Below are positions 1 through 64,000 of a DNA stretch of 64,000 nt, one piece after another. The stretch comes from an uncultured delta proteobacterium (GTDB taxonomy: Bacteria > Desulfobacterota > Desulfobulbia > Desulfobulbales > Desulfocapsaceae). Both the position numbers and the translations under genes were made by a program. The stretch spans positions 1-64,000 of the forward strand of contig CAIQWD010000089.1 of the NCBI GenBank assembly GCA_903875445.1, given 5' to 3'. Every line of letters starts with the position of its first letter. The first letter of the stretch is position 1. The notes under the pieces were generated by a model, which was given only the letters and a program-made list of their open reading frames with translations, was not told where the DNA came from and searched no databases.

Positions 1-50
1 GCAGTGTCGCGGGGGGAAATGCTGGTGATTGATCCATCGGTAATCCTCCA

Positions 51-713
51 TTGGTTATAAGAAGGGTACCGATTGTAGCAGATCAATTTTTTGGCGTCAT
101 GGCAGGCTTGCCGAAAAGACACGTTCAATCCGATGATCCTGTGCAACTTATCGAAGAAAGCGGTAATTATATGAAGATTGAGACTGCCGACGGCAAACAG
201 GGCTGGATCGCCAAACACTATCTAAAAAGTGAACCCACAAAAAAACTGCTAATCAAACAGCTCAAACAGGAAATCTCGGATCTAAAAAATCAGCTCACTG
301 CGAAATCTCTTTTGCCCACTGACTCTGTCGTTGGAGAGAAAACATCTAGAACCCCCCTTTGCCAAGAAATCCAACAAAAACTGAGCGATGCCGAAAAATT
401 CATTTCACTGCTTCAGGAGGAATTGAATACTCAACAGCATCGAACTCCTGAGTCTTCTCCCCCCCCTTCGGGGCTTGCGGCCGATTCAAACCCTGTTTCT
501 ACCAACCAGATAGAGCAAACTCCCGAAAACTATGCCTTGCTCATCTCGGAATACGAAAAACGAGGTAACCTTATTGCCGACTTACAAAAAACCGTCGCAA
601 AAAAGGAGGATCAGACCCGATTTTTGTGGTTCGGAGCTGGTGCAGCAGTATTCTTAATGGGTATGTTCGCCGGAAGGATCGGTAGTCGCAAGAAGACCAA
701 GTTCACATATTAG
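51..713 (+). CDS. SH3-domain, coiled-coil, C-terminally membrane-anchored protein (TIGR04211-like)
   Basis: A bacterial SH3-like segment (about residues 8-57) ends in the pattern ETADGKQGWIAKHYL. It is followed by a charged, Gln/Lys-rich probable coiled coil (60-125), a Pro/Ser-rich stretch, a second helical stretch, and a hydrophobic segment (about 192-210) with a basic tail. This is the layout of TIGR04211-type SH3 proteins, whose role in the envelope is not settled. The start is doubtful: TTG at 51 is the first start after an in-frame stop at 30-32, no signal peptide is visible although family members usually have one, and the next in-frame ATG (96) would cut into the SH3 fold. The N-terminus may be damaged or frameshifted. 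The first 60 bases hold another short open frame ending at 60 that may be the tail of an upstream gene. Stand-alone gene. Confidence 0.6.
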   Translation: MVIRRVPIVADQFFGVMAGLPKRHVQSDDPVQLIEESGNYMKIETADGKQGWIAKHYLKSEPTKKLLIKQLKQEISDLKNQLTAKSLLPTDSVVGEKTSRTPLCQEIQQKLSDAEKFISLLQEELNTQQHRTPESSPPPSGLAADSNPVSTNQIEQTPENYALLISEYEKRGNLIADLQKTVAKKEDQTRFLWFGAGAAVFLMGMFAGRIGSRKKTKFTY

Positions 714-794
714 CGCTAAGCCGTTGTAAAAAAATAACAGGGCGGAAGGCCTGCCTGGAACGGCACTCTTTTCAGTACCCCCTTGAGGGGTATA

Positions 795-847
795 AGGAGC
801 CGTAAGGAAATGGTTATAAATGGTCTAGTTATTTCCTAACGGCTCCT
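795..847 (-). repeat. 53-bp imperfect palindromic repeat, copy A
   Basis: The outer arms are AGGAGCCGTAAGGAAAT (795-811) and ATTTCCTAACGGCTCCT (831-847), complementary over 17 bases with one mismatch and a 19-base loop. Read on the minus strand, the unit aligns with copies at 15414-15465 (about three quarters identical, one gap) and 27867-27918 (conserved mainly at the ends). It looks like a REP-type or small non-autonomous element. All three copies lie between genes. Confidence 0.65.
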
Positions 848-966
848 AAAATCGAATAATGGCCTCATTGTGATTGAGTTTTTCTGTAAATTACACTATT
901 TTTTTCAGCCCCCCTTTTGTCTACGGGTATTACTTGAAAAAGTTGCACCATTTTTTGCCATATGAG

Positions 967-995
967 ATATGACGCCAATAGCGTCATATGCTTTT
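967..995 (+). terminator. Hairpin with T-run upstream of the lipid operon (terminator or attenuator)
   Basis: A perfect 9-base inverted repeat, ATATGACGC (967-975) and GCGTCATAT (981-989), has a 5-base loop and is followed by GC and six T residues. This has the form of a Rho-independent terminator on the plus strand. The nearest upstream plus-strand gene ends at 713 and the ketosynthase starts at 1030, so it may instead attenuate a transcript entering the lipid operon. Confidence 0.55.
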
Positions 996-1029
996 TTGAA
1001 CCAAACACTTCCAGGAAACGACATCTCCC

Positions 1030-2265
1030 ATGCTCAACAGCAGAATAGTCATAACCGGCATCGGGCTTGCCGCACCCAATGCATCCAATCTCCAAGAATT
1101 TCGGCAAAAACTGATACATGGTATAAGTGAAATACAGGAGATCGAACTCCGCTATTTCGGCAAGGCCCCGGCAGGCATCTGTACCTTTCCCGAAACTCTT
1201 TATAGAAAGAAAAAGGAGAATAAAAAAGGGACTCGTGCAGGATGCCTGGGAGTATACTGTGCCAACGAGGCCCTGAGGGATGGCAAGCTGGACATCCATA
1301 CTTACGACCCTTCGCGAATCGGGGTGTATATCGGCTTAACCGAACATGGCACAGTCGAGACTGAGAATGAAGTTTATAATATCAGCAAGTACCAATATGA
1401 TGTAAATTATTGGACACATCATCACAATCCCCGAACCGTTCTCAATAACCCGGCCGGCGAAATTACCATGAATCTCGGGATAACAGGGCCACACTACGTG
1501 ATCGGTGCCGCTTGCGCAGCGGGCAACGCCTCCCTCATTCAAGCCGTTCAGATGTTGAAGCTGGGAGAAGTCGACATGGCATTAGCCGGCGGAATATCTG
1601 AATCTGTCGGCTCTTTCGGCATCTTTGCCAGTTTCAAAGCCCAAGGAGCCCTCGCTGAGGCGAGTGATCCGAGAATGGCGTCAAGACCCTTTGATCGTGA
1701 CAGAAACGGCATTGTCATCTCCGAGGGCGGTTGTATTTATGTAATGGAACATCTGGAGAGGGCCCTTGCCAGGGGAGCACATATCTACGGCGAGATAGTC
1801 GGTTATGCGATGAACTCCGATGCCAAGGATTTTGTTCTGCCTTATGGCAAGCGCCAGGCTGAATGTATGCGCCTGGCACTGCACAGGGCTCATCTCCAGC
1901 CGGAAGATGTTGATCTGATCAATACACACGCAACAGGCACCAAACAGGGAGATATCGAAGAGTGCAAAGCTCTTGTTGAGGTCTTCGGCAATTGCCCGGC
2001 AACGTATGTCAATAACAGCAAAAGCATCATCGGCCATGCGATGGGAGCGGCCGGCGTTCTTGAATTGGCCGGCAACTTACCGTCATTTTCCGACAATATT
2101 GTCCACCCGACAATCAACATCGAGAATCTCGACCCGGAATGTGAACTCAAAAATTTGGTGGTTAATAAGGCTGTACAAGCTCATAACATTGATATACTTT
2201 TAAACAACTCCTTCGGAATGGTCGGTATTAATTCAACTGTCATTGTAAAAAATTACATGGGTTGA
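1030..2265 (+). CDS. Beta-ketoacyl-ACP synthase (FabF/KAS II type)
   Basis: This is a condensing enzyme of the thiolase fold that joins malonyl-ACP to an acyl chain. The complete Cys-His-His triad is visible: Cys162 in GAACAAGNA, His300 in THATGT and His336 in IIGHAMGAAG, with the conserved Lys331 ahead of the last histidine. Length (411 aa) is normal for FabF. ATG at 1030 is preceded by AGGAAA about 12 bases upstream. It opens a plus-strand set with an ACP, two CrtI-like oxidoreductases, a FabG-like and a FabZ-like protein, so it probably builds a dedicated acyl chain rather than membrane fatty acids in general. No FabH, chain-length factor or acyltransferase lies beside it, so priming and loading must come from elsewhere. 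Confidence 0.9.
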   Translation: MLNSRIVITGIGLAAPNASNLQEFRQKLIHGISEIQEIELRYFGKAPAGICTFPETLYRKKKENKKGTRAGCLGVYCANEALRDGKLDIHTYDPSRIGVYIGLTEHGTVETENEVYNISKYQYDVNYWTHHHNPRTVLNNPAGEITMNLGITGPHYVIGAACAAGNASLIQAVQMLKLGEVDMALAGGISESVGSFGIFASFKAQGALAEASDPRMASRPFDRDRNGIVISEGGCIYVMEHLERALARGAHIYGEIVGYAMNSDAKDFVLPYGKRQAECMRLALHRAHLQPEDVDLINTHATGTKQGDIEECKALVEVFGNCPATYVNNSKSIIGHAMGAAGVLELAGNLPSFSDNIVHPTINIENLDPECELKNLVVNKAVQAHNIDILLNNSFGMVGINSTVIVKNYMG

Positions 2266-2420
2266 AAATTTTCTTGTTCTGCTACAAATAAGTATCAACA
2301 AGATTGTTCCGGTATGTTATAGGAAGTGTTTTGCCATTGCTCAAATAAATACTCCCTGCCAACGTGGGGACTCGCATATTTTGAACCTTATTCTACCACC
2401 CGTCACATCCGGAGATTTAC

Positions 2421-2672
2421 ATGACAAGTGAAGATATTAAAAATCTTATTCTCGAAATAATTAAGGACATAGACGATGAGGCAGACTTCGAAGGTCTCGA
2501 TCACGATAAAGCTTTACGCGATCAACTGGAACTCGATTCCATGGATTTCCTTGATATCGTAATGGAACTGCGAAAACGGCACAAGCTGCAGATACCCGAA
2601 GAAGATTATCCCCACCTTGCCACACTCAACAGCTGCGTAAACTACCTCCAACCGCTCCTAAAAGACGCCTGA
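2421..2672 (+). CDS. Acyl carrier protein, dedicated to the lipid operon
   Basis: An 83-aa acidic, four-helix carrier protein with the phosphopantetheine site Ser40 in LELDSMDFLDIV. It carries the growing chain between the ketosynthase upstream and the reductase and dehydratase downstream. ATG at 2421 has CGGAG six bases upstream. The 155-base gap before it shows no gene. The stop is followed after four bases by the next gene, so the two are probably translated together. The sequence is shorter and more divergent than a housekeeping AcpP, which fits a secondary pathway. Confidence 0.9.
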   Translation: MTSEDIKNLILEIIKDIDDEADFEGLDHDKALRDQLELDSMDFLDIVMELRKRHKLQIPEEDYPHLATLNSCVNYLQPLLKDA

Positions 2673-2676
2673 TGTT

Positions 2677-4068
2677 GTGAGGCACCCTCTTCTGGTAATT
2701 GGCGGCGGTCTTTCCGGACTGGCCGCTGCCATTCGAGCAGCACGGTTTATCCCCGAAATTCTTCTCGTAGAAAAACACTCCCGACTGGGCGGACTCAACT
2801 CATATTTTTATAGAAATAACACCCTTTATGAGACCGGACTGCATGCCATTACCAACTATGCCGACCCCGGCGATAGGCAGGCTCCGATAAATAGGCTGCT
2901 ACGACAACTGAAACTGCAGCGAAAGGATTTTACCTTTTGTCAACAGATGCAAAGCGAAGTTGTTTTTCGCCATCTTGAGTCGTTAACATTTTCTAACGAT
3001 GTTGGCGTCTTCAACACAGAAGTGCGAAACAAATTCCCGCGAGCAGCCGTCAGGTTTCAAAAAATGCTCGATTTTATAAAGCATTTCGATCCATTTCTGC
3101 CATCTCCTTTTCGTTCAACCAGATGTTTTCTGGCAGAAATACTCCAGGCCCCGCTCCTTGCCGAGATGATTCTTTGCCCGCTCATGTTTTATGGTTCCAG
3201 CCGGGAAAATGACATAGATCTCAGCCAGTTTGTCATAATGTTCAGAGCAATTTTTTTGGAAGGCATGTTTCGTCCTTTGGGCAGCATTAAAGATCTGATT
3301 GATCTCTTAACCTGTCATTACCTTGAACTGGGTGGACACGTAAGGAAAAATTGCGGCGTTAAAAAAATCCTTACCAGGAAAAACAGTGCCATAGGCGTGG
3401 AACTTGATGACGGAGAAATATTGGAATGTGACTATATCCTCTCCACCATCGGCCATGAGGAAACCCTCAGGCTTATTTCGGGTACTAGAGTTTCAAATTC
3501 GACTAACCTCACCCGACTCGGCTTTGTCGAAACGATGTATCAACTGCCTCAACAATCACCAACAACTCTTCCGAAAAACAAGACAATAATTTTTTTTAAT
3601 GACGGAGAGAAATTTCTCTATGAAAATCCATTGGATTTCGTAGATTTCCGGAGTGGCGTCATTTGTTTTCCGGGGAGCTTTCAAGGTATTCCCCAAAAGA
3701 GTATGATGGAAATTCGCTCGACCCATTTGGCAAACTACGGCAAATGGAAACACCTTTCGACAACACCTGACCAATATTCCGATAAAAAACAGGATACAGC
3801 CCGCCATTCCGCGCAAATGCTGGAGAATATGATTGGCAGTTTTGCGACAAATATTGTATATGAAAACACCTTCACTCCTGTTACCATTGAACGTTATACA
3901 GTAAAGATCAACGGAGCCATCTATGGCAGCCCGGAAAAAATAAAAGATGGTAATATCGGCTACCCCAATCTCTTTCTTGCCGGAACGGACCAAGGCTTTT
4001 TGGGAATTATCGGCTCCATGCTTAGTGGAGTTTCGATCGTCAATCAACACATCCTGCCAAAACTTTAG
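2677..4068 (+). CDS. CrtI/phytoene-desaturase-like FAD-dependent oxidoreductase (first of two)
   Basis: 463 aa. The N-terminal dinucleotide-binding fold is clear: Gly9-x-Gly11-x-x-Gly14 and an acidic end to strand two (Glu32 in LLVEKH), followed by SRLGGLNS as in carotenoid desaturases and amine oxidases. The C-terminus has the FAD-contact segment LFLAGTDQGFLGIIGSMLSG. The start is GTG at 2677, four bases after the ACP stop; the ATG at 2672 is closed at once. Family enzymes desaturate, isomerise or saturate polyene chains. Next to an ACP and FAS-II-like genes, the likely substrate is an acyl chain rather than a carotenoid, since no phytoene synthase is present here. Substrate and reaction are inferred. 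Confidence 0.85.
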   Translation: MRHPLLVIGGGLSGLAAAIRAARFIPEILLVEKHSRLGGLNSYFYRNNTLYETGLHAITNYADPGDRQAPINRLLRQLKLQRKDFTFCQQMQSEVVFRHLESLTFSNDVGVFNTEVRNKFPRAAVRFQKMLDFIKHFDPFLPSPFRSTRCFLAEILQAPLLAEMILCPLMFYGSSRENDIDLSQFVIMFRAIFLEGMFRPLGSIKDLIDLLTCHYLELGGHVRKNCGVKKILTRKNSAIGVELDDGEILECDYILSTIGHEETLRLISGTRVSNSTNLTRLGFVETMYQLPQQSPTTLPKNKTIIFFNDGEKFLYENPLDFVDFRSGVICFPGSFQGIPQKSMMEIRSTHLANYGKWKHLSTTPDQYSDKKQDTARHSAQMLENMIGSFATNIVYENTFTPVTIERYTVKINGAIYGSPEKIKDGNIGYPNLFLAGTDQGFLGIIGSMLSGVSIVNQHILPKL

Positions 4069-4092
4069 ATCCTTTCCTCAAGTCGTTATCCT

Positions 4093-5496
4093 ATGCCTGT
4101 CTCATTTTCTCAACTTGCCGAACAATATGACGTGATAGTTGTTGGTTCGGGTCTTGGCGGGCTAACTACCGCCAATCGCTTGGCGTACTGCGGGCATAAG
4201 GTCCTCCTTCTGGAATTTCATCACCGGCTGGGTGGGCTTGCCACCTGGTTCAAACGACGCGGGCATATTTTCGATGTTTCCCTGCACGGTTTTCCCTACG
4301 GCATGCTCAAAACCTGCAAAAAATATTGGAACAAAGCAATAACGGACTCAATCGTCCAGCTCAAAAATATTGTCTTTGATAATCCCCAATTTTCCTTGCG
4401 TACAACCTTTGACAAAGAAGACTTTACCCGGTTACTCCAAGGTCATTTCAAAATTCCCGGTACGACTATCGACCGTTTTTTTTCGGTTGTAGCCGGCATG
4501 AATTTTTATGATGATCAGACCATGACCACGAGGGAATTGTTCAACGATTTTTTCCCGGGCAGGTCTGATGTACATCGGCTCCTGATGGAACCGATAACCT
4601 ATGCCAACGGGTCAACACTTGATGATCCTGCAATAACCTATGGCATTGTATTTTCAAACTTTATGAACAAAGGAGTTTACACCTTTGAAGGCGGTACCGA
4701 CAGACTGATTGGTTTGATGACCGCCGAGTTGGAAAAAAACGGTGTAACTATCTGTACCAATTCAAAGGTGGAAAAAATTATCATTGAAAGAGGTAGGGTT
4801 CGGGGAGTTGAAGTATTAGGAAAAACCATCGCTGCTAAAGCGGTAGTGTCCAACAGCGGAATTACCAACACCATCAATAATCTTACAGATCGTCAGGCTT
4901 ATTCCGATGATTTTCTTGAAAAAGCAGACAAGATAAGGGTTAACACCTCAAGTTGTCAGGTCTATTTCGGTATTAAGGAAATGGAAACGATCGATGATGT
5001 CGGAGACCTCCTTTTCACTTCCTCCGCCCCGGAATTCGATTCCGAGGAGTTACTCGATAAGCACTCACATTCAAAGACCTTTTCACTTTATTACCCGAAG
5101 ACGCGCCCTGGACAAAATCGATATACCATCGTCGCTTCTATGAACAGCCGCTTTGAAGACTGGGCGTACCTTGAGGAAACAAACTATCAGCAGGAAAAAC
5201 AGCTTTTGATAGACAGGACTCTTACCGATCTTGAACGCTATCTACCTGGTGTAAAAGATAAAATTGACTGGATGGAAGCGGCCACCCCAAGAACATTCAA
5301 CAGCTACACTCTGCACACCAAGGGTACATCTTTTGGCACAAAATTTGAAGGATTGAACGTTTCTCGGTCAATATTTAAAGAAGTTGCCGGACTTTTCCAT
5401 GTGGGATCGGTGGGAATTATCATGTCCGGCTGGCTAGGGGCGATTAACTATGGGGTTATCGTATCCAATGATGTCGATAGCTTTCTCCGTTCTTAG
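4093..5496 (+). CDS. CrtI/phytoene-desaturase-like FAD-dependent oxidoreductase (second of two)
   Basis: 467 aa, same architecture as the preceding gene but clearly divergent from it. Gly18-x-Gly20-x-x-Gly23 and Glu41 mark the FAD-binding fold, followed by HRLGGLATWF. The C-terminal FAD segment is GLFHVGSVGIIMSGWLG. ATG at 4093 lies 24 bases after the previous stop and has no strong ribosome-binding site. Its stop abuts the start of the FabG-like gene, which shows that the genes work as a unit. Two non-identical CrtI-like enzymes suggest two successive redox or isomerisation steps, or a heterodimer. The substrate cannot be read from the sequence. Confidence 0.85.
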   Translation: MPVSFSQLAEQYDVIVVGSGLGGLTTANRLAYCGHKVLLLEFHHRLGGLATWFKRRGHIFDVSLHGFPYGMLKTCKKYWNKAITDSIVQLKNIVFDNPQFSLRTTFDKEDFTRLLQGHFKIPGTTIDRFFSVVAGMNFYDDQTMTTRELFNDFFPGRSDVHRLLMEPITYANGSTLDDPAITYGIVFSNFMNKGVYTFEGGTDRLIGLMTAELEKNGVTICTNSKVEKIIIERGRVRGVEVLGKTIAAKAVVSNSGITNTINNLTDRQAYSDDFLEKADKIRVNTSSCQVYFGIKEMETIDDVGDLLFTSSAPEFDSEELLDKHSHSKTFSLYYPKTRPGQNRYTIVASMNSRFEDWAYLEETNYQQEKQLLIDRTLTDLERYLPGVKDKIDWMEAATPRTFNSYTLHTKGTSFGTKFEGLNVSRSIFKEVAGLFHVGSVGIIMSGWLGAINYGVIVSNDVDSFLRS

Positions 5497-6246
5497 ATGG
5501 GCATCATGGAAAAGTTCACTGACCAGACAGTTTTAATAAGTGGAGCTACCCGAGGAATCGGCAAGGCAATTGCCAGACGTTTTCTTGAAGCAGAGGCGCA
5601 CATTGTCGGTGTATATGCGGGAAACAATGAGGCCGCTCAACTCTTTGCCGATGAAAACAGACAGTTTGCCGATCGCTTCGAACTTCTCCAGTGCAATGTC
5701 GCCGACGAACAACAAGTTGCTGCATTGTTCACTAGAATTGACGAAAAATATCCATCTCTCGATGTCCTTGTCAATAATGCCGGAATTCGCAGAGATGCCA
5801 TGCTCGCTATGATGAGCTACAACCAATGGCAGGACGTATTGAACACTAACCTTACCGGCACATACCTTATGGCGAAACAGGCTGTGTTGCTGATGATGAA
5901 GCACAAATACGGGAGAATTATCAATATTACCTCACCTGTTGCCCACCTTGGTTTTTCCGGACAGGCAAATTACGCCGCATCAAAAGCCGGCCAGGTGGCC
6001 CTCACCAAAACCCTTGCTAAAGAGGTCGCCAGAAAAAAAATCACGGTGAATTGTGTCTCCCCAGGCTTCATTTCTACTGATTTTATCGCAGGTCTTGACC
6101 TTGACCTCCTTGCCGAATATAAAAAAATGGTCCCCATGCGAAGGTTCGGAACCCCCGATGAAGTTGCCGAGGCGGTGCTTTTTCTCGCGGGCAATCGGGC
6201 TGCCTACATCAGTGGAACAGTGCTTGAAGTAAGCGGTGGTCTCTAA
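5497..6246 (+). CDS. fabG: 3-oxoacyl-ACP reductase (FabG-like SDR)
   Basis: A classical short-chain dehydrogenase of 249 aa that reduces 3-ketoacyl-ACP, probably with NADPH. The nucleotide motif is GATRGIG (16-22), NNAG is at 93-96, and the catalytic set Asn118, Ser146, Tyr159 and Lys163 is complete. The end AAYISGTVLEVSGG is typical of FabG. ATG at 5497 abuts the upstream stop; an ATG three codons on is the alternative. Placed between the CrtI-like gene and the dehydratase, it supplies the ketoreduction step of this operon; whether it also serves general fatty acid synthesis cannot be told. Confidence 0.9.
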   Translation: MGIMEKFTDQTVLISGATRGIGKAIARRFLEAEAHIVGVYAGNNEAAQLFADENRQFADRFELLQCNVADEQQVAALFTRIDEKYPSLDVLVNNAGIRRDAMLAMMSYNQWQDVLNTNLTGTYLMAKQAVLLMMKHKYGRIINITSPVAHLGFSGQANYAASKAGQVALTKTLAKEVARKKITVNCVSPGFISTDFIAGLDLDLLAEYKKMVPMRRFGTPDEVAEAVLFLAGNRAAYISGTVLEVSGGL

Positions 6247-6248
6247 TC

Positions 6249-6692
6249 ATGCAGCAGATAAAAGAAATCTTGGCTCTTATTCCTCACCGCCCACCTTTTC
6301 TTTGGGTAGACAGAATCATCGCATGTGCGGAAAACTGGATAATTACGGAGAAAGATATTGCCCCGGACTTGGATGTTTTCCACGGTCACTATCCTGGAAA
6401 TCCGATCATGCCCGGGGTGATTCTCTGCGAAGCGATTTTTCAGAGCGGTGCCCTGCTCATGGCAAAGAGAAATAGTCCCCGCTCCCAAGGAGAATTCCAG
6501 CTCCCGGTTTTGACGAGAATTGGCGGCGCAAAATTCAAAAAACCTGTATTTCCGGGTGATACCGTTCAGATTAAAGTTACATTAACCGAGACAATCGCTA
6601 ATGCCTGCTTTTTTCAAGGCACCTTGAAGGTCGCCGAAAAGGTGGCTGTGATAGTCGATTTCGTCTGTGCAATGGTAAAATCCCCTCCCTGA
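6249..6692 (+). CDS. fabZ: 3-hydroxyacyl-ACP dehydratase (FabZ-like hot-dog protein)
   Basis: A 147-aa single hot-dog fold. It has IPHRPPFLWVDRI near the N-terminus and the active-site stretch GHYPGNPIMPGV, with His47 and Glu61 in the positions of the FabZ His/Glu pair. It would dehydrate the 3-hydroxyacyl-ACP made by the preceding reductase. Start ATG 6249 is three bases after the fabG stop. With no enoyl reductase in the operon, the double bond formed could be kept, giving a polyunsaturated chain for the CrtI-like enzymes; that is inference. It ends the operon, and no clear terminator follows. Confidence 0.85.
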   Translation: MQQIKEILALIPHRPPFLWVDRIIACAENWIITEKDIAPDLDVFHGHYPGNPIMPGVILCEAIFQSGALLMAKRNSPRSQGEFQLPVLTRIGGAKFKKPVFPGDTVQIKVTLTETIANACFFQGTLKVAEKVAVIVDFVCAMVKSPP

Positions 6693-6904
6693 TCCCATCT
6701 CATCTTGACCATAAGCGCCTCTCCGGCAAATCTTAATGATGTTCTCATTGTCCGGTTGAATTTTTAAGAAAAGCAGGTAAGATACCAGCTTTGAAAAAGT
6801 CTATAGAGTAATAACCATTTAATACATCAAATAACCGAGCTAAACCGGGTCAAGAACGACCGCCTCCCATCATGCGGTTGCACTGATTAAAGAAGGATCT
6901 CTCC

Positions 6905-7606
6905 GTGCAGTTATCAATTCTCGATATGATTACCCACGCAGGCCCAGTCGGCCAGCTGGTAATGCTTACCCTCCTCATTTTTTCACTTACCTCATGGACT
7001 ATTGTGATAATGAAGGCTCGCCTGTTTAAGAAGGTGCGCCTCGACTCTGAAGATTTTCTCGAGTCATTTTGGAATTCTTCAAATCTTAATGAAGCAAACA
7101 CCGCTGCCGCAGAGTATGAATATAGCCCGCAAGCGGCAGTTTTTATCGCGGGCTTCAGCGAGCTGCAAAAAATCAATAAAATCCGTAACCGTAAGGATGA
7201 CAGCCGAGGCAACGAAACCTTGGAAATGCAGCTTGCCACCATGGATAATTTGAAACGAGCTGTCAGAAAGGCAGAATCGCAAAAAATGAGCCAGCTTGGC
7301 AGCAACCTGCCTTTTCTTGCAACAACGGGGAGTGCCACTCCATTTATAGGTCTTTTTGGCACAGTCTGGGGAATTATGGCCTCCTTCCATGATATTGGAC
7401 AGCGCGGTTCGGCATCCCTTGCCGTCGTCGCTCCGGGCATCTCGGAGGCATTAATTGCCACCGCCGCCGGTCTTGCCGTGGCCATCCCTGCCGTTATTTT
7501 TTATAACTACTTTTCTAATAAACTCGACCTAGTTGATGGGCAAGTATCGAATTTTTCTACAGATTTTCTGAATTTAGTGGAAAGAGATCTGCTGAGCAGG
7601 GTATAA
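6905..7606 (+). CDS. tolQ: Tol-Pal system proton channel subunit TolQ
   Basis: A MotA/TolQ/ExbB-family inner-membrane protein of 233 aa. A first transmembrane helix lies at about 17-36, then a cytoplasmic loop, then two helices in the C-terminal half around the conserved PFIGLFGTVWGIM and the Ala/Val-rich EALIATAAGLAVAIPAV. With TolR it uses the proton gradient to drive TolA. The start is GTG 6905 with AAGGA about 9 bases upstream. It is the first gene of tolQRAB and is preceded by 212 bases of non-coding sequence, which should hold the promoter. Confidence 0.93.
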   Translation: MQLSILDMITHAGPVGQLVMLTLLIFSLTSWTIVIMKARLFKKVRLDSEDFLESFWNSSNLNEANTAAAEYEYSPQAAVFIAGFSELQKINKIRNRKDDSRGNETLEMQLATMDNLKRAVRKAESQKMSQLGSNLPFLATTGSATPFIGLFGTVWGIMASFHDIGQRGSASLAVVAPGISEALIATAAGLAVAIPAVIFYNYFSNKLDLVDGQVSNFSTDFLNLVERDLLSRV

Positions 7607-7612
7607 AATATC

Positions 7613-8029
7613 ATGGGACCATCAAACTCTGGCGGCAGGAAAAAATTGGTAGCAGATATTAATGTCACACCTCTTGTAGATGTTATGTTGGTGCTGCTTA
7701 TTATCTTCATGATCACAGCACCAATGATGACCCAGGGGTTAAATGTCGATCTCCCTGAAGTTACTGCAAAATCCCTACGGCAAGAAGACAATAATATCAT
7801 TGTAACCATAGATAAAAGTGGTGCAATAAGTATCAATAAAGTTCCCCAGGTGAGGGCTCTCATGGTACAGGAACTGAAAAAACACTATTCCGTAAACAAG
7901 GATCAGCTCATATTTTTGAATGCCGATAAAAATGTTCCATACGGGGAAGTTGCTCAGGTGATGGCCGACATTAAGTCAGCCGGTTTTGATAAATTAGGTA
8001 TGATCACCAAGCCTCCTGAGAAAGAGTAG
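7613..8029 (+). CDS. tolR: Tol-Pal system protein TolR (ExbD family)
   Basis: 138 aa with one N-terminal transmembrane helix inside DINVTPLVDVMLVLLIIFMI, including the membrane Asp that ExbD/TolR proteins use for proton transfer. The periplasmic domain ends near KLGMITKPP, as in the family. It lies 6 bases after tolQ and 4 bases before tolA, so the three are translated as one operon. No unusual residue is seen. Confidence 0.93.
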   Translation: MGPSNSGGRKKLVADINVTPLVDVMLVLLIIFMITAPMMTQGLNVDLPEVTAKSLRQEDNNIIVTIDKSGAISINKVPQVRALMVQELKKHYSVNKDQLIFLNADKNVPYGEVAQVMADIKSAGFDKLGMITKPPEKE

Positions 8030-8033
8030 AAGA

Positions 8034-8975
8034 GTGGGTCACGGTTACCAAGAAGTTTCTATGCTACCGAATGAATGGAAACTTCCATTAAATGTTGCTA
8101 TTGGAATACACGTCATGATCCTCTTGGCGGCGTTTTATCTTCCTGGCTTTTTTAAGGCAAAACCTAAATTTGCGGACATTTACACGGTGAGTCTGGTGAA
8201 TATTGCCGAACCGGTTGCGGCCCCACCTTCGGCCAAACCCCAGGCACCTGCGCCATCTCCTGCCAAAAAAATACAGGAATCTGCACCTCCCCCTCCTGCC
8301 CCGGCTCCGCCGAAGGCCAAAAAGGAAGCGCCGATTGCCGATATTCCACCCAAAATTGAACCTGCGCCAGTGCCGACACCCGCGCCGACACCGCAAAAAG
8401 CTATCTCACTCAAGCCACTCAAACAGAAGATCATTAAAGAGGTTAAAGAGCAGGACGTTCCACCAAAGAAAAATGACCAAGAACTGAAAAAAGTTCAAAA
8501 GCTAGCAGAGGCACTCAGAGAAGAATCCGTCTTAACGGAGAGAGCTCGAATTGCGCAGGAAGCCTTGGAAGAGGAACGGCGCGTTCTTACTCAAAGCAAT
8601 AAAGGTCGGATGACGCAAAGCGCTGAGTCAGCAGTTGGACCGCAAACTAACGCAGCGGCTCCTGCCGTTGGCGGAAGCAATACTCTACTTGAAAGTCAAT
8701 ATAACGCTGCTATTGCCAATCGACTTCAACAATTCTGGTCAATTCCTGAGAATTTGCAAAAAGATCCAAACGTAACCTCGATTGTGGTCATTACCATCAA
8801 AATTGATGGAGATATTGCTAACATGGTTTTTGAAAGCAAATCAGGAGATCCGCTATTTGATCAGTATGTCAGCAAAACAATTGAGAAAGCCAATCCTTTG
8901 CCGCCTATTCCACCGGCTTTGAAAAAGCTGCGGTATGAGGTAGGTGTTCGTTTCAAGCCAGGAAGCATTCAATAA
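8034..8975 (+). CDS. tolA: TolA/TonB-family energy transducer
   Basis: 313 aa: an N-terminal membrane anchor (about 20-42), a long Pro/Ala/Lys-rich periplasmic linker (about 60-145), a charged helical stretch, and a C-terminal TonB/TolA fold (about 220-313) with VTSIVVITIKIDGDI and FDQYVSKTIEKANPLPPIP. It reaches across the periplasm to outer-membrane partners. GTG 8034 gives the longest frame; ATG 8061 (nine codons on) is an equally good start. The TonB_C-type end could serve as TonB, but the tolQ-tolR-tolB setting supports TolA. Confidence 0.88.
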   Translation: MGHGYQEVSMLPNEWKLPLNVAIGIHVMILLAAFYLPGFFKAKPKFADIYTVSLVNIAEPVAAPPSAKPQAPAPSPAKKIQESAPPPPAPAPPKAKKEAPIADIPPKIEPAPVPTPAPTPQKAISLKPLKQKIIKEVKEQDVPPKKNDQELKKVQKLAEALREESVLTERARIAQEALEEERRVLTQSNKGRMTQSAESAVGPQTNAAAPAVGGSNTLLESQYNAAIANRLQQFWSIPENLQKDPNVTSIVVITIKIDGDIANMVFESKSGDPLFDQYVSKTIEKANPLPPIPPALKKLRYEVGVRFKPGSIQ

Positions 8976-9001
8976 CAACGTCCAATACTCCTATAACCGC
9001 C

Positions 9002-10300
9002 ATGATAAAACCCATGCTTAAAAAATTGTCACTAGTATCTTCATTGACTGTTTCTATCTTTCTGTGCTTGATCCACAGCGCGATCGCGGCAGACCGTGTA
9101 TATCTCGACATCTCCGCCCCCGAGATTCGCAAGATCAATATTGCCGTACCTTCGTTTCAAAATAAGAGCCTCAATGACCAAAAACAAAACCTCGGCAAAG
9201 AAATAGCAGATATTGTCGGCCAGGCTCTGCAGTTCCACGGGATCATTGCCATTATCCCTACTGAAAAATATGGCGAAAATCAATCGGCAGATTGGAAAAA
9301 ATTGGGTGCCGACTACACCATTTTAGGACAATATTCTCTTTCTGCCGACATACTCAAACTGGAAATGAGATTGCAGGATGTGGCGGGAGACGAAATCGTT
9401 ATGGGGAAGACATTCTCCGGCAGCATGGATCAAAAAAACCAGATGCTGTTTAAATTTTGTGACAGTGTCATAGAGGCATTAACCGGCAAACCGGGAATTG
9501 CCGCCACCCAAATCGCTTTCGTTAATAGAGATAATACTGTAAAAGAAGTATTTCTTACCGACATTTTAGGAAAAAGTCTCAGGCAGGTTACTCGTCATAA
9601 ACACCTCGTCGTCTCCCCGAGATTTGTCCCCGGTGGAACCTTTTTGTCTTACACCTCATACCACAGCGGTAATCAAAACCTGTATATCACCGACCTTCGC
9701 CAAGATAAGACCACCCAGGCACTTTCTCGACGTAAAGGCCTTAACCTTGCCCCTTCTTGGTCGGCAGACGGTGAGACTATGATTCTAACACTGTCCAAAG
9801 ACGGTAATCCCGATCTTTATCTTCTCGATAAAAAAGGGGAAATTATCGAACAATTAACTAATCATTCGGGCATTAATGTATCACCCGCCTGGTCTCCCGA
9901 TGGATCTACTGTCGTCTTCGTCTCGGATAGAACAGGAAAACCGCAATTGTTTGTCTTAGACATGCGAACAAGAAATGTTCGAAGATTAACATTTGAGGGC
10001 ACTGAAAACGCCGAACCGAGCTGGTCTCCAACAGAAAGCCTCATCGTGTATTCGAGCCTGCGTGACGGAGTATACCAGTTATTTACCGTAAACCCACAAA
10101 CCGGAGCTTCACCAAAACAACTCACCCACGATATGAGTAATCATGAAGCACCGAGCTGGTCCCCAGACGGCAACCAAATAATCTTTGCAAAACGTGATGG
10201 CAATAAACAGACCATTTACGGTATAATGAAAAACGGTTCTTTTGAACGAAAACTTTTTAACTTCCCGGGAAGCCAGACATATCCTCAATGGTCAAGATAA
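9002..10300 (+). CDS. tolB: Tol-Pal system periplasmic protein TolB
   Basis: 432 aa. A signal peptide ends at about SAIAA (residue 30), followed by the TolB N-terminal domain and a WD-like beta-propeller with repeats such as SPAWSPDGSTVVF, EPSWSPTESLIVY and APSWSPDGNQIIF. It works in the periplasm with Pal and outer-membrane proteins. ATG 9002 and ATG 9014 are both possible starts; either keeps the signal peptide. In many proteobacteria pal follows tolB directly, but here a TPR lipoprotein follows. Confidence 0.95.
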   Translation: MIKPMLKKLSLVSSLTVSIFLCLIHSAIAADRVYLDISAPEIRKINIAVPSFQNKSLNDQKQNLGKEIADIVGQALQFHGIIAIIPTEKYGENQSADWKKLGADYTILGQYSLSADILKLEMRLQDVAGDEIVMGKTFSGSMDQKNQMLFKFCDSVIEALTGKPGIAATQIAFVNRDNTVKEVFLTDILGKSLRQVTRHKHLVVSPRFVPGGTFLSYTSYHSGNQNLYITDLRQDKTTQALSRRKGLNLAPSWSADGETMILTLSKDGNPDLYLLDKKGEIIEQLTNHSGINVSPAWSPDGSTVVFVSDRTGKPQLFVLDMRTRNVRRLTFEGTENAEPSWSPTESLIVYSSLRDGVYQLFTVNPQTGASPKQLTHDMSNHEAPSWSPDGNQIIFAKRDGNKQTIYGIMKNGSFERKLFNFPGSQTYPQWSR

Positions 10301-10337
10301 ACACTCTGACATTATTTCTACAACAGGCTACAAGATC

Positions 10338-11435
10338 ATGAAGAAATTCGTTATTAATATCCTTTTGATTATGGCGGTCGTTCCATTCCTCGTTCAATGC
10401 GCATCACAAAACGATGTCGAAGAACTTCGCTATCAATTACGCATTGTCAATAAAAAGCTGGAGGACATGAAATCAACGACAGTCCCGCTGCAGAAGAAAC
10501 AAGCTGCGGCTTCCGGGCAAATGGATCAGTTTGAGAAAGAAATTAATGAGCTCAAAGGACAGCTGGATGAAACCCAACATTACAATCAAAAGCTAAAAGA
10601 ACAAAACAAAGAATTGGAAACATCAATTTCCAATGTAGCCCAAGTGGAAGCTGCAAAACGAGAAGAGGCAATACGCCGTTTTGAGGAGTCACAACGAGAA
10701 AAAGAATCAAAACTTGCAGAAAAAATGAATCAACAGCAGGAAAGTGTAAAAGCTATCCAAGAAGCCCGTCTCAAAGAAGCAGAACGTAAGGCAAAAGAAA
10801 CTGCACTCATGGCGGAACTCGCAAAGAAAAAAACTCAAACCGCTAATCCTGCTGTTCAGCCTGAAGGGAGTAGTACCAAGCAAGTCCCGGTTGACAAGAA
10901 AAAGGAGAAAAAGGATGCCGCCGCTAGCGATGCATCTGATGCTGGAGAAACTGTAGCTAAACAGGCTGCACCAGCGACTGCCAAAGAGAAATCTGCCCCC
11001 CAGTCGACCACCAAGGAAAAGTCCAGCCAATCGACACAACCACCACCAGCCTCGGCAGCAATGGGTGAACCAGCCGACAATAACATGAAAAAGGCGCAAA
11101 AACTGTTTGAGAAGAACAGCTTCGCCGAGGCACTGCCGATCTTTGAACAGATCGCCGGAAATTCATCTTCAGGCGATGCCGTGGAGGCCAGATACATGAT
11201 GGGGGAATGTCTCTTTAATCAGAAAGAATATGATAAAGCTATAATGCAGTATCAGAAAATTATTTCACAATCTTCCGGACATGAGAAGGCACCGGCTGCC
11301 ATGCTGAAACAAGGGATGGCCTTTGAAAAGCTTGCAGACAAAGAGACTGCTAAGGTGATTTACAAAAAACTCCTAAAAAAACACGGTTCTTCTCGGGAAG
11401 CAAGTATTGCCCAGGAACGTCTTGGCAAACTTTAG
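10338..11435 (+). CDS. CpoB/YbgF-like lipoprotein with coiled coil and TPR repeats
   Basis: 365 aa from ATG 10338; the frame is open upstream into tolB, but only this start gives a lipoprotein signal (MKKFVINILLIMAVVPFLVQ then Cys). After the lipobox (FLVQC) come a long Lys/Glu/Gln-rich coiled coil (about 25-170), a low-complexity Ala/Lys/Ser stretch, and a C-terminal TPR region of about three units (from KAQKLFEKNSFAEALPIFEQ to the end). CpoB coordinates outer-membrane constriction with peptidoglycan synthesis. It differs from E. coli CpoB in being lipidated and in lying directly after tolB; no OmpA-like Pal domain is present. It may tether the Tol complex, but that is inference. Confidence 0.8.
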   Translation: MKKFVINILLIMAVVPFLVQCASQNDVEELRYQLRIVNKKLEDMKSTTVPLQKKQAAASGQMDQFEKEINELKGQLDETQHYNQKLKEQNKELETSISNVAQVEAAKREEAIRRFEESQREKESKLAEKMNQQQESVKAIQEARLKEAERKAKETALMAELAKKKTQTANPAVQPEGSSTKQVPVDKKKEKKDAAASDASDAGETVAKQAAPATAKEKSAPQSTTKEKSSQSTQPPPASAAMGEPADNNMKKAQKLFEKNSFAEALPIFEQIAGNSSSGDAVEARYMMGECLFNQKEYDKAIMQYQKIISQSSGHEKAPAAMLKQGMAFEKLADKETAKVIYKKLLKKHGSSREASIAQERLGKL

Positions 11436-11456
11436 TTTCCCACCAAAAATGAAACC

Positions 11457-12197
11457 TTGAAGGTCCGACTCGATCAACTTTTGTGCGATTGCAACCTGGT
11501 GTCATCCCTTGAAACAGCCCGAGCGATGATAGGTGCCGGTCAGGTGTATATTGACGATAGAATAGCCGACAAACCAGGTTCTTTGTATCCCACTACCGCT
11601 AACATTCGTTTCAAGGAGCGCTGCCCATATGTTTCCCGAGGCGGTCTCAAATTGGAAAAAGGTCTTGTTCATTTTCGCATTAATCCGGAAAATTGGACCT
11701 GTATAGACATTGGCGCATCGACAGGGGGCTTTACTGACTGCCTTCTCCAGCATAATGCGCGCAAAGTTTATGCCATCGATGTCGCCTACGGACAACTGTC
11801 CTGGAAAATCCGACAAAATTCGAAAGTTGTTGTCTTAGAACGATTTAACGCCCGTAACATATCAAGGGAAGATATTCATCAAGAAGAGATTAACCTCGCA
11901 GTGATGGACGTGTCGTTTATTTCCATTACTGCCTTGCTTCCCTCTCTGGTACGCCTTTTCCAAAAGCAGGTCACGATTCTTGCCCTTATAAAACCACAAT
12001 TTGAACTCCCTAGAGATTCAGTGGGCAATGGAGGTGTTGTAACTGACCCCACCTTGCATCAACAAGCTACTGAGAAAATCCAACATTTTATCGAAGGACT
12101 AGAGTTGATCAGCCTGGGAGTTATCCCCTCGCCCATTCTCGGCCCCAAAGGTAATCGAGAATTCCTAATCTTGATTACCTCCCGCCCATCCTTTTAG
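11457..12197 (+). CDS. tlyA: TlyA-family rRNA ribose methyltransferase (S4 and FtsJ domains)
   Basis: 246 aa. An N-terminal S4 RNA-binding domain (about 1-62, starting KVRLDQLLCD) is followed by a Rossmann methyltransferase with the SAM motif DIGASTGGFTD and the downstream LIKPQFEL. TlyA proteins make 2'-O-methylcytidine in rRNA; older notes call them haemolysins. The start is TTG 11457, because the nearby ATG at 11449 closes after three codons. It lies 21 bases after the CpoB-like gene and may be cotranscribed with the tol genes. A shared bidirectional hairpin follows. Confidence 0.9.
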   Translation: MKVRLDQLLCDCNLVSSLETARAMIGAGQVYIDDRIADKPGSLYPTTANIRFKERCPYVSRGGLKLEKGLVHFRINPENWTCIDIGASTGGFTDCLLQHNARKVYAIDVAYGQLSWKIRQNSKVVVLERFNARNISREDIHQEEINLAVMDVSFISITALLPSLVRLFQKQVTILALIKPQFELPRDSVGNGGVVTDPTLHQQATEKIQHFIEGLELISLGVIPSPILGPKGNREFLILITSRPSF

Positions 12198-12234
12198 GAG
12201 TGTTTCAAAAGAATTGGCCTCATCCCTTTTTCAA

Positions 12235-12282
12235 CATAAAAAAAGGAGGGCGGTTACTAAAAAAGTAACCACTCTCCTTTAT
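12235..12282. terminator. Bidirectional Rho-independent terminator between tlyA and ppaC
   Basis: The stem is formed by AAAGGAG...GGTTAC (12242-12257) and GTAACC...CTCCTTT (12265-12280), with an A-rich loop. On the minus strand, downstream of ppaC, it is followed by a run of T residues (12235-12243 read in reverse). On the plus strand the stem ends in TTT only, so it is best supported as the ppaC terminator. Confidence 0.75.
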
Positions 12283-12311
12283 AGTCAAATACCAAGAAAA
12301 GACTTGGATTG

Positions 12312-13241
12312 TTAGCAACCAAAAGCTTTCTGTAAATTGGGAATGGTTTGCTTTTTGCGGCTCATCATTCCGGGAATCCACATTGAATTACCGGTAAGTT
12401 TGGTACCGAATGCTTTTTCGATCAATGCGGGGTCATCGGAGAGCACCACCAATTCGGTTCCTTCTTTCACTACGTCAGTGAGCATGAGCAATACGGAATG
12501 GCGACCATCGGCTTTGACTGCTTCCATTGCCTTCACGAGATCTGCACGGACATCGGCAACCTGATCAAGCGCGGCAAGCTCCAACTGGCCGACACCGACT
12601 TTGCTGCCTTTCATATCGAAATCTTTGTAATCGCGGAACAATAAGTCTTTTGCAGGAATTCCGGCAACCGCTGATTTGGCTTTGAGCATTTCCATGAAAA
12701 GTTCATCGGTATTGCCGACACCCGCAACAACTTTAAGATCTTTTACCGCTGCTTTATCAGCATCGGTGCAGGTGGGGGATTTGAAATTAACGGTGTCGCT
12801 AAGGATAGCTGCCAGCATGCCGCCTGCAATATTTTTGGGGATGGCAATACCTGCTTCCTTAAACATTTTGTTTAATACAGTCCCAGTACAACCAACCGGC
12901 TCAGCTCGGAACAAAATAGGACTATTGGTGGTTACATCACCAATTTTATGATGATCAACAACGGCAACCAATGTTGCTGCAGTCAAATTAGCCGGACCTT
13001 GAGCGATGTCACTGAAATCAACCAAAGCAATTTCTTTCCCAGCTGCATCAGTTAGCAGTTCAGGAGCGGCAAGGCCAAAACGCTTGAGAACTGTGGTTGA
13101 TTCAGGGTTGAGATCTTTTGCAGCTATCTGCATACAGGCTTTTGCTTCCATTCCCTGGGCAGTCAGCAGGGCGGCAAAGGCGATTGCAGAAGTTACGGAA
13201 TCGGTATCAGGATTTGCATGTCCAACAACAGAAATAGCCAT
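12312..13241 (-). CDS. ppaC: Manganese-dependent inorganic pyrophosphatase (DHH family, family II)
   Basis: 309 aa, the usual length. The metal and active-site motifs are clear: GHANPDTDS (His8, Asp12, Asp14), VDFSD (Asp75), DHH at 96-98, and the C-terminal substrate motif SRKKQ. It hydrolyses pyrophosphate to phosphate in the cytoplasm and so pulls biosynthetic and activation reactions forward. ATG 13241 has GGAGG 8 bases upstream. It is a single gene with its own terminator. Family II enzymes without CBS domains, as here, are common in sulfate reducers and Gram-positives. Confidence 0.95.
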   Translation of the reverse strand: MAISVVGHANPDTDSVTSAIAFAALLTAQGMEAKACMQIAAKDLNPESTTVLKRFGLAAPELLTDAAGKEIALVDFSDIAQGPANLTAATLVAVVDHHKIGDVTTNSPILFRAEPVGCTGTVLNKMFKEAGIAIPKNIAGGMLAAILSDTVNFKSPTCTDADKAAVKDLKVVAGVGNTDELFMEMLKAKSAVAGIPAKDLLFRDYKDFDMKGSKVGVGQLELAALDQVADVRADLVKAMEAVKADGRHSVLLMLTDVVKEGTELVVLSDDPALIEKAFGTKLTGNSMWIPGMMSRKKQTIPNLQKAFGC

Positions 13242-13274
13242 TAGTGTTCCTCCATGTGTGTTTTAGTAATGATA

Positions 13275-13303
13275 GTTATAAACTATAAAATATTGCACGT
13301 TAA
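13275..13303 (-). promoter_or_regulatory. Candidate promoter of ppaC
   Basis: On the minus strand a TTAACG hexamer (13298-13303) is followed after 17 bases by TATAAC (13275-13280), a fair sigma-70 match in the right place for ppaC. A small dyad (ATAGTT at 13272-13277 and AACTAT at 13281-13286) overlaps the -10. The rest of the 262-base gap up to 13503 is AT-rich, and I see no gene in it. Confidence 0.4.
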
Positions 13304-13503
13304 TAGTGAGTTCCCAAGCGAATTAGACATATCAAAATAGTGTTTTCGGCGAGTTGAGTCAAGCAATAAAAACATTTGTGCAATCTCTTCAGCCAATAAT
13401 TCGACATAAAAATTCTCTCTCGTGACTTTAGCTGAACTATGGAGTATCTTTTATTAGTCACTGTCGACTTCTCTTTTTAGTTTGATTCAATTGTCTTATC
13501 GCC

Positions 13504-14541
13504 ATGAAAGATCCACATCGTCCGGATCAACCTCGATCTCGAGTAAAATCCGGATCAAAAAGAACTTTGTTTTTTTTGATAGCATTGGTCGTTGCTTTCA
13601 CCAGTAGCATTTTTCTTTTCATGAAGTACAAACACCCTGAACTTATTAATAATTTTGCTCAAAATAAACACACTTCTTCGACCAATCAAGCTCCCATTGC
13701 ATCGCAAAACCCTAATGAAAATTCAAAGACAGTCGAATCCAGCCAAACGATAGCCTCCCGAAGTCGATCGACAGTTCCTGGTGCCAACGATATCGTCCCG
13801 CAATCCGATCTTCAATTGAAAAACGAGACTGCTTCACAAAATCTTGCAGGTATACCGAAAGATGAAGCATCGATATCAAAAAAGACATCAGCTCAACAGG
13901 TAAAAGGAGATCCATATCAGCATGCTGTAGATGAATTAATTGCCTTTTATTCTCATCTTGACCAACAGCCGTATATGCAGGACTTCCATTTAAAAGAACC
14001 AAGCAAAAAACATTTCTCCAAACTGTTACAGGCTCTTATCGATAACCCACCTTCGGTTACCAGAGAAACTGATGATTATTTTACTCTGTTGAAAAATACC
14101 GCTCATTTCTATCGAATCTTGGGCAAGGACAACATATTGATCCTGAAAGGAATTCTTGACCGAGAAAAGGACTCTTTTGAAAATATTCTTAAGACATTTT
14201 ATACTCTTACCGATCATCCTGAGTATCTAAAAAAAGAATTTTCCTTGACCATTCCAAAGGATAATTTGTACGATTATGCCGGTTTTTTCCTCAATACCAT
14301 TGGCGGACGTCTCTATCTCTTTCGACGTGATTCGGCTTCGCGCATGACAATAAGCTATTATGCGGTGTTGATTATTGACAAAGCAAATCGACAAGGCAAC
14401 AGCCGACTCGGCATTGATCTTCGACCCGCTATTGACTCGCTCATTGAAGAAATAGAAAATACGGGTAATAATTTGAAATTCAAAGAGGAGTACTTGGACA
14501 CCCTCTATGATTTAAAAGAAAACTACGGAAATCGAGACTAA
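13504..14541 (+). CDS. Membrane-anchored protein of unknown function
   Basis: 345 aa; I do not recognise a family. A basic N-terminus is followed by one transmembrane helix (about 19-40), a Ser/Thr/Asn/Gln-rich low-complexity region (about 50-130), then a mainly helical globular domain (about 135-345) rich in Tyr, Leu and charged residues, with no Cys. This suggests an inner-membrane protein with the domain in the periplasm. ATG 13504 is the first good start. It has no close partner: ppaC is divergent and the next gene begins 150 bases later. The fold is intact and codon use is like its neighbours, so it is likely a real gene. Confidence 0.6.
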   Translation: MKDPHRPDQPRSRVKSGSKRTLFFLIALVVAFTSSIFLFMKYKHPELINNFAQNKHTSSTNQAPIASQNPNENSKTVESSQTIASRSRSTVPGANDIVPQSDLQLKNETASQNLAGIPKDEASISKKTSAQQVKGDPYQHAVDELIAFYSHLDQQPYMQDFHLKEPSKKHFSKLLQALIDNPPSVTRETDDYFTLLKNTAHFYRILGKDNILILKGILDREKDSFENILKTFYTLTDHPEYLKKEFSLTIPKDNLYDYAGFFLNTIGGRLYLFRRDSASRMTISYYAVLIIDKANRQGNSRLGIDLRPAIDSLIEEIENTGNNLKFKEEYLDTLYDLKENYGNRD

Positions 14542-14692
14542 ACCCCGCCATACAAACCCAAGGAACTTGCCGATAACCTCTCAAACAATGCCAGTCGTGA
14601 AATGAGTGACGAAAAAATGGCTTACATAGGGTTTGCCATAGCCTGCAATGTGATATACAATATTATCACTCAGTTTAAAGCAGGGACAAATT

Positions 14693-15415
14693 ATGGAACT
14701 TTCTTCGACGTCTCATAGTGGGGCATCAGGTGATTTATCCACAATTTTAGGTGATTACCAGCTCCCGACGGGGATATCAACCAAGAAGACAAAGACTCTT
14801 GATGAGCAGAGTGGCCAAGATATTGTAACGCTCTCCCAAGAAGGGCAAAAGCTTGCGCGATCACATTCCTCCTCAGAAAAGAACAGCAATACGCGCGTTG
14901 GGACAAAGGCTGCAGAAAACTTGGATAACCAGCAAATTCAAGAGCTTCAGGAACTCAAGCAACGTGATGCAGAGGTTCGCACCCATGAACAGGCCCATCT
15001 CGCTGCGGCCGGACAATACTCTCGGGGTGGCCCTTCCTTTACTTATGAGAAAGGACCTGATGGTGTTTCTTACGCAGTTGGTGGCGAGGTCGAAGTAGAT
15101 CTCAGTAAGGAAAGAACCCCTGAAGCGACAATTTCCAAAATGCAAACCATTAAACGGGCTGCTCTCGCACCTGCATCTCCCTCTGCCGCGGATCGAAGTA
15201 TTGCTGCTTATGCAAGTAACATGGAATCTGAAGCAAGACAAGAAGTCCTTGTACAACGCCAGGAGAAGCTGCTTCATGCCGATACTGCGCAAAACCCCGC
15301 TGTTGGACAAATGGCACCTAATGAAAAGCAAAAATTCAGAAATACGCCACTTTTTCCTCCTCAAAACACAGTACGAACGATGATTGCATCATATCAACGA
15401 ATCGCCGGCTATTAG
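14693..15415 (+). CDS. Putative metalloprotease of the CJM1_0395/SprA-related family
   Basis: 240 aa. The central conserved block runs from LKQRDAEVRTHEQAHLAAAG through GPDGVSYAVGGEVEVD to the PASPSAADRSIA region, the pattern of the SprA-related family (PF12118 as I recall). HEQAH at about 101-105 fits an HExxH zinc motif, which is why members are called putative metalloproteases; activity is not shown. The N-terminal 90 residues are polar and probably disordered, and no signal peptide is seen. AGGGA precedes ATG 14693. The palindromic repeat copy B begins at its stop codon. Confidence 0.75.
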   Translation: MELSSTSHSGASGDLSTILGDYQLPTGISTKKTKTLDEQSGQDIVTLSQEGQKLARSHSSSEKNSNTRVGTKAAENLDNQQIQELQELKQRDAEVRTHEQAHLAAAGQYSRGGPSFTYEKGPDGVSYAVGGEVEVDLSKERTPEATISKMQTIKRAALAPASPSAADRSIAAYASNMESEARQEVLVQRQEKLLHADTAQNPAVGQMAPNEKQKFRNTPLFPPQNTVRTMIASYQRIAGY

Positions 15416-15465
15416 GGGCCGTTGCCAAATAACCAGTACATTTTATCCATTTCGTTACGGCTTCT
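15414..15465 (+). repeat. Palindromic repeat, copy B
   Basis: Starts AGGGGCCGTT and ends CGTTACGGCTTCT, with a middle AAATAACCAG shared (one change) with copy A in reverse orientation. It is a 52-base imperfect palindrome lying at the stop codon of the putative metalloprotease gene and before the M18 peptidase. Confidence 0.6.
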
Positions 15466-15493
15466 TTTGCCGGTTAACAACTAAAAACAATTA

Positions 15494-16816
15494 ATGAATT
15501 TCACTCCTTATAATAGCAATCTCTTTTCTTTTCTCTTTTCATCTCCTACCCCTTTCCATGCAGTCACAAACATTGAAAAACATCTTTTTCAACAGGGATT
15601 TATTGGCCTGCAAGAAAACGAACGTTGGCAGCTTACGCAAGGACATGGCTATTATCTCACCAGAGACAACGGAGCTGTCATAGCCTTCATCCTGGGAAGT
15701 GATGAATCATGCGAACAAGGTTTCAGGATGCTGGCGGCACATACCGACAGTCCATGCCTGCAGATCAAACCGCGGGCAGAGATAAGAGTAGGCTCTTATC
15801 TGCAGCTCGGCGTAGAAGTCTACGGAGGCAGTCTGCTCGCGCCTTGGTTTGATCGGGACCTATCATTAGCCGGACGCGTATGCTGCAGAATGAGCGATGG
15901 AAACCTGGGAGTGTATCTGGTTGATTTTCACCGTCCCCTGCTCACCATTCCCAGCATCGCCATCCATTTTGATCGTGATGCAAACAAAAACGGCGAAATA
16001 AACCAGCAAAAACATCTTCCACCGCTCCTTTCCCAGTCGGTCGATGGACAACTTCCTGACTTCACTACCCTTCTCTTGGCTCAAATACAACAAGAACACA
16101 AGAAAGCTGATGTTGCAGAAATCCTTTCCTTCGATATGTTTTGCTACGATTTTCAAGAACCTGCATATACTGGAGCAAAAAATGAGTTTATCAGCTCCGC
16201 CCGGCTCGATAATCTGCTAAGCTGTCACGCCGGGATGCTTGCCCTAGGTAAAGCAGAGCGAAGGAAAAATGTCCTTCTGTTCTGTGCCAATCACGAAGAA
16301 AATGGTTCAACCTCTGCTTCTGGAGCGCACGGTTCCTTCCTCGATTCGGTCTTGGAACGTATCATCACAGACCCCACCTCTCGACGGATAGCTCTCTGTA
16401 ATTCCTTTCTTGTATCCATGGACAATGCCCATGCCGCACACCCGAACTTTATGGAAAAAATCGATGCTGCCCATGAAATTCATCTTAATAAGGGACCGGT
16501 CATCAAACTTAATGCCAATCAACGATATGCCACCAACAGCATCAGTGCCGCCATCTTTAAAAATGTTTGCAAGGAGGCGGAAGTTATCCCCCAGGAATTT
16601 GTCATGCGCAGTGACTTGCCCTGTGGCAGCACAATAGGGCCGATAACCGCTGCCCGACTTGGTGTCAGAACTGTCGACATTGGTGCTGCCAGCTTGGCAA
16701 TGCACTCCATCCGCGAACATACAGGTGCCATGGATCCTTATCTCCTTTGCAAATCAATTGAACAGTTCCTCAGAAGCGAAGCGCACAGGAAAATAGTGAA
16801 TTATTGTGTGAGATGA
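15494..16816 (+). CDS. apeB: M18-family aminopeptidase (aspartyl aminopeptidase type)
   Basis: 440 aa, the usual length for bacterial M18 enzymes. Visible family marks are the N-terminal TPFHAV, the zinc-site AAHTDSPCLQIKP, HEENGSTSASGAHG, SMDNAHAAHPNF and the C-terminal SLAMHSIREHTG. It removes N-terminal residues from peptides in the cytoplasm as a large oligomer; acidic residues are preferred in related enzymes. ATG 15494 has no strong ribosome-binding site. Its stop overlaps the start of the lytic transglycosylase gene. Confidence 0.92.
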   Translation: MNFTPYNSNLFSFLFSSPTPFHAVTNIEKHLFQQGFIGLQENERWQLTQGHGYYLTRDNGAVIAFILGSDESCEQGFRMLAAHTDSPCLQIKPRAEIRVGSYLQLGVEVYGGSLLAPWFDRDLSLAGRVCCRMSDGNLGVYLVDFHRPLLTIPSIAIHFDRDANKNGEINQQKHLPPLLSQSVDGQLPDFTTLLLAQIQQEHKKADVAEILSFDMFCYDFQEPAYTGAKNEFISSARLDNLLSCHAGMLALGKAERRKNVLLFCANHEENGSTSASGAHGSFLDSVLERIITDPTSRRIALCNSFLVSMDNAHAAHPNFMEKIDAAHEIHLNKGPVIKLNANQRYATNSISAAIFKNVCKEAEVIPQEFVMRSDLPCGSTIGPITAARLGVRTVDIGAASLAMHSIREHTGAMDPYLLCKSIEQFLRSEAHRKIVNYCVR

Positions 16817-17448
16817 TTAGTCGGAAATCGCAAACGACAACATATTTGTTGCTCATCGTTTTTTCACTATCGATAGCAACTACAAGTTATGGGAGTTTAC
16901 AAAATTCCGTCGTAAAATACCGAAACAGCGAAATAGTCCAGCAAGATATTGAAAAATTAGGACAATTTGACGAATATATTCGGTATTTTTCCGATTTCAG
17001 TTATTTTCTGCCAAAACATAAAGTCAGTGCCGATTTCGTAAGAGCGCTCATCCTCGCAGAATCCGGTGCCAACGCTAAGGCTGTTTCTGAAAAGAATGCC
17101 CGCGGGCTTGGCCAAATCCTCTTCCCGACAGGTTCGCAAGCCGGTAAAGAGTTGGCAAAATCCCTCACCTTTTTTCGCCATGTTTCCAAAAATAAATTAG
17201 ATAGTCTCAGGGAAGAAGACCTTTTCGACCCGGCCATCAATATCCTTCTCACCTGTTACCTTATAGCTAAATATAATCATAGATTTGATGGTCGCCTGGA
17301 CCTTGTGGTATCTGCTTGGAATGCTGGAGAAAACACTGAATCACTCAGTTTCGGCCAACATGCCCCCTACAGGGAAACAGAAGATCTCATCGGAAAAATT
17401 AATGCATATTATATATACCTGCTGAAAACTCGAAAGTTCCAGAAATAA
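16813..17448 (+). CDS. Periplasmic lytic transglycosylase (SLT domain)
   Basis: 211 aa from ATG 16813, which overlaps the preceding stop (ATGA). A signal peptide (about 1-27, ending near TTSYG) is followed by an SLT-type domain: ILAESGANAKAVS with the catalytic Glu, ARGLGQILFPT, and a C-terminal SAWNAGEN (AYNAGxG-like). It cleaves peptidoglycan between MurNAc and GlcNAc. Overlap with the aminopeptidase gene means coupled translation, which may only reflect compaction. A good terminator follows. Confidence 0.85.
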   Translation: MISRKSQTTTYLLLIVFSLSIATTSYGSLQNSVVKYRNSEIVQQDIEKLGQFDEYIRYFSDFSYFLPKHKVSADFVRALILAESGANAKAVSEKNARGLGQILFPTGSQAGKELAKSLTFFRHVSKNKLDSLREEDLFDPAINILLTCYLIAKYNHRFDGRLDLVVSAWNAGENTESLSFGQHAPYRETEDLIGKINAYYIYLLKTRKFQK

Positions 17449-17505
17449 CATCCTCCTTTTTGCCTTTACTCAGCATAACAACAAACGCCGTGGACAAAAT
17501 CTGAA

Positions 17506-17540
17506 GTGATAATCTGACGTTTGATTATCACAGTCTTTTT
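17506..17540 (+). terminator. Rho-independent terminator after the transglycosylase gene
   Basis: A perfect 9-base stem GTGATAATC (17506-17514) and GATTATCAC (17523-17531), with an 8-base loop, is followed by AGTC and five T residues. Confidence 0.7.
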
Positions 17541-17623
17541 GTGTACTATCGCAATCAAGATACGGGTCGTATTTTCAACAAATCATCTTCTCTTTTTCCC
17601 CTGAACAAATCAAAGGAATGCAA

Positions 17624-19309
17624 ATGAGTACCGACGACAAGAAAATCATCTACTCGATGATCAAAGTAAGTAAATATTATGATAATAAACCAATTCTGAA
17701 AGATATTTCGCTCTCATACTTTTATGGTGCTAAGATTGGCGTTCTCGGCCTCAATGGATCCGGTAAAAGTACCCTTTTGAAAATTCTCGCTGGGATTGAC
17801 AAAGAATTCAATGGAGAAACGCATCTCGCCCCCGGTCATAAAGTTGACTATCTCGAGCAGGAACCACAGCTTGACGCCGACAAGACAGTCAAAGAGATTG
17901 TTGAAGAAGGCGTCCAGGAGACAGTAGATCTCCTTAAGGAATTTAATCAAATCAATGAAAAATTCGCTGAGCCGATGTCAGACGATGAAATGCAGAATCT
18001 GATTGAACGGCAGGGAATTGTGCAGGAAAAACTCGATCATCTGAACGCCTGGGATCTCGATAGTCGCCTGGAAATGGCCATGGACGCCCTGCGTTGCCCG
18101 CCATCCGAGACGAAATGCGGAGTTCTGTCCGGTGGCGAAAAACGCCGAGTGGCCTTGTGTAGAATTCTCCTAAAACAACCCGACATCCTTCTTCTTGACG
18201 AACCTACCAATCACCTGGATGCCGAATCGGTGGCATGGCTGGAACAGCATCTTCAGGCCTATCCGGGGACCATCATTGCCGTAACCCATGACCGATATTT
18301 CCTCGATAACGTCGCCGGATGGATTCTCGAACTCGACCGAGGCCTGGGAATTCCCTGGAAAGGCAACTATTCCTCCTGGCTCGAACAAAAAGAAAAGCGT
18401 TTAGCCATTGAGGAGAAGAAAGAGACCGAACGTCAACGGACCCTCCGCCGGGAACTTGAATGGATAAAAATGTCGCCAAAAGGCAGAAGGAGCAAATCAA
18501 AGGCCCGTATCAGCTCCTATGAAAAATTGTTTTCTCAGGAAACGGAACAACTGGCCAAAGAACTGGAAATCTATATTCCCCCCGGTCAACGTCTTGGTAA
18601 AGTCGTCATCGAAGCTGAGAATGTTAGCAAATGTTTCGGGGATCGTGTCCTCGTTGAACAAATGAATTTCAGTCTGCCCCCGGGGGGAATAGTCGGGGTA
18701 ATTGGTCCAAACGGGGCCGGGAAAACCACCTTGTTCAAAATGATTATTGGCCAGGAAACGGCAGATATTGGTTCTATTCGAATCGGGGAAACCGTAAAAC
18801 TCGCGTATGTCGATCAAAACCGTGACGAACTGGATCCGTCACAAACCATATGGCAAGCGATTGCCGACGGACAAGACACGATTTGGCTCGGCAACCGTGA
18901 AATCAACAGCCGGGCTTACGTCGGTAAGTTCAATTTTTCCGGTACGGATCAACAAAAGAAGGTCGGACTCCTGTCCGGCGGACAGCGCAATCGGGTGCAC
19001 CTGGCACGCACCTTAAAAAAAGGTGGCAATGTCCTGCTTCTCGACGAACCGACCAATGATCTCGACGTGAATACCCTGAGGGCGCTCGAGGAAGCACTCG
19101 AAAATTTCGGCGGATGTGCAGTTGTCATCAGCCATGACCGATGGTTTCTCGACAGGATCGCCACCCATATCTTGGCGTTCGAAGGCGATTCAAAGGTTGT
19201 CTGGTTCGAGGGCAACTATTCAGACTATGAGAAAGACCGAAAAGCCAGGCTAGGAAGTGCTGCCGACCAACCACACCGAATAAAATATCGGCAACTCACC
19301 AGAGTATAA
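17624..19309 (+). CDS. ettA: Energy-dependent translational throttle protein EttA (ABC-F)
   Basis: 561 aa from ATG 17624; the ATG at 17618 is possible, but AAAGGA lies right against it and is well spaced for 17624. Two ABC ATPase domains are present with Walker [10 protein letters not shown] and GPNGAGKTT and signatures LSGGEKRR and LSGGQRNR, no membrane domain, and the arm and linker features of EttA (SMIKVSKYY at the start, [20 protein letters not shown] in the linker). EttA binds the ribosomal E site and gates elongation by ADP/ATP ratio. Single gene behind a terminator. Confidence 0.93.
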
Positions 19310-19387
19310 AGAAATATGTATTCACTTTTGCGCCAGCCTGTTCCCAGGATGCGTTGAAATTGATTTTTGCTGAAGAGGGAGCGACGA

Positions 19388-19711
19388 TTAGAGATTTTCT
19401 AACTCCTCCCTCATTGATTTCAGAAGAGACAGTTTGCTGCGGGCAATCTCCAATCCCCCAGCTCTGCTTTCTTCCTCGATGGCAAGGGCAATTTCGTGAA
19501 TTCCCACTATCCCGAGGCTCGCCGCTGCCCCCTTGATTGAATGGGCGGCTCTGCACACTTTTATAGCCCCTTCTTCCGCCAGGCCTTGCTCGATGAGTAG
19601 AATATCAGACTGCAAGGAATCTTTGAATATTTCCAGCAACTCCTGCAATAACTCCGCATCGTCGGCAGCCTGCTCCAGAGCAAAAACCTTATCCCATTTT
19701 AACGCATTCAT
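19388..19711 (-). CDS. Solitary Hpt (histidine phosphotransfer) domain protein
   Basis: 107 aa, one Hpt four-helix domain with the phosphorylated His57 in RAAHSIKGAAASLG. It would relay phosphate between a hybrid kinase and a response regulator. ATG 19711 has AGGA upstream. It is the last gene of the minus-strand run purDE-tsaC-hpt but is separated from tsaC by 127 bases. No kinase or receiver gene is next to it; the hybrid CheA at 57 kb already has its own Hpt, so the partner is unknown. Confidence 0.85.
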   Translation of the reverse strand: MNALKWDKVFALEQAADDAELLQELLEIFKDSLQSDILLIEQGLAEEGAIKVCRAAHSIKGAAASLGIVGIHEIALAIEEESRAGGLEIARSKLSLLKSMREELENL

Positions 19712-19838
19712 TATGAAATCCTCGGGTTAAAAGCCAAACCAGCAATCGGACACCCATGAAGCCCCTCCACCCTCTCACAACTGTTGGACTATATTATCAC
19801 ATTTTGTAGGTAGGAAGCAAATCGTCAGGCCATCCTTT

Positions 19839-20507
19839 TCATGAGTTTTTAACAGGGGTTATTATGCTGGAGCGGGTTAGGTGGACAACCTCTTGTCTCA
19901 GTTCGGTAGCGAGATCAATCTGCCCCTGGCGCAATACTGTACATTTCCCGTCATGGAAACCAAGAACAGTCGAACAAAGTCCTGCGGGGGTTTGTCCTCC
20001 ATCGACTATGTAGCTCAAAGAACTTCCAAACATTGTCAACACTTCCGCTGCCGTACTGGCTGGCAACTGACCAGATATATTGGCACTTGTTGCAGTTATC
20101 GGTTTGCCCATTCTCCTGACCAGCTGAGCAGCAATAGGATGGGAAGATACCCTCACCCCAACAGTACCGGAGTTGCCGATAAGCTGTCGACAAATCTCTT
20201 TTTTTGCCGGAAACACTAAAGTCAGTGGTCCCGGCCAATATTTTTCCATAAGTGGTACAAATTCAGGTGGGATATTCTCTGCTATCAATTGTAATTGTTC
20301 CCTGTTTTCAATGAGCAGAAGCAGGGGGTTGTCAGCTTGGCGTCTCTTAACCTTGAAAAGCTTGGTAATCGCTGCAAGAAAATCGGGATCGACAGCGAGG
20401 CCGTAATAGGTCTCCGTCGGAAAAGCAACTATTCCCCCTTCACGTATGCATGTTACTGCCCGGTCAATTGACGAACCGAGCAGCTCTTGTGTAATCTTTT
20501 CAGCCAT
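19839..20507 (-). CDS. tsaC: L-threonylcarbamoyladenylate synthase (TsaC/YrdC/Sua5)
   Basis: 222 aa. The YrdC fold is seen in GGIVAFPTETYYGLAVD, KRRQADNPLLLLI, GPLTLVFP, GVRVSSHP and PITATSANISGQ. It makes threonylcarbamoyl-AMP for the t6A modification of ANN-decoding tRNAs. The C-terminal extension of the Sua5 type is absent, so it is the short form. ATG 20507 overlaps the end of purDE by 8 bases, which argues for coupled translation. Confidence 0.92.
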   Translation of the reverse strand: MAEKITQELLGSSIDRAVTCIREGGIVAFPTETYYGLAVDPDFLAAITKLFKVKRRQADNPLLLLIENREQLQLIAENIPPEFVPLMEKYWPGPLTLVFPAKKEICRQLIGNSGTVGVRVSSHPIAAQLVRRMGKPITATSANISGQLPASTAAEVLTMFGSSLSYIVDGGQTPAGLCSTVLGFHDGKCTVLRQGQIDLATELRQEVVHLTRSSIITPVKNS

Positions 20508-22275
20508 GAATTTTCTTCGCCTTTTCCTCTACTTCTCTGGCCATATTTTCTCGGAATTTTACTAATTTTTCAGCAAGTTCCGGATCGGATAAGGCGAGAA
20601 TCCGGAGAGCCAGTACACCCGCATTTTTCGCTCCTGCCTTACCAATTCCCATGGTTGCCACAGGAACCCCCGGAGGCATCTGCACAGTGGCCAACAAGGC
20701 GTCCAACCCTTTTAGGGATGAGGCATCCAGCGGTACACCAATGACCGGAAGATTGGTATGAGAGGCGAGAACGCCGGCTAGATGTGCAGCCATGCCGGCT
20801 CCGGCGATAATAATCTTCAACCCTCTCTGCTCAGCTGTTTTTGCATATTCAGTTGCCCTTTCCGGGCTTCGGTGGGCGGATGCCACAGTTATTTCACAGC
20901 AAATTTCCATTGATTGAAGAAAATCCGCCGCATTTTTCATAACCTGCAGATCGGAGTCACTGCCCATAACAATGCCAACGAGAGGCTTTCTCGATGGTGC
21001 TACCCCTCGATGTAAAGCTTTGGCACCAATATCTCGTCGAAAATAGCAATTTGTCCATCGTATCAAATCAACTGCACCGTAAGCTCGGGAAATTGCCTCG
21101 TGCAAGTCCTTTCCTATAGCGGTTACACCAAGAACTCGACCGCCATTAGTCACGGACCTTCCCTGTTTTCTTGCTGTCCCGGCATGAAACACCTCTACTC
21201 CCCGGCATTCAGCGGCTTTAGCAAGTCCTTTTATTGTCTTGCCTTTTTCGTAGGCACCAGGATAACCACCGGCTGCCATAACGACACAAACGGTTGGACG
21301 CGGATCAATTTTCATTTCCACCTGTCCCAAGGTCCTGTCTATGACTGACTCGAAGATGTCGATTATATCGCTTTTTAAGCGCATGAGGAGAGGCTGTGCT
21401 TCCGGATCACCGAATCGACAATTGAACTCCAGGACATTAATATCCTTTCCGGATATCATAAGTCCTGCATACAGCATACCTTTGTATGGCCGTCCTTCTG
21501 CTTCCATGCCTTTGATAGTCGGCAGCATGATACGGTTCATCACAAAATCGGCAATCTCACTGGTGACAACAGGCGCAGGTGAGTATGCGCCCATGCCACC
21601 GGTATTGGAACCTTGGTCATTTTCAAATATTGCCTTATGGTCTTGAGATGTCGGCAAGGGTAATATGGTTTTCCCATCAGTAAAAGCAATGAAGGAGGCT
21701 TCCTCTCCAACGAGACATGTTTCAATGACTATTCTGTCTCCGGCACTGCCGAAAGCCTTCTCTGCCATGATAAAATCGACAGCCTGTTTCGCCTCATCAA
21801 CAGTCTTTGCAACAATCACCCCTTTGCCGGCAGCGAGACCATCGGCTTTTACGACAAGAGGCGCCCCACAACTATCAATATATTTTTTTGCCTTCTTTCT
21901 ATCGGTAAAGACTGCAAATGAAGCGGTTGGAATAGTATATTTTTTCAGAAATTCTTTGCAGTAAACCTTACTGCCCTCAAGTTCCGCTGCCCGCTGGCTG
22001 GGTCCGAAGATACGTAATCCATTGGCCTCAAAGACATCAACAATTCCAGCCACCAGGGAGGATTCGGGACCAACCACAGTAAGAGAAATACCTTCTTTTT
22101 TAGCGAATTCCATGAGTGCCTCCACATCCGTCACCGCGATGTCGACACATTCAGCTATCCGACTGATTCCGGCATTGCCTGGGGCGCAATATACCTTTTC
22201 GACTTTTTTGCTTTGTTTGATCTTCCACACCAAAGCATGCTCACGACCACCTGCCCCAATTACTAGAATCTTCAT
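20500..22275 (-). CDS. purD: PurD-PurE fusion: GAR synthetase joined to N5-CAIR mutase
   Basis: 591 aa without a break. Residues 1 to about 424 are phosphoribosylamine-glycine ligase (PurD): MKILVIGAGGREHAL, the ATP-grasp region, and the usual PurD end AISRAYGAVDLI...RRDIGAKAL. From about 430 to 591 it is PurE: GIVMGSDSD and the active-site SAHRSPE, GAGMAAHLAG and GVPLD. Only some six residues separate the two. PurD makes GAR (step 2) and PurE converts N5-CAIR to CAIR (step 6) in purine synthesis. ATG 22275 has GGAG upstream. I know these enzymes as separate proteins, so the direct fusion is unusual. Junction near 20990-21003. Confidence 0.93.
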   Translation of the reverse strand: MKILVIGAGGREHALVWKIKQSKKVEKVYCAPGNAGISRIAECVDIAVTDVEALMEFAKKEGISLTVVGPESSLVAGIVDVFEANGLRIFGPSQRAAELEGSKVYCKEFLKKYTIPTASFAVFTDRKKAKKYIDSCGAPLVVKADGLAAGKGVIVAKTVDEAKQAVDFIMAEKAFGSAGDRIVIETCLVGEEASFIAFTDGKTILPLPTSQDHKAIFENDQGSNTGGMGAYSPAPVVTSEIADFVMNRIMLPTIKGMEAEGRPYKGMLYAGLMISGKDINVLEFNCRFGDPEAQPLLMRLKSDIIDIFESVIDRTLGQVEMKIDPRPTVCVVMAAGGYPGAYEKGKTIKGLAKAAECRGVEVFHAGTARKQGRSVTNGGRVLGVTAIGKDLHEAISRAYGAVDLIRWTNCYFRRDIGAKALHRGVAPSRKPLVGIVMGSDSDLQVMKNAADFLQSMEICCEITVASAHRSPERATEYAKTAEQRGLKIIIAGAGMAAHLAGVLASHTNLPVIGVPLDASSLKGLDALLATVQMPPGVPVATMGIGKAGAKNAGVLALRILALSDPELAEKLVKFRENMAREVEEKAKKIHG

Positions 22276-22372
22276 AGGTTTAACTCCAGTCTCAAATTAT
22301 TATTATCGCATGTATTCAAATCAGTTAGATGGGTTAGACATACCGACCAACACCTGTCGATTTGATTGATCG

Positions 22373-22420
22373 TTGACAAATCGGTAACGAAATATTACAT
22401 GAATGAATGACCATTCATGT
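22373..22420 (+). promoter_or_regulatory. Promoter -35 and palindromic operator of the TetR-family gene
   Basis: A consensus TTGACA (22373-22378) lies upstream of a perfect dyad ATGAATG-AC-CATTCAT (22403-22418); a second arrangement ACATGAAT (22397-22404) and ATTCATGT (22413-22420) uses the same right arm. The dyad falls where the -10 and start of transcription should be, so binding there would block the promoter. The TGAATG/CATTCA half-sites resemble operators of TetR-family fatty-acid regulators (FadR-like). Confidence 0.65.
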
Positions 22421-22465
22421 TTTTTCATGCTTTTATCTATTTACATTTGATCGTTCTTTTTGGGA

Positions 22466-23068
22466 ATGAAAGCAGAAAATAAACACACAAAAATTATTTC
22501 AGCAGCAACGAAGGTATTTGCCAAGAAAGGCTTTTTCACGGCTAGAATATCCGATATTGCCAAGGAAGCCAAGGTTGCTGACGGAACAATTTACCTCTAT
22601 TTCAACAATAAGTACGATATTCTGCTATCGGTATTTGAAGAAGAAGTGGGAAAGATTGTAGAGAATACGGAAAAATTATTGAGTGCAGAATACGATCCCC
22701 GTAAACAGCTGGAGATCTTTGCCTCTCAACACCTCATGGCAATGAAAAAAAACAGGTACCTTGCTGAAGTTATCCAAATTGAGCTTCGGCAAACCCACAA
22801 AGTCATTAAAGAATACCGCGACAATAAATTCAGCAAATATGTCGGAATCGTTGCTGTAATTATCAAACATGGACAAAAAACGGGAATCTACCGACCCGAC
22901 ATCAAACCCGATCTCGCTAAAAGGGCCTTTTTTGGAGCACTTGACGAGATATCCCGTGTTTGGAATGCATCTCTTGAAACCAACTATTCCGTTGAGGAAA
23001 TTGTTACTCAAATGCTATCAATCTTTCTAACGGGCATTCAAATTGATCCGGCCAATCTGCCGGAATAG
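22466..23068 (+). CDS. TetR/AcrR-family transcriptional regulator (FadR-like)
   Basis: 200 aa. The N-terminal helix-turn-helix (about 10-55) has the family pattern ISAATKVFAKKGFFTARISD and VADGTIYLYFNNKYDIL. The C-terminal ligand domain is full length, and its end (SVEEIVTQMLSIFLTGI) recalls FadR-type regulators that bind acyl-CoA. ATG 22466 is chosen over TTG 22460. It stands alone on the plus strand between two minus-strand genes and is preceded by a dyad that looks like its own operator. Target genes elsewhere are unknown; acyl-CoA as ligand is inference from operator and sequence type. Confidence 0.85.
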   Translation: MKAENKHTKIISAATKVFAKKGFFTARISDIAKEAKVADGTIYLYFNNKYDILLSVFEEEVGKIVENTEKLLSAEYDPRKQLEIFASQHLMAMKKNRYLAEVIQIELRQTHKVIKEYRDNKFSKYVGIVAVIIKHGQKTGIYRPDIKPDLAKRAFFGALDEISRVWNASLETNYSVEEIVTQMLSIFLTGIQIDPANLPE

Positions 23069-23096
23069 TTCTTTCTCTCCCGTTTCTTTCCCGGTT

Positions 23097-23582
23097 TTAT
23101 TGAAACTTCGAGGAATGGATGGCGATTACCTCAAACTCTCTTGTCCCGCCTGGTGTAATGGTTTGCACTTCGTCTCCGACCTCTTTGCCAAGCATGCTTT
23201 TTCCCAAAGGAGATAAGACTGAAATAGAACCTTTTTTAACATCGGCCTCCTCCGGACCCAAAAGCTGATAGGTGATTTCTTCTTCAGTGTCAAGATCCAG
23301 CAGTTGCACAACTGTGCCGAACACTATGATTTTCGAATTGACTTTTGAGCAATCGATAACCTCAGCCCTTGCCAGCTTATCTTTTAATTCAATAATCCTA
23401 CCCTCGATATGTCCTTGGCGATCTTTGGCGGCATGGTATTCGGCATTCTCCTTCAGATCGCCATGTTCCCGTGCTGTTTCAATCGCCTTAACCACCTTAC
23501 TTCGTTCAATCCTCTCTAAACGATACAACTCATCGCGCAATTTTTGATTGCCGGTTTTCGACATAGGTATTCTTGTAATCAT
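23097..23582 (-). CDS. greA: Transcription elongation factor GreA
   Basis: 161 aa. An N-terminal coiled coil bears the family signature GDLKENAEYHAAKD, whose acidic tip residues enter the RNA polymerase secondary channel, followed by the C-terminal FKBP-like domain (ISVLSPLGKSMLGKEVGDEV). It rescues backtracked polymerase by stimulating transcript cleavage. ATG 23582 has GGAGGAG close upstream. It lies just below a terminator that separates it from the large TPR gene. Confidence 0.93.
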   Translation of the reverse strand: MITRIPMSKTGNQKLRDELYRLERIERSKVVKAIETAREHGDLKENAEYHAAKDRQGHIEGRIIELKDKLARAEVIDCSKVNSKIIVFGTVVQLLDLDTEEEITYQLLGPEEADVKKGSISVLSPLGKSMLGKEVGDEVQTITPGGTREFEVIAIHSSKFQ

Positions 23583-23594
23583 TTACTCCTCCAT

Positions 23595-23641
23595 AAAAAA
23601 ATCCTGCAAGAATCCAAGAGGTAAAGGATTCTCCTGCAGGA
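23595..23641 (-). terminator. Rho-independent terminator of the large TPR gene
   Basis: The two arms TCCTGCA-AGAATCC (23602-23615) and GGATTCT-CC-TGCAGGA (23626-23641) pair over 14 bases with a two-base bulge. On the minus strand the stem is followed by seven T residues (23595-23601 in reverse). Confidence 0.75.
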
Positions 23642-23663
23642 GCTAAAAGTCAAGATATTGATA

Positions 23664-26600
23664 TTACCAACGATAATGCAGAGAGAAATACAAACCTTTC
23701 TCTTCAAAAACATCACTCTTTGTAAATGTAACGTTGCCTTTTAATAGGAAATGCGGATTCATTTCAAGGAAAATATCAAACTTGCCGGAATAAGATAATA
23801 TGTTCAGGTCATCATAGCCAATGGAATTATCAAGTGAATAATAACTGATTTTCCGTTTCTCCCCCTGTTGGTACCCAAGGAAATCGTGCTGAAAGTGCAA
23901 GGTAAGAAAGTTTTCTGAAAATGAAGCGGGACTCCAATAATTCAATACGTTATGAACCTGAGTGTCCGGAACCTGCAGATCTTGTCGATTACTTTCAGTA
24001 TTTTTAAAAAACTGGTAATCGTAACGAAGAGACAGGTGAACGGATTCTCCGAATATTCCGTAGGAGGTATAACCGTGAATTTTATTCTGGCTGTTATTGT
24101 CACTGTAGTTGCGATGACGGAAATCACCACCAAAGGTCAAACCGAGAGGGGTTTCGCAATAAATCCCCGTTTCAATTTCCTGCAGTGTTATCCCTTCGTT
24201 CAGGGCCATTACCGTATCGTCAACCAAGCTTTTTCCCCACTCGATTGAGGTATGAAAAAACTCGTCCAACTGGCCTTTCAGCTCGATTTTATAGAGCAAT
24301 TGTGCATTGCTGGTGTTATCCATCTGGTCTATACCTCCACCCAAAATGAGTTCGTAATCCTTGGCGAATTCATATATGGCTGAGCTATAGAGCGAATTGC
24401 CTCCAGTTGATGCCGATGTGTGAACAGATTGATAGTGATTGTTTGAATATTCTAAACGAATATCCGTATCAAGGTCGGGAGTGAACCAGAACGAAGTGCC
24501 CACCCTGCGTGTTTCCATATCAATAAAACCGCCACGCCCATCCTTGGTGGAAAATGTTGCATTGAAGATATTCTGCGGACTTAATTGCAGTGAACTCCTT
24601 TCGATAGACTTCTCCAATTCCGGTGACGTGGTTCCGGAGTTTTGAATGGCCTCGTATACCTGCGCTTCTTTACGATATTTGCCAACCCTACCATAAATGG
24701 CTGCGAGATCAATCATCCCCTCTTGGGTTCCTTGTTCATCCACTAGCCGCTTATAGCTCTGTTCGGCGAAAGTATAATTTTTTTCGAAATTGGCCTTTCT
24801 GGCGAGATATTCGGTACTAATCATCTTCTGCCAGCTATAGAGCTCATAATGATCTGCAACTATTTTCCCAGCTTCATTGGTGAAATTTTCACCAAGAAAA
24901 GCCGGCTCCATCAATTCGGCAATAGTGTCCGGTTCTGATTGGAGAAGAACAAGGATGGAGTTCCAGATCGTTTTCTCCCTGGCAAGATAGAGATAATTTA
25001 TCTGCTTTTGGCGAAATTCCTCAATCAACAGTTCCAGAGTCGAAGGAAACAAAAGTTTTCGATAGATCTGCAAAGCTTTTTCATGTTGTTTATCCCCCCA
25101 CAACAACCTTGCCTGTGTGAGCAATTCTTCAATGTCGTCGGAAGGGGCAAGCCCGGAGATGGCAGTATCGACGTTTTCCATTCCTCCATTGTTTTGTTCC
25201 AACAGTGCCAGCCCCTTGCCATAATTGCCTCGCCGGATTTCAACTTCTACAAGTCTTTTAGTAAAATATGATTCTTCCGGAAATAACTTGCTTAACTGGA
25301 TAAGTGGCGCCACCGCTTCACTGTATCTTCCACGGGCAAAAAGCAGTTTTGCCAATAGAACTCTGCCAACCACTGACTCAGGGCAACGCTGTAATACTGT
25401 TTGTATCCGGTGCTCGGCATCATCATAATCTTGGTGTCCAAGGTCAGTACCAATAATTGCCAGAAGGTGGCTGGTTCTCGGGCCAGACCTAACTAACAAG
25501 TTGTTATTATAAATATCTTCATTTGAATGTTGTTTAAGTTTTTTCTCGAGAAGGCTTCGCAGAGTAATGATCTCCGGGTCAAAGATACCGGTATCCCGAT
25601 GTTTTTCCAAATGCTGCAAAACACCTTTGTAGTCACCGAGATAGTATCTCAACCAGCAACGCTCTTTTTCCAGTTCGGCCCGTAAGGGGATAATCTCTTT
25701 GCCGGATTGATAATTCGGTGCGGTGTTCAAGAAATCTTCGATCAAAGAGTCGGCAGCCTCATATTCTCTTTCAGCTTTGGCAATTCTCACTTTGAGGAGA
25801 AGACGACGATAACCGTCCGAGCTATACGGAGAATCCGTTTTTTCGGAAACAGTGCTTTTCACCAACACGCCATACCATGCCTTTGCGGTCGTAAGGTTTT
25901 TGTCGACCAAGGCATTATCGGTTAGTTTGAAAAGCACTTCATTGACGGACCGTTTATCTGTCAGAAGCTGCCTGAGCAGCTGTTCGGCTTTCCTGGTTTT
26001 TCCTTCCTGTCGAAGAACACTTGCAAGGTGCAAATCCATCCTGTCTAGTGTTTTTTTGTCTCGAGAATAATCACTCCTAAATCGATTACTTATGAGTCCA
26101 TATTCGCGAAACAGATGATTTCTAGCCAACTCGTCTAAATAAGTAAATAATATCTCCTTGTCCGGTGGTCGCTTGCCATTTTTCATCCCTCCCTCAAAAA
26201 TTGCTTTCAGTTTCGTGACATCGCCAAGGGAACCAGCCAGCTCAAGAGAGGTTTTTCTCACCTCAAAATCGCCGGCATCAATTTGTAAAGCAGCTTCATA
26301 GGAAGATAACGCATCGGATTCCCGCTCCAATTCAATCTCAATTTTGGCCCTTAATAGATAATAGGCTTTAGTCCTGTTGTGTTTCTGAACTATCTGATCA
26401 AGAGAGTTGAGGGCATTTTCATACTGCTTACTATCTGAATATTTCTGAGCCAGACGCCTGGAGATGGTTTCGTCATCCGGGTGGTGATGATGAATAATTG
26501 CGAGGATGTCGAGACATTCCTTCATCATCCCTTTGCCCTCTAGCAAATCGGCCATCTGCAGATAGATAGCTATTCGATTCGGTGTCACTTTGGCAAGATC

Positions 26601-27650
26601 GCGCCACAACAGCCACGCCCCATCATTTTCGACGATGGAAAGAAAATCGTTGGCGAGAATGTACTGAATATTTGTTATGTTTTGTTTGATCTCTTGAGAA
26701 TCGGGATGTTTGTGAAAATATCTTTCAAAATAAATCAAAGCTTTATCAGGTCTTCCTAATTGATAAAGATTAACTGTTCCGGCTTTCTTGAGGAAGGCGT
26801 CATTGTTTTCCAGGTGATCAATGAGGTATACAAGATGCTCAAGGGCGGCATCATATTGGTGAGTGTTCAGGTAGTAATCGACAAGTTTATGCCGAAATGG
26901 CAGATAATCGGGGAATCGCTTGAGGTATTTTTCTAAAAGGACACTGTTTTCTTTTTCATTTCCAGGAATATCAAAAATCTTGACCGCCTGGAAAAGAACC
27001 TTGTCATCGACATCTTGCCTTTCTAGTAATTTCTTAAATAGCTGTTGAGCTATGTCATTTTTCCCAATATTGTTGGCATCCAGGGCCATTTCCTGAAGTA
27101 CTTTGAGATTTTCCGGTTGTCGAGCAAAGAGGTTCGCAGCAAGGGGTAAGGCAAATTCTTTTTTCCCCATACTTCTAAGACTGCCTGACAATCCTTCAAG
27201 TGCAACATCGGAAAGATCCCCTGTTGGATCTTTTTCTAGGGCTCGTCCGTAATACCTCGCCGCCGTTTCCCAGTCTTTACCTTGAGCCGCGGCCTGCCCT
27301 CCAGTAAGGAAATATTCAATTCTATGAGAATTTTTTTGCAGCAGAGTTTCTATGATTTTTACAGCAGTTTTAAAATCTCCTGTTTTCAGGAGGACTTTGC
27401 AATATTCCCAGTTGGCCTGTTCGATATTGGGTTTGTGTGTGATAAATTGGGAATAAACGTCTGCTGCCTGGAGATATTTTTCTGCCCTGACGAGACTCCT
27501 CGCCTTGTCCCAGAGGAGGTTCCATTCCGGGGCTCCATGGTCAATGTCAATTAGGGAGATATCCCTCTCCGGAACAATTCCTTCTCGAGCAGAGCTGGGG
27601 AAAACAAACACCCCGGTAAAAATAAAACAAAACAATAAGAGGCGACTCAT
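23664..27650 (-). CDS. Very large TPR protein with a C-terminal outer-membrane beta-barrel (BcsC/PgaA-like layout)
   Basis: 1328 aa from ATG 27650, where a signal peptide begins (MSRLLLFCFIFTGVFVF, cleavage near SSA); ATG 27680 and TTG 27716 are alternatives. Some 900-1000 residues of TPR-type repeats follow (for example NAFLKKAGTVNLYQLGRPDK, AARYYGRALEKDPTG). The last 250-300 residues alternate Tyr/Phe and polar residues and end in LYFSLHYRW, a terminal aromatic as in outer-membrane barrels. This is the layout of polysaccharide exporters such as BcsC and PgaA. No polymerase or GGDEF gene is adjacent, so the substrate is unknown. Terminated by the hairpin downstream. Confidence 0.7.
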   Translation of the reverse strand: MSRLLLFCFIFTGVFVFPSSAREGIVPERDISLIDIDHGAPEWNLLWDKARSLVRAEKYLQAADVYSQFITHKPNIEQANWEYCKVLLKTGDFKTAVKIIETLLQKNSHRIEYFLTGGQAAAQGKDWETAARYYGRALEKDPTGDLSDVALEGLSGSLRSMGKKEFALPLAANLFARQPENLKVLQEMALDANNIGKNDIAQQLFKKLLERQDVDDKVLFQAVKIFDIPGNEKENSVLLEKYLKRFPDYLPFRHKLVDYYLNTHQYDAALEHLVYLIDHLENNDAFLKKAGTVNLYQLGRPDKALIYFERYFHKHPDSQEIKQNITNIQYILANDFLSIVENDGAWLLWRDLAKVTPNRIAIYLQMADLLEGKGMMKECLDILAIIHHHHPDDETISRRLAQKYSDSKQYENALNSLDQIVQKHNRTKAYYLLRAKIEIELERESDALSSYEAALQIDAGDFEVRKTSLELAGSLGDVTKLKAIFEGGMKNGKRPPDKEILFTYLDELARNHLFREYGLISNRFRSDYSRDKKTLDRMDLHLASVLRQEGKTRKAEQLLRQLLTDKRSVNEVLFKLTDNALVDKNLTTAKAWYGVLVKSTVSEKTDSPYSSDGYRRLLLKVRIAKAEREYEAADSLIEDFLNTAPNYQSGKEIIPLRAELEKERCWLRYYLGDYKGVLQHLEKHRDTGIFDPEIITLRSLLEKKLKQHSNEDIYNNNLLVRSGPRTSHLLAIIGTDLGHQDYDDAEHRIQTVLQRCPESVVGRVLLAKLLFARGRYSEAVAPLIQLSKLFPEESYFTKRLVEVEIRRGNYGKGLALLEQNNGGMENVDTAISGLAPSDDIEELLTQARLLWGDKQHEKALQIYRKLLFPSTLELLIEEFRQKQINYLYLAREKTIWNSILVLLQSEPDTIAELMEPAFLGENFTNEAGKIVADHYELYSWQKMISTEYLARKANFEKNYTFAEQSYKRLVDEQGTQEGMIDLAAIYGRVGKYRKEAQVYEAIQNSGTTSPELEKSIERSSLQLSPQNIFNATFSTKDGRGGFIDMETRRVGTSFWFTPDLDTDIRLEYSNNHYQSVHTSASTGGNSLYSSAIYEFAKDYELILGGGIDQMDNTSNAQLLYKIELKGQLDEFFHTSIEWGKSLVDDTVMALNEGITLQEIETGIYCETPLGLTFGGDFRHRNYSDNNSQNKIHGYTSYGIFGESVHLSLRYDYQFFKNTESNRQDLQVPDTQVHNVLNYWSPASFSENFLTLHFQHDFLGYQQGEKRKISYYSLDNSIGYDDLNILSYSGKFDIFLEMNPHFLLKGNVTFTKSDVFEEKGLYFSLHYRW

Positions 27651-27987
27651 AACGACTGTCTTCAGTCCAATAAAACTCATGTCTGCCAAACAATTCGTTA
27701 AAAGAGATGCTTTCAACCAACCAGGGGTGCCCTGAAGTTCAAAGCGAGTTAGTAGCGTTTTCCTGCCTCAAGACAAAAGTTATACGCCGATGCAAGGGTA
27801 GAAGCAGAGAACAAGAAAGGAATGCATGTACTGTACATCTCGACCACATGTTCATGCAAACCATTTAGGAGCCGTTACGAACCAAGGGCTATTTTTATCG
27901 ATGTTGTTACGGTTTTTTTTGCCCAAGGAGGTATTAAGCAGAGTACCGTTCCAATTATTCCTTTGAGCCCAAATTTTTTACAACGGA
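27651..27987. other. Intergenic region of about 340 bp with dyads and repeat copy C
   Basis: No convincing gene; a plus-strand frame (27822-28343) runs into the aminotransferase gene and looks spurious. The stretch holds a short perfect dyad ATGTAC-T-GTACAT (27826-27838) and the third copy of the palindromic repeat (27867-27918). The part next to 27650 may encode extra N-terminal residues of the TPR protein if an upstream start is used. Confidence 0.5.
27867..27918 (+). repeat. Palindromic repeat, copy C (diverged)
   Basis: Begins AGGAGCCGTTACGAA, matching copy A (reverse strand) at 14 of the first 15 bases, and ends GTTGTTACGGTTTTTT, matching the end of copies A and B at TTACGG. The middle is poorly conserved. 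Length and spacing agree with the other copies. Confidence 0.5.
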
Positions 27988-29169
27988 TTAGCGGTAAAAT
28001 TGCACTATTTTCTCAACGATATATAATTGCATATCAGAGGAAAGCTCAGGATAGATCGGCAAAGCAAGAGTTTCCTCTGCTGCTTTTTCTGCCTCCGGAC
28101 AATGTGTTTCGGTTGCCAGCAACCCTAAACATTCCTGTTTATGCAAAGGTACCGGATAATAGATTTCACAACCAATGTCGTTTTGGACTAACCAGCGGAT
28201 TAATTCATTACGCCTCTCCACACGCAGTACATATTGGTTATATATATGTATATTCCGGCCCGCATTCCCTCCGTCCAAATCTTCAGCGAAGACACTTGCC
28301 GGAAGTTGCACTTTTTGCGTGGCAACAAGACCCGTTTCCGTGAACAGGCGATTGTAGCACCCTGCATTTTCAGCCCGCTGTTTGTGCCACCTTTCGAGAT
28401 ACGGGAGCTTAACTCGGAGTGCCGCGGCTTGAATAGGATCGAGTCGAAAATTGCCACCCACCATTTTATGGTAATATTTGGGATGCGCTCCATGGTTGCG
28501 CAAAAGGACAAGTCTTTCGGCGATGGCTTTTTCCTGGGCAATGACCATTCCGCCATCTCCTATTCCGCCAAGGTTTTTACTCGGAAAAAAGGAAAAACAA
28601 CCGGCTGTACCCATGGAACCAGCCCGTTTAAATTCTAGTATTCCGTTTTGTACTATCGGATATTCCGCTCCGATAGCCTGAGCAGCATCCTCAATAACCG
28701 GCAACTGGTATTGTTCCGCCAATTTGAGTATCGCCGCCATATCGGCGCATTGACCATATAAATGAACAGGAATGATTGCCTTGATTTTTCGTTCCTTATC
28801 AGCGGCCAGGAGTTCGCCTATTTTTAGCGGATCAATGTTAAAGCTGACCGGGTCAATATCGGCAAAGACAGGGATTGCCCCCAACCTCAAAATAACCCCC
28901 ATGGTAGCAAAAAATGAGTAGGGTGACGTTAAAACCTTATCTCCTGGTCCAATCCCTAAGCCCATCAAACAAACCAACAGTGCATCCGTACCGCTGGTCA
29001 CTCCAATTCCATATGCCGCTCCAGAGTATTCGGCAATTTCTTGCTCAAGACTTTCAACTTCCGGGCCTTGAATATATCTGGTTGACTTAATGACACGGGT
29101 GACCGCAGCAATGAGATCATCTTCGAGATAGCTGAGTTGTGCCTGAAGATCAAGTAAGGGGACTTTCAT
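27988..29169 (-). CDS. DegT/DnrJ/EryC1-family PLP-dependent aminotransferase
   Basis: 393 aa. The fold-type I marks are TSGTDALLV (57-65), Asp161 in IEDAAQAIGA and the PLP lysine Lys198 in CFSFFPSKNLGGIGDGGMV. The family transaminates keto-sugars on nucleotides for surface polysaccharides; the substrate is not evident. ATG 29169 begins MKVPLLDLQAQ, usual for the family. It sits alone between the TPR/beta-barrel gene and rpoH, both on the same strand. No other nucleotide-sugar gene is close, though glycosyltransferase genes lie at 35-38 kb. Confidence 0.92.
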   Translation of the reverse strand: MKVPLLDLQAQLSYLEDDLIAAVTRVIKSTRYIQGPEVESLEQEIAEYSGAAYGIGVTSGTDALLVCLMGLGIGPGDKVLTSPYSFFATMGVILRLGAIPVFADIDPVSFNIDPLKIGELLAADKERKIKAIIPVHLYGQCADMAAILKLAEQYQLPVIEDAAQAIGAEYPIVQNGILEFKRAGSMGTAGCFSFFPSKNLGGIGDGGMVIAQEKAIAERLVLLRNHGAHPKYYHKMVGGNFRLDPIQAAALRVKLPYLERWHKQRAENAGCYNRLFTETGLVATQKVQLPASVFAEDLDGGNAGRNIHIYNQYVLRVERRNELIRWLVQNDIGCEIYYPVPLHKQECLGLLATETHCPEAEKAAEETLALPIYPELSSDMQLYIVEKIVQFYR

Positions 29170-29244
29170 AAATTTTTTATATTTGGAACTCTTTCGGGAT
29201 TGTCTAGTGGAATATCGGGTCCGCCGGAATACAGCTAAGATCGA

Positions 29245-30264
29245 CTAGGATTTTGAACTTATAATAATCTTTTCGCCATCAAAATAATCTACAATATCAG
29301 GCATTTCTGATTCAAGATATTTTTTCATCTTTTTCAACAGATTAACCTCAATCTGCCGGACTCGCTCTCGGGAAATGGCAAATCGATCGGCAATATTCTG
29401 CAAAGTTAACGGCTCGTCGGTCAACAGACGTTTTTCGAGAATCATCTTTTCTTTGTCGTTGAGTTTATCTTTAAGTATTTCGATAAGCTCTCCCAGCTTT
29501 GCTTTGATCTCTTTTCCAGCCACCATGGACTCAATTCCGGGGCCTTCGCTGGGCAGGAAATTCTTCTGCTCATCTTCCGAATCGGAGCGCACAGGACTCT
29601 CCAGGGAAACATCCCAATTATCCATGCGCTGACCCATCTCAACCACTTCACGTTCCTTGACGTTTAAACGTTCCGCCAAGAGTTTCGGTTCAGGGTTAAA
29701 CCCTTGGCCCTCAAGGAGTTTTCTTTCTTTGTTCAGGCTGAAAAACAACTTACGCTGAGCTTGGGTGGTGCCGATTTTTACCAGCCGCCAGTTGTCCATA
29801 ATAAATTTAAGGACATATGCCCGTATCCAGTATGCCGCATAATAGGAAAACTTGACACCGCGATAAGGATCAAATTTTTTTGTCGCCTGCACCAATCCAA
29901 CATTGCCCTCCTGGATAAGATCCATAAAGTTTTGCATCCAATACTTTTGGAAATCCATGGCAACTTTTACCACCAGTCGCAAGTTGGAGCTGACCAGCCG
30001 ATAGGCCGCATCCTGGTCGCCCTGCTCTCGAAATCTGACAGCCAATTCGTCGGTCTCTTCCCGAGTCAATAACTCATATTGACTGATTTCCTGAAGATAA
30101 CGATGCAACGCCGGATTGCTGAGTGCCGGCAGATTTTCCTCGTCGGAGACCGCAACCAGCGAATTGTCGTAGGCTTCGTCTATGCCGTCAACTTCGGTTT
30201 CCAGTTCGGGATCATCCAGGGGATCTATATCTATTTCAGGGTCCATAAGGGTATCTTTATTCAT
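29245..30264 (-). CDS. rpoH: RNA polymerase sigma factor RpoH (sigma-32 type)
   Basis: 339 aa from ATG 30264 (a TTG precedes it). An acidic N-terminal extension of about 45 residues is followed by region 1.2-2 (ALHRYLQEIS, NLRLVVKVAMDFQ, IQEGNVGLVQATKKFDPYRG, FSYYAAYWIRAYV), an RpoH-box-like QRKLFFSLNK, and region 4 with a helix-turn-helix near LQNIADRFAISRERVRQIE. It directs polymerase to heat-shock promoters. The RpoH box distinguishes it from RpoD and RpoS. GGAG lies about 10 bases upstream. Single gene. Confidence 0.88.
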   Translation of the reverse strand: MNKDTLMDPEIDIDPLDDPELETEVDGIDEAYDNSLVAVSDEENLPALSNPALHRYLQEISQYELLTREETDELAVRFREQGDQDAAYRLVSSNLRLVVKVAMDFQKYWMQNFMDLIQEGNVGLVQATKKFDPYRGVKFSYYAAYWIRAYVLKFIMDNWRLVKIGTTQAQRKLFFSLNKERKLLEGQGFNPEPKLLAERLNVKEREVVEMGQRMDNWDVSLESPVRSDSEDEQKNFLPSEGPGIESMVAGKEIKAKLGELIEILKDKLNDKEKMILEKRLLTDEPLTLQNIADRFAISRERVRQIEVNLLKKMKKYLESEMPDIVDYFDGEKIIISSKS

Positions 30265-30535
30265 CAACTTATTTCTCCGGAAAATGTGTCCAGAAAATTT
30301 CAGAAAGATTTTGATATTACCTTACATGGATGAAAGTGCAATGATATTATCAAACGCCCAAAACGGTCAATCCGCTTCATCTTCGCTCAGATTCGAATTT
30401 ATCACAGGCTCTATCGATTTGAGAATTTTATTTTAATCGATGCTTATATATGCTAAATATCCGAAAGTTTCTTGCCAATAATCTCCACTACAGGCGTCAA
30501 TCCTTCCTGTTACCGTTCAATAATCCTCGGAACTC

Positions 30536-32332
30536 ATGAAAAATATTAGAAATTTCAGCATAATTGCGCATATTGACCACGGCAAATCCACCCTCGCAGA
30601 CAGGATGATTCAATTCTGCAATCTTGTCTCCGACCGGGAATTCAAGGATCAGCTTCTCGACAATATGGAAATTGAACGTGAACGGGGGATTACGATCAAG
30701 AGTCAAACCATCTGTCTGCCTTACACCGCCGAAGACGGTCAGGAATACTTTCTTAACCTCGTGGACACACCGGGACACGTTGATTTCAGCTACGAGGTCT
30801 CACGAGCCCTCAGTTCCTGCGAAGGGGCACTGCTCCTCATTGATGCCGCACAAGGCGTAGAGGCACAAACTCTAGCCAATCTTTACCTGGCGATGGAAAA
30901 CGATTTGGAAATAATCCCGGTAATTAATAAAATTGACCTCCCTTCCGCCGAGCCCGAAAAAATCGCCGTCCAGATTGAAGAGGATCTCGGCCTTGACAGT
31001 GACCTGGTGCAGTTCTGTTCCGCCAAACTCGGCACCGGGATCCCGAAACTCTTCGAGACCATTGTTAAAAAACTGCCGGCTCCGAAGGGTGATCCGAACG
31101 CTCCGCTGCAAGCTCTTATTTTTGATGCCAATTATGATTCCTTTCGTGGGACACTCATTTCCGTGCGTATTATCAATGGAACGGTAAAAGCCGGAGATGT
31201 TATTCGTTTCATGGCCAATGGCCGGGAATACCGTGTCGACGAGGTGGGCTTCTTCAAATTGCACAAGGAACCGGCGAAACAGTTATCCGCAGGACAAATC
31301 GGTTATATTCTGGCCGGCATTAAAACGGTTCAGGATACCCGACCGGGCGATACCATAACCTTACGGGATGCCCCCGCCGCTGCCCCACTTCCGGGTTTCA
31401 GAGAAATACAGCAAGTGGTCTTCTCGTCGATTTATCCCATCAGCACCGACGAATATGAGGATCTGGCGACAGCTCTTGAAAAACTCAAGTTAAATGATGC
31501 CGCCCTCACTTTTGAAAAAGATTCTTCAGTAGCTCTCGGATTCGGATTTCGTTGCGGCTTTCTCGGTCTTTTGCATCTTGAGGTTATCCAGGAACGTCTT
31601 GAACGTGAATTTGATATCTCACTGATCCTCACCGTACCCTCGGTACAATATATCTTCCATCTTTCCGATGGAAGCAGCAAACATGTCGACAACCCCGCCC
31701 ACTTTCCCGATCCGACCCATATTGCCAAGGTTGAAGAACCTTTTATCAAAGCAACGATTCTCATTCCGGAAAAATACATGGGGGTGGTGATGACCCTCTG
31801 CATGGAACGGCGTGGGGAAAATACCAGCTTCCACTACCCGACCCCGGGAAGGATCGAATTACAGTGTGAACTCCCCCTGGCAGAGGTTATTTATGATTTT
31901 TATGACCGCTTGAAGTCGCTCACCCAAGGCTACGGTTCTTTCAATTACGACATGCTCGATTATCGCAAAAGTGATTTGGTCAAGGTCGATATTCTCGTCA
32001 ATGGCGAGATCGTCGACGCCCTGTCGCAACTTGTGCATCGCGACAATGCCAGGGCCAGGGGCCTGCACGCCTGTGAAATGCTTAAAGAAGAGATTCCGCG
32101 GCAGATGTTCAAGATCGCCATCCAGGCGACTATCGGCGGGAATATTATAGCGAGAACAACCGTCTCCGCACTCCGCAAGGATGTCACGGCCAAATGCTAC
32201 GGCGGAGATATCACGCGAAAACGAAAACTTCTGGAAAAACAAAAAGCAGGAAAAAAACGTATGAAAACGGTTGGCAATGTGGATATTCCGCAGACCGCCT
32301 TCCTCGCTGTCCTGAAATCGGAACAAAAATAG
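30536..32332 (+). CDS. lepA: Elongation factor 4 (LepA), ribosomal GTPase
   Basis: 598 aa, standard length. G1 is AHIDHGKST, G3 DTPGHVDF and G4 NKIDLP, followed by EF-G-like domains II, III and V and the LepA-specific C-terminal domain (DILVNGEIVDALSQLVHRD, ITRKRKLLEKQKAGKKRMK). It acts on the ribosome during initiation and back-translocation. ATG 30536 has CGGA upstream. It is divergent from rpoH and faces the EamA gene. Confidence 0.96.
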   Translation: MKNIRNFSIIAHIDHGKSTLADRMIQFCNLVSDREFKDQLLDNMEIERERGITIKSQTICLPYTAEDGQEYFLNLVDTPGHVDFSYEVSRALSSCEGALLLIDAAQGVEAQTLANLYLAMENDLEIIPVINKIDLPSAEPEKIAVQIEEDLGLDSDLVQFCSAKLGTGIPKLFETIVKKLPAPKGDPNAPLQALIFDANYDSFRGTLISVRIINGTVKAGDVIRFMANGREYRVDEVGFFKLHKEPAKQLSAGQIGYILAGIKTVQDTRPGDTITLRDAPAAAPLPGFREIQQVVFSSIYPISTDEYEDLATALEKLKLNDAALTFEKDSSVALGFGFRCGFLGLLHLEVIQERLEREFDISLILTVPSVQYIFHLSDGSSKHVDNPAHFPDPTHIAKVEEPFIKATILIPEKYMGVVMTLCMERRGENTSFHYPTPGRIELQCELPLAEVIYDFYDRLKSLTQGYGSFNYDMLDYRKSDLVKVDILVNGEIVDALSQLVHRDNARARGLHACEMLKEEIPRQMFKIAIQATIGGNIIARTTVSALRKDVTAKCYGGDITRKRKLLEKQKAGKKRMKTVGNVDIPQTAFLAVLKSEQK

Positions 32333-32359
32333 TTAAATCCCGTTATCGACAGAAAGAAA

Positions 32360-32387
32360 ACTCCAAAAAAGAATTACTGGAGTGTTT
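32360..32387 (+). terminator. Weak hairpin between lepA and the EamA gene
   Basis: ACTCCA (32360-32365) pairs with TGGAGT (32378-32383), followed by GTTTT. It overlaps the last codons of the convergent EamA gene. A short stem, so only a possible lepA terminator. Confidence 0.35.
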
Positions 32388-33279
32388 TCCCTCTTCCTTT
32401 TGCAGAGGTGCAAAAGGATTGGATAGCCAACCCAGCCAGAACCAATACCAGCCCGACCAAGGTTGAAGGAAAAATCTCTTCGCCCACGAGAAAATGAATT
32501 AAAAAAAGTGAGGCAAAGGGGGCGATAAAAATAAGATTGGCGATTTTTGCTGTATTATCGGTGTATTTCAAGGCCATCAGCCAGAGGATGAAAGACACCC
32601 CCATCTCGAATATCCCAATATAAACACCTCCTGCGAGACCGAGCAGAGCTACCGGACGAAAACCATCGGTACACCAAACATAGCCGGTGATGAAGGGAAT
32701 CGCGCAGACAAAATTAAGAAACAGGCCGATGACCGGATCACGCTTATCCCGGGTATTGAGAATCCAATAGAGTGCCCAGATAACCGTCGAAAAGAGAGCC
32801 AGCCCCACGCCCCGAGGATTATCAAAGTGCAAGGCCAGCAAATTCCCTTGAGTAGCAATAACCAGGACACCGACATAACTCACACCGATAGCCAGCCACT
32901 GCCCTCTTCTCACTCTTTGACCAAGAAGGGGTATCGACAGAAGGGTGAGAGTTATCGCCCAGGTATAATTGATTATTTGCGCCTGTTGAGCCGGCAGAAG
33001 ATCGTATGCCTGGAAAAGAATGAGATAATAAAGAAAAGGGTTGAGCAATCCAAACCGGACAGACAGCAACCAGTCCCGCCGTGTCAAGACCAAAAGGGTT
33101 CGCACCTTTTTCTGGGCAAGCATGACCAAGAACACAACAACACTGGAAACAAGGGTTGCATACATGAGGAGTTCGCCGGGACTGAGATACCTGAGGCTCA
33201 ACTTGCTGACAGTAGCAATCGTCGACCACAGTCCGACAGTGATTAAGGCGCAAGTATAGGCTTTTCTCTGGTTATTCAT
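32374..33279 (-). CDS. EamA/DMT-family membrane transporter
   Basis: 301 aa with about ten hydrophobic helices in two EamA halves (first about 8-140, second about 155-290), each starting with a helix containing a conserved Trp/Ser/Gly pattern (ALITVGLWSTIATVSKLSL; GLALFSTVIWALYWIL). Members export or import metabolites, most often unknown. ATG 33279 is the first start. It stands convergent to lepA and divergent from the FapA gene with an 89-base gap. The substrate cannot be inferred. Confidence 0.88.
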   Translation of the reverse strand: MNNQRKAYTCALITVGLWSTIATVSKLSLRYLSPGELLMYATLVSSVVVFLVMLAQKKVRTLLVLTRRDWLLSVRFGLLNPFLYYLILFQAYDLLPAQQAQIINYTWAITLTLLSIPLLGQRVRRGQWLAIGVSYVGVLVIATQGNLLALHFDNPRGVGLALFSTVIWALYWILNTRDKRDPVIGLFLNFVCAIPFITGYVWCTDGFRPVALLGLAGGVYIGIFEMGVSFILWLMALKYTDNTAKIANLIFIAPFASLFLIHFLVGEEIFPSTLVGLVLVLAGLAIQSFCTSAKGRGKTLQ

Positions 33280-33368
33280 CGTGCCATCATACGGGTGCAG
33301 CCACTAAAAGTAAATGGTATTCAGAGGTTAATGCTGGAACCCGATAGGGGAATTATGATAAGATAAAA

Positions 33369-35171
33369 ATGAAATATTCCTTTTTAACGCCCTGCATCTT
33401 TTTTTCTTCTCATATGGATAGCAACATGAGCGAGCAACCTTTTGCCGGTGGTCTTGACCCAAAAAAGCTCCTTGAGCCGACATTGCATTTTGTAACAAAC
33501 TTCTTGAAAATCGGCGACGATTATACAACCGATAAAATCCCGGTGACCGAACTCGTTAAAGGGGGACAACTCCTCGCCGACTTCCCCAATTTTCATAGAT
33601 TTGCCGCAAAAGGTTTTGAAAAAAAACCCCTTGAACCAGGCGACTTTGCACAACTCTCCGAAGATGAAAGTGCTATTGTTGCAACCATTCCCGGCTACCC
33701 GAAAGTTAAAAAAATTCGCCGTAGCGATGTGCCCGAGCCCATTACCGTCGTCTCGGTAGAACCCCTGTTGAAAATTTCGCCAGATAACATGCTGGTAACA
33801 CTCATCATTCATCCACCATTAGAGGAAGGGCATTCTTTATTGCAAGAAAATCTTACGGACCTTATAGCAGAGCAAAAAATCATTTTCGGCATTGATCAGG
33901 AGGCCATCAAAGAAGTGAATGCCTTTCTGCAAAGCGGCGAAAAGGAGTTTAAAAGCATAGTCATCGCTCGTGGCCAGGCCGTCGGTCAAAGTGTCGATGC
34001 ATATCTGCGATATGACATGGAAATCGGACCAATTGCCGGTACAATCCTCGAAAACGGTTCCATCGATTTCAGAGAAAGGCGAATAATGGTTGGAGTAAGT
34101 GCCGGGCAGTGCGTCGCCACCAAGATTCCTGCCGTGCAAGGAGCCCCGGGCATCAATATCTATGGCGAAGAAACACCTGCCAGGGCAGGAAAAGACATTA
34201 AAATTGAACTCCTCAACGATGTGAAATTCTCACGGGAGACATTACAGGTAACCGCCAGCAAAAATGGCGTACTTTCCATCGTCAACAACAATGTCATCAA
34301 GGTATGTGCGCACCAGGTATTACTCGGTGACATCGACTACAAGACGGGTAACGTTGAAAGCATGAACTGCGTCACCATTCGCGGCTCTGTACAACCCGGA
34401 TTTCGGGTGACGGTCGGTGGCGATGTAGAAATTAGCGGATCAGTTATGTCCGCCAAGATTGTCAGCCTCGGCAACCTCGTAATCAAGGGCGGCATTACCG
34501 GTAAAAGCAGCCTCCTTGAGGCGAAAGGCGATGCTGATATTCATTTTATCGAACAGGGTACGCTCAAGTGCGGGGGAATTGCGGTCATCCGTAAGCAATC
34601 TTATTACAGCGACATCCGTGCCGGTGCCGATATCCGTTGTCATCAATCGAGTAAAATTATAGGTGGTGTCCTCATCGCCGAGGGGAATATTACCATCGGC
34701 GACGTCGGATCGGCAAACTGCAACCCGTCATTTATAGCAGCCGGGATAATAGCCGAACGTCTTGCCCACTTTAATAGCCTTAAGGCCAGTGTGGTGGAAC
34801 AGCAGGATGCGATCATTCAATGGTTACAGCTTTACCATGGCAGTTCGACCTCAAAAAAAGTCAAGCACATGGAGAAGGAACTTGCCGATACCAAACTCCG
34901 CCTGCTACGGTTGAATATGATCCCGGGAACAGGCTGTTATTCCAAGGTGAGTGGCCCGGAAGATGAAGAAAGGGAACTCGGTGAGGAATACAGCAGTGAA
35001 GGGGGAATAGCCATTGAAAAAATCAAGATCGACGTTGTCGGTACCATCTTTAGCGGAACAAAAATCCAAATCGGCAACTGCGCGATGGTTATCGAAAAAA
35101 CCGTATCATCTCGACAATTCAAACTTCATCCCAACAAAAAAAGCATTCTCGCTATTGCCCTGAAGAAATAG
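33369..35171 (+). CDS. FapA-family (DUF342) polymer-forming-like protein
   Basis: Up to 600 aa. The middle and C-terminal part shows the FapA repeat pattern of a beta-helix: VQGAPGINIYGEETPA, KNGVLSIVNNNV, VTIRGSVQPGFRVTVGGDVE, GNLVIKGGITGK and KIIGGVLIAEGNITIGD, then a coiled coil and a short terminal domain. No signal peptide is clear. Starts at 33369, 33414 and 33426 are all possible; the first 15-19 residues are hydrophobic and may be non-coding. The family is linked to developmental or envelope assembly roles and to signalling in some deltaproteobacteria, but its function is not settled. Single gene. Confidence 0.75.
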   Translation: MKYSFLTPCIFFSSHMDSNMSEQPFAGGLDPKKLLEPTLHFVTNFLKIGDDYTTDKIPVTELVKGGQLLADFPNFHRFAAKGFEKKPLEPGDFAQLSEDESAIVATIPGYPKVKKIRRSDVPEPITVVSVEPLLKISPDNMLVTLIIHPPLEEGHSLLQENLTDLIAEQKIIFGIDQEAIKEVNAFLQSGEKEFKSIVIARGQAVGQSVDAYLRYDMEIGPIAGTILENGSIDFRERRIMVGVSAGQCVATKIPAVQGAPGINIYGEETPARAGKDIKIELLNDVKFSRETLQVTASKNGVLSIVNNNVIKVCAHQVLLGDIDYKTGNVESMNCVTIRGSVQPGFRVTVGGDVEISGSVMSAKIVSLGNLVIKGGITGKSSLLEAKGDADIHFIEQGTLKCGGIAVIRKQSYYSDIRAGADIRCHQSSKIIGGVLIAEGNITIGDVGSANCNPSFIAAGIIAERLAHFNSLKASVVEQQDAIIQWLQLYHGSSTSKKVKHMEKELADTKLRLLRLNMIPGTGCYSKVSGPEDEERELGEEYSSEGGIAIEKIKIDVVGTIFSGTKIQIGNCAMVIEKTVSSRQFKLHPNKKSILAIALKK

Positions 35172-35193
35172 CCCATTGTGCGGCGCACAACAC

Positions 35194-35433
35194 CTAGAAC
35201 CGATATTTTACAACTATCCGTCGAAGAAGATGAAGGCGATTGCCATAGCGGGCAAGTGCCAGATACAACGGATATCCCAAATAGTGCAGGAACATCAGAA
35301 CGGCGAGGCACTTGCCTCCCGGCCCGCCACGAAAATTACCCATGGGCACGATTTTCCTCCACAGCGCCAATCTCGCCAGCCTTGAAATCTCTAACCCTTC
35401 AAGATCATAGCGTTTATTCAGGGGACTTTTCAT
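35194..35433 (-). CDS. Small protein coupled to the HAD/glycosyltransferase-associated gene
   Basis: 79 aa. Its ATG (35433-35431) overlaps the stop of the upstream gene as ATGA, the usual sign of a real downstream gene. The sequence is basic, with a central Gly-rich GNFRGGPGGKCL and a hydrophobic helix (about 40-60: CLAVLMFLHYLGYPLYLALA), then a basic tail. It could be a small membrane-associated partner of the glycosylation proteins. I recognise no family. It ends 22 bases from the convergent FapA gene. Confidence 0.5.
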   Translation of the reverse strand: MKSPLNKRYDLEGLEISRLARLALWRKIVPMGNFRGGPGGKCLAVLMFLHYLGYPLYLALARYGNRLHLLRRIVVKYRF

Positions 35434-37484
35434 TCGTTAATCCTCCTCCGCAGATGGCTGAAAAAGCACCGCATCCGCAGAAACGGATTGAATTTTAACT
35501 GTGGTTGCGGCTGACTCCACAAAGGCACAAGACCTTTACCAAAGTTGGATCTAGGATTTTTTGAGCCGTGAAAATCGTCGAGATGATGCCTGTGTCTGAT
35601 CTTGGCAACCTCTTTGGCGCGTGGAAAAGCGAGTTTGCTGACGAAAAGATAATTGATCCACGGCTTCCAATCATCAAAATGATACCCCAAAAAAGCGGCG
35701 GCAGCAGCGAATCTCTCGGCAGAATCAATAATTCCCTGTTGGAGAGGAACAAAATATCCGTCCTGCTCCAATTCCGCTTGGCCAATAGCATCGTCTGTTT
35801 GTCTGAACGTCAGCTCAAACCCCTCCTCGGTCAGTTTGTATCCGTTCAGCGTCGGATGTGGCGCACGACACGCTTCTTCAAAAATATCCTGGGCATAAAA
35901 GAGGGTGCTGGCAGCCAGATCGAAACAATTCCGATCATACATGATTCCCTTGAGAATATTTTTTTCGCTTTCAGGATAAGAAATCCCGCGAGTGGCCCCA
36001 AAGAGTAAACCGAAACAGGTGGGGCAGTCCGGTCGATGGGCAATCGCTTCAAAGAGGAAACGCTGAATGGTTCCCAACCAGCCGATATCGACCAGAGCGA
36101 CATTTTTATGATCAAACATCCCGGCCTGTGCAAAATACCGCTGCATGGCCAAACTGGGTTCCTGCGTCTGACGTTTCACTTCCTCTTGGAAAGATGCATC
36201 CTCAAGCAGCTCATCGAAGTTTTTCCGACTCTCAGGATCATAGCCTTCATGGGCAGGACTGAGGCAAGTATCGGCCTTCAGGTTAAACTTGGCTAAATGA
36301 GAAGTAAAGGCTTCGGGTCTCAGGCTGAAAATTCGACAAACGTCACGAAAATCACGATTTCCGGTGGGCAAGAAGGCTATGCCCGCATTGATTTTTGTCA
36401 GCCCCTGGTAAGCGCATGAAGCCCCGGCCAAGGCCATTCTGCTGACATACAGGTAGTCGATTTCCGGCAGGTCTCCGGCTGGGAAAAGGTGCGGCACCGC
36501 TTTTTCCCAGTAGCGTTTGAACGTCCATCCCTCTCGGGACAGAAAAAAAACCTTGGTGATTTTCTTTTCTCTACAGAATCTTGCGACCTGTTGAATAAAT
36601 ACCCCAATCAGCGGTCCGAGAAAATTATAACCTTCTGAGTACAACACCGAATTCTTGCCATTTTCGGACTCCAGAGGTGCCATGAGTTGCTGCAATATTC
36701 TCCCGCGCCAAAAGGGCTCATTGACACCGTAATTATAATAGCGTTTAACAATCGACTTACGCTGGTCCTCCCTCGGGTCGTGAATAATCATAGCTTCGAT
36801 TCCGTTTTCCCCGGCCCGGAGACCATCGGAAATAGGATTGTCGCCAACGTGCAACCAGGCACTGGGCAAGACAGAATACTTTTCGGCTATCATCGGGTAG
36901 GCTTTGCCGGATGCCTTAGCTAAAAAACTATCGGCGGACGAGATGACTTCGTCGATCCATTCACCCAATCCAGCATATTTGATCACCTGGCGCAGATGGG
37001 TAGAGGGGAGGTACATATCGGAAATAATGAATATTTTCTTGCCTGCCCCGGCAAGTTCTTTTATCCAATCAACAAGCATTCGGCGCGGTACCAACATGGA
37101 ATTTTCCATGGCCAGCTCATAGTCGGTTACTTTTTCCAGCAGTACCTCATCATACGAGTTCTGAAATATCTCCTCCAAGAGTTCGTGCATAAAAAGCGGA
37201 TAACAGGCTTCGTGGTCGATAAATTTCGTTCCGGTCTCGGCCCTATGTCGGCGCTCGATGTCGTCTCGCAGCTGTTGCACTTTACGCCAGTGCCAATGCC
37301 GATCATGTTGTTCTGCAAGCTCGGTGATATACCTGGCAACCGGCAATTTCACCAGGTCCGGATTGTGTATCCGGCGAATAAAGAGGGTGTCAAAAAGATC
37401 AAAAGAGATTACATCCTTGTCGCTTGCCTTTCGTCGGCCGGCCTTAACCATTGAGGCCAAGGAGTAATATGTTGTGAAATCCAT
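35430..37484 (-). CDS. HAD-superfamily protein of glycosylation clusters (COG5610-like)
   Basis: 684 aa. An N-terminal haloacid-dehalogenase-like domain (about 20-240) has motif I SFDLFDTLF with Asp29 as nucleophile, motif II IISDMYLPS, and WLHVGDNPISDGLRA with the acidic metal residues. The usual second Asp of motif I is replaced by Phe31, as in dehalogenase-type members. The C-terminal part (about 290-600), containing FFLSREGWTFKRYW and ALVDIGWLGTIQRF, is the second domain usually seen in these proteins; its role is not known to me. It sits between a GT2 gene and a small coupled gene, so a part in polysaccharide or glycan assembly is likely. Confidence 0.8.
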   Translation of the reverse strand: MDFTTYYSLASMVKAGRRKASDKDVISFDLFDTLFIRRIHNPDLVKLPVARYITELAEQHDRHWHWRKVQQLRDDIERRHRAETGTKFIDHEACYPLFMHELLEEIFQNSYDEVLLEKVTDYELAMENSMLVPRRMLVDWIKELAGAGKKIFIISDMYLPSTHLRQVIKYAGLGEWIDEVISSADSFLAKASGKAYPMIAEKYSVLPSAWLHVGDNPISDGLRAGENGIEAMIIHDPREDQRKSIVKRYYNYGVNEPFWRGRILQQLMAPLESENGKNSVLYSEGYNFLGPLIGVFIQQVARFCREKKITKVFFLSREGWTFKRYWEKAVPHLFPAGDLPEIDYLYVSRMALAGASCAYQGLTKINAGIAFLPTGNRDFRDVCRIFSLRPEAFTSHLAKFNLKADTCLSPAHEGYDPESRKNFDELLEDASFQEEVKRQTQEPSLAMQRYFAQAGMFDHKNVALVDIGWLGTIQRFLFEAIAHRPDCPTCFGLLFGATRGISYPESEKNILKGIMYDRNCFDLAASTLFYAQDIFEEACRAPHPTLNGYKLTEEGFELTFRQTDDAIGQAELEQDGYFVPLQQGIIDSAERFAAAAAFLGYHFDDWKPWINYLFVSKLAFPRAKEVAKIRHRHHLDDFHGSKNPRSNFGKGLVPLWSQPQPQLKFNPFLRMRCFFSHLRRRINE

Positions 37485-37491
37485 AGGTTGT

Positions 37492-38418
37492 TTATCTGTT
37501 TTTTTGGGCGATCCAGATTTTCAGACTCTGCAAAAATTCCTTGAAAGCCGGGCGTACCCCTTGCATTGCTGAAGGTTCAAGGATTTTCCTGACCTCATGG
37601 AGTTCTTGGCCAAGCTCAACCAATCGTTCTGCCCCGGCTAGAATATATCTGCCATATACCTCGGGGAGTTTTACCGCCATGTATTTTTTTATCAAAGCCT
37701 GATCCTGCTCCCTGCCGATTATCGCCGCTTCACCGAGGGTATTGCCGGAGTGAATACGATAATACAGCAGTTTTTCCTGATCTAGATAATGTACTCCTTC
37801 CGGGAAGGCCAGCATCATCCGGAAGATATAATCGTAGTCATGCAGATATCGCAAAGCACAAAAATTGCCTACCGTTTGCACTGCCTTTGCTGTCATGAAA
37901 AGATTCGAGGTTGTGACCATAAAATTGCCTTTTAAAAAGGCAGCATAGATATCCTGACAGGCGAAATACCAGGTTCTGTTCTTCAAATGCCAGATATTCC
38001 ATGCAAAACTCGGATCGATATATTCCTCCCCAGTGTCGGAGATGGGTATGACATCGGAAAAAATACACTCTGCTTTTCGCTCCTCGCACTCCTTAAGAAG
38101 ACGCTCGAAACGATTCAAGGCATAAACGTCATCGGAGTTAAGTATGGAAACATATAGCCCTTTTGCAAGGGACAGACCTCGGTTGATGGTGTTATAGGCA
38201 TCTTTATTTTCTTGATAAAGATACGTCAGGCGCGGATCGCTGCAGCTTTTGACAATCTCGCCGGTATTGTCGGTAGAGCCGTCATCGATAACAATCAATT
38301 CGAGATCGGATACGGTTTGCTGCAAAACGCTGTCAACTGCCGCTCCAATGAATCGTTGGTGATTGTATGCGGGAATAATGACAGAGATCAGCGGCTGTTG
38401 CGCCTTCATCTTTGGCAT
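37492..38418 (-). CDS. Family 2 glycosyltransferase (GT-A)
   Basis: 308 aa from ATG 38418, which has GGAG 8 bases upstream; TTG 38430 and ATG 38409 are alternatives. The GT-A fold is clear: ISVIIPAYNHQRFIGAAVDS, VLQQTVSDLELIVIDDGSTDN, and the DxD-like SILNSDDVYALNRF. It would transfer a sugar from a nucleotide donor to a glycan or protein at the inner face of the membrane. It lies 7 bases before the HAD gene. Sugar and acceptor are unknown. A 205-base gap before it shows nothing coding. Confidence 0.9.
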   Translation of the reverse strand: MPKMKAQQPLISVIIPAYNHQRFIGAAVDSVLQQTVSDLELIVIDDGSTDNTGEIVKSCSDPRLTYLYQENKDAYNTINRGLSLAKGLYVSILNSDDVYALNRFERLLKECEERKAECIFSDVIPISDTGEEYIDPSFAWNIWHLKNRTWYFACQDIYAAFLKGNFMVTTSNLFMTAKAVQTVGNFCALRYLHDYDYIFRMMLAFPEGVHYLDQEKLLYYRIHSGNTLGEAAIIGREQDQALIKKYMAVKLPEVYGRYILAGAERLVELGQELHEVRKILEPSAMQGVRPAFKEFLQSLKIWIAQKNR

Positions 38419-38635
38419 TGCACTCTCCAAACAGTTTGCCCGTTTTATATTTCTTCGCAGGCGACCATCTTTTCCTGGTCACTCGCTTTGGCTGGGTAGT
38501 ATGAGCCGTCGTCTCGGAGTGTCCTTAGGTAATGAAATACGCCTTTCAAGTCAAGCGTTAGTTGAATTTCGGCAAAGCAAAACTCTGATTCTTTAATTCT
38601 TACCCGTGGGATGCAGATGCTTTTCCTTCCGGCAA

Positions 38636-39301
38636 TTATTCCTTTTCACTGAGAGCCTCTTTATCAAGGAGGCTGATTGTCCGCCCGTTTACCCTGATCA
38701 ACCCCTCTTCAGTCATTTTGGCAAATATTCTTGACAGGGTCTCGGGAATAGTTCCCAAGAGGCTGGCGAGTTGGCCTTTGGAAATATCCAGTTCAACCAC
38801 ATCGTTGTTCCCCTGTTCCGTGCTTAAATAGATAAGATAATTTGCCAACCGGGTAGGAACTTCTTTCAAGGAGAGGCTCTCGATCTGGCTGGCAAATCTG
38901 CGCAACCGCATGGAAAGGACCGCCAACATATTCAAGGCGATTGAGGGGTTAGCCTCGACCAAGAGGACAAAGCGGTCGCGGGGGAAAAAAATGGTTCGGG
39001 TTTTCACCAGGGCTTCAGCGCTTGCCGGAAAAGGTTGACCGTAAAAAACCGGCACCTCGCCAAAAGGTTCTCCTTCGCCAAAGATATGGAGAATATGTTC
39101 CTTTCCGCCTGGCGACACCTTGAAAATTTTGACTCGACCCTCACCGACCATGTAAAAACCGATGCCCTTGTCGCCTTCAAAGAAGATACTCTCCCCGCGT
39201 TGGAAGGTTTTTTCGACGGCAATTTGCGCAATGTCTTCAAGTTGCCGGGCCGGAAGTCCTCCGAAAAGCAAACTGGCCTCAATGATCTGTTTTTTATCCA
39301 T
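38636..39301 (-). CDS. Crp/Fnr-family transcriptional regulator
   Basis: 221 aa. An N-terminal cyclic-nucleotide-binding-type fold (GGLPARQLEDIAQIA; GVGEG-like GEGRVKIFKVS; FGEGEPFGEVPVF), a dimer helix, and a C-terminal helix-turn-helix KGQLASLLGTIPETLSRIFA. No cluster of Cys such as in FNR is seen, and the RTR-type cAMP residues are not clear. The deltaproteobacterial regulators HcpR and related Crp/Fnr members have this form; I cannot assign one. ATG 39301 has GGAG upstream. Divergent from dinB, and a perfect dyad lies between them. Confidence 0.88.
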   Translation of the reverse strand: MDKKQIIEASLLFGGLPARQLEDIAQIAVEKTFQRGESIFFEGDKGIGFYMVGEGRVKIFKVSPGGKEHILHIFGEGEPFGEVPVFYGQPFPASAEALVKTRTIFFPRDRFVLLVEANPSIALNMLAVLSMRLRRFASQIESLSLKEVPTRLANYLIYLSTEQGNNDVVELDISKGQLASLLGTIPETLSRIFAKMTEEGLIRVNGRTISLLDKEALSEKE

Positions 39302-39375
39302 GCTGCTCCATTATCTCAAAAAGAATGTTTTGCATTTCACCCAGGTATGCCATAGTAATGACTCAAACGAACCGC

Positions 39376-39416
39376 TTTTAATCTGCCCCGACTTTACCAA
39401 TAATTGCAGATTAAAA
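39376..39416. promoter_or_regulatory. Perfect 11-base inverted repeat between the Crp/Fnr gene and dinB
   Basis: TTTTAATCTGC (39376-39386) and GCAGATTAAAA (39406-39416) are exact reverse complements with a 19-base spacer. No T-run follows on either strand, so it is not an ordinary terminator. It may be an operator for a dimer that spans two turns, or a leader hairpin of dinB 37 bases before its start. Confidence 0.6.
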
Positions 39417-39452
39417 CACTCCTTGATGTTTTTGGAAGGCAGATTTCAGAGG

Positions 39453-40535
39453 ATGTGCAGCACGCGAAAAATCATTCATATCGATATGGACGCGTTTTTT
39501 GCTTCAATCGAGCAAAAAGACCACGTACTCTTCCGGGGTAAACCCTTGATCGTCGGAGGCAATCCGCAAAGTAGAGGTGTTGTCGCTGCCTGTTCCTACG
39601 AAGCGCGTAAATTCGGTATTCACTCGGCCATGCCGTGTTCGAAAGCCGCCAGATTATGCCCGGAAGCAATCTTCACGCCGCCGCGCATGGACAGATATGT
39701 GGAAATATCCAGCAAAATTATGGCAATTTTCCGTCAATATACAGCCTTTGTCGAACCTCTGTCCTTGGATGAAGCTTTTCTCGATGTTACCAACATGGGA
39801 GAAAAACACCCCTCCGCCACTCTTCTCGCAAAGCAGATTTGTCGGCAGATATTTGAAGAGTTGCAATTAACGGCGTCCGCCGGAATTTCTTATAATAAAT
39901 TTTTGGCAAAGGTTGCCTCCGACATCAACAAACCGCAAGGTATCACCACCATCCCGCCGGAAACCGCCCAACACTTTCTCGATACTCTGCCGATCCGCAA
40001 ATTCTTTGGAGTTGGCCAGGTGACGGAAAAAAAGATGCGGCAACTGGGCATCAACACCGGTTTCGACCTGAGACAATGGGAGGTGGAACGATTGGTCTTT
40101 CATTTCGGCAAGATCGGCTCATTTCTCTACGACATTGTCAGAGGCATTGATGATCGTCCCGTCGAACCGATGCGGGTTCGTAAATCCATCGGCAGTGAAA
40201 CTACCCTCCCCTACGATACCGACAATCTCGACGAACTCCGAAAGATCCTTGCTGAACTTGCCAAAGACATTGAAAAATCGTTGCACAAAAAGAACAAGGG
40301 CGGCTATACCCTGACCCTGAAGGTTCGCTATAAGAATTTTACAACGATAACCCGCTCAATAACCTTAAAAACCGCCATGTTCTCGGCGGACGATATTCTC
40401 CCCCTGCTCCCCGGCCTCCTTGCCACAACCTATGCCGGTACCGAGAAGATCAGGCTTGTCGGTCTCACGATCTCAAAACTTACCGGCCGGACCGCTCTTC
40501 CCCGGCAGTTAAAACTGCCGTTTATGTATGGATAG
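39453..40535 (+). CDS. dinB: DNA polymerase IV (Y family)
   Basis: 360 aa from ATG 39453; ATG 39426 nine codons upstream is the alternative. Family motifs: IIHIDMDAFFASIEQKD, KPLIVGG, SYEARKFGIHSAMP, PLSLDEAFLDVT (catalytic Asp-Glu), SAGISYNKFLAKVASD and the C-terminal little-finger domain. It copies damaged DNA with low fidelity. A clear LexA box was not found. The last codons include a small perfect stem CGGCAGTT/AACTGCCG (40503-40520) that probably is chance. Confidence 0.93.
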   Translation: MCSTRKIIHIDMDAFFASIEQKDHVLFRGKPLIVGGNPQSRGVVAACSYEARKFGIHSAMPCSKAARLCPEAIFTPPRMDRYVEISSKIMAIFRQYTAFVEPLSLDEAFLDVTNMGEKHPSATLLAKQICRQIFEELQLTASAGISYNKFLAKVASDINKPQGITTIPPETAQHFLDTLPIRKFFGVGQVTEKKMRQLGINTGFDLRQWEVERLVFHFGKIGSFLYDIVRGIDDRPVEPMRVRKSIGSETTLPYDTDNLDELRKILAELAKDIEKSLHKKNKGGYTLTLKVRYKNFTTITRSITLKTAMFSADDILPLLPGLLATTYAGTEKIRLVGLTISKLTGRTALPRQLKLPFMYG

Positions 40536-40728
40536 ATGCATTGTTCTATTGTACTCGCAAACATTATGGTTATCGTTACCCAAGACCGACATCCCGGCAC
40601 TTTTACTTGTCGGGATTGTGATCGGAACGTGCACTTCTTGTAAGCCTCAAGGCAAAACAACGACCATTCCCCCACATAACGAAGGGGCGGCTTTATTGCC
40701 GTTCAATCCCTGGAATATCACTCGCTGA
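40528..40728 (+). CDS. Possible small lipoprotein between dinB and sppA
   Basis: 66 aa. ATG 40528 overlaps the end of dinB, and the stop is 4 bases before sppA, a position that fits coupled translation. A hydrophobic segment (about 22-34) ends in GTCTSCKPQ, a possible lipobox with Cys38, followed by a short polar tail. But the N-terminus before the hydrophobic segment is long for a signal, there is no good ribosome-binding site, and no homologue is known to me. It may be chance. Confidence 0.3.
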   Translation: MDRCIVLLYSQTLWLSLPKTDIPALLLVGIVIGTCTSCKPQGKTTTIPPHNEGAALLPFNPWNITR

Positions 40729-40732
40729 TTAT

Positions 40733-42586
40733 ATGAAAGATCTCCTTCTTGCAATTCTCAACATCTTTAAATATGTCGGAAAGATTTTCACCTTTGTCAG
40801 AAACACTCTGTTCAACCTGGTGCTGCTGACGATTCTGGTATGTGTTCTTTTTACTTTTATCCCGAAGGGAGGTTCACATATCCCTTCTCCAAGTATTCTC
40901 CGGCTCGATATTTCCGGTGATATCGTTGAAGAGAAAAGGGTTTTTGGATCTGTTGAAAAATTTCTTGGGGACTCAATTGACGAAGAGGCTAAAGAACCGG
41001 AAACAGCCTTGCAGGATATTCTCGATATCATCGACAGCGCCGCCACAGACGATCGGATCGTTGCTCTGCTTCTGAATCTCAAACATATGGAAAATGCCGG
41101 ATTGAACCAGTTGCAAACTATCGGTCAGGCCCTTGTCAATTTCAAAAAATCGGGGAAAACCATTATTGCCGCCGAGGACTATTACAGTCAATCGCAATAC
41201 TATCTGGCATCATACGCCGACAAGATTTTCCTCAATCCCATGGGCGGCGTGGATATCCACGGTTTTGGCGTATATCGCCTCTACTTTCGAGAAGCCATGG
41301 AAAGACTGGCAATCAACTACAATATCTTCAAGGTCGGAACATATAAATCGGCAATCGAACCATTCACCAGAAACAACATGTCACCGGAGGATCGCAAACA
41401 GAACGAGGAATGGCTGTCGGCTCTTTGGCAGGTATATAATGATGATATTCTGCAACAACGCAAGATTTCGAAAGAGACCATAGAAAACTACACGGCACAT
41501 ATCTCCGAGGCCTTGCAAAGCACCGGGGGTGATACGGCACAGCTCGCCCTGAAAACAGGATTGGTCGACCAATTAGCAAACAGATCGGATATAACTGCCT
41601 ACCTTGCTGCCTTAACGAAAAACTCCGAGGTTAAACCACCCATGGTCGGGTCCGCCGATTATTACGACTCCCTCCTTCCGTCCTATCGAAAAATCGATTG
41701 GAAAGGAGATAAGGTCGGCCTTATCATAGCCGAAGGCAATATTCTTCCCGGCAAACAGCCTGCCGGACTTATCGGCGGGGATTCTCTTGCGGCGCTCATT
41801 AAAAAAGCAAGAGAGGACAAGCAGATAAAAGCCCTTGTATTGCGCATCAACTCCGGTGGAGGTTCAGCATTTGCATCGGAAATCATTCGTCAGGAATTGC
41901 TGTTGCTGCAAAAAAAAGGTAAACCCGTAGTCGTTTCGATGGGGGCTGTTGCCGCATCCGGCGGCTATTGGATAGCCGCCGATGCCGATGAAATTTGGGC
42001 ATCGGAAGCGACCATCACCGGATCGATCGGCATTTTCGGGGCTATTCCCACTTTTGAAAAAACCTTATCTTCCTTGGGCGTCTATAGTGACGGTACAGGC
42101 ACCACTCCCCTCGCGGCAGGTCTCAACCTCACTCAACCCCTGCCCGAACCCTTGAAAAATGCTATTCAACAGGCAGTTGCCCATAATTATGACCAGTTTC
42201 TGCAAATCGTCGCTACCGGCAGAGAATTAGAGAAATCTCGCGTCGAAGAACTCGCCGAGGGCAGAGTTTACAACGGTAAGGCGGCACTGGAGATCGGCCT
42301 CGTCGACAAGCTCGGATCACTTGAGGAAGCCATTGACGCAGCTGCGAATCTTGCCGGGGTAGCCGACTACACTACTGAATATATTCGCCCGACGGCCACT
42401 CTCAAAGAGCAGGTGCTGCAATTCTTTACCACCCAAATAGCGCCCCTTGCCACCCTCGTAAGTAAAAATGACTATCCTCTGGTGAACAAGGTGAAAAAGA
42501 TCTTGCAGAGTAAATTCGACGATTTCATACTCCTTGACGATCCGCGCGGGATATATGCCCACTGCCTCATCAAGCTGACCCTGTAA
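40733..42586 (+). CDS. sppA: Signal peptide peptidase SppA (67-kDa type, protease IV)
   Basis: 617 aa with one N-terminal transmembrane helix (about 22-42) and two tandem ClpP-like domains. The first contributes the catalytic Lys in VGTYKSAIEPF, the second the Ser in GAVAASGGYW, as in E. coli SppA, followed by ASEATITGSIGIFG. It cleaves remnant signal peptides in the inner membrane. ATG 40733 lacks a strong ribosome-binding site, which fits coupling to the short frame before it. A hairpin follows that serves the convergent PilZ gene. Confidence 0.92.
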   Translation: MKDLLLAILNIFKYVGKIFTFVRNTLFNLVLLTILVCVLFTFIPKGGSHIPSPSILRLDISGDIVEEKRVFGSVEKFLGDSIDEEAKEPETALQDILDIIDSAATDDRIVALLLNLKHMENAGLNQLQTIGQALVNFKKSGKTIIAAEDYYSQSQYYLASYADKIFLNPMGGVDIHGFGVYRLYFREAMERLAINYNIFKVGTYKSAIEPFTRNNMSPEDRKQNEEWLSALWQVYNDDILQQRKISKETIENYTAHISEALQSTGGDTAQLALKTGLVDQLANRSDITAYLAALTKNSEVKPPMVGSADYYDSLLPSYRKIDWKGDKVGLIIAEGNILPGKQPAGLIGGDSLAALIKKAREDKQIKALVLRINSGGGSAFASEIIRQELLLLQKKGKPVVVSMGAVAASGGYWIAADADEIWASEATITGSIGIFGAIPTFEKTLSSLGVYSDGTGTTPLAAGLNLTQPLPEPLKNAIQQAVAHNYDQFLQIVATGRELEKSRVEELAEGRVYNGKAALEIGLVDKLGSLEEAIDAAANLAGVADYTTEYIRPTATLKEQVLQFFTTQIAPLATLVSKNDYPLVNKVKKILQSKFDDFILLDDPRGIYAHCLIKLTL

Positions 42587-42600
42587 ACATCCCACCAATA

Positions 42601-42646
42601 AAAAAGGAGCGATGAACCTCTTGTGCAAAAGGTCCACCGCTCCTTT
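42601..42646 (-). terminator. Rho-independent terminator of the PilZ gene
   Basis: AAAGGAGCG (42603-42611) and CGCTCCTTT (42638-42646) form a perfect 9-base stem, with extra pairing (AACC/GGT) further in. On the minus strand it is followed by TTTTT. It lies 15 bases after sppA and may stop both convergent transcripts. Confidence 0.65.
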
Positions 42647-42689
42647 GAAAGTTTAGCGATAAGAGAAACCAGATCGCTGTTGGTCGGGG

Positions 42690-43091
42690 CTAGGCTTGAA
42701 AAATAAAAGAGTCCTCATAGTCGAATTCCGGGATTTCGTTCATAGTGAACTCCACCCACTCCCACGGGGCATCGAGAATTTTAAAACCGATATCGACATT
42801 GCCTTTCCCTGATCCCTGCCTTTTCCAACATGGCTTTGCCAGCAACCGATAATGTTTCCCTCCGCCGGACAAAATAGCCGTGTAGGTATGTTTCTCAGCG
42901 GTAAACGAATGCGGTATATCGGTAATCTTAAAACCGCCTATGGAAATATCCTCGACATTCCCACCAATAACCAAATTCCCATCGGCAAGGTCACCTACAA
43001 ATCCGGACAATCCGGCTCTCCGGTGTTTTCTCTTCATTTGACCAAACCGAAAACCGTAAGACATTTGTGGCACTTGTTCTAACTGATTCAT
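42690..43091 (-). CDS. PilZ-domain protein (likely c-di-GMP effector)
   Basis: 133 aa from ATG 43091, which has AAGGA 8 bases upstream; the frame is open to GTG 43124. A PilZ-like pattern is seen: basic KRKHRRAG near residue 20 and VEDISIGGFKI about 30 residues on, the (R)xxxR and DxSxxG elements that bind c-di-GMP, and a GFKILD strand near the end. It could act as a small adaptor for motility, envelope or polysaccharide output. No GGDEF/EAL gene is in the window. The RxxxR element fits best as KHRR but is not textbook, so binding is a likely inference. Confidence 0.75.
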   Translation of the reverse strand: MNQLEQVPQMSYGFRFGQMKRKHRRAGLSGFVGDLADGNLVIGGNVEDISIGGFKITDIPHSFTAEKHTYTAILSGGGKHYRLLAKPCWKRQGSGKGNVDIGFKILDAPWEWVEFTMNEIPEFDYEDSFIFQA

Positions 43092-43216
43092 GGCGGAATC
43101 CTTTTGCGAAGAAGATGGCTTCACTATTCTCTTGTCCGAAATACTGAAATTATAGCAGGTTCAGCAAACAATAGACAGAAAAAATCGATTGCAAAAAACG
43201 AAACCAAGAATACTCC

Positions 43217-46141
43217 TCATTGGATTGCTTTCCGGGGAGCCTCCTCCTCCCGTTTTTCAACAACCGTAGTTTTTGCCGCCTGTGTAAATATTTCACTTGG
43301 CACCACCCTCACCACGGCGGCCCGGGAATTGTTCAGGTATTTCCGGGCAAGTTGGGTCAAATCCTCTTCATCGATTGACGAGAAATCACTGAGAATTGTT
43401 TTTGGCCACTCCAATTGCTGCGGATATCTGCTGGAAAGTGCGAGGACAGAAGATAGCCAATATTGGTTTGTTCTGATCATGTCGGTAATCGACGTCATCA
43501 TCGGTCTTTTGGCCCGCATGAGTTCATCGCTGCTTACCCCATTTTCTTTCAGGTAGTCGGCTATCCGCAAAATTTCCTTGATTATCGCCTCTTCATCACC
43601 AGGCTTGACAATCACCTGAGCAAGCAAGAAACCATATCCAGGGTAAACCCGGCTGTTAAAATTCGATACGGATGGGGAATAAGCCGCCCCCATGGTCTCT
43701 CTGATCACTTTCCTTACCCTGTCTTCAAGCACGCTGGCCAACATATGCAGTCTTCTGGTACGCTGGATATCCCAAAAATCTTCGGTCGGCCATGCGATCA
43801 CCACAAGCGATTTATCCATCGAGGTTTTAACGTCTACCTTGAGCGTTTCCCCCGCGGGGAATCGGACTGCCGGCGCCTCGGAATTATGCGGACTCTGAAG
43901 TGTCGCGCCACCAAAATATTTACCGAGGGCTTTTACGACTTCATCTCGGTCAAAATCACCAACGACGGAGAGTTCCAACTCATTGGGCCGGGAAAAAGAC
44001 CTGACCCACTTTTCCAATGCGGGATAATCAAGTTTGGCAATCTCCTTCCAGGCCGGCAGACCAAAATGCGGATTGCCATCGGCTAGAAAGGGCTGCACCT
44101 CAAGAACCATTGCACCGTCGACTTCACGACTGATTTTCTGATACATGAGTTCCACCTTATTCATGACATTGGCAAACTGGTTTTCCCGAAAACCCTGATC
44201 GTAAAGCATGGTTTGCAGCATCTGGATCAACAAATCGAAATCCTTAAAGAGGGCGCTTCCGGACCAAGTGAAGGCACCTTCCCCAATATGGAACCGCAAT
44301 TCAACAGAACTTCCGGCCACAAGATTATCAATCGCCGATTGTGGGAACTGTCCAGAGCCTGAAATATTGATGGTATCTTCAGCTAGCATGGCCATTCCCC
44401 GGGCCGGTTCGCTCTGTTTCCCTTCGCCAAAACTTGCCAGTACCTGCACACTGTTTTTCTGGTAATCGGATTTTTTAAGATTGACGATGAGGCCATTTGC
44501 AAAAACCAGCCTTTCGACATCAATGTCTTTGTAATACCTGTGTTCCGGAGGGCTATCCGGCGACGAAGAAACCGGCAGGTAAGGAAAGGTGTCGTTTTGT
44601 CCACGCAGAGGGGCCGCGACTTGTTCCTGAAGGGCTTGCCGATAAAGATCGGTTATAATTCTAGAGCCATCCTCACCTAACCGAGCGTCACCGGTAACCG
44701 ATACCAGGCGGCTGTCATGGCCCCATACCGCTCGAAACTCTTGGTTGACCTGAGCCGCAGTAATATGTTGAACTATCGGGTCGAACAAAGTTTTCTCCTG
44801 TTCCGCCGACTGGTACACGCGGTTACTTCCCAGATGCCTGAGTAATTTTTGGGCGATCTTCCGAGAATTTTCAGATTTGGCTGTGAGGACGCGGGCATCC
44901 AGGTCGGCGAGTATTTCTTTTTTACTTCGCGTCACTTCCTGTTCGGTAAATCCGAACTGGATTGCCTGTCGCAGAGTTTTATCCAGAAGAGACAGGCTTT
45001 CCCGCCATTTTCCGCCATCAGTCTGGGCAGAAATAGTACCATAGCCGATACGCTCGATGATATCTGCGGAACTGTAAGAGGCGTTCGCAAAGGGTGAGTT
45101 TTTTTCTTCCTGCAGTCGTTGGAGTCGATATCCCATGATCATCGCCCCCATCGACCGTATGATTTCTTCCGTTTCCAGCTGCAGCGAATCATTCTGTAAC
45201 TGCAGATCCCAAAACGATTCAATGGACACATTGGTTTTGCCCAATTCCGGCTCGAAATGATAGAAACCCTCAAGTCCCCTATGTGTCAGCCCTCCGAACC
45301 TTGGACAATCAGGTTTTAAACCGATCGGAGAAAGCTGGGAGAAATGTTTTTTGACAAGCTGCTCGGCGTTCTTCGGATCCATATCTCCGACGACGATAAG
45401 AATCATGTTTTCCGGTCGATACCAGCTATCGTAAAATGTTTTAAGGAGAGTCCTATCGGCTTGTTGCAAAATGCTCTCGATCCCGATCACCATTCTTTCC
45501 GCAAGTCTCGTGCCGCGGAAGGCAAATTCCATGCTGGCAACATGGGTTCGATAGGATGCCGAATCCCTGGCTCGCTTTTCTGCGAGAATGACGCCGCGCT
45601 CCATATTGATCTGATCGTCATGAAGTTTTGCGCGACGGGCATAATCGGCAATGACAGAGAAGCCGGCACTGAGTTCCTTGTCAGAACCGTTCGGCAAAAA
45701 GAGGTTGTAAACCGTCTGGTCAAAGGTGGTATGAGCATTGGCATCATCACCGAAACCCATGCCGATGGATTGAAAATATTCGACCAAGCTTCCCGCCGGA
45801 TAATTTTCCGTTCCTTTAAACATCATATGTTCAAGGAAATGAGCCACGCCCCGTTGATTTTCCTCTTCGTTGAGGGAGCCTGTCTTAACATAGAGAAAAA
45901 CCGACACCCGATTTTTTGGCTCCTGGTTTTTGTGCAAAACATAGCGAAAACCATTAGCCAATTCGCCCTGATGTAACTCAGGGTCGACAGCCAAGTCACT
46001 GACCGCCGATGGCCATGTCGAAGGCAAGCACACCTTTTCGCCGAATATCTTTTCCGCATGGCTGGCTGTAACCAAGGAAAAGAAGAAGAAAAGCGACAAC
46101 AGGAAAATGGTTTTTGTCAGGATTCGATTAATTGTATGCAT
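43217..46141 (-). CDS. Periplasmic M16-family zinc metalloprotease (PqqL-like)
   Basis: 974 aa. A signal peptide (about 1-29, ending near ASHA) is followed by four M16 domains. The inverted zinc motif HFLEH is in GVAHFLEHMMFKGTENYPAG, with the distal Glu region ahead of ERGVILAEKRARD; the second half has no HxxEH, as usual. It degrades unfolded or small peptides and is related to E. coli PqqL. ATG 46141 lacks a good ribosome-binding site, and a small dyad ATTGAA/TTCAAT (46147-46162) sits at the start. The 294 bases to the next gene hold no gene. Confidence 0.9.
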   Translation of the reverse strand: MHTINRILTKTIFLLSLFFFFSLVTASHAEKIFGEKVCLPSTWPSAVSDLAVDPELHQGELANGFRYVLHKNQEPKNRVSVFLYVKTGSLNEEENQRGVAHFLEHMMFKGTENYPAGSLVEYFQSIGMGFGDDANAHTTFDQTVYNLFLPNGSDKELSAGFSVIADYARRAKLHDDQINMERGVILAEKRARDSASYRTHVASMEFAFRGTRLAERMVIGIESILQQADRTLLKTFYDSWYRPENMILIVVGDMDPKNAEQLVKKHFSQLSPIGLKPDCPRFGGLTHRGLEGFYHFEPELGKTNVSIESFWDLQLQNDSLQLETEEIIRSMGAMIMGYRLQRLQEEKNSPFANASYSSADIIERIGYGTISAQTDGGKWRESLSLLDKTLRQAIQFGFTEQEVTRSKKEILADLDARVLTAKSENSRKIAQKLLRHLGSNRVYQSAEQEKTLFDPIVQHITAAQVNQEFRAVWGHDSRLVSVTGDARLGEDGSRIITDLYRQALQEQVAAPLRGQNDTFPYLPVSSSPDSPPEHRYYKDIDVERLVFANGLIVNLKKSDYQKNSVQVLASFGEGKQSEPARGMAMLAEDTINISGSGQFPQSAIDNLVAGSSVELRFHIGEGAFTWSGSALFKDFDLLIQMLQTMLYDQGFRENQFANVMNKVELMYQKISREVDGAMVLEVQPFLADGNPHFGLPAWKEIAKLDYPALEKWVRSFSRPNELELSVVGDFDRDEVVKALGKYFGGATLQSPHNSEAPAVRFPAGETLKVDVKTSMDKSLVVIAWPTEDFWDIQRTRRLHMLASVLEDRVRKVIRETMGAAYSPSVSNFNSRVYPGYGFLLAQVIVKPGDEEAIIKEILRIADYLKENGVSSDELMRAKRPMMTSITDMIRTNQYWLSSVLALSSRYPQQLEWPKTILSDFSSIDEEDLTQLARKYLNNSRAAVVRVVPSEIFTQAAKTTVVEKREEEAPRKAIQ

Positions 46142-46435
46142 GTCGTATTGAATTTGTTCAATCGTTGAGTCTTCAACCGGTAGAAACTACCCGAAATAAT
46201 AAAATATTATATTTGCCTTCGAGAAATAAGCTGATGGAGTAATTATAACAATCAATTCCGGCAGCGAAACCTTAGGAGTGAAGATAGACGAAACTTTTAT
46301 AACCGCACGATATATTTCCAGCACTCATTTAAAAACAGCTTTTTTTCAGAACGAGAGTGGTGTAGTAGTATTTCCTCTTTCAGAACTTTTCCTTTTCCCG
46401 ATGTAAGCCGCCAACATCGTACATCCCAATCCACC

Positions 46436-47359
46436 ATGAAAATTAAACATAAACTCGAATACTCCCTTTTGAGATCCGTTATTTTTTTTATAAATCTCCT
46501 CCCTGTCCCGGCAATTCTTGCTCTTTGCACGATAATCGGCTATCTGGCATGGGTGATTTTCCCCTTCCGCATCAAAGTCGCTTATAATAATCTCTCGACG
46601 GTTTTTCCGGACCTTAGCCATGCGGAGAAATTGCATCTCCTCAGAAAAGTATATTTGCAGTTTACCAGAACCTTTGGCCTGGTTTTCATACTGCACCGGA
46701 ACAGCCTGACCAGACTCGTCAAAAATACCCGGATAACGGGGCGAGAGAAGCTTGATCGCGCGCTGCAAGGTGGGAAAGGGGTGATTCTTACGACGATTCA
46801 TGCCAGTTGGTTTGAAGCCTACTTTGCCTGGTTCAACATTGCCAATCTGCCGACAAGCCTTATCTACCAGAAGCAGAGCAACCCGCTCTCCGACGATTTC
46901 TTCGTTCGCCAGCGCGGACACTACGGCACAAGCCTTACCCACCTCAGTAGCTATGACGGGATGAAGGCCTATGAAAAAGCCCTGCTGGATAACCGATTAC
47001 TCATCATCAGCCTTGACCAAAGCTACACGAGTCGCGGCGCCAGTGTGCCCTTTTTCAACCGCCCCCTGGCCTGTGCCAAAGGAGCCGCAATCCTCTACCA
47101 AAGAACCGGTGCCCCTGTTTTCACCAGTGTTTATTACATGAAAGACGGGGAACTGCATATCGATTTTGAGGAAGTTCCGCTGCCCCATTATGATGAAATC
47201 AATGACCAAAGCATCATCGATATCTCGTCTCGCTGCGTCCGTCTCTACGAACCTTTCATAAGGGCATATCCGGAACAGTGGTTCAGCCTCTTTCATCGTC
47301 TATGGAGCAAGAAAGATTATCCACCGATAAAACGATCGATCAGGCAGATATTTTTATAA
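46436..47359 (+). CDS. LpxL/HtrB-type lipid A acyltransferase
   Basis: 307 aa with an N-terminal transmembrane helix (about 12-45). The lysophospholipid-acyltransferase fold has the motif His122-x4-Glu127 (TIHASWFEAYF) in the place of the H(x)4D/E box, followed by SLIYQKQSNPLSDDFF and the basic, His-containing end. It would add a secondary acyl chain to Kdo-lipid A. Together with msbA and the ligase downstream this is an LPS assembly group. ATG 46436; the Trp next to the active His is unusual. A hairpin with a T-run separates it from msbA. Confidence 0.85.
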   Translation: MKIKHKLEYSLLRSVIFFINLLPVPAILALCTIIGYLAWVIFPFRIKVAYNNLSTVFPDLSHAEKLHLLRKVYLQFTRTFGLVFILHRNSLTRLVKNTRITGREKLDRALQGGKGVILTTIHASWFEAYFAWFNIANLPTSLIYQKQSNPLSDDFFVRQRGHYGTSLTHLSSYDGMKAYEKALLDNRLLIISLDQSYTSRGASVPFFNRPLACAKGAAILYQRTGAPVFTSVYYMKDGELHIDFEEVPLPHYDEINDQSIIDISSRCVRLYEPFIRAYPEQWFSLFHRLWSKKDYPPIKRSIRQIFL

Positions 47360-47430
47360 ATATTTCTTCAATATTCGAGATTGCTGGTGTATTACTAAGT
47401 ACGTTCTCGACCAAGAAATTAAACGCTATC

Positions 47431-47468
47431 GGCAGTAGAAAACTTTTCTAGTTTCCCACTGCCTTTTT
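47431..47468 (+). terminator. Rho-independent terminator between the lpxL-like gene and msbA
   Basis: GGCAGT (47431-47436) pairs with ACTGCC (47458-47463), and further in AAAAC with GTTT around an A/T-rich loop. TTTTT follows at 47464-47468. msbA starts 26 bases later. Confidence 0.6.
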
Positions 47469-47493
47469 CATTTTGACCATTGCCCAAAGGCCC

Positions 47494-49221
47494 ATGACCA
47501 ACAAAGAAATACTTAAGCGATTATATAGAGTTATCGTTCCTTATCGACACAAACTGCTGATCGCTATGCTGGCCATGATCTGCGTCGCCGGTTTTACCGG
47601 GGCACAGGCTTATCTGGTGAAAGATGTCCTCGACAAGATTTTCATGGAAAAGAATATCTTTTTCCTGAAACTCGTGCCTCTCGTTGTGGTCATTATCTTC
47701 TTTTTCAAAGGAATTGCCTATTACCTTTACACCATTTTGCTTGAACAGGTTGGCCAATCGGTCATTCGTGATTTTCGTCTGCAGATCTTCAACCATATCC
47801 ACAGGCAATCGCTGTCTTTTTTTAACAAGATGCCGACCGGAACCCTGATGTCGCGCATTATTTCCGATGTCACCCTGCTGCAGCAGGCCGTATCGAATGC
47901 CCTGGTCGGATCGGTGCGCGACTTCTTTCAAGTGCTCATCCTGCTCGGCCTGGTATTTTTCATGAATTGGCGCTTGGCCATGATTTCCTTTATCATTTTA
48001 CCGATTGCCGCCTACCCGATAGTGAAATTCGGCCGCCTTTTCCGGCGACTGAGCACCTCGACTCAAGAAGAAGTGGCGAATGTCTCGAACATCCTCCACG
48101 AAACGATAACCGGCAACCGCATCGTCAAGGCGTTTTCCAAGGAAGAATATGAGGGGAATCGATTTCTCCAGCAGGTGAGCAAACTTTTTGTCCTCACCAT
48201 GAAAGATGCCAAGTACCGTTGCATGCAGCACCCGCTGATGGAATTTATCGGTGGCGGTGCAATTGCTCTCATTATTTGGTTCGGTGGCAATGAAGTTATC
48301 AGTGGAAGTGCCACCCCTGGAACTTTTTTTGCCTTTCTTACGGCACTGATCGCCGCCTACGAACCAGTCAAGGGCGTTACTCGCATCAACGCCACCATTC
48401 AGCAAGGCCTTGCCGCCGCCACCCGAGTTTTCGCTATTCTCGATATCGAACCGGAAATAGAGGATAAAAGAGGTGCTATTCCGCTTCCGCCATTCACTTC
48501 GGTGATCGATTTTAAAAACCTTACCTTTCGCTACGATGACGAAAACCCGGTGTTATCGAATATCAATCTCAGTGTTCCCGCAGGCGAAGCCCTGGCCATT
48601 GTCGGTCCAAGCGGCGGTGGCAAGACCACCTTCACCAACCTCATTCCCCGTTTCCTTGACCTGAAGGAAGGGAGTATCACCATTGACGGCACGGATATCC
48701 GGGATGTGACGGTGGCCTCTCTGCGCGGCCAGATTGCCATGGTAACACAACAGACGATCCTCTTTAACGATACCGTGCGCAGCAATATCGCCTATGGAGA
48801 CCAGCAGGCCTCGGAACAAAGGATCCGTGATGCCGCGCAAGCCGCCTATGCCCTTGAGTTCATAGAGGCTCTCCCCGCAGGCTTTGATACGGTTATCGGC
48901 GAGGGAGGGGCAAGGCTTTCCGGCGGTGAGCGTCAGCGCCTCTCCATTGCCCGGGCAATCCTGAAAAATGCCCCGATTCTCATCCTCGATGAAGCGACCT
49001 CAGCCCTCGATACCGAATCGGAACGGGAGGTGCAAAAGGCCTTGGAAAATCTTATGAAAAACCGTACAACCTTTGTTATTGCCCATCGTCTCTCAACAAT
49101 TAAAAATGCCTCAAGAATAATCGTCATCAAGGATGGGCTTATCGTCGAGCAGGGCACCCATGATACCCTTATTGCCGAAAAAGGCGAATATGAGCTGCTG
49201 TATAACATGCAGTACAAGTAA
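47494..49221 (+). CDS. msbA: Lipid A export ABC transporter MsbA
   Basis: 575 aa from ATG 47494 (AAAGG at good distance; TTG 47473 is possible). An exporter half-transporter: six transmembrane helices (about 15-310) and an ATPase domain with Walker A GPSGGGKTTF, signature LSGGERQRLSIARA and Walker B LILDEATSALD. It flips core-lipid A from the inner to the outer leaflet of the inner membrane. The stop and the next start share a base, so msbA and waaL-like are translated together. Confidence 0.93.
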   Translation: MTNKEILKRLYRVIVPYRHKLLIAMLAMICVAGFTGAQAYLVKDVLDKIFMEKNIFFLKLVPLVVVIIFFFKGIAYYLYTILLEQVGQSVIRDFRLQIFNHIHRQSLSFFNKMPTGTLMSRIISDVTLLQQAVSNALVGSVRDFFQVLILLGLVFFMNWRLAMISFIILPIAAYPIVKFGRLFRRLSTSTQEEVANVSNILHETITGNRIVKAFSKEEYEGNRFLQQVSKLFVLTMKDAKYRCMQHPLMEFIGGGAIALIIWFGGNEVISGSATPGTFFAFLTALIAAYEPVKGVTRINATIQQGLAAATRVFAILDIEPEIEDKRGAIPLPPFTSVIDFKNLTFRYDDENPVLSNINLSVPAGEALAIVGPSGGGKTTFTNLIPRFLDLKEGSITIDGTDIRDVTVASLRGQIAMVTQQTILFNDTVRSNIAYGDQQASEQRIRDAAQAAYALEFIEALPAGFDTVIGEGGARLSGGERQRLSIARAILKNAPILILDEATSALDTESEREVQKALENLMKNRTTFVIAHRLSTIKNASRIIVIKDGLIVEQGTHDTLIAEKGEYELLYNMQYK

Positions 49222-50423
49222 TGAAAAAACTAACACATTTTCGCAATATGACCCGCACCGCAGGGATTTTTTGCACCATTCTTTCCTGCTTTTTCATCCC
49301 CCTTTCCACCTCCCTCATGGGGGCGACGGCAGCCCTTGCGGCGGTTTTCTGGGTGTTGTCCGGCGATGTTTTTTCCCTTCCCCAACTCATGAAGAAGAAT
49401 GTGTCGGTAGGTTTGGCTATTGCTTTGTTTCTGCTGCTTATCGTCGGAGTCAGCTATAGCCCGACACCGTTGCCCAACGCCCTGGAGATCTTGAAAAAAT
49501 ATCGAGAACTTGTGTATTTTGCCATGGTTGTCTCCCTTTTCAGGGACAACGAAGGGGCCACCAGGTTAGCCGAGGATAGCTTCATTGCCGGCTGTGTTGT
49601 CCTTCTCTTCATATCCTATGGTATCTTTTTTTCCATCATTCCCTCGGAACGCTTCGGTCATTCGGTAGTATATCACATTACCCACAGCTTATTCATGGCC
49701 GTCCTGGCTTTCTGGTGCCTGCAAAGAATCTTTGAATCCAGACAGTACATTTATTTGTGGCTGGCACTCTTTCTTCTTACCACTTTTAATCTATTTTATA
49801 TCGCTCCCGGACGAACCGGCATGCTGATATATATAGCCCTTATCATTCTCACCTTCTTCCAGCGACTTTCCTGGAGAAAATCACTGGCAGCAACGTTTCT
49901 CGTGTCAATAGTCATTGGTATCACCTTTTTCACCTCCAGCAATTTTTCTACAAGGGTGAATGAGGCTGTTGACGAAATACGAAATTATCAGGCAGAATCT
50001 TCAAGAACCTCCCTTGGCATGCGATTCGACTGGTGGCAAAACAGTATCGATCTCATCAAACAGAAGCCGATTTTCGGACACGGCACGGGATCTTTTAGAA
50101 CAGTTCAAGAAAGGATCAAAGACAGCGAAACCCAATCGACTGATAACCCGCACAACGCCTATCTCCTACTCGCCGTTCAGACGGGTCTAGTGGGTTTGTT
50201 TTTATTTATAACCCTGCTTGTCTCTCAGTTTATCGGCTCTTTTTCACTTCAGCCGCCAAGAAAATACCTGCTGCAAGGGGTGGTGGTGGCAATGTCTGTA
50301 GGATGCCTTATGAATTCATTTCTTTTTGATTCCCATCCAGGGCACTTTTATGCCATAGTATCAGCCATTCTGGCCACTCCTACGATAAAAACCAATCCTC
50401 TTTTATCCTCCACCAGACGCTAG
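49221..50423 (+). CDS. O-antigen ligase family membrane protein (WaaL-like)
   Basis: 400 aa with about ten to twelve transmembrane helices and the Wzy_C/O-antigen-ligase region RTSLGMRFDWWQNSIDL and KPIFGHGTGSFRTV, followed by DNPHNAYLLLAVQTG, in which the His is the conserved periplasmic residue. It joins polysaccharide to lipid A-core at the periplasmic face, or could be a polymerase (Wzy); the place after msbA favours ligase. Start ATG 49221 overlaps the msbA stop (TAATG). Confidence 0.85.
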   Translation: MKKLTHFRNMTRTAGIFCTILSCFFIPLSTSLMGATAALAAVFWVLSGDVFSLPQLMKKNVSVGLAIALFLLLIVGVSYSPTPLPNALEILKKYRELVYFAMVVSLFRDNEGATRLAEDSFIAGCVVLLFISYGIFFSIIPSERFGHSVVYHITHSLFMAVLAFWCLQRIFESRQYIYLWLALFLLTTFNLFYIAPGRTGMLIYIALIILTFFQRLSWRKSLAATFLVSIVIGITFFTSSNFSTRVNEAVDEIRNYQAESSRTSLGMRFDWWQNSIDLIKQKPIFGHGTGSFRTVQERIKDSETQSTDNPHNAYLLLAVQTGLVGLFLFITLLVSQFIGSFSLQPPRKYLLQGVVVAMSVGCLMNSFLFDSHPGHFYAIVSAILATPTIKTNPLLSSTRR

Positions 50424-50438
50424 AAAACCGAGCGGGCC

Positions 50439-52271
50439 TCAGAGCGGCAGCATCACCCGAACCTCGGTATACTCATTCGGTGTACTGAAAATCTTCATCG
50501 CTCCACCATGCTCCTCGACGATCTTGGCGGATAAGGCAAGTCCCAATCCTGTCCCATTGCTTTTTGTGGTAAAATAGGGGTCGAACACCCGCTGAAGATT
50601 TTCCTGGGGAATGCCTACCCCGCTGTCCCTTATACTGACAACGATCATTCCGCCATCACGCTCCGTCCGTACGGTTAAAACACCGCCATTCGGCATCGCC
50701 TGTATGGCGTTTAGAAAAAGATTCAGCAATACCTGGTTACATTTATCTCGGTCAATCTGAACCATGGGTAATTCCGCCGCAAGTCCAAGAACTAGAGTGA
50801 TTTTATAGGATTCCGCATCGATCTGCACCAGCGACACGGTTTTTTTAATTATGTCGTCTATTGCCGTCGGTTCCCGAGTCAGCTGACCGGGCCGTGCATA
50901 ATCCAACAATTCGCCGATACTGCGATTCAGCCTTTCCACCTCTTTCACCAGAATATCGGCAGTTTCCACCCCACCAGTGGATGCAATTACCTGTGATTTC
51001 AAGAGCACCGCCAGTCCCTTAATAGAACTCAGCGGATTTCTCAGTTCATGAGCGACTCCGGCAGCCATCTTTCCAAGGACCGCCAAACGTTCACTGCGCT
51101 GCAACTCCTTTTCTAGTGATTTGACCTCTGTGAGATCTCGAATAAGCAGCACCTCTCCGGCCAAACGGCCATCATTATCCAATACGACCATCGAGGCCAA
51201 TTGCAAGGTCATCGGCTTTTTCGGGTCTAAATCCAAGGGGATTTCTTTCTGTCTTTCGGCCTTTTCCGCATGGTTATTGGCAAAAAACATCTTAGCCAAT
51301 CCTGGTGGCAGGCAGATTTCCGGTATTTTCCCTCGGATACGGTCGCTCTCTATACCAAGGACCTCTCCGGCTGCGTCGTTACAGACGCGAATCACTCCCT
51401 GGCTGTCGGTGGCAATGAGACCGACGGGTAAAGAGGAGACAAGGATATCGGTAAATGCCCGAATTTGACCGAGACTTTGCTGAGAACCCTTTAAACCTCT
51501 AAGGGTTAAATAGGAGAGTGCTCCGGCAATACCAACCAGAAGTGTGGCAATGGAGAGGATAATTATCTGCAGAAACTGTCGCCTGAGCGACGAATTGAAT
51601 TGCTCAAAATCGAGCTGCACGACATATATGAGCTGTTTGTCAAGCAAACGTTTCATCTCCTCCTGCATGACAGCAAAATGTGGATTGTTGGCAAATCTTC
51701 GCATCATCTGCCCCCGGCCAGGCCCCCGGTCCAGGAATTCCGGATGGTCCGGAGTATTCGGTGGCACATGCCAGGCGGCAATCTGAAACCTTTGATTTGA
51801 CTTATCACCTTGCTTTTCCGTGATGATCCGGGAAACAAACGGATGTGGGCCTCCGGATTTCAAAGATTTGGTAAATGCCAGAGTCGCTTGATCAATGGCA
51901 CTGTTGCCGGCATTCAGCCCCGCAGCAGAGACAATCGCCCCTTCCTGGTCAATGAGCTGGACCGATTCGACCCCGGGTTGCTCAACCGCCTGCTCCATTG
52001 CCGCCCGAACCTGATCTTCCCAGTGGATCAAAGGATCGGATGAACGGAGATTATCGCGCATTGCCTCACGGGCAGAGCTGTTGATAAAGCGCATCAGGGT
52101 AAGTCCCTTTTGCACCAAGGCCTCCCCCATCAATTCCTTTTCCCGCTGATAATTACTGACTGCAAATAAAGCCAGCAACAGCAACAGAAGGGAACAGGCG
52201 ACGGCCAGCATCCATGGAGAAAAACTCAGCAACAGGTTGCTGCGCTTAGGACTCTTTACTAACGGCGTCAT
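50439..52271 (-). CDS. Membrane sensor histidine kinase (PAS-HisKA-HATPase), orphan
   Basis: 610 aa from ATG 52271; TTG 52289 has AAGG upstream and is also plausible. Two transmembrane helices (about 20-38 and 234-256) flank a periplasmic sensor of some 190 residues that contains a Met/Arg/Pro-rich stretch. Then come a PAS domain, HisKA with the phospho-His in GVAHELRNPLSSIKG, and HATPase_c with N- and G-boxes (LLNLFLNAIQAMPNGG; SGVGIPQENL; GTGLGLALS). It resembles ZraS/NtrB-type kinases that work with sigma-54 activators. It overlaps the 3' end of the upstream gene by 26 bases. No response regulator is adjacent. Confidence 0.9.
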   Translation of the reverse strand: MTPLVKSPKRSNLLLSFSPWMLAVACSLLLLLLALFAVSNYQREKELMGEALVQKGLTLMRFINSSAREAMRDNLRSSDPLIHWEDQVRAAMEQAVEQPGVESVQLIDQEGAIVSAAGLNAGNSAIDQATLAFTKSLKSGGPHPFVSRIITEKQGDKSNQRFQIAAWHVPPNTPDHPEFLDRGPGRGQMMRRFANNPHFAVMQEEMKRLLDKQLIYVVQLDFEQFNSSLRRQFLQIIILSIATLLVGIAGALSYLTLRGLKGSQQSLGQIRAFTDILVSSLPVGLIATDSQGVIRVCNDAAGEVLGIESDRIRGKIPEICLPPGLAKMFFANNHAEKAERQKEIPLDLDPKKPMTLQLASMVVLDNDGRLAGEVLLIRDLTEVKSLEKELQRSERLAVLGKMAAGVAHELRNPLSSIKGLAVLLKSQVIASTGGVETADILVKEVERLNRSIGELLDYARPGQLTREPTAIDDIIKKTVSLVQIDAESYKITLVLGLAAELPMVQIDRDKCNQVLLNLFLNAIQAMPNGGVLTVRTERDGGMIVVSIRDSGVGIPQENLQRVFDPYFTTKSNGTGLGLALSAKIVEEHGGAMKIFSTPNEYTEVRVMLPL

Positions 52272-53949
52272 AATTGGCAATTTTTTCAAGAATAACCTTG
52301 GAAATCATATAGGTGGGAACGATTCCCTCATCACCCATCGGTCCGGATGCCAGGGTCTGGCCGCTCACCAACGGATTATCCGAGGCATAATAGGCATATC
52401 TGGTTTTCATCGTGGCCGGGATATGACCCTGAATTATTGCTCCACTGATCGCCCGCTGATAATGCCCACCTTCCATTTCCAAGCCAACCGCCCGCCAGGC
52501 GGAAGAATGAAAACGTTGGAGAACATCGCGGTTCTGCAGCGATGTACCGAGAACGGTCACCATAGGACCGGTATATACCGTCACCGTGTCATCAAAATCG
52601 GCGGCCGTAAGATCGTTATCGACAATGTAGTTGTCGGCGGTTCCCTCCATCACATGGGCCGTGGCAAGCATGATATCACCTTTTTTACCCGGCAACACCC
52701 CAGCTTTCCCCATGATCGAAATAGACTGGATGGAAAGCGATTTAACCACCCCGCCATAACTATCTGGATGCAGCAGTTCGTACATGATATCAAATGCTTG
52801 GGTACCAAATGCATAATCGATAACGAGAAGCACCGGTTGGGTTTCCTTGAGATAATGATAGTTCATTTTCAGAGAGGAATGGAGATGATGTTGGTCAAGC
52901 TGCGACAGGTCCATAATATTGACATCAATCGTCGAACCTGATTCATCCGCCCGAAAGGTAAAACCATGCTTGACCGCATAGGCCTCAACATCTTTTTCTC
53001 TATCGCGAACCGCTCGCACCATTGCATAGAGATCGTCGGGCACCGTTTCCCCGCATTCGATCAATGTTCCCGGTCCATAGAGGAGATTTCGCATGGAATG
53101 CATATTGGCACTGACCACATGGATCGGTCGATCGAGAAGCTGCAAACGACCGAGAGATGCCTTCAAGGCCCCGGCCCAGAGAGCCGCATGGGTTTGATGA
53201 TCGATCATCTCATGTAAGGAGGGAGTGAAGTAAACCACCAGTTCGTTTTTCTTGGCACTTTGTTCTTCTATCACTCTTTTGCCGATACCGTAGATGATCG
53301 CAAAAAGGCTGCTGTTGGTATTGTGTTCCTGCCGGTTTTTCTCAAGATGTTCATAGGCTTCCCACGTCTCTTTGTAAGTCCTCCCGAGAATGATGGAGAG
53401 ATTCCAGATGGCCTGCTCCAATTCCTCGCCAACCAGCGACTCTTCTATGGAAACGATACGCTCCAATTCCGTCCATTCGGAACTTACCCCTTCGGCTCTG
53501 TTGCAGACCTGTCGATAAATCTTCCAGGCCTCAATATTAAGAAAGGTGATATGGGTAAGAATGTCATATATCTCGCTTTTCCCGGTGGTTATAACAAAGC
53601 AATACTCTTTTTCCGAAACCGCATACGATACCCTTCTTCTTTTCAGAGGGACAATTTTCGCAAATGAAGTGTCCTTAAAATCTTCCTGGGCGGTAAGGGT
53701 TATCCTCGTACACTTTTCAATCCCTTTCGGCATCCTGTCAAAGACATACTCCAAACCATGTAATTCGACGACCCGGGTATCGGACATCGAACCATAAATT
53801 TCCGGACTAAGCAATTTCAAGGCCTCAGCCAATTTTTCCCCAATCCTCCCGGAAGGTTTATAGGAACCCTGGAGGGTCATGGAATCGGCGAGGATTTTGA
53901 AGGTTCGTATGGCAATCCGTGCTTTTTGCGATTTGGATAACTCCTGCAT
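52246..53949 (-). CDS. Uncharacterised protein with nucleoside-phosphorylase-like C-terminus (possibly DUF6909)
   Basis: 567 aa. The N-terminal 330 residues are mostly helical with no motif I recognise. The C-terminal part (about 340-560) shows the nucleoside-phosphorylase pattern: SISIMGKAGVLPGKKGDIML (like the GTAGxL...GDIV stretch) and WRAVGLEMEGGHYQRAI (like the DMEGAA stretch). Phosphorylase-type activity or ligand binding is inferred from these motifs only; key residues such as the N-terminal phosphate Arg/His were not identified. ATG 53949 has GAGGAG upstream. It overlaps the histidine kinase gene, so both may be in one signalling unit. The family name is recalled, not checked. Confidence 0.6.
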   Translation of the reverse strand: MQELSKSQKARIAIRTFKILADSMTLQGSYKPSGRIGEKLAEALKLLSPEIYGSMSDTRVVELHGLEYVFDRMPKGIEKCTRITLTAQEDFKDTSFAKIVPLKRRRVSYAVSEKEYCFVITTGKSEIYDILTHITFLNIEAWKIYRQVCNRAEGVSSEWTELERIVSIEESLVGEELEQAIWNLSIILGRTYKETWEAYEHLEKNRQEHNTNSSLFAIIYGIGKRVIEEQSAKKNELVVYFTPSLHEMIDHQTHAALWAGALKASLGRLQLLDRPIHVVSANMHSMRNLLYGPGTLIECGETVPDDLYAMVRAVRDREKDVEAYAVKHGFTFRADESGSTIDVNIMDLSQLDQHHLHSSLKMNYHYLKETQPVLLVIDYAFGTQAFDIMYELLHPDSYGGVVKSLSIQSISIMGKAGVLPGKKGDIMLATAHVMEGTADNYIVDNDLTAADFDDTVTVYTGPMVTVLGTSLQNRDVLQRFHSSAWRAVGLEMEGGHYQRAISGAIIQGHIPATMKTRYAYYASDNPLVSGQTLASGPMGDEGIVPTYMISKVILEKIANYDAVSKES

Positions 53950-54071
53950 AAAATCTCCTCAATACAAGTCGCCGTATTTATTTTTTGCCGCAATTGTAGA
54001 ATGGTACAGAGTTATAGAGAAAAACAGAGAGGAATGGGCGAGACCAGCTGTCCGGAAGGCTACCGACAGCA

Positions 54072-54656
54072 TCATTTCTCTATCCGGATGCTCAGAGCGT
54101 CAAGTAACTCGACACGCCCTTGCCCGGTTTTTGCCGAGAAAAGGATCCTGTCTTCCGCCTTGATGCTGTGTCCGGCGTCAAGCAGTCTGGCATTTTTTTC
54201 GCGAATACTACCGGAGATTTTGTCGATTTTGGTATACACCGGAAGGCAGGGAATGGCCTTTTCACTGAGCCATTGCACAAGTTGGGTATCCTGCTCTTTG
54301 GGTTCATGGCGAATATCCATGATGACCACGACGCATCTCAGCGTTTCCCGTGTCTCCAGGTAGGTGGTTATCAACGCTTGCCAGCTGTTTTGCATAATTT
54401 TCGGTACCTTGGCAAAACCGTAACCGGGTAAATCCACCAGAAAAAACTTTTCTTCGACACGAAAGTAGTTGAGTCCTTGGGTTTTCCCCGGTCTGGCACT
54501 GACCTTCACCAGGCTTTTTCTGCCGGTGAGGGTATTGATCAGGCTGGATTTGCCGACATTGGATCTGCCGGCAAAGGCGATTTCCGGAAGCTCCGGCGGA
54601 GGGAGCTGGTTGAGACGATGAACACTCAGGAGAAATTCGATGTTAAAGAAATCCAT
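54072..54656 (-). CDS. engB: Ribosome-biogenesis GTP-binding protein EngB/YsxC
   Basis: 194 aa, standard size. GTPase motifs: G1 GRSNVGKSSL, G2 SARPGKTQGLNYF, G3 DLPGYGFAKV, G4 TKID, with a G5-like FSAKTGQG. It helps mature the 50S subunit. ATG 54656 begins MDFFNIEFLLSVHRLNQLPP, as usual. It follows the hisG/hisI group on the same strand, 36 bases after hisG; cotranscription is possible. Confidence 0.94.
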   Translation of the reverse strand: MDFFNIEFLLSVHRLNQLPPPELPEIAFAGRSNVGKSSLINTLTGRKSLVKVSARPGKTQGLNYFRVEEKFFLVDLPGYGFAKVPKIMQNSWQALITTYLETRETLRCVVVIMDIRHEPKEQDTQLVQWLSEKAIPCLPVYTKIDKISGSIREKNARLLDAGHSIKAEDRILFSAKTGQGRVELLDALSIRIEK

Positions 54657-54692
54657 ATGTATCTCCTGCGAAAAATTTTCCTGAGTAAGGCA

Positions 54693-55565
54693 CTAAATCA
54701 CCTTATTCAGAGAGTACTCAATAATGCCTTCCGCCCCGAGTTTTTTAAGTTTCGGAATGAGATCGCGGACGATATCCTCAGAAACCACGGTTTCCACCGA
54801 AAACCAGTCCTGATTATAAAGACTTGCCACGGTCGGTGCGTTTATGCTCGGCAGGATGGCGACGATATCTTCAATCTTGGCACTGGAAACGTTCATTTTC
54901 AGGCCGACTATACGATCCGCTCGCAGAGCCCCTTGCAGAAGCAATGCGATATTTTCGATTTTTTCCCGTTTCCACGGATCATCCCAGGCGTTCTTATTGG
55001 CGATGAACTGGGTGTTCGACTGCATCAATTCGTGAATAATCCGCAAGCCATGGGCACGAATGGTACTCTCCGTTTCCGTCACTTCGACAATGGCATCGGC
55101 TAGTCCCGAAACGACCTTCGCTTCGGTCGCACCCCAGGAAAATTCTATCTCCACATCAATGCCTTTTTCCTGAAAAAACCGTTTGGTAACATTGACCAGT
55201 TCGGTGGAGATCTTTTTGCCTTGCAAATCCTCGATTGTCCTGATATCCGAATCCCCGGCCACGGCGATTACCCACCGGGTAGGCCGCCTGCTGACTTTAG
55301 AATAGACCAGATCACACACCAGGATGGTGTCGGAATTATTCTCCATTGTCCAATCCTTGCCGGTAATTCCGGCGTCCAGCATGCCTCCTTCGACGTAGCG
55401 CGACATCTCCTGTGGTCGACAAATCGAACACTCAAGCTCGGGGTCATCTATCTTTGGAAAATAATTTCTGGCAGCCGGCTTAATCTGCCAGCCGGCTTTC
55501 TCAAATAACTCTATAGTGGCGTTTTCCAGGCTGCCCTTGGGCAAACCTAATTTCAGCTGATTCAT
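54693..55565 (-). CDS. hisG: ATP phosphoribosyltransferase (HisG, long form)
   Basis: 290 aa from ATG 55565 (CGGAG about 10 bases upstream; frame open to 55601). First step of histidine synthesis, joining PRPP and ATP. The start [22 protein letters not shown] and the PRPP-binding [21 protein letters not shown] are typical. The C-terminal regulatory domain (about 215-290) is present, so it is the long, hexameric, histidine-inhibited form and needs no HisZ. It lies 46 bases after hisI. Confidence 0.94.
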
Positions 55566-55611
55566 TACCAGTTTTCTCCGTGCTCTTTTATCAGTTGACA
55601 AACACTATCAA

Positions 55612-55995
55612 CTACTTTTTTCCGTATACGGTGTCAGGGTCAAAAATTTTATCGCCCACCGTCACCAGTGCATCGCCCGCAACCCGTCTGTAGAAGCAGG
55701 CCTTATGGCCGGTATGGCAGGCTGCATCTCCCACCTGTTCGACTTGAAATACTACCGTGTCGTCATCACAATCGACAAGGATATTGTGGATGATCTGCAC
55801 ATGACCGGAGGTCTCGCCTTTTAACCACAAGGTATTGCGCGATCGGCTCCAATAATGGGCCTTACCGGTTTTCAGGGTCATTTCCCAGGCTACCTTATTA
55901 ATATATGCCAGCATAAGAACTTCAAGCGTTTGAAAATCCTGGGCGATTGCCGGCAGGAGGCCATCAGCTGTTTTATTAAAATTGAGTTGTATCAT
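55612..55995 (-). CDS. hisI: Phosphoribosyl-AMP cyclohydrolase (HisI)
   Basis: 127 aa, cyclohydrolase only, without the HisE domain. Family marks: YINKVAWEMTLKTGKAHYWSRSR, LWLKGETSGHVQ, and DCDDDTVVFQVEQVGDAACHTGHKACFYR with Mg-binding Asp residues and Zn-binding Cys/His. It opens the purine ring of PR-AMP, step 3 of histidine synthesis. It is followed by hisG on the same strand. The rest of the pathway is not in the window. Confidence 0.94.
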   Translation of the reverse strand: MIQLNFNKTADGLLPAIAQDFQTLEVLMLAYINKVAWEMTLKTGKAHYWSRSRNTLWLKGETSGHVQIIHNILVDCDDDTVVFQVEQVGDAACHTGHKACFYRRVAGDALVTVGDKIFDPDTVYGKK

Positions 55996-56261
55996 TGCCT
56001 TTCATTATCGTGCTGAATGCAAACCCTCAAGAGGCCAAGATTCTTTGGGGTTGGTTGAGACTTCGCCGTATCATTGTGAAAAGAGGTCTAAACTAGACAG
56101 CACTGAGCACTTTGTCAAGCCGCCACCTCTGTTTTGTTACTTTTCTTTCTTCATCCTTGCATAAAATTGAGCATCTCCTATAGTATGTCACGCATTTTTC
56201 ACAAGCTGAACAAAAAAATTGTTTTTCCAACAGCCTCTTTTCATTGATCAGGAGTTTCCAT

Positions 56262-56720
56262 ATGACCCACCCGAAAACAAACGACATGGTAGTTTTCACC
56301 TTTACCGGAATGCTGGACAACGGTGAAGTCTTCATCGCCTCTGAAAAGGACAAACCGGCCCAGGCAATTCTTGGTAATTCAGATCTTCCGCCAAGCCTGG
56401 AAGCAGGAATTATGGCGATGCAGATCGGAGAAACTCGGAAAATTCGTGTCCCCCCCGAAGAAGGCTACGGCCAAAGACTCAAAGACCTGGTTCAGACCAT
56501 CGACAACCAGAAGCTCGTCGATACCCTCCACCCCAAGCCGGGGATGGTTGTTTCCCTTAAGGTCGACAAGGAAGGAGTCGAACAAAAAGTGCCGGCAACG
56601 GTAATGACGGTCGAAGGTTCGAAGCTTACGGTTGATTATAATCACCCACTCGCCGGCCACCACCTCACCTATCAAGTTACTCTTGTCGAAATAGCCGAGA
56701 AGCCGCTCGCCGATTCTTGA
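56262..56720 (+). CDS. FKBP-type peptidyl-prolyl isomerase (SlyD-like)
   Basis: 152 aa from ATG 56262, which has AGGAG 7 bases upstream. FKBP strands are visible: VVFTFTGMLDNGEVF, ILGNSDLPPSLEAGIMAMQIGE and PPEEGYGQRL, an inserted-flap-like segment (LHPKPGMVVSLK) and YNHPLAGHHLTYQVTL at the end. SlyD/FkpB types catalyse proline isomerisation and act as chaperones. The metal-binding His/Cys tail of E. coli SlyD is absent. It stands alone; 266 bases upstream hold nothing I recognise. Confidence 0.9.
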   Translation: MTHPKTNDMVVFTFTGMLDNGEVFIASEKDKPAQAILGNSDLPPSLEAGIMAMQIGETRKIRVPPEEGYGQRLKDLVQTIDNQKLVDTLHPKPGMVVSLKVDKEGVEQKVPATVMTVEGSKLTVDYNHPLAGHHLTYQVTLVEIAEKPLADS

Positions 56721-56753
56721 CGCCTTTTTCCTGTCAACGGCTTAATCTTAACA

Positions 56754-56798
56754 ACGGCTCAACCGGCGTAGTTCCTTCTTTTTTTACCGTTGAGCCGT
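56754..56798 (+). repeat. Inverted repeat downstream of the FKBP gene
   Basis: ACGGCTCAAC (56754-56763) and GTTGAGCCGT (56789-56798) are exact complements with a 25-base loop that itself contains seven T residues. No T-run follows the second arm. It may be a poor terminator or part of a regulatory region before cheA. Confidence 0.45.
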
Positions 56799-56953
56799 CA
56801 AAGCTGCAGCCTCTTCCCCGATGCCGGTGGCGTTCAATCCGGCCATTCCTTGCTTGATGCATTTTTTTTAAAAACTCCTGTACATACCTTTCCCCGTATG
56901 TATAACCTTATATAGATACTATCGGATATTCAATCAAATGCAGGGAGTAGAGT

Positions 56954-59884
56954 ATGGACATCGAAGACGACGAAATATTGCAAGGATTTATCGAAGAATC
57001 TCTCGAGCACCTGGCAGACATTGAGAACGACCTTTTAGCAATTGAAGAAGGTGGGGCCAATACCGATGAAGATCTCGTCAATAAGGTCTTTCGTGCGGCT
57101 CACTCCATCAAGGGAGGCGCCGGATTCATGGGCCTTACCACCATCCAAGAACTCTCCCATGCAGCGGAAAATGTTCTCGGCATGATCCGCAGCAAAAAAC
57201 TGATCCCAACCCCGGAAATCATTAATGTGCTTTTGATCGCCTCGGATCAACTGCAGAGTATGATTGAGGATGTCCACAATAGCAACGAGGTGGATATTTC
57301 ATCGCATCTACTCCCTCTCAACGCCATTGCTGATGGTTCCTTCTCCCAACCACCACCGCAGGAGGCTCCAGCCGAAGAGGTAAAAGCCAAGGTCAAACAC
57401 ACCGAAAACAAAAGTGAACCACCTCCTGCCGGGACGGTGGAAAAAACAAAACCTGTCGCAGCAAAACCAAAACCAAAGCCCAAGCCGGAACCGGAAGCCG
57501 AACCCGAACCCGAACCGGAGCCCATTGCCCTGCCGGAAGAAGATGAAGACGATGAGCAATCAGTCGATTCGGAAATACATTCTACCACCACACAATCCGG
57601 CAGGTCTGAACCTGCCGGTGACAAAAACAAAACTGCCGGACCGCCGGCAAAAGCTGAAACAACGCTCCGAGTCCATGTCAGCCTCCTTGATTCGCTGATG
57701 AATCTGGCAGGAGAACTGGTGCTCAGTCGTAACCAGCTGCTGCAAACCATCGGCTCCGATGATTTGCGTAACGCCGAGGCGGTCGGTCAGCGTATCGACC
57801 TGATCACCTCCGAACTGCAGGAAGCGATCATGCTGACCCGCATGCAGCCAATCGGTAACGTTTTCAGTAAATTCCCCCGAGTTGTCCGAGATCTCTCCAA
57901 AAAACTCAACAAAACTATTGACCTGAATATCGTCGGCAAAGATGTCGAACTTGATAAGACGATTATCGAGGCCATAAATGATCCTCTTACCCATCTTGTC
58001 CGAAATTCGGTCGACCACGGTATCGAAAAACCGGCAGACCGGAAAAAACTCGGTAAATCGGAAATCGGCCTGGTCGTTCTCAAAGCCTACCATGAGGCCG
58101 GACAGGTGGTCATAGAGATCAGTGACGATGGCAAAGGTCTCGACGGCGAAGCCCTGGCGGCAAGCGCCATCAGCAAGGGCCTGCTCACCCCCGAACAGGC
58201 GCAGGCCATGTCCGATAAGGAAAAAATCAACCTCATTTTCCTGCCCGGTTTCTCGACCGCCAAGGAAGTCACCGATGTATCCGGCCGGGGAGTCGGCATG
58301 GATGTCGTCAAGACCAACCTGGATCAGCTTGGGGGCCATGTCGACATTATTTCCGAAAAAGGTGCCGGCACCACCATCTCCATCAAACTGCCCCTGACCC
58401 TGGCAATTATCCCCTGTCAGATCATTGAAACCGGAGGTGAACGCTATGCCATACCACAGGTTAATCTTGAGGAACTCCTGCGCATCCCGGCAAATCAGGT
58501 AAAAAACCGAGTCGAGCGAGTTGGCGATGCCGAGGTCGTTCGATTGCGCGGAACCCTGTTGCCCCTCATTCGCCTTGCCGATGTAATCGGTATAGAACGA
58601 ACCTATTTCGATCATACTGAAGAAGAAATAAAACCGGACCGCAGGGAAAGCAATGCCGATCGGCGCGGCAAGGAGTCGCCTCTCTTTCGAAACCCCAATG
58701 AACCGGATAAGAAATCACAACAAAAAGATGAAATGTACAACCGCTCGGTACTCGATCGCCGCTATTCGGCCTCCAGTGCCCTCAATATAGTGGTGGTTTC
58801 TACCGGGGCCATAAAATACGGCCTGATTGTCGATCGTTTGCAGGATTCGGAGGAAATCGTCATCAAACCGCTTGGCCGACACCTGCAACAGTGTAAGGGG
58901 TATGCCGGAGCTACAATTATGGGAGATGGCCGCATCGCCCTCATTCTCGATGTCAGTAATCTGGCGAGAATGGCTCGTCTCAACTCGATAGACGGATCCG
59001 ATCGGGCCGCCGAAGTCGCCAAGGCCGCCGAAGATGCTTTGAGAGCACAAAAAGACCGGCAATCTTTGCTTATTTTTAAAAGTTCCAAAACCGAATATTT
59101 TGCCGTTCCTCTCAACCAAGTCGAAAGAATCGAAAAAATCAAACGCTCAGATATCGAAGAACTTGGCGGCAAACGAGTCATGAAATACCGCGGTGGCAGC
59201 CTCAGTCTTATTTGTGTCGATGACCTGGCAACGGTACTTCCCTTAGCCGATCATGAAGATCTGTTGGTCATTGTTTTTAATATTGCCAAGAGAGCCATTG
59301 GGCTACTAGCTATAGGGCCGATAGATGCCATTGAAATCAGTGCCGATATAGATGACACCACCATCAGTCAGCCGGGAATAATGGGATCGATCATTATCGA
59401 GCAGCATACCACCATGTTGGTCAATGTGTTTGAGATGGCGCAAACCCTCTTTCCCCAGTGGTTCGTTGAAAGGGAAAAAGCCGTGGTTGAAACGGCAGAT
59501 GAAAGTGAACCACCGACCATTTTGATCGCCGAGGATTCAAAATTCTTCCGCAATCAAGTGAAAGGCTATATGACTGAAGTCGGGTATAAGGTTATCGAGG
59601 CCGAAGATGGAGTGGAGGCATGGAATAAGCTCCATGAGTATGGTGATCTGATTGCCATGCTGGTGACCGATATTGAGATGCCGAACATGAATGGCTTTGA
59701 TCTCACTCATAAAATACGCCAAGACGACAAATATTCGAAACTACCGATTATTGCCTTGACCACCCTCGCTTCGGCCGAGGACATGGCCAGAGGGCAGGCC
59801 GTCGGGGTCAACGAATATCACATCAAACTCGACAAAGAACGGCTCATGGTTTCGGTACACGATTACATGAAAAGACGGTACTAA
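56954..59884 (+). CDS. cheA: Hybrid chemosensory kinase CheA with two CheW-like domains and a receiver
   Basis: 976 aa. Order: Hpt P1 with His50 in FRAAHSIKGGAGFMG; Pro/Lys/Glu-rich linker (about 140-225) with no clear P2; dimerisation helices; HATPase with N-box HLVRNSVDHGIE and G-boxes DDGKGLD and GRGVGMDVV; a CheW-like P5 domain interrupted by a charged insert of about 60 residues (about 555-615); a second CheW-like domain (about 700-840); a receiver (about 855-976) with Asp in MLVTDIEMPNM. ATG 56954 has GGGAG upstream. It controls CheB and a response regulator through phosphate flow; no MCP gene is near. The receiver may act as a phosphate sink. Confidence 0.92.
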   Translation: MDIEDDEILQGFIEESLEHLADIENDLLAIEEGGANTDEDLVNKVFRAAHSIKGGAGFMGLTTIQELSHAAENVLGMIRSKKLIPTPEIINVLLIASDQLQSMIEDVHNSNEVDISSHLLPLNAIADGSFSQPPPQEAPAEEVKAKVKHTENKSEPPPAGTVEKTKPVAAKPKPKPKPEPEAEPEPEPEPIALPEEDEDDEQSVDSEIHSTTTQSGRSEPAGDKNKTAGPPAKAETTLRVHVSLLDSLMNLAGELVLSRNQLLQTIGSDDLRNAEAVGQRIDLITSELQEAIMLTRMQPIGNVFSKFPRVVRDLSKKLNKTIDLNIVGKDVELDKTIIEAINDPLTHLVRNSVDHGIEKPADRKKLGKSEIGLVVLKAYHEAGQVVIEISDDGKGLDGEALAASAISKGLLTPEQAQAMSDKEKINLIFLPGFSTAKEVTDVSGRGVGMDVVKTNLDQLGGHVDIISEKGAGTTISIKLPLTLAIIPCQIIETGGERYAIPQVNLEELLRIPANQVKNRVERVGDAEVVRLRGTLLPLIRLADVIGIERTYFDHTEEEIKPDRRESNADRRGKESPLFRNPNEPDKKSQQKDEMYNRSVLDRRYSASSALNIVVVSTGAIKYGLIVDRLQDSEEIVIKPLGRHLQQCKGYAGATIMGDGRIALILDVSNLARMARLNSIDGSDRAAEVAKAAEDALRAQKDRQSLLIFKSSKTEYFAVPLNQVERIEKIKRSDIEELGGKRVMKYRGGSLSLICVDDLATVLPLADHEDLLVIVFNIAKRAIGLLAIGPIDAIEISADIDDTTISQPGIMGSIIIEQHTTMLVNVFEMAQTLFPQWFVEREKAVVETADESEPPTILIAEDSKFFRNQVKGYMTEVGYKVIEAEDGVEAWNKLHEYGDLIAMLVTDIEMPNMNGFDLTHKIRQDDKYSKLPIIALTTLASAEDMARGQAVGVNEYHIKLDKERLMVSVHDYMKRRY

Positions 59885-59934
59885 CCTCGATACGTGGCCA
59901 CCAAATGAATGGTAACTATATAATGGTATGAATT

Positions 59935-60393
59935 ATGGCAGATGACAAAACGACGGCAACAAGCAAACGGATAGTGGAACTGGCCACCTTTTACGTCGGT
60001 GACGCACTGTGCGGTATGGATATCCTCAAGGTGCAGGAAATTAACAAACTGATGCAAATGACCAAGGTTCCCCAAGCCCCCGATTATGTGGTCGGCATAC
60101 TTAATCTGCGGGGGCAAATCGTCACCATTATCGATCTGGGTCTAAAACTGGGTCTCGGTGCTACCGATCTTACCCAGGATCCGCGCAATATTATCGTCAA
60201 TTCCGCCGGTGCCCATGTCGGACTGTTGGTCAAGAAGATTAGCGATGTCGTCTCGGCCGACATGGAGAGAAGAGAATTGGCCCCGGCAAATATGCGAGGC
60301 ATTCAGGGGGAATTTTTCACCGGAGTCTACAAAACGGATACCAGCCTTATCGGAATCTTGAATGTCGATAAAGTCTTAAGCCTTGAGGATTGA
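59935..60393 (+). CDS. cheW: Chemosensory coupling protein CheW
   Basis: 152 aa, single CheW domain (about 12-150): ATFYVGDALCGMDILKVQEI, APDYVVGILNLRGQIVTIIDL with the conserved Arg and Asp, LVKKISDVVSAD and IGILNVDKVL. It links receptor and CheA. ATG 59935 lies 51 bases after cheA. Its stop overlaps a possible upstream start of cheB. Confidence 0.93.
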   Translation: MADDKTTATSKRIVELATFYVGDALCGMDILKVQEINKLMQMTKVPQAPDYVVGILNLRGQIVTIIDLGLKLGLGATDLTQDPRNIIVNSAGAHVGLLVKKISDVVSADMERRELAPANMRGIQGEFFTGVYKTDTSLIGILNVDKVLSLED

Positions 60394-60401
60394 AGGATCG
60401 C

Positions 60402-61535
60402 ATGATTAGTACGAAAAATCTCCGTGTCCTTGTAGTTGACGACACTATCGTCTACCGAACAGCCGTCTCGGACATCATTAAAGAAATTCCGGGGGTAGAA
60501 TTGGCCGGGGTGGCCCATAACGGAAAAATTGCCTTAGCAAAGATTCTGGCCCTGAAGCCGGACATCCTTACCCTCGATATCGAAATGCCCGAAATGAACG
60601 GCATTGAGGTTCTAGTGGAGTTGCAGAAGAACCATCCCGGCATCGGTGCCATCATGCTTTCGACCTTGACCGCCGAAGGCAGTGATATGACCATGCGAGC
60701 CCTTGAACTCGGGGCTTTTGACTTTATTCTGAAACCCCAGAGCAAAAACCAGATTGAGGGTAAAAAGGAAATAAGGGCGGCCCTCGAACCTATTCTCAAA
60801 GCTTTTGCCAAATCGCGATATGCGCCTTCGCTTATCAGCAGCCGAGGAAGGATACCCGGCTCACCTCCTTTGCCGCCTAGCAGTGCTTTGTGCCAACCCC
60901 CCGGAGGAACACGGGTTTTCAAACCCCTAACCGCAAAACCAACAGCCGTGCGACGAGGAAAGTCGGAAATTGTCGCCATCGGGATCTCCACCGGCGGACC
61001 GAATGCTCTTAATCAGATGCTGCCGCAACTTCCCGGAAATCTTGGGGTACCGGTTTTGATTGTCCAGCATATGCCACCGGTCTTCACCAAATCTTTGGCG
61101 GCAAGTCTCGACAAGAAATGTGCACTGACGGTAAAAGAAGCGGTCAATGGCGAAAATATCCTGCCCAATGTGGTATATATTGCCCCGGGAGGTAAACAAA
61201 TGAAATTGATGGCCGGGACGGATGGCCAGCAACGGCGAATAAAAATAACCGACGACCCGCCGGAAAATTCCTGCAAACCTTCGGTTGATTATCTTTTTCG
61301 CTCAGTCGCCGATTACTATGTGGGCCGAGCTACAGCGGTGATCATGACCGGAATGGGCTCGGACGGCACTCTTGGTTTAGGTGTGCTGAAACAGAAATCG
61401 GCCTTTGTCATCGGCCAGGATGAATCTTCATGCATTGTTTATGGGATGCCCAAGGCACCAGCCGAGTTGGGCTATCTGGACATCGTCGCACCACTTAACA
61501 AAATTGCGGCAGAAATTGTCAACAGTTTGAAATAA
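60402..61535 (+). CDS. cheB: Chemotaxis response regulator and glutamate methylesterase CheB
   Basis: 377 aa from ATG 60402 (AAGGA 5 bases upstream; TTG 60390 is weaker). A receiver domain with Asp59 in ILTLDIEMPEM and a methylesterase domain with Ser196 in AIGISTGGPNAL, His223 in VQHMPP and Asp in MTGMGSDGTLGL. A linker of about 45 residues between the domains contains a Pro-rich stretch. It removes methyl groups from receptor glutamates and opposes CheR encoded next. Confidence 0.94.
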   Translation: MISTKNLRVLVVDDTIVYRTAVSDIIKEIPGVELAGVAHNGKIALAKILALKPDILTLDIEMPEMNGIEVLVELQKNHPGIGAIMLSTLTAEGSDMTMRALELGAFDFILKPQSKNQIEGKKEIRAALEPILKAFAKSRYAPSLISSRGRIPGSPPLPPSSALCQPPGGTRVFKPLTAKPTAVRRGKSEIVAIGISTGGPNALNQMLPQLPGNLGVPVLIVQHMPPVFTKSLAASLDKKCALTVKEAVNGENILPNVVYIAPGGKQMKLMAGTDGQQRRIKITDDPPENSCKPSVDYLFRSVADYYVGRATAVIMTGMGSDGTLGLGVLKQKSAFVIGQDESSCIVYGMPKAPAELGYLDIVAPLNKIAAEIVNSLK

Positions 61536-61576
61536 AAAAACTTTTTTCGCTTATTACAATCGACTTTCAAATCGCA

Positions 61577-62410
61577 ATGATAAAGATCAATCCCGCAGAA
61601 CTGAAGCTTGTGGCTCAATATATCCAGGAAATTACCGGGATATATTTGGATCAAAGCAAATCATATCTGTTTGAAACTCGATTAAGTTCAGTTGCCGAGG
61701 CGCATGGCTGCAAGTCATATCAAGAACTGCAGGTAAAAGCCAAAAAAGACTCGACAAAAGCCATCGAAAAATCGATTGTTGACGCCATTACCACGAATGA
61801 GACCCTCTTTTTTCGAGACAAAGGGCCATTCGAATTGATGCAGCACAAGATTTTACCGGAGTTAATTGATGCACGGTCATCAAAAACATCTCTTAAAACG
61901 CAGATAAAAATTTGGAGCGCAGCATCTTCTACGGGCCAGGAACTCTACTCCATTGCCATAGTCATCAAGGAACTTCTCAAAGACACACCCGGATATGCAT
62001 TCACCCTTCTCGGCACCGATATCTCGGATGCGGCTGTCTCCCAGGCGAGCTACGGAAAATACAACCGCTTCGAAATAGAACGAGGACTCGACAAAAAATA
62101 CCTGCAAAAATTTTTCACACTCTTCGGCGACTCATGGAAGATCAAAGATGAAATCAGAGCGATGGTCAACTTTCGCAAACTCAATCTCATGCATCCTTTC
62201 ACTGCCTTGGGAAAATTCGATATCATTTTCTGCCGAAACGTCGCCATCTACTTTACTCTTGAGGACAGGAAGAAGCTTTTCAATAAACTTGCCGACAGCC
62301 TGGCTGATGATGGATATCTTGTCATCGGATCAACGGAGTCTCTTACCGGTGTATGTCCCAGGTTTATACCCAAACGACATCTCCGATCAATTTTTTACCA
62401 AAAGCAATAA
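61577..62410 (+). CDS. cheR: Chemotaxis protein methyltransferase CheR
   Basis: 277 aa. An N-terminal helical CheR domain (ETRLSSVAEAHG) and a SAM-dependent domain with IWSAASSTGQELYSIAIV (motif I), LLGTDISDAAV and DIIFCRNVAIYFT. It methylates receptor glutamates. ATG 61577 lies 41 bases after cheB. The last residues lack the TPR extension found in some CheR. Confidence 0.94.
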   Translation: MIKINPAELKLVAQYIQEITGIYLDQSKSYLFETRLSSVAEAHGCKSYQELQVKAKKDSTKAIEKSIVDAITTNETLFFRDKGPFELMQHKILPELIDARSSKTSLKTQIKIWSAASSTGQELYSIAIVIKELLKDTPGYAFTLLGTDISDAAVSQASYGKYNRFEIERGLDKKYLQKFFTLFGDSWKIKDEIRAMVNFRKLNLMHPFTALGKFDIIFCRNVAIYFTLEDRKKLFNKLADSLADDGYLVIGSTESLTGVCPRFIPKRHLRSIFYQKQ

Positions 62411-62422
62411 AGAGGCATCCCC

Positions 62423-62992
62423 ATGAAAAATCTATCTATTCTGGTTGTCGACGATGATCCCGTTATCAGGCGGCTTCTTGAGCAACGGTTAAAGAAAGAA
62501 AATTACCAGGTCCAGGTGGCCGAAGACGGATATGTTGCGGAAAAAATGCTCGGGCAGCAGTTTTTTGATGTCGTTCTTACCGACCTGATGATGCCGGGCA
62601 CGCTAGGTGGCATTGAAGTACTTGAAATAGCAAAAGATATTAACAGCAGAACAGAAGTGGTTCTGATCACTGCCCATTCGTCGGTGAATTCGGCTGTTGA
62701 AGCGATGAAAAAAGGCGCTGTCGACTACCTGGAAAAACCGATTAATTTTGACGAACTTTTCCTGCGTCTCGACAAGATAGCCAATATGCAAACCATTCTG
62801 CGCAGCGCCCAAGATTTACAAGTTGCCATGGATACAACGGAAAATGCAGCCTCGGAAACAATACAGAGCTTGGAAATGCAGGTTGCAAAAATGCGACAAA
62901 CACTCGACGAGATCGAAACCATCCTCAGGGACGATCATCTTGCCGATTACAACAAGATTGCCAAGGCCCTGGATCTTGTCTGCGAGTCATAA
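62423..62992 (+). CDS. Stand-alone response regulator with coiled-coil tail
   Basis: 189 aa. An N-terminal receiver (1-120) has Asp54 in VVLTDLMMPG, the switch Thr in VVLITAHSS and Lys in YLEKPI; a helical, Glu/Thr-rich tail (about 125-189) probably forms a coiled coil and carries no DNA-binding fold. It takes the place of CheY but is longer, so the output is probably a protein-protein contact. AGAGG precedes ATG 62423 and the gene is 12 bases after cheR, in the same operon. Confidence 0.9.
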   Translation: MKNLSILVVDDDPVIRRLLEQRLKKENYQVQVAEDGYVAEKMLGQQFFDVVLTDLMMPGTLGGIEVLEIAKDINSRTEVVLITAHSSVNSAVEAMKKGAVDYLEKPINFDELFLRLDKIANMQTILRSAQDLQVAMDTTENAASETIQSLEMQVAKMRQTLDEIETILRDDHLADYNKIAKALDLVCES

Positions 62993-63044
62993 ACCGACAA
63001 ACAACTTTTCTCATTCGGCATCGGTCACAATCCGGGCAAACCGC

Positions 63045-64000
63045 TTACTTGGCAGCATCCCCGATTGCTTCCTTGAAACCCTTGGCAGATGCGGTTTGAG
63101 CACTGTCGAACATCGCCCCCTCTATCTTTGCCTCCGTCAAATCGGCCCCCGTCAAATCAGCTTTATAAAGATCGGCATTTTTCAAACTTGCCCGGCGCAA
63201 GTTGGCATTCAGCAGCAACGCGCCCTTCAGATTGGCGTTCTCCAAATCGGCCTTTTCAAGATTACAGCCGGTCAGATTAGCCTTTTCCAGGTCGGCACTG
63301 TCCAGATTTTTTCCGGCAAGATCAAGGCCTGAGAGATCGCAGCCAAAGCATTTCTTTTTATCAAGAAGAACCTGCAGATTGTCTTCTTTGCTCTTGCCCG
63401 CAACAGGGTTTTGTTGCGCCTTGGTTGCAGTTTGCGGAGCTGAAACGGTCGCCGCACTCTTAGTTTTTTGTTCGGACACACTTTCTTTCGGCATTTTCTC
63501 CGGAGTTGCAGTTACGGGTTCGACCGCCGCTTGTTTTTTTACCTCTTCTTTGACAGTAACCGGTGCTGTGACAGGAACTACGGCAATCTTCTCATCCTGT
63601 ACCGGGACATCGACTATCGCCTGTTGTACGAGAGCAACTTTTTTTTCAGTGGGTGCAGAAGAAAGAGAGGCAGAGGTTTGACTCTCTTTTTCGACCTTTT
63701 GCGGTTTTTCCGGCACTACCTCAGGTTTGGCCTCACTCACGGCGGCAACAGGGGCAGGCTCAATAAAATCCCGCCGCTCACCAACTTTCACCTCTCTTGT
63801 CTCGGGCTTTGGCTTGGGTTTTACAGGATCGGCGATGAACACTTCCTTTTTTACCTCAGTATCACCTGCTTCTTCATTTGATTTGGCGTCAATGAATTTC
63901 CCATCGACTCGCGCCCCTTGATGATAAGAGCTGTCTAGCGATGCCCCACGTAGATCGGCTCCTTGCAGATCGGCATCACTCAGATCGGTCCCGCCAAACA
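63045..64000 (-). CDS. Pentapeptide-repeat protein with Pro/Lys/Val-rich central region (cut by the window edge)
   Basis: The reading frame is open from the stop at 63045 to the end of the window, so the N-terminus lies outside; a GTG at 63842 is internal. Residues near the edge show A(D/N)LxxA repeats (LSDADLQGADLRGASL). Then follows a long low-complexity stretch rich in Pro, Lys, Glu and Val (about 63400-63840 on the minus strand), and a second repeat block (LDSADLEKANLTGCNLEKAD and further) near the C-terminus. Pentapeptide repeats form a right-handed beta-helix used in protein contacts. The linker would separate two such helices. Convergent with the chemosensory operon. Confidence 0.8.
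   Translation of the reverse strand, partial: FGGTDLSDADLQGADLRGASLDSSYHQGARVDGKFIDAKSNEEAGDTEVKKEVFIADPVKPKPKPETREVKVGERRDFIEPAPVAAVSEAKPEVVPEKPQKVEKESQTSASLSSAPTEKKVALVQQAIVDVPVQDEKIAVVPVTAPVTVKEEVKKQAAVEPVTATPEKMPKESVSEQKTKSAATVSAPQTATKAQQNPVAGKSKEDNLQVLLDKKKCFGCDLSGLDLAGKNLDSADLEKANLTGCNLEKADLENANLKGALLLNANLRRASLKNADLYKADLTGADLTEAKIEGAMFDSAQTASAKGFKEAIGDAAK

Follow-up and report, generated by a model that had tools for sequence, protein, structure and literature searches.

The question raised by this locus is what the 567-residue protein encoded at 52246..53949 of the window does, and whether the overlapping sensor kinase gene has any part in it. By the window we mean the whole stretch of 64,000 nucleotides that was analysed. 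The gene lies on the minus strand, as do all the features given below, and its coordinates include the stop codon. The open reading frame begins with ATG and there is a Shine-Dalgarno-like AGGAG, read from the sequence, five bases 5' of it (53955..53959). The product matches Pfam family DUF6909 (PF21850) with an E-value of 1.6e-60 and 205.4 bits, against a curated cut-off of 27. This is the single DUF6909 match within the window's genome, and the family is matched by all 59 sequences in our alignment (58 of the 80 collected loci plus the window protein). A chance open reading frame is excluded because the sequence is conserved in relatives, and 52246-53949 is a real gene, as a preliminary description had held. 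That description called the protein unknown. The family is known, although it stands in Pfam without a stated function, and no paper naming DUF6909 or PF21850 was found in the open-licence literature searched.

DUF6909 splits into a first branch, which includes the window protein, and a very distant second branch, with ~21% identity between them; PF21850 bit scores are 484-542 in the second branch and 205 for the window protein. Conservation was first aligned over 112 rows (109 first-branch and three second-branch), representing 106 distinct genes, and the final residue counts given here are over 114 rows (109 first-branch and all five members of the second). Within two bacterial phyla the gene is frequent in some groups. 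It is present in 36 of 247 sampled Bacteroidota genomes. From the window's class 192 genomes were sampled and 64 have it, all 64 belonging to one bacterial family, four genomes of which are listed without it in the same sample. A search of viral contigs with the window protein as query gave no relative. Among plasmids, relatives were found on just two Persicobacter replicons and none belonged to the second branch.

Our preferred reading, to which we give a probability of about 0.5, is that DUF6909 is a two-domain nucleosidase-type enzyme of the PNP/UDP superfamily that acts on purine nucleosides or nucleotides. The predicted model of the whole protein (pLDDT 91.2, pTM 0.89) has a domain with the fold of this superfamily at residues ~253-565 (52264..53193 for residues 253-562). 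In a VIA fold search this domain matched the PNP 9qh2 with Z 19.7 over 212 residues and the AMP nucleosidase 1t8r with Z 18.8 over 236 residues, the 50 best rows having Z 18.5-19.7 over 196-237 residues. Foldseek gave 249 matches at E<=0.001 for the window protein model. The top rows by E-value were AMP nucleosidase 2guw (E 2.7e-8), then futalosine hydrolase and MTA/SAH nucleosidase, with PNP close behind. With an rmsd of more than 20 A over 495-523 columns, the alignment to 2guw does not amount to a true superposition of both domains, and MTAN and PNP, which have one domain each, give better TM-scores than 2guw. On the predicted structure, the C-terminal part can be placed with confidence in the PNP/UDP phosphorylase superfamily. 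The nucleoside-phosphorylase-like C terminus of the preliminary description is borne out by the invariant catalytic positions as well as by this fold, with Z up to 19.7, but its extent has to be revised: the domain takes up about 310 residues, not the last 220, and what precedes it is not a helical part of 330 residues but a separate domain of about 250, made up of nine helices and five short strands.

Sequence models place the protein less readily. DUF6909 is the sole Pfam match of the window protein at E<=10, PNP_UDP_1 not being matched, and 17 of the 59 family members match PNP_UDP_1 weakly at E<=1 (best E 0.0039). None of the 59 matches the AMP nucleosidase, PNP or MTAN models of NCBIfam at E<=10; the same library correctly names E. 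coli Amn and the short-form AMP nucleosidase of Parabacteroides. A sequence search of solved structures for DUF6909 relatives returned nothing credible. A profile of the C-terminal domain was used to rank 2,260 open reading frames outside DUF6909, and seven of 17 AMP nucleosidases were among the 20 best, together with one of four PNP/UDP-type and none of two MTAN-type proteins, although even the top rows had E-values of 0.39 and up. The other ten AMP nucleosidases were at ranks 27-38 (three) and 209-840 (four) or were not listed (three). With 40 column-shuffled control profiles there was no AMP nucleosidase in the top 20 in 38 cases, and one and two in the others. Profile alignments with AMP nucleosidases fell short of significance (E 0.019-0.13, probability below 3%). 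Single templates compared with the full profile were likewise insignificant: uridine phosphorylase gave E 0.016, short AMP nucleosidase 0.04, long AMP nucleosidase 0.13 and DeoD 0.31. An MTAN row (E 0.025) was taken as noise, the match sitting in the front domain. By the ranking test the nearest relative is probably AMP nucleosidase, although the likeness is weak. The motifs are collinear, but since the alignment is insignificant its use was confined to locating residues.

Several residues of the proposed pocket are conserved. E491-M492-E493 (52471..52479), which includes the superfamily's ribose-binding ME pair, and S523-D524 (52378..52383), part of SDNPL and site of the superfamily's catalytic Asp, are kept in 109/109 first-branch and 5/5 second-branch rows, M492, E493 and D524 being unchanged in all 114. 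The same holds for K415 of GKAG (residues 414-417, 52699..52710) and for N282 and H284 of N-x-H-S (residues 282-285, 53095..53106); S285 is kept in 108/109 and 4/5 rows, the second-branch protein of genome G610 having Gly. The ME pair and the catalytic Asp were matched by motif order and a weak profile alignment, not by residue-level structural superposition. The motifs reported in the preliminary description are present, but they are spelled GKAG...GDIM (414-427) and EMEGGH (491-496) rather than GTAG...GDIV and DMEGAA. Conservation of the active site is no proof that the protein is active.

AMP nucleosidases share much of this. Both the long form (E. coli Amn, 1t8r/2guw) and the short Bacteroidota forms have the same catalytic-domain fold, ME pair and catalytic Asp, and motif alignment adds a first-strand Asn, GK-G (short form) and SD-P-L/M. 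In AMP nucleosidase the ME pair is M404/E405 (PMC9584410). The same paper describes the role of N205, and N282 may correspond to this residue, as we propose by eye. At the SDNPL site the AMP nucleosidases compared read SDKPL, SDKPM, SDNPL, SDNPM, SDLPL and SDVPL. Unlike AMP nucleosidase, DUF6909 has no match to a curated model, and phosphate-binding residues were not found in place. PMC9584410 gives R381, K436, H188' and Y189' as the residues for the 5'-phosphate, and these have no clear conserved counterpart in the DUF6909 alignment, itself weak here: K436 falls on T532, R381 falls near R474/D475, and H188/Y189 are unplaced. Three second-branch proteins were compared at the position of R474, and all have Trp.

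The other superfamily members compare as follows. MTA/SAH nucleosidase and futalosine hydrolase are hydrolases with the fold in common (Z 19.0 and 18.8), but their chains of ~230 residues are without the front domain of DUF6909. Hexameric PNP (DeoD) and uridine phosphorylase also share the fold (Z 19.7 and 19.4), as well as E-M-E and S-D. DUF6909 could be a phosphorylase, exchanging the base with inorganic phosphate in either direction and, in an operon with a permease, turning imported bases into nucleosides. PNPs are the best VIA rows, tied with AMP nucleosidase, uridine phosphorylase is the best single-sequence template with the full profile, at an E-value that is not significant, and the synthetic direction makes sense beside the purine-type permease of the second branch (see below). 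We nevertheless consider it unlikely. DUF6909 differs from these phosphorylases in its extra 252-residue domain and in its phosphate loop. The glycine-rich loop of E. coli PNP carries a phosphate-binding Arg and Ser, which we take to be R87 and S90, whereas the window protein, aligned by motif only, reads I-M-G-K-A-G there. A Lys at this place occurs in short AMP nucleosidases of Bacteroidota, with whose GKCG the GKAG aligns in a profile alignment that is not significant by itself. DeoD and uridine phosphorylase types are also fewer than AMP nucleosidases at the top of the sequence ranking.

The N-terminal or front domain (residues 1-252, 53194..53949) was modelled alone by AF2 with pLDDT 92.4 and pTM 0.91. 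Searches with Foldseek and VIA showed no resemblance to solved structures (best Foldseek E 0.35, best VIA Z 2.5); the best VIA rows, for teneurin at Z 2.5 and for uridine phosphorylases at Z ~2, were taken as noise. The long-form AMP nucleosidase also has an extra N-terminal domain, and the front domain of DUF6909 was not recognised as being of Amn type: the Amn domain is absent among the VIA matches listed, which does not exclude such a domain. There is a conserved arginine run in the front domain, KRRR (residues 103-106, 53632..53643). R104 and R106 are kept in 109/109 first-branch rows, K103 in 105/109 and R105 in 104/109; in the second branch RRR is kept in 5/5 and the Lys in 4/5, the protein of G610 reading ARRR. 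By charge and conservation, KRRR is a putative phosphate-binding patch.

Returning to the nucleosidase reading, we infer the reaction and substrate as follows. The C-terminal domain would split the bond between a purine base and ribose. It would probably do so as a hydrolase rather than a phosphorylase, because the pocket motifs (N282, GKAG, EGT, E-M-E and SDNPL) are nearer those of AMP nucleosidases than those of phosphorylases. The substrate may be a purine nucleoside, though a purine nucleotide is more likely; the phosphate of the latter could be held by the KRRR of the front domain.

The gene downstream, at 50439..52289, encodes a PAS-HisKA-HATPase sensor kinase by Pfam, for which the best NCBIfam models, ZraS and AtoS, are both below cut-off. 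The overlap with the end of the DUF6909 gene that was described earlier does exist, on the same strand, and is of 44 bases if the kinase starts at TTG 52289 or 26 if it starts at ATG 52271. This kinase adjoins the DUF6909 gene in 41/41 testable loci of the window's family, as assigned from names and identity, and in 0/62 elsewhere, where at least two genomes are counted twice (L087/L116 and L090/L113). Loci with under 300 bases of flank (L052 in the family and L151, L156 and L166 elsewhere) were left out of this count. An unselected recount over all 80 loci found the kinase in 22 and not in 53, with the flank too short in five. Additionally, there is a kinase match (E<=1e-8) in 20 of 32 genomes with no DUF6909 match, three of these being weak (G307, G179 and G259). 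Genomes without the gene thus often have this kinase or one closely related to it. The pair is therefore conserved within the family but not across the range of DUF6909. In a single bacterial family the kinase gene and DUF6909 are neighbours in an operon, and the signalling link that had been guessed from position is unsupported.

These data bear on two further explanations. In one, the protein is a catalytically dead sensor whose pocket binds a purine and whose front domain relays the signal, to the kinase in the window's family. The operon with the kinase throughout that family and a front domain that is large, conserved and unmatched in the fold searches would fit such a role, but kinase and gene each occur without the other, and the invariance of the catalytic Asp and Glu positions is unusual for a pure binder; we think this decidedly unlikely. 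The other would make the protein a nucleosidase of nucleoside triphosphates or signalling nucleotides, serving as an effector in stress or immunity under the control of the kinase. Immune effectors that cleave ATP exist, and the Detocs type is a kinase-controlled PNP effector; a polyphosphate could be bound by the run of three to four basic residues, and in the window's family the sensor kinase gene is at hand. This we hold to be very improbable. PADLOC gave no match at E<=10 for the window protein or for locus L056, the rows for the kinase and L217 being at chance level, and Pfam finds no receiver domain in the window protein. The kinase is absent beside the gene outside the family, and the occurrence of the gene within it is unlike that of patchy defence genes.

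An AMP-nucleosidase-like gene is present in 36 of the 192 class genomes and no genome has both this and DUF6909, the two counts being presumed to be on the same genomes from their equal totals (192 genomes, 62 genera, 146 good) and their matching range of genome identifiers. The lack of overlap is confounded by ancestry, since all 64 DUF6909 genomes are of one family. In Bacteroidota, 5/14 DUF6909 genomes also have a clear AMP nucleosidase, which rules out strict replacement as a general rule.

In the second branch there is a permease gene on the same strand immediately upstream of DUF6909 in 5/5 genomes, from two bacterial families. It is Xan_ur_permease by Pfam in the two that were scanned and was assigned by sequence likeness in the other three. 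Here the permease may carry the free base. Loci of the window protein's branch showed no such permease link. A fuller version of the nucleosidase reading, which we put forward tentatively and with considerable doubt, is that DUF6909 could be an unrecognised class of purine-nucleotide nucleosidase, in which an AMP-nucleosidase-like domain is joined to a front domain of new fold that grips the phosphates through the arginine run. It would act as a drain for adenylate or purine nucleotides in a Desulfobulbales family without AMP nucleosidase and in many Bacteroidota, with base transport coupled to it in the second branch. If nucleotides are cleaved, cells would have, in addition to AMP nucleosidase and AMP deaminase, another means of setting their adenylate pool. 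The superfamily placement, the named catalytic residues and the operon with a purine-type permease make DUF6909 directly testable.

Finally, the Bacteroidota neighbourhoods (31 loci, L151-L181, and L222-L225) were inspected by eye and no recurrent purine genes were found. The only pairs seen there are short and confined to a lineage. Two examples, named by eye, are a GH3-like gene that lies before DUF6909 in three flavobacterial loci and an MsrA-like gene that is paired with it in three Algoriphagus loci.

The open reading frame at 52246-53949 on the minus strand has exactly the coordinates proposed in the preliminary description and encodes 567 residues; an AGGAG can be read 5 bases upstream of its ATG. 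Pfam assigns the protein to DUF6909 (PF21850, E 1.6e-60), described there as a 'family of unknown function', and there is a single match to it in its own genome. NCBIfam has no model for it, and neither DUF6909 nor PF21850 is mentioned in the open-licence literature searched, a scope outside which most subscription papers lie.

The AlphaFold2 model of the full protein (59 sequences) has a mean pLDDT of 91.2 and a pTM of 0.89. The top Foldseek row by E-value among solved structures is the AMP nucleosidase 2guw (E 2.7e-8), followed by futalosine hydrolase and MTA/SAH nucleosidase and then, only slightly lower, by purine nucleoside phosphorylases (PNPs). Because the long 2guw alignment has an rmsd of more than 20 Å, the true match is limited to the catalytic domain. 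In VIA, modelled residues 253-565 align with PNP at Z 19.7 over 212 residues (2.6 Å), which bears out the likeness of the C-terminus to nucleoside phosphorylases noted earlier; the same residues give Z 19.4 with uridine phosphorylase and Z 18.8 over 236 residues with AMP nucleosidase. Rows no more than 1 Z apart were counted as tied, so fold alone does not decide among these three. Residues 1-252, predicted separately with a pLDDT of 92.4, have no fold match (best Foldseek E 0.35, best VIA Z 2.5), which does not in itself prove a new fold.

The account of AMP nucleosidase in PMC9584410 gives N205, W383, M404, E405 and D428 as base and sugar contacts, and R381 and K436, with H188/Y189 from the neighbouring chain, as phosphate contacts; M404, E405 and D428 are described as common to more distant relatives. 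These three lie in motifs matching those of M492, E493 and D524 in DUF6909, which are invariant in 109/109 rows of the first branch (the window protein and its relatives) and in all five proteins of a distant second branch. N282, H284, K415, R104 and R106 are equally invariant in both. The first conservation count held 112 rows, representing 106 distinct genes. Within the KRRR run (103-106) no position is kept in fewer than 104 of the 109 first-branch rows; the second branch has RRR in 5/5 and the lysine in 4/5. By prediction and conservation, the protein combines a catalytic domain of the PNP superfamily, whose ribose-binding and acid site is intact, with a conserved front domain.

DUF6909 and the AMP nucleosidases share motifs in the same order (GKAG/GKCG, an EGT stretch, EME/DME and SDNPL/SDKPL). 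The profile alignments behind these motifs fall short of significance (E 0.019 to 0.13), and a template of uridine phosphorylase did at least as well (E 0.016). When 2,260 non-DUF6909 stop-to-stop ORFs of at least 150 codons, from the loci gathered here, were ranked with a profile of the C-terminal domain, the top 20 held 7/17 AMP nucleosidases, 1/4 PNP/UDP-type and 0/2 MTAN-type proteins. Of 40 column-shuffled profiles, 38 placed no AMP nucleosidase there, one placed 1 and another 2. Of the remaining ten AMP nucleosidases, three ranked 27-38, four ranked 209-840 and three were unlisted. Because AMP nucleosidases are mutually related, the seven carry less weight than seven independent observations would, and no row is significant by itself (best E 0.39). 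The ranking is firmer ground for the likeness than the profile alignments. No curated AMP nucleosidase model matches the DUF6909 protein, which may work like an AMP nucleosidase although it is not one by those models.

Proteins of the second branch share about 21% identity with the window protein and were seen in 5/63 genomes of another class. In all five a purine/xanthine-type permease gene lies directly upstream on the same strand. Two of the permeases were scanned with Pfam and are Xan_ur_permease (E 2.7e-31 and 4.1e-30); the other three were named by eye from sequence likeness, and the four compared with NCBIfam received no usable name. One of the five genomes also has guaB and guaA, identified by eye, near the permease gene on the opposite strand. 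We put the probability that the DUF6909 protein is a superfamily enzyme of the purine nucleosidase type at about 0.5. The motif likeness to AMP nucleosidases would favour hydrolysis over phosphorolysis, the permease operon of the second branch points to a purine substrate, and the charge and conservation of the arginine run suggest that it may hold phosphate. That it represents a new nucleosidase class cleaving nucleotides is a less likely proposal, with a chance of about a quarter.

DUF6909 matches occur in 64/192 sampled genomes of the window's class, all 64 in its own bacterial family, of which four genomes are listed in the sample without a match. They were also found in 19/395 genomes of the phylum sample and 36/247 of a Bacteroidota sample. 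A scan of named genomes with a Desulfobacterota relative as query gave at least 588 relatives; the best 80, which were kept, include other Desulfobacterota (e.g. Desulfonema and Desulfopila) and the Bacteroidota Larkinella, Spirosoma, Algoriphagus and Flammeovirga, whose proteins are 44-47% identical to the query along almost all of its length. One Bacteroidota member (L217, genome G756), possibly intermediate between the branches, gives a single continuous match to the entire Pfam model (191 bits), whereas the match is in two stretches in the other 35 matching genomes of its sample.

In the class sample, 36/192 genomes have an AMP-nucleosidase-like gene, none above the curated cut-off. All 36 belong to families other than the window's and none overlaps with the DUF6909 genomes, an absence of overlap that ancestry alone could explain. 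Among 14 Bacteroidota genomes with DUF6909, five have a clear AMP nucleosidase (E <1e-100), two have weak matches and seven have none. Because those five carry both, replacement of AMP nucleosidase by DUF6909 is suggested for Desulfobulbales only. At locus L154, a short AMP nucleosidase gene (about 3431-4201) lies some 3.8 kb from the DUF6909 gene. This genome is labelled Flavobacterium sp. SUN052, which may be wrong because it is 8.1 Mb and a neighbouring gene resembles one in Spirosoma. At L192 (G326:C35:39304-40038), and also at L095, a PNP gene and an amidohydrolase gene, both identified by eye, are located roughly 3-4 kb past the DUF6909 gene.

The downstream gene in the window's family encodes a PAS-HisKA-HATPase kinase by Pfam, best matched in NCBIfam by the ZraS and AtoS models, both below cut-off. 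The spacing is mostly an overlap or within about 50 bases (139 at locus L047), and close relatives with the same arrangement include the one in Desulfopila (Desulfocapsaceae in NCBI), which makes Desulfocapsaceae the probable family of the window as well. Upstream genes vary within the family, engB in some and a phosphoglycerate-mutase-like gene in others, and the pair is therefore kept better than its surroundings. The functional link proposed from this overlap is doubtful: the kinase adjoins DUF6909 in 41/41 own-family loci with enough flank but in 0/62 outside, and kinase matches occur in 20/32 genomes without a DUF6909 match (three of the 20 weak). In a recount without choice of loci, among the best 80 of at least 588 relatives, the kinase follows in 22, all of which share 59% or more identity with the window protein; it is absent in 53 and five could not be judged. 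Genome G283 has a remnant of DUF6909 (residues 515-559) preceding its kinase. Together, these observations make the pair a lineage-specific operon and not an obligate unit. Beside the kinase in three loci of genomes without a DUF6909 match there is a gene for a ZraP/CpxP-like small periplasmic protein, named by eye (L237, 5179-5685; L238, 5014-5463; L242, 5727-6224), which suggests that envelope-stress sensing is the older role of the kinase. The remnant in G283 (L241, contig C322, about 2126-2260) has a phosphoglycerate-mutase-like gene on one side and the kinase on the other, and is either a disrupted copy of the gene or an artefact of assembly.
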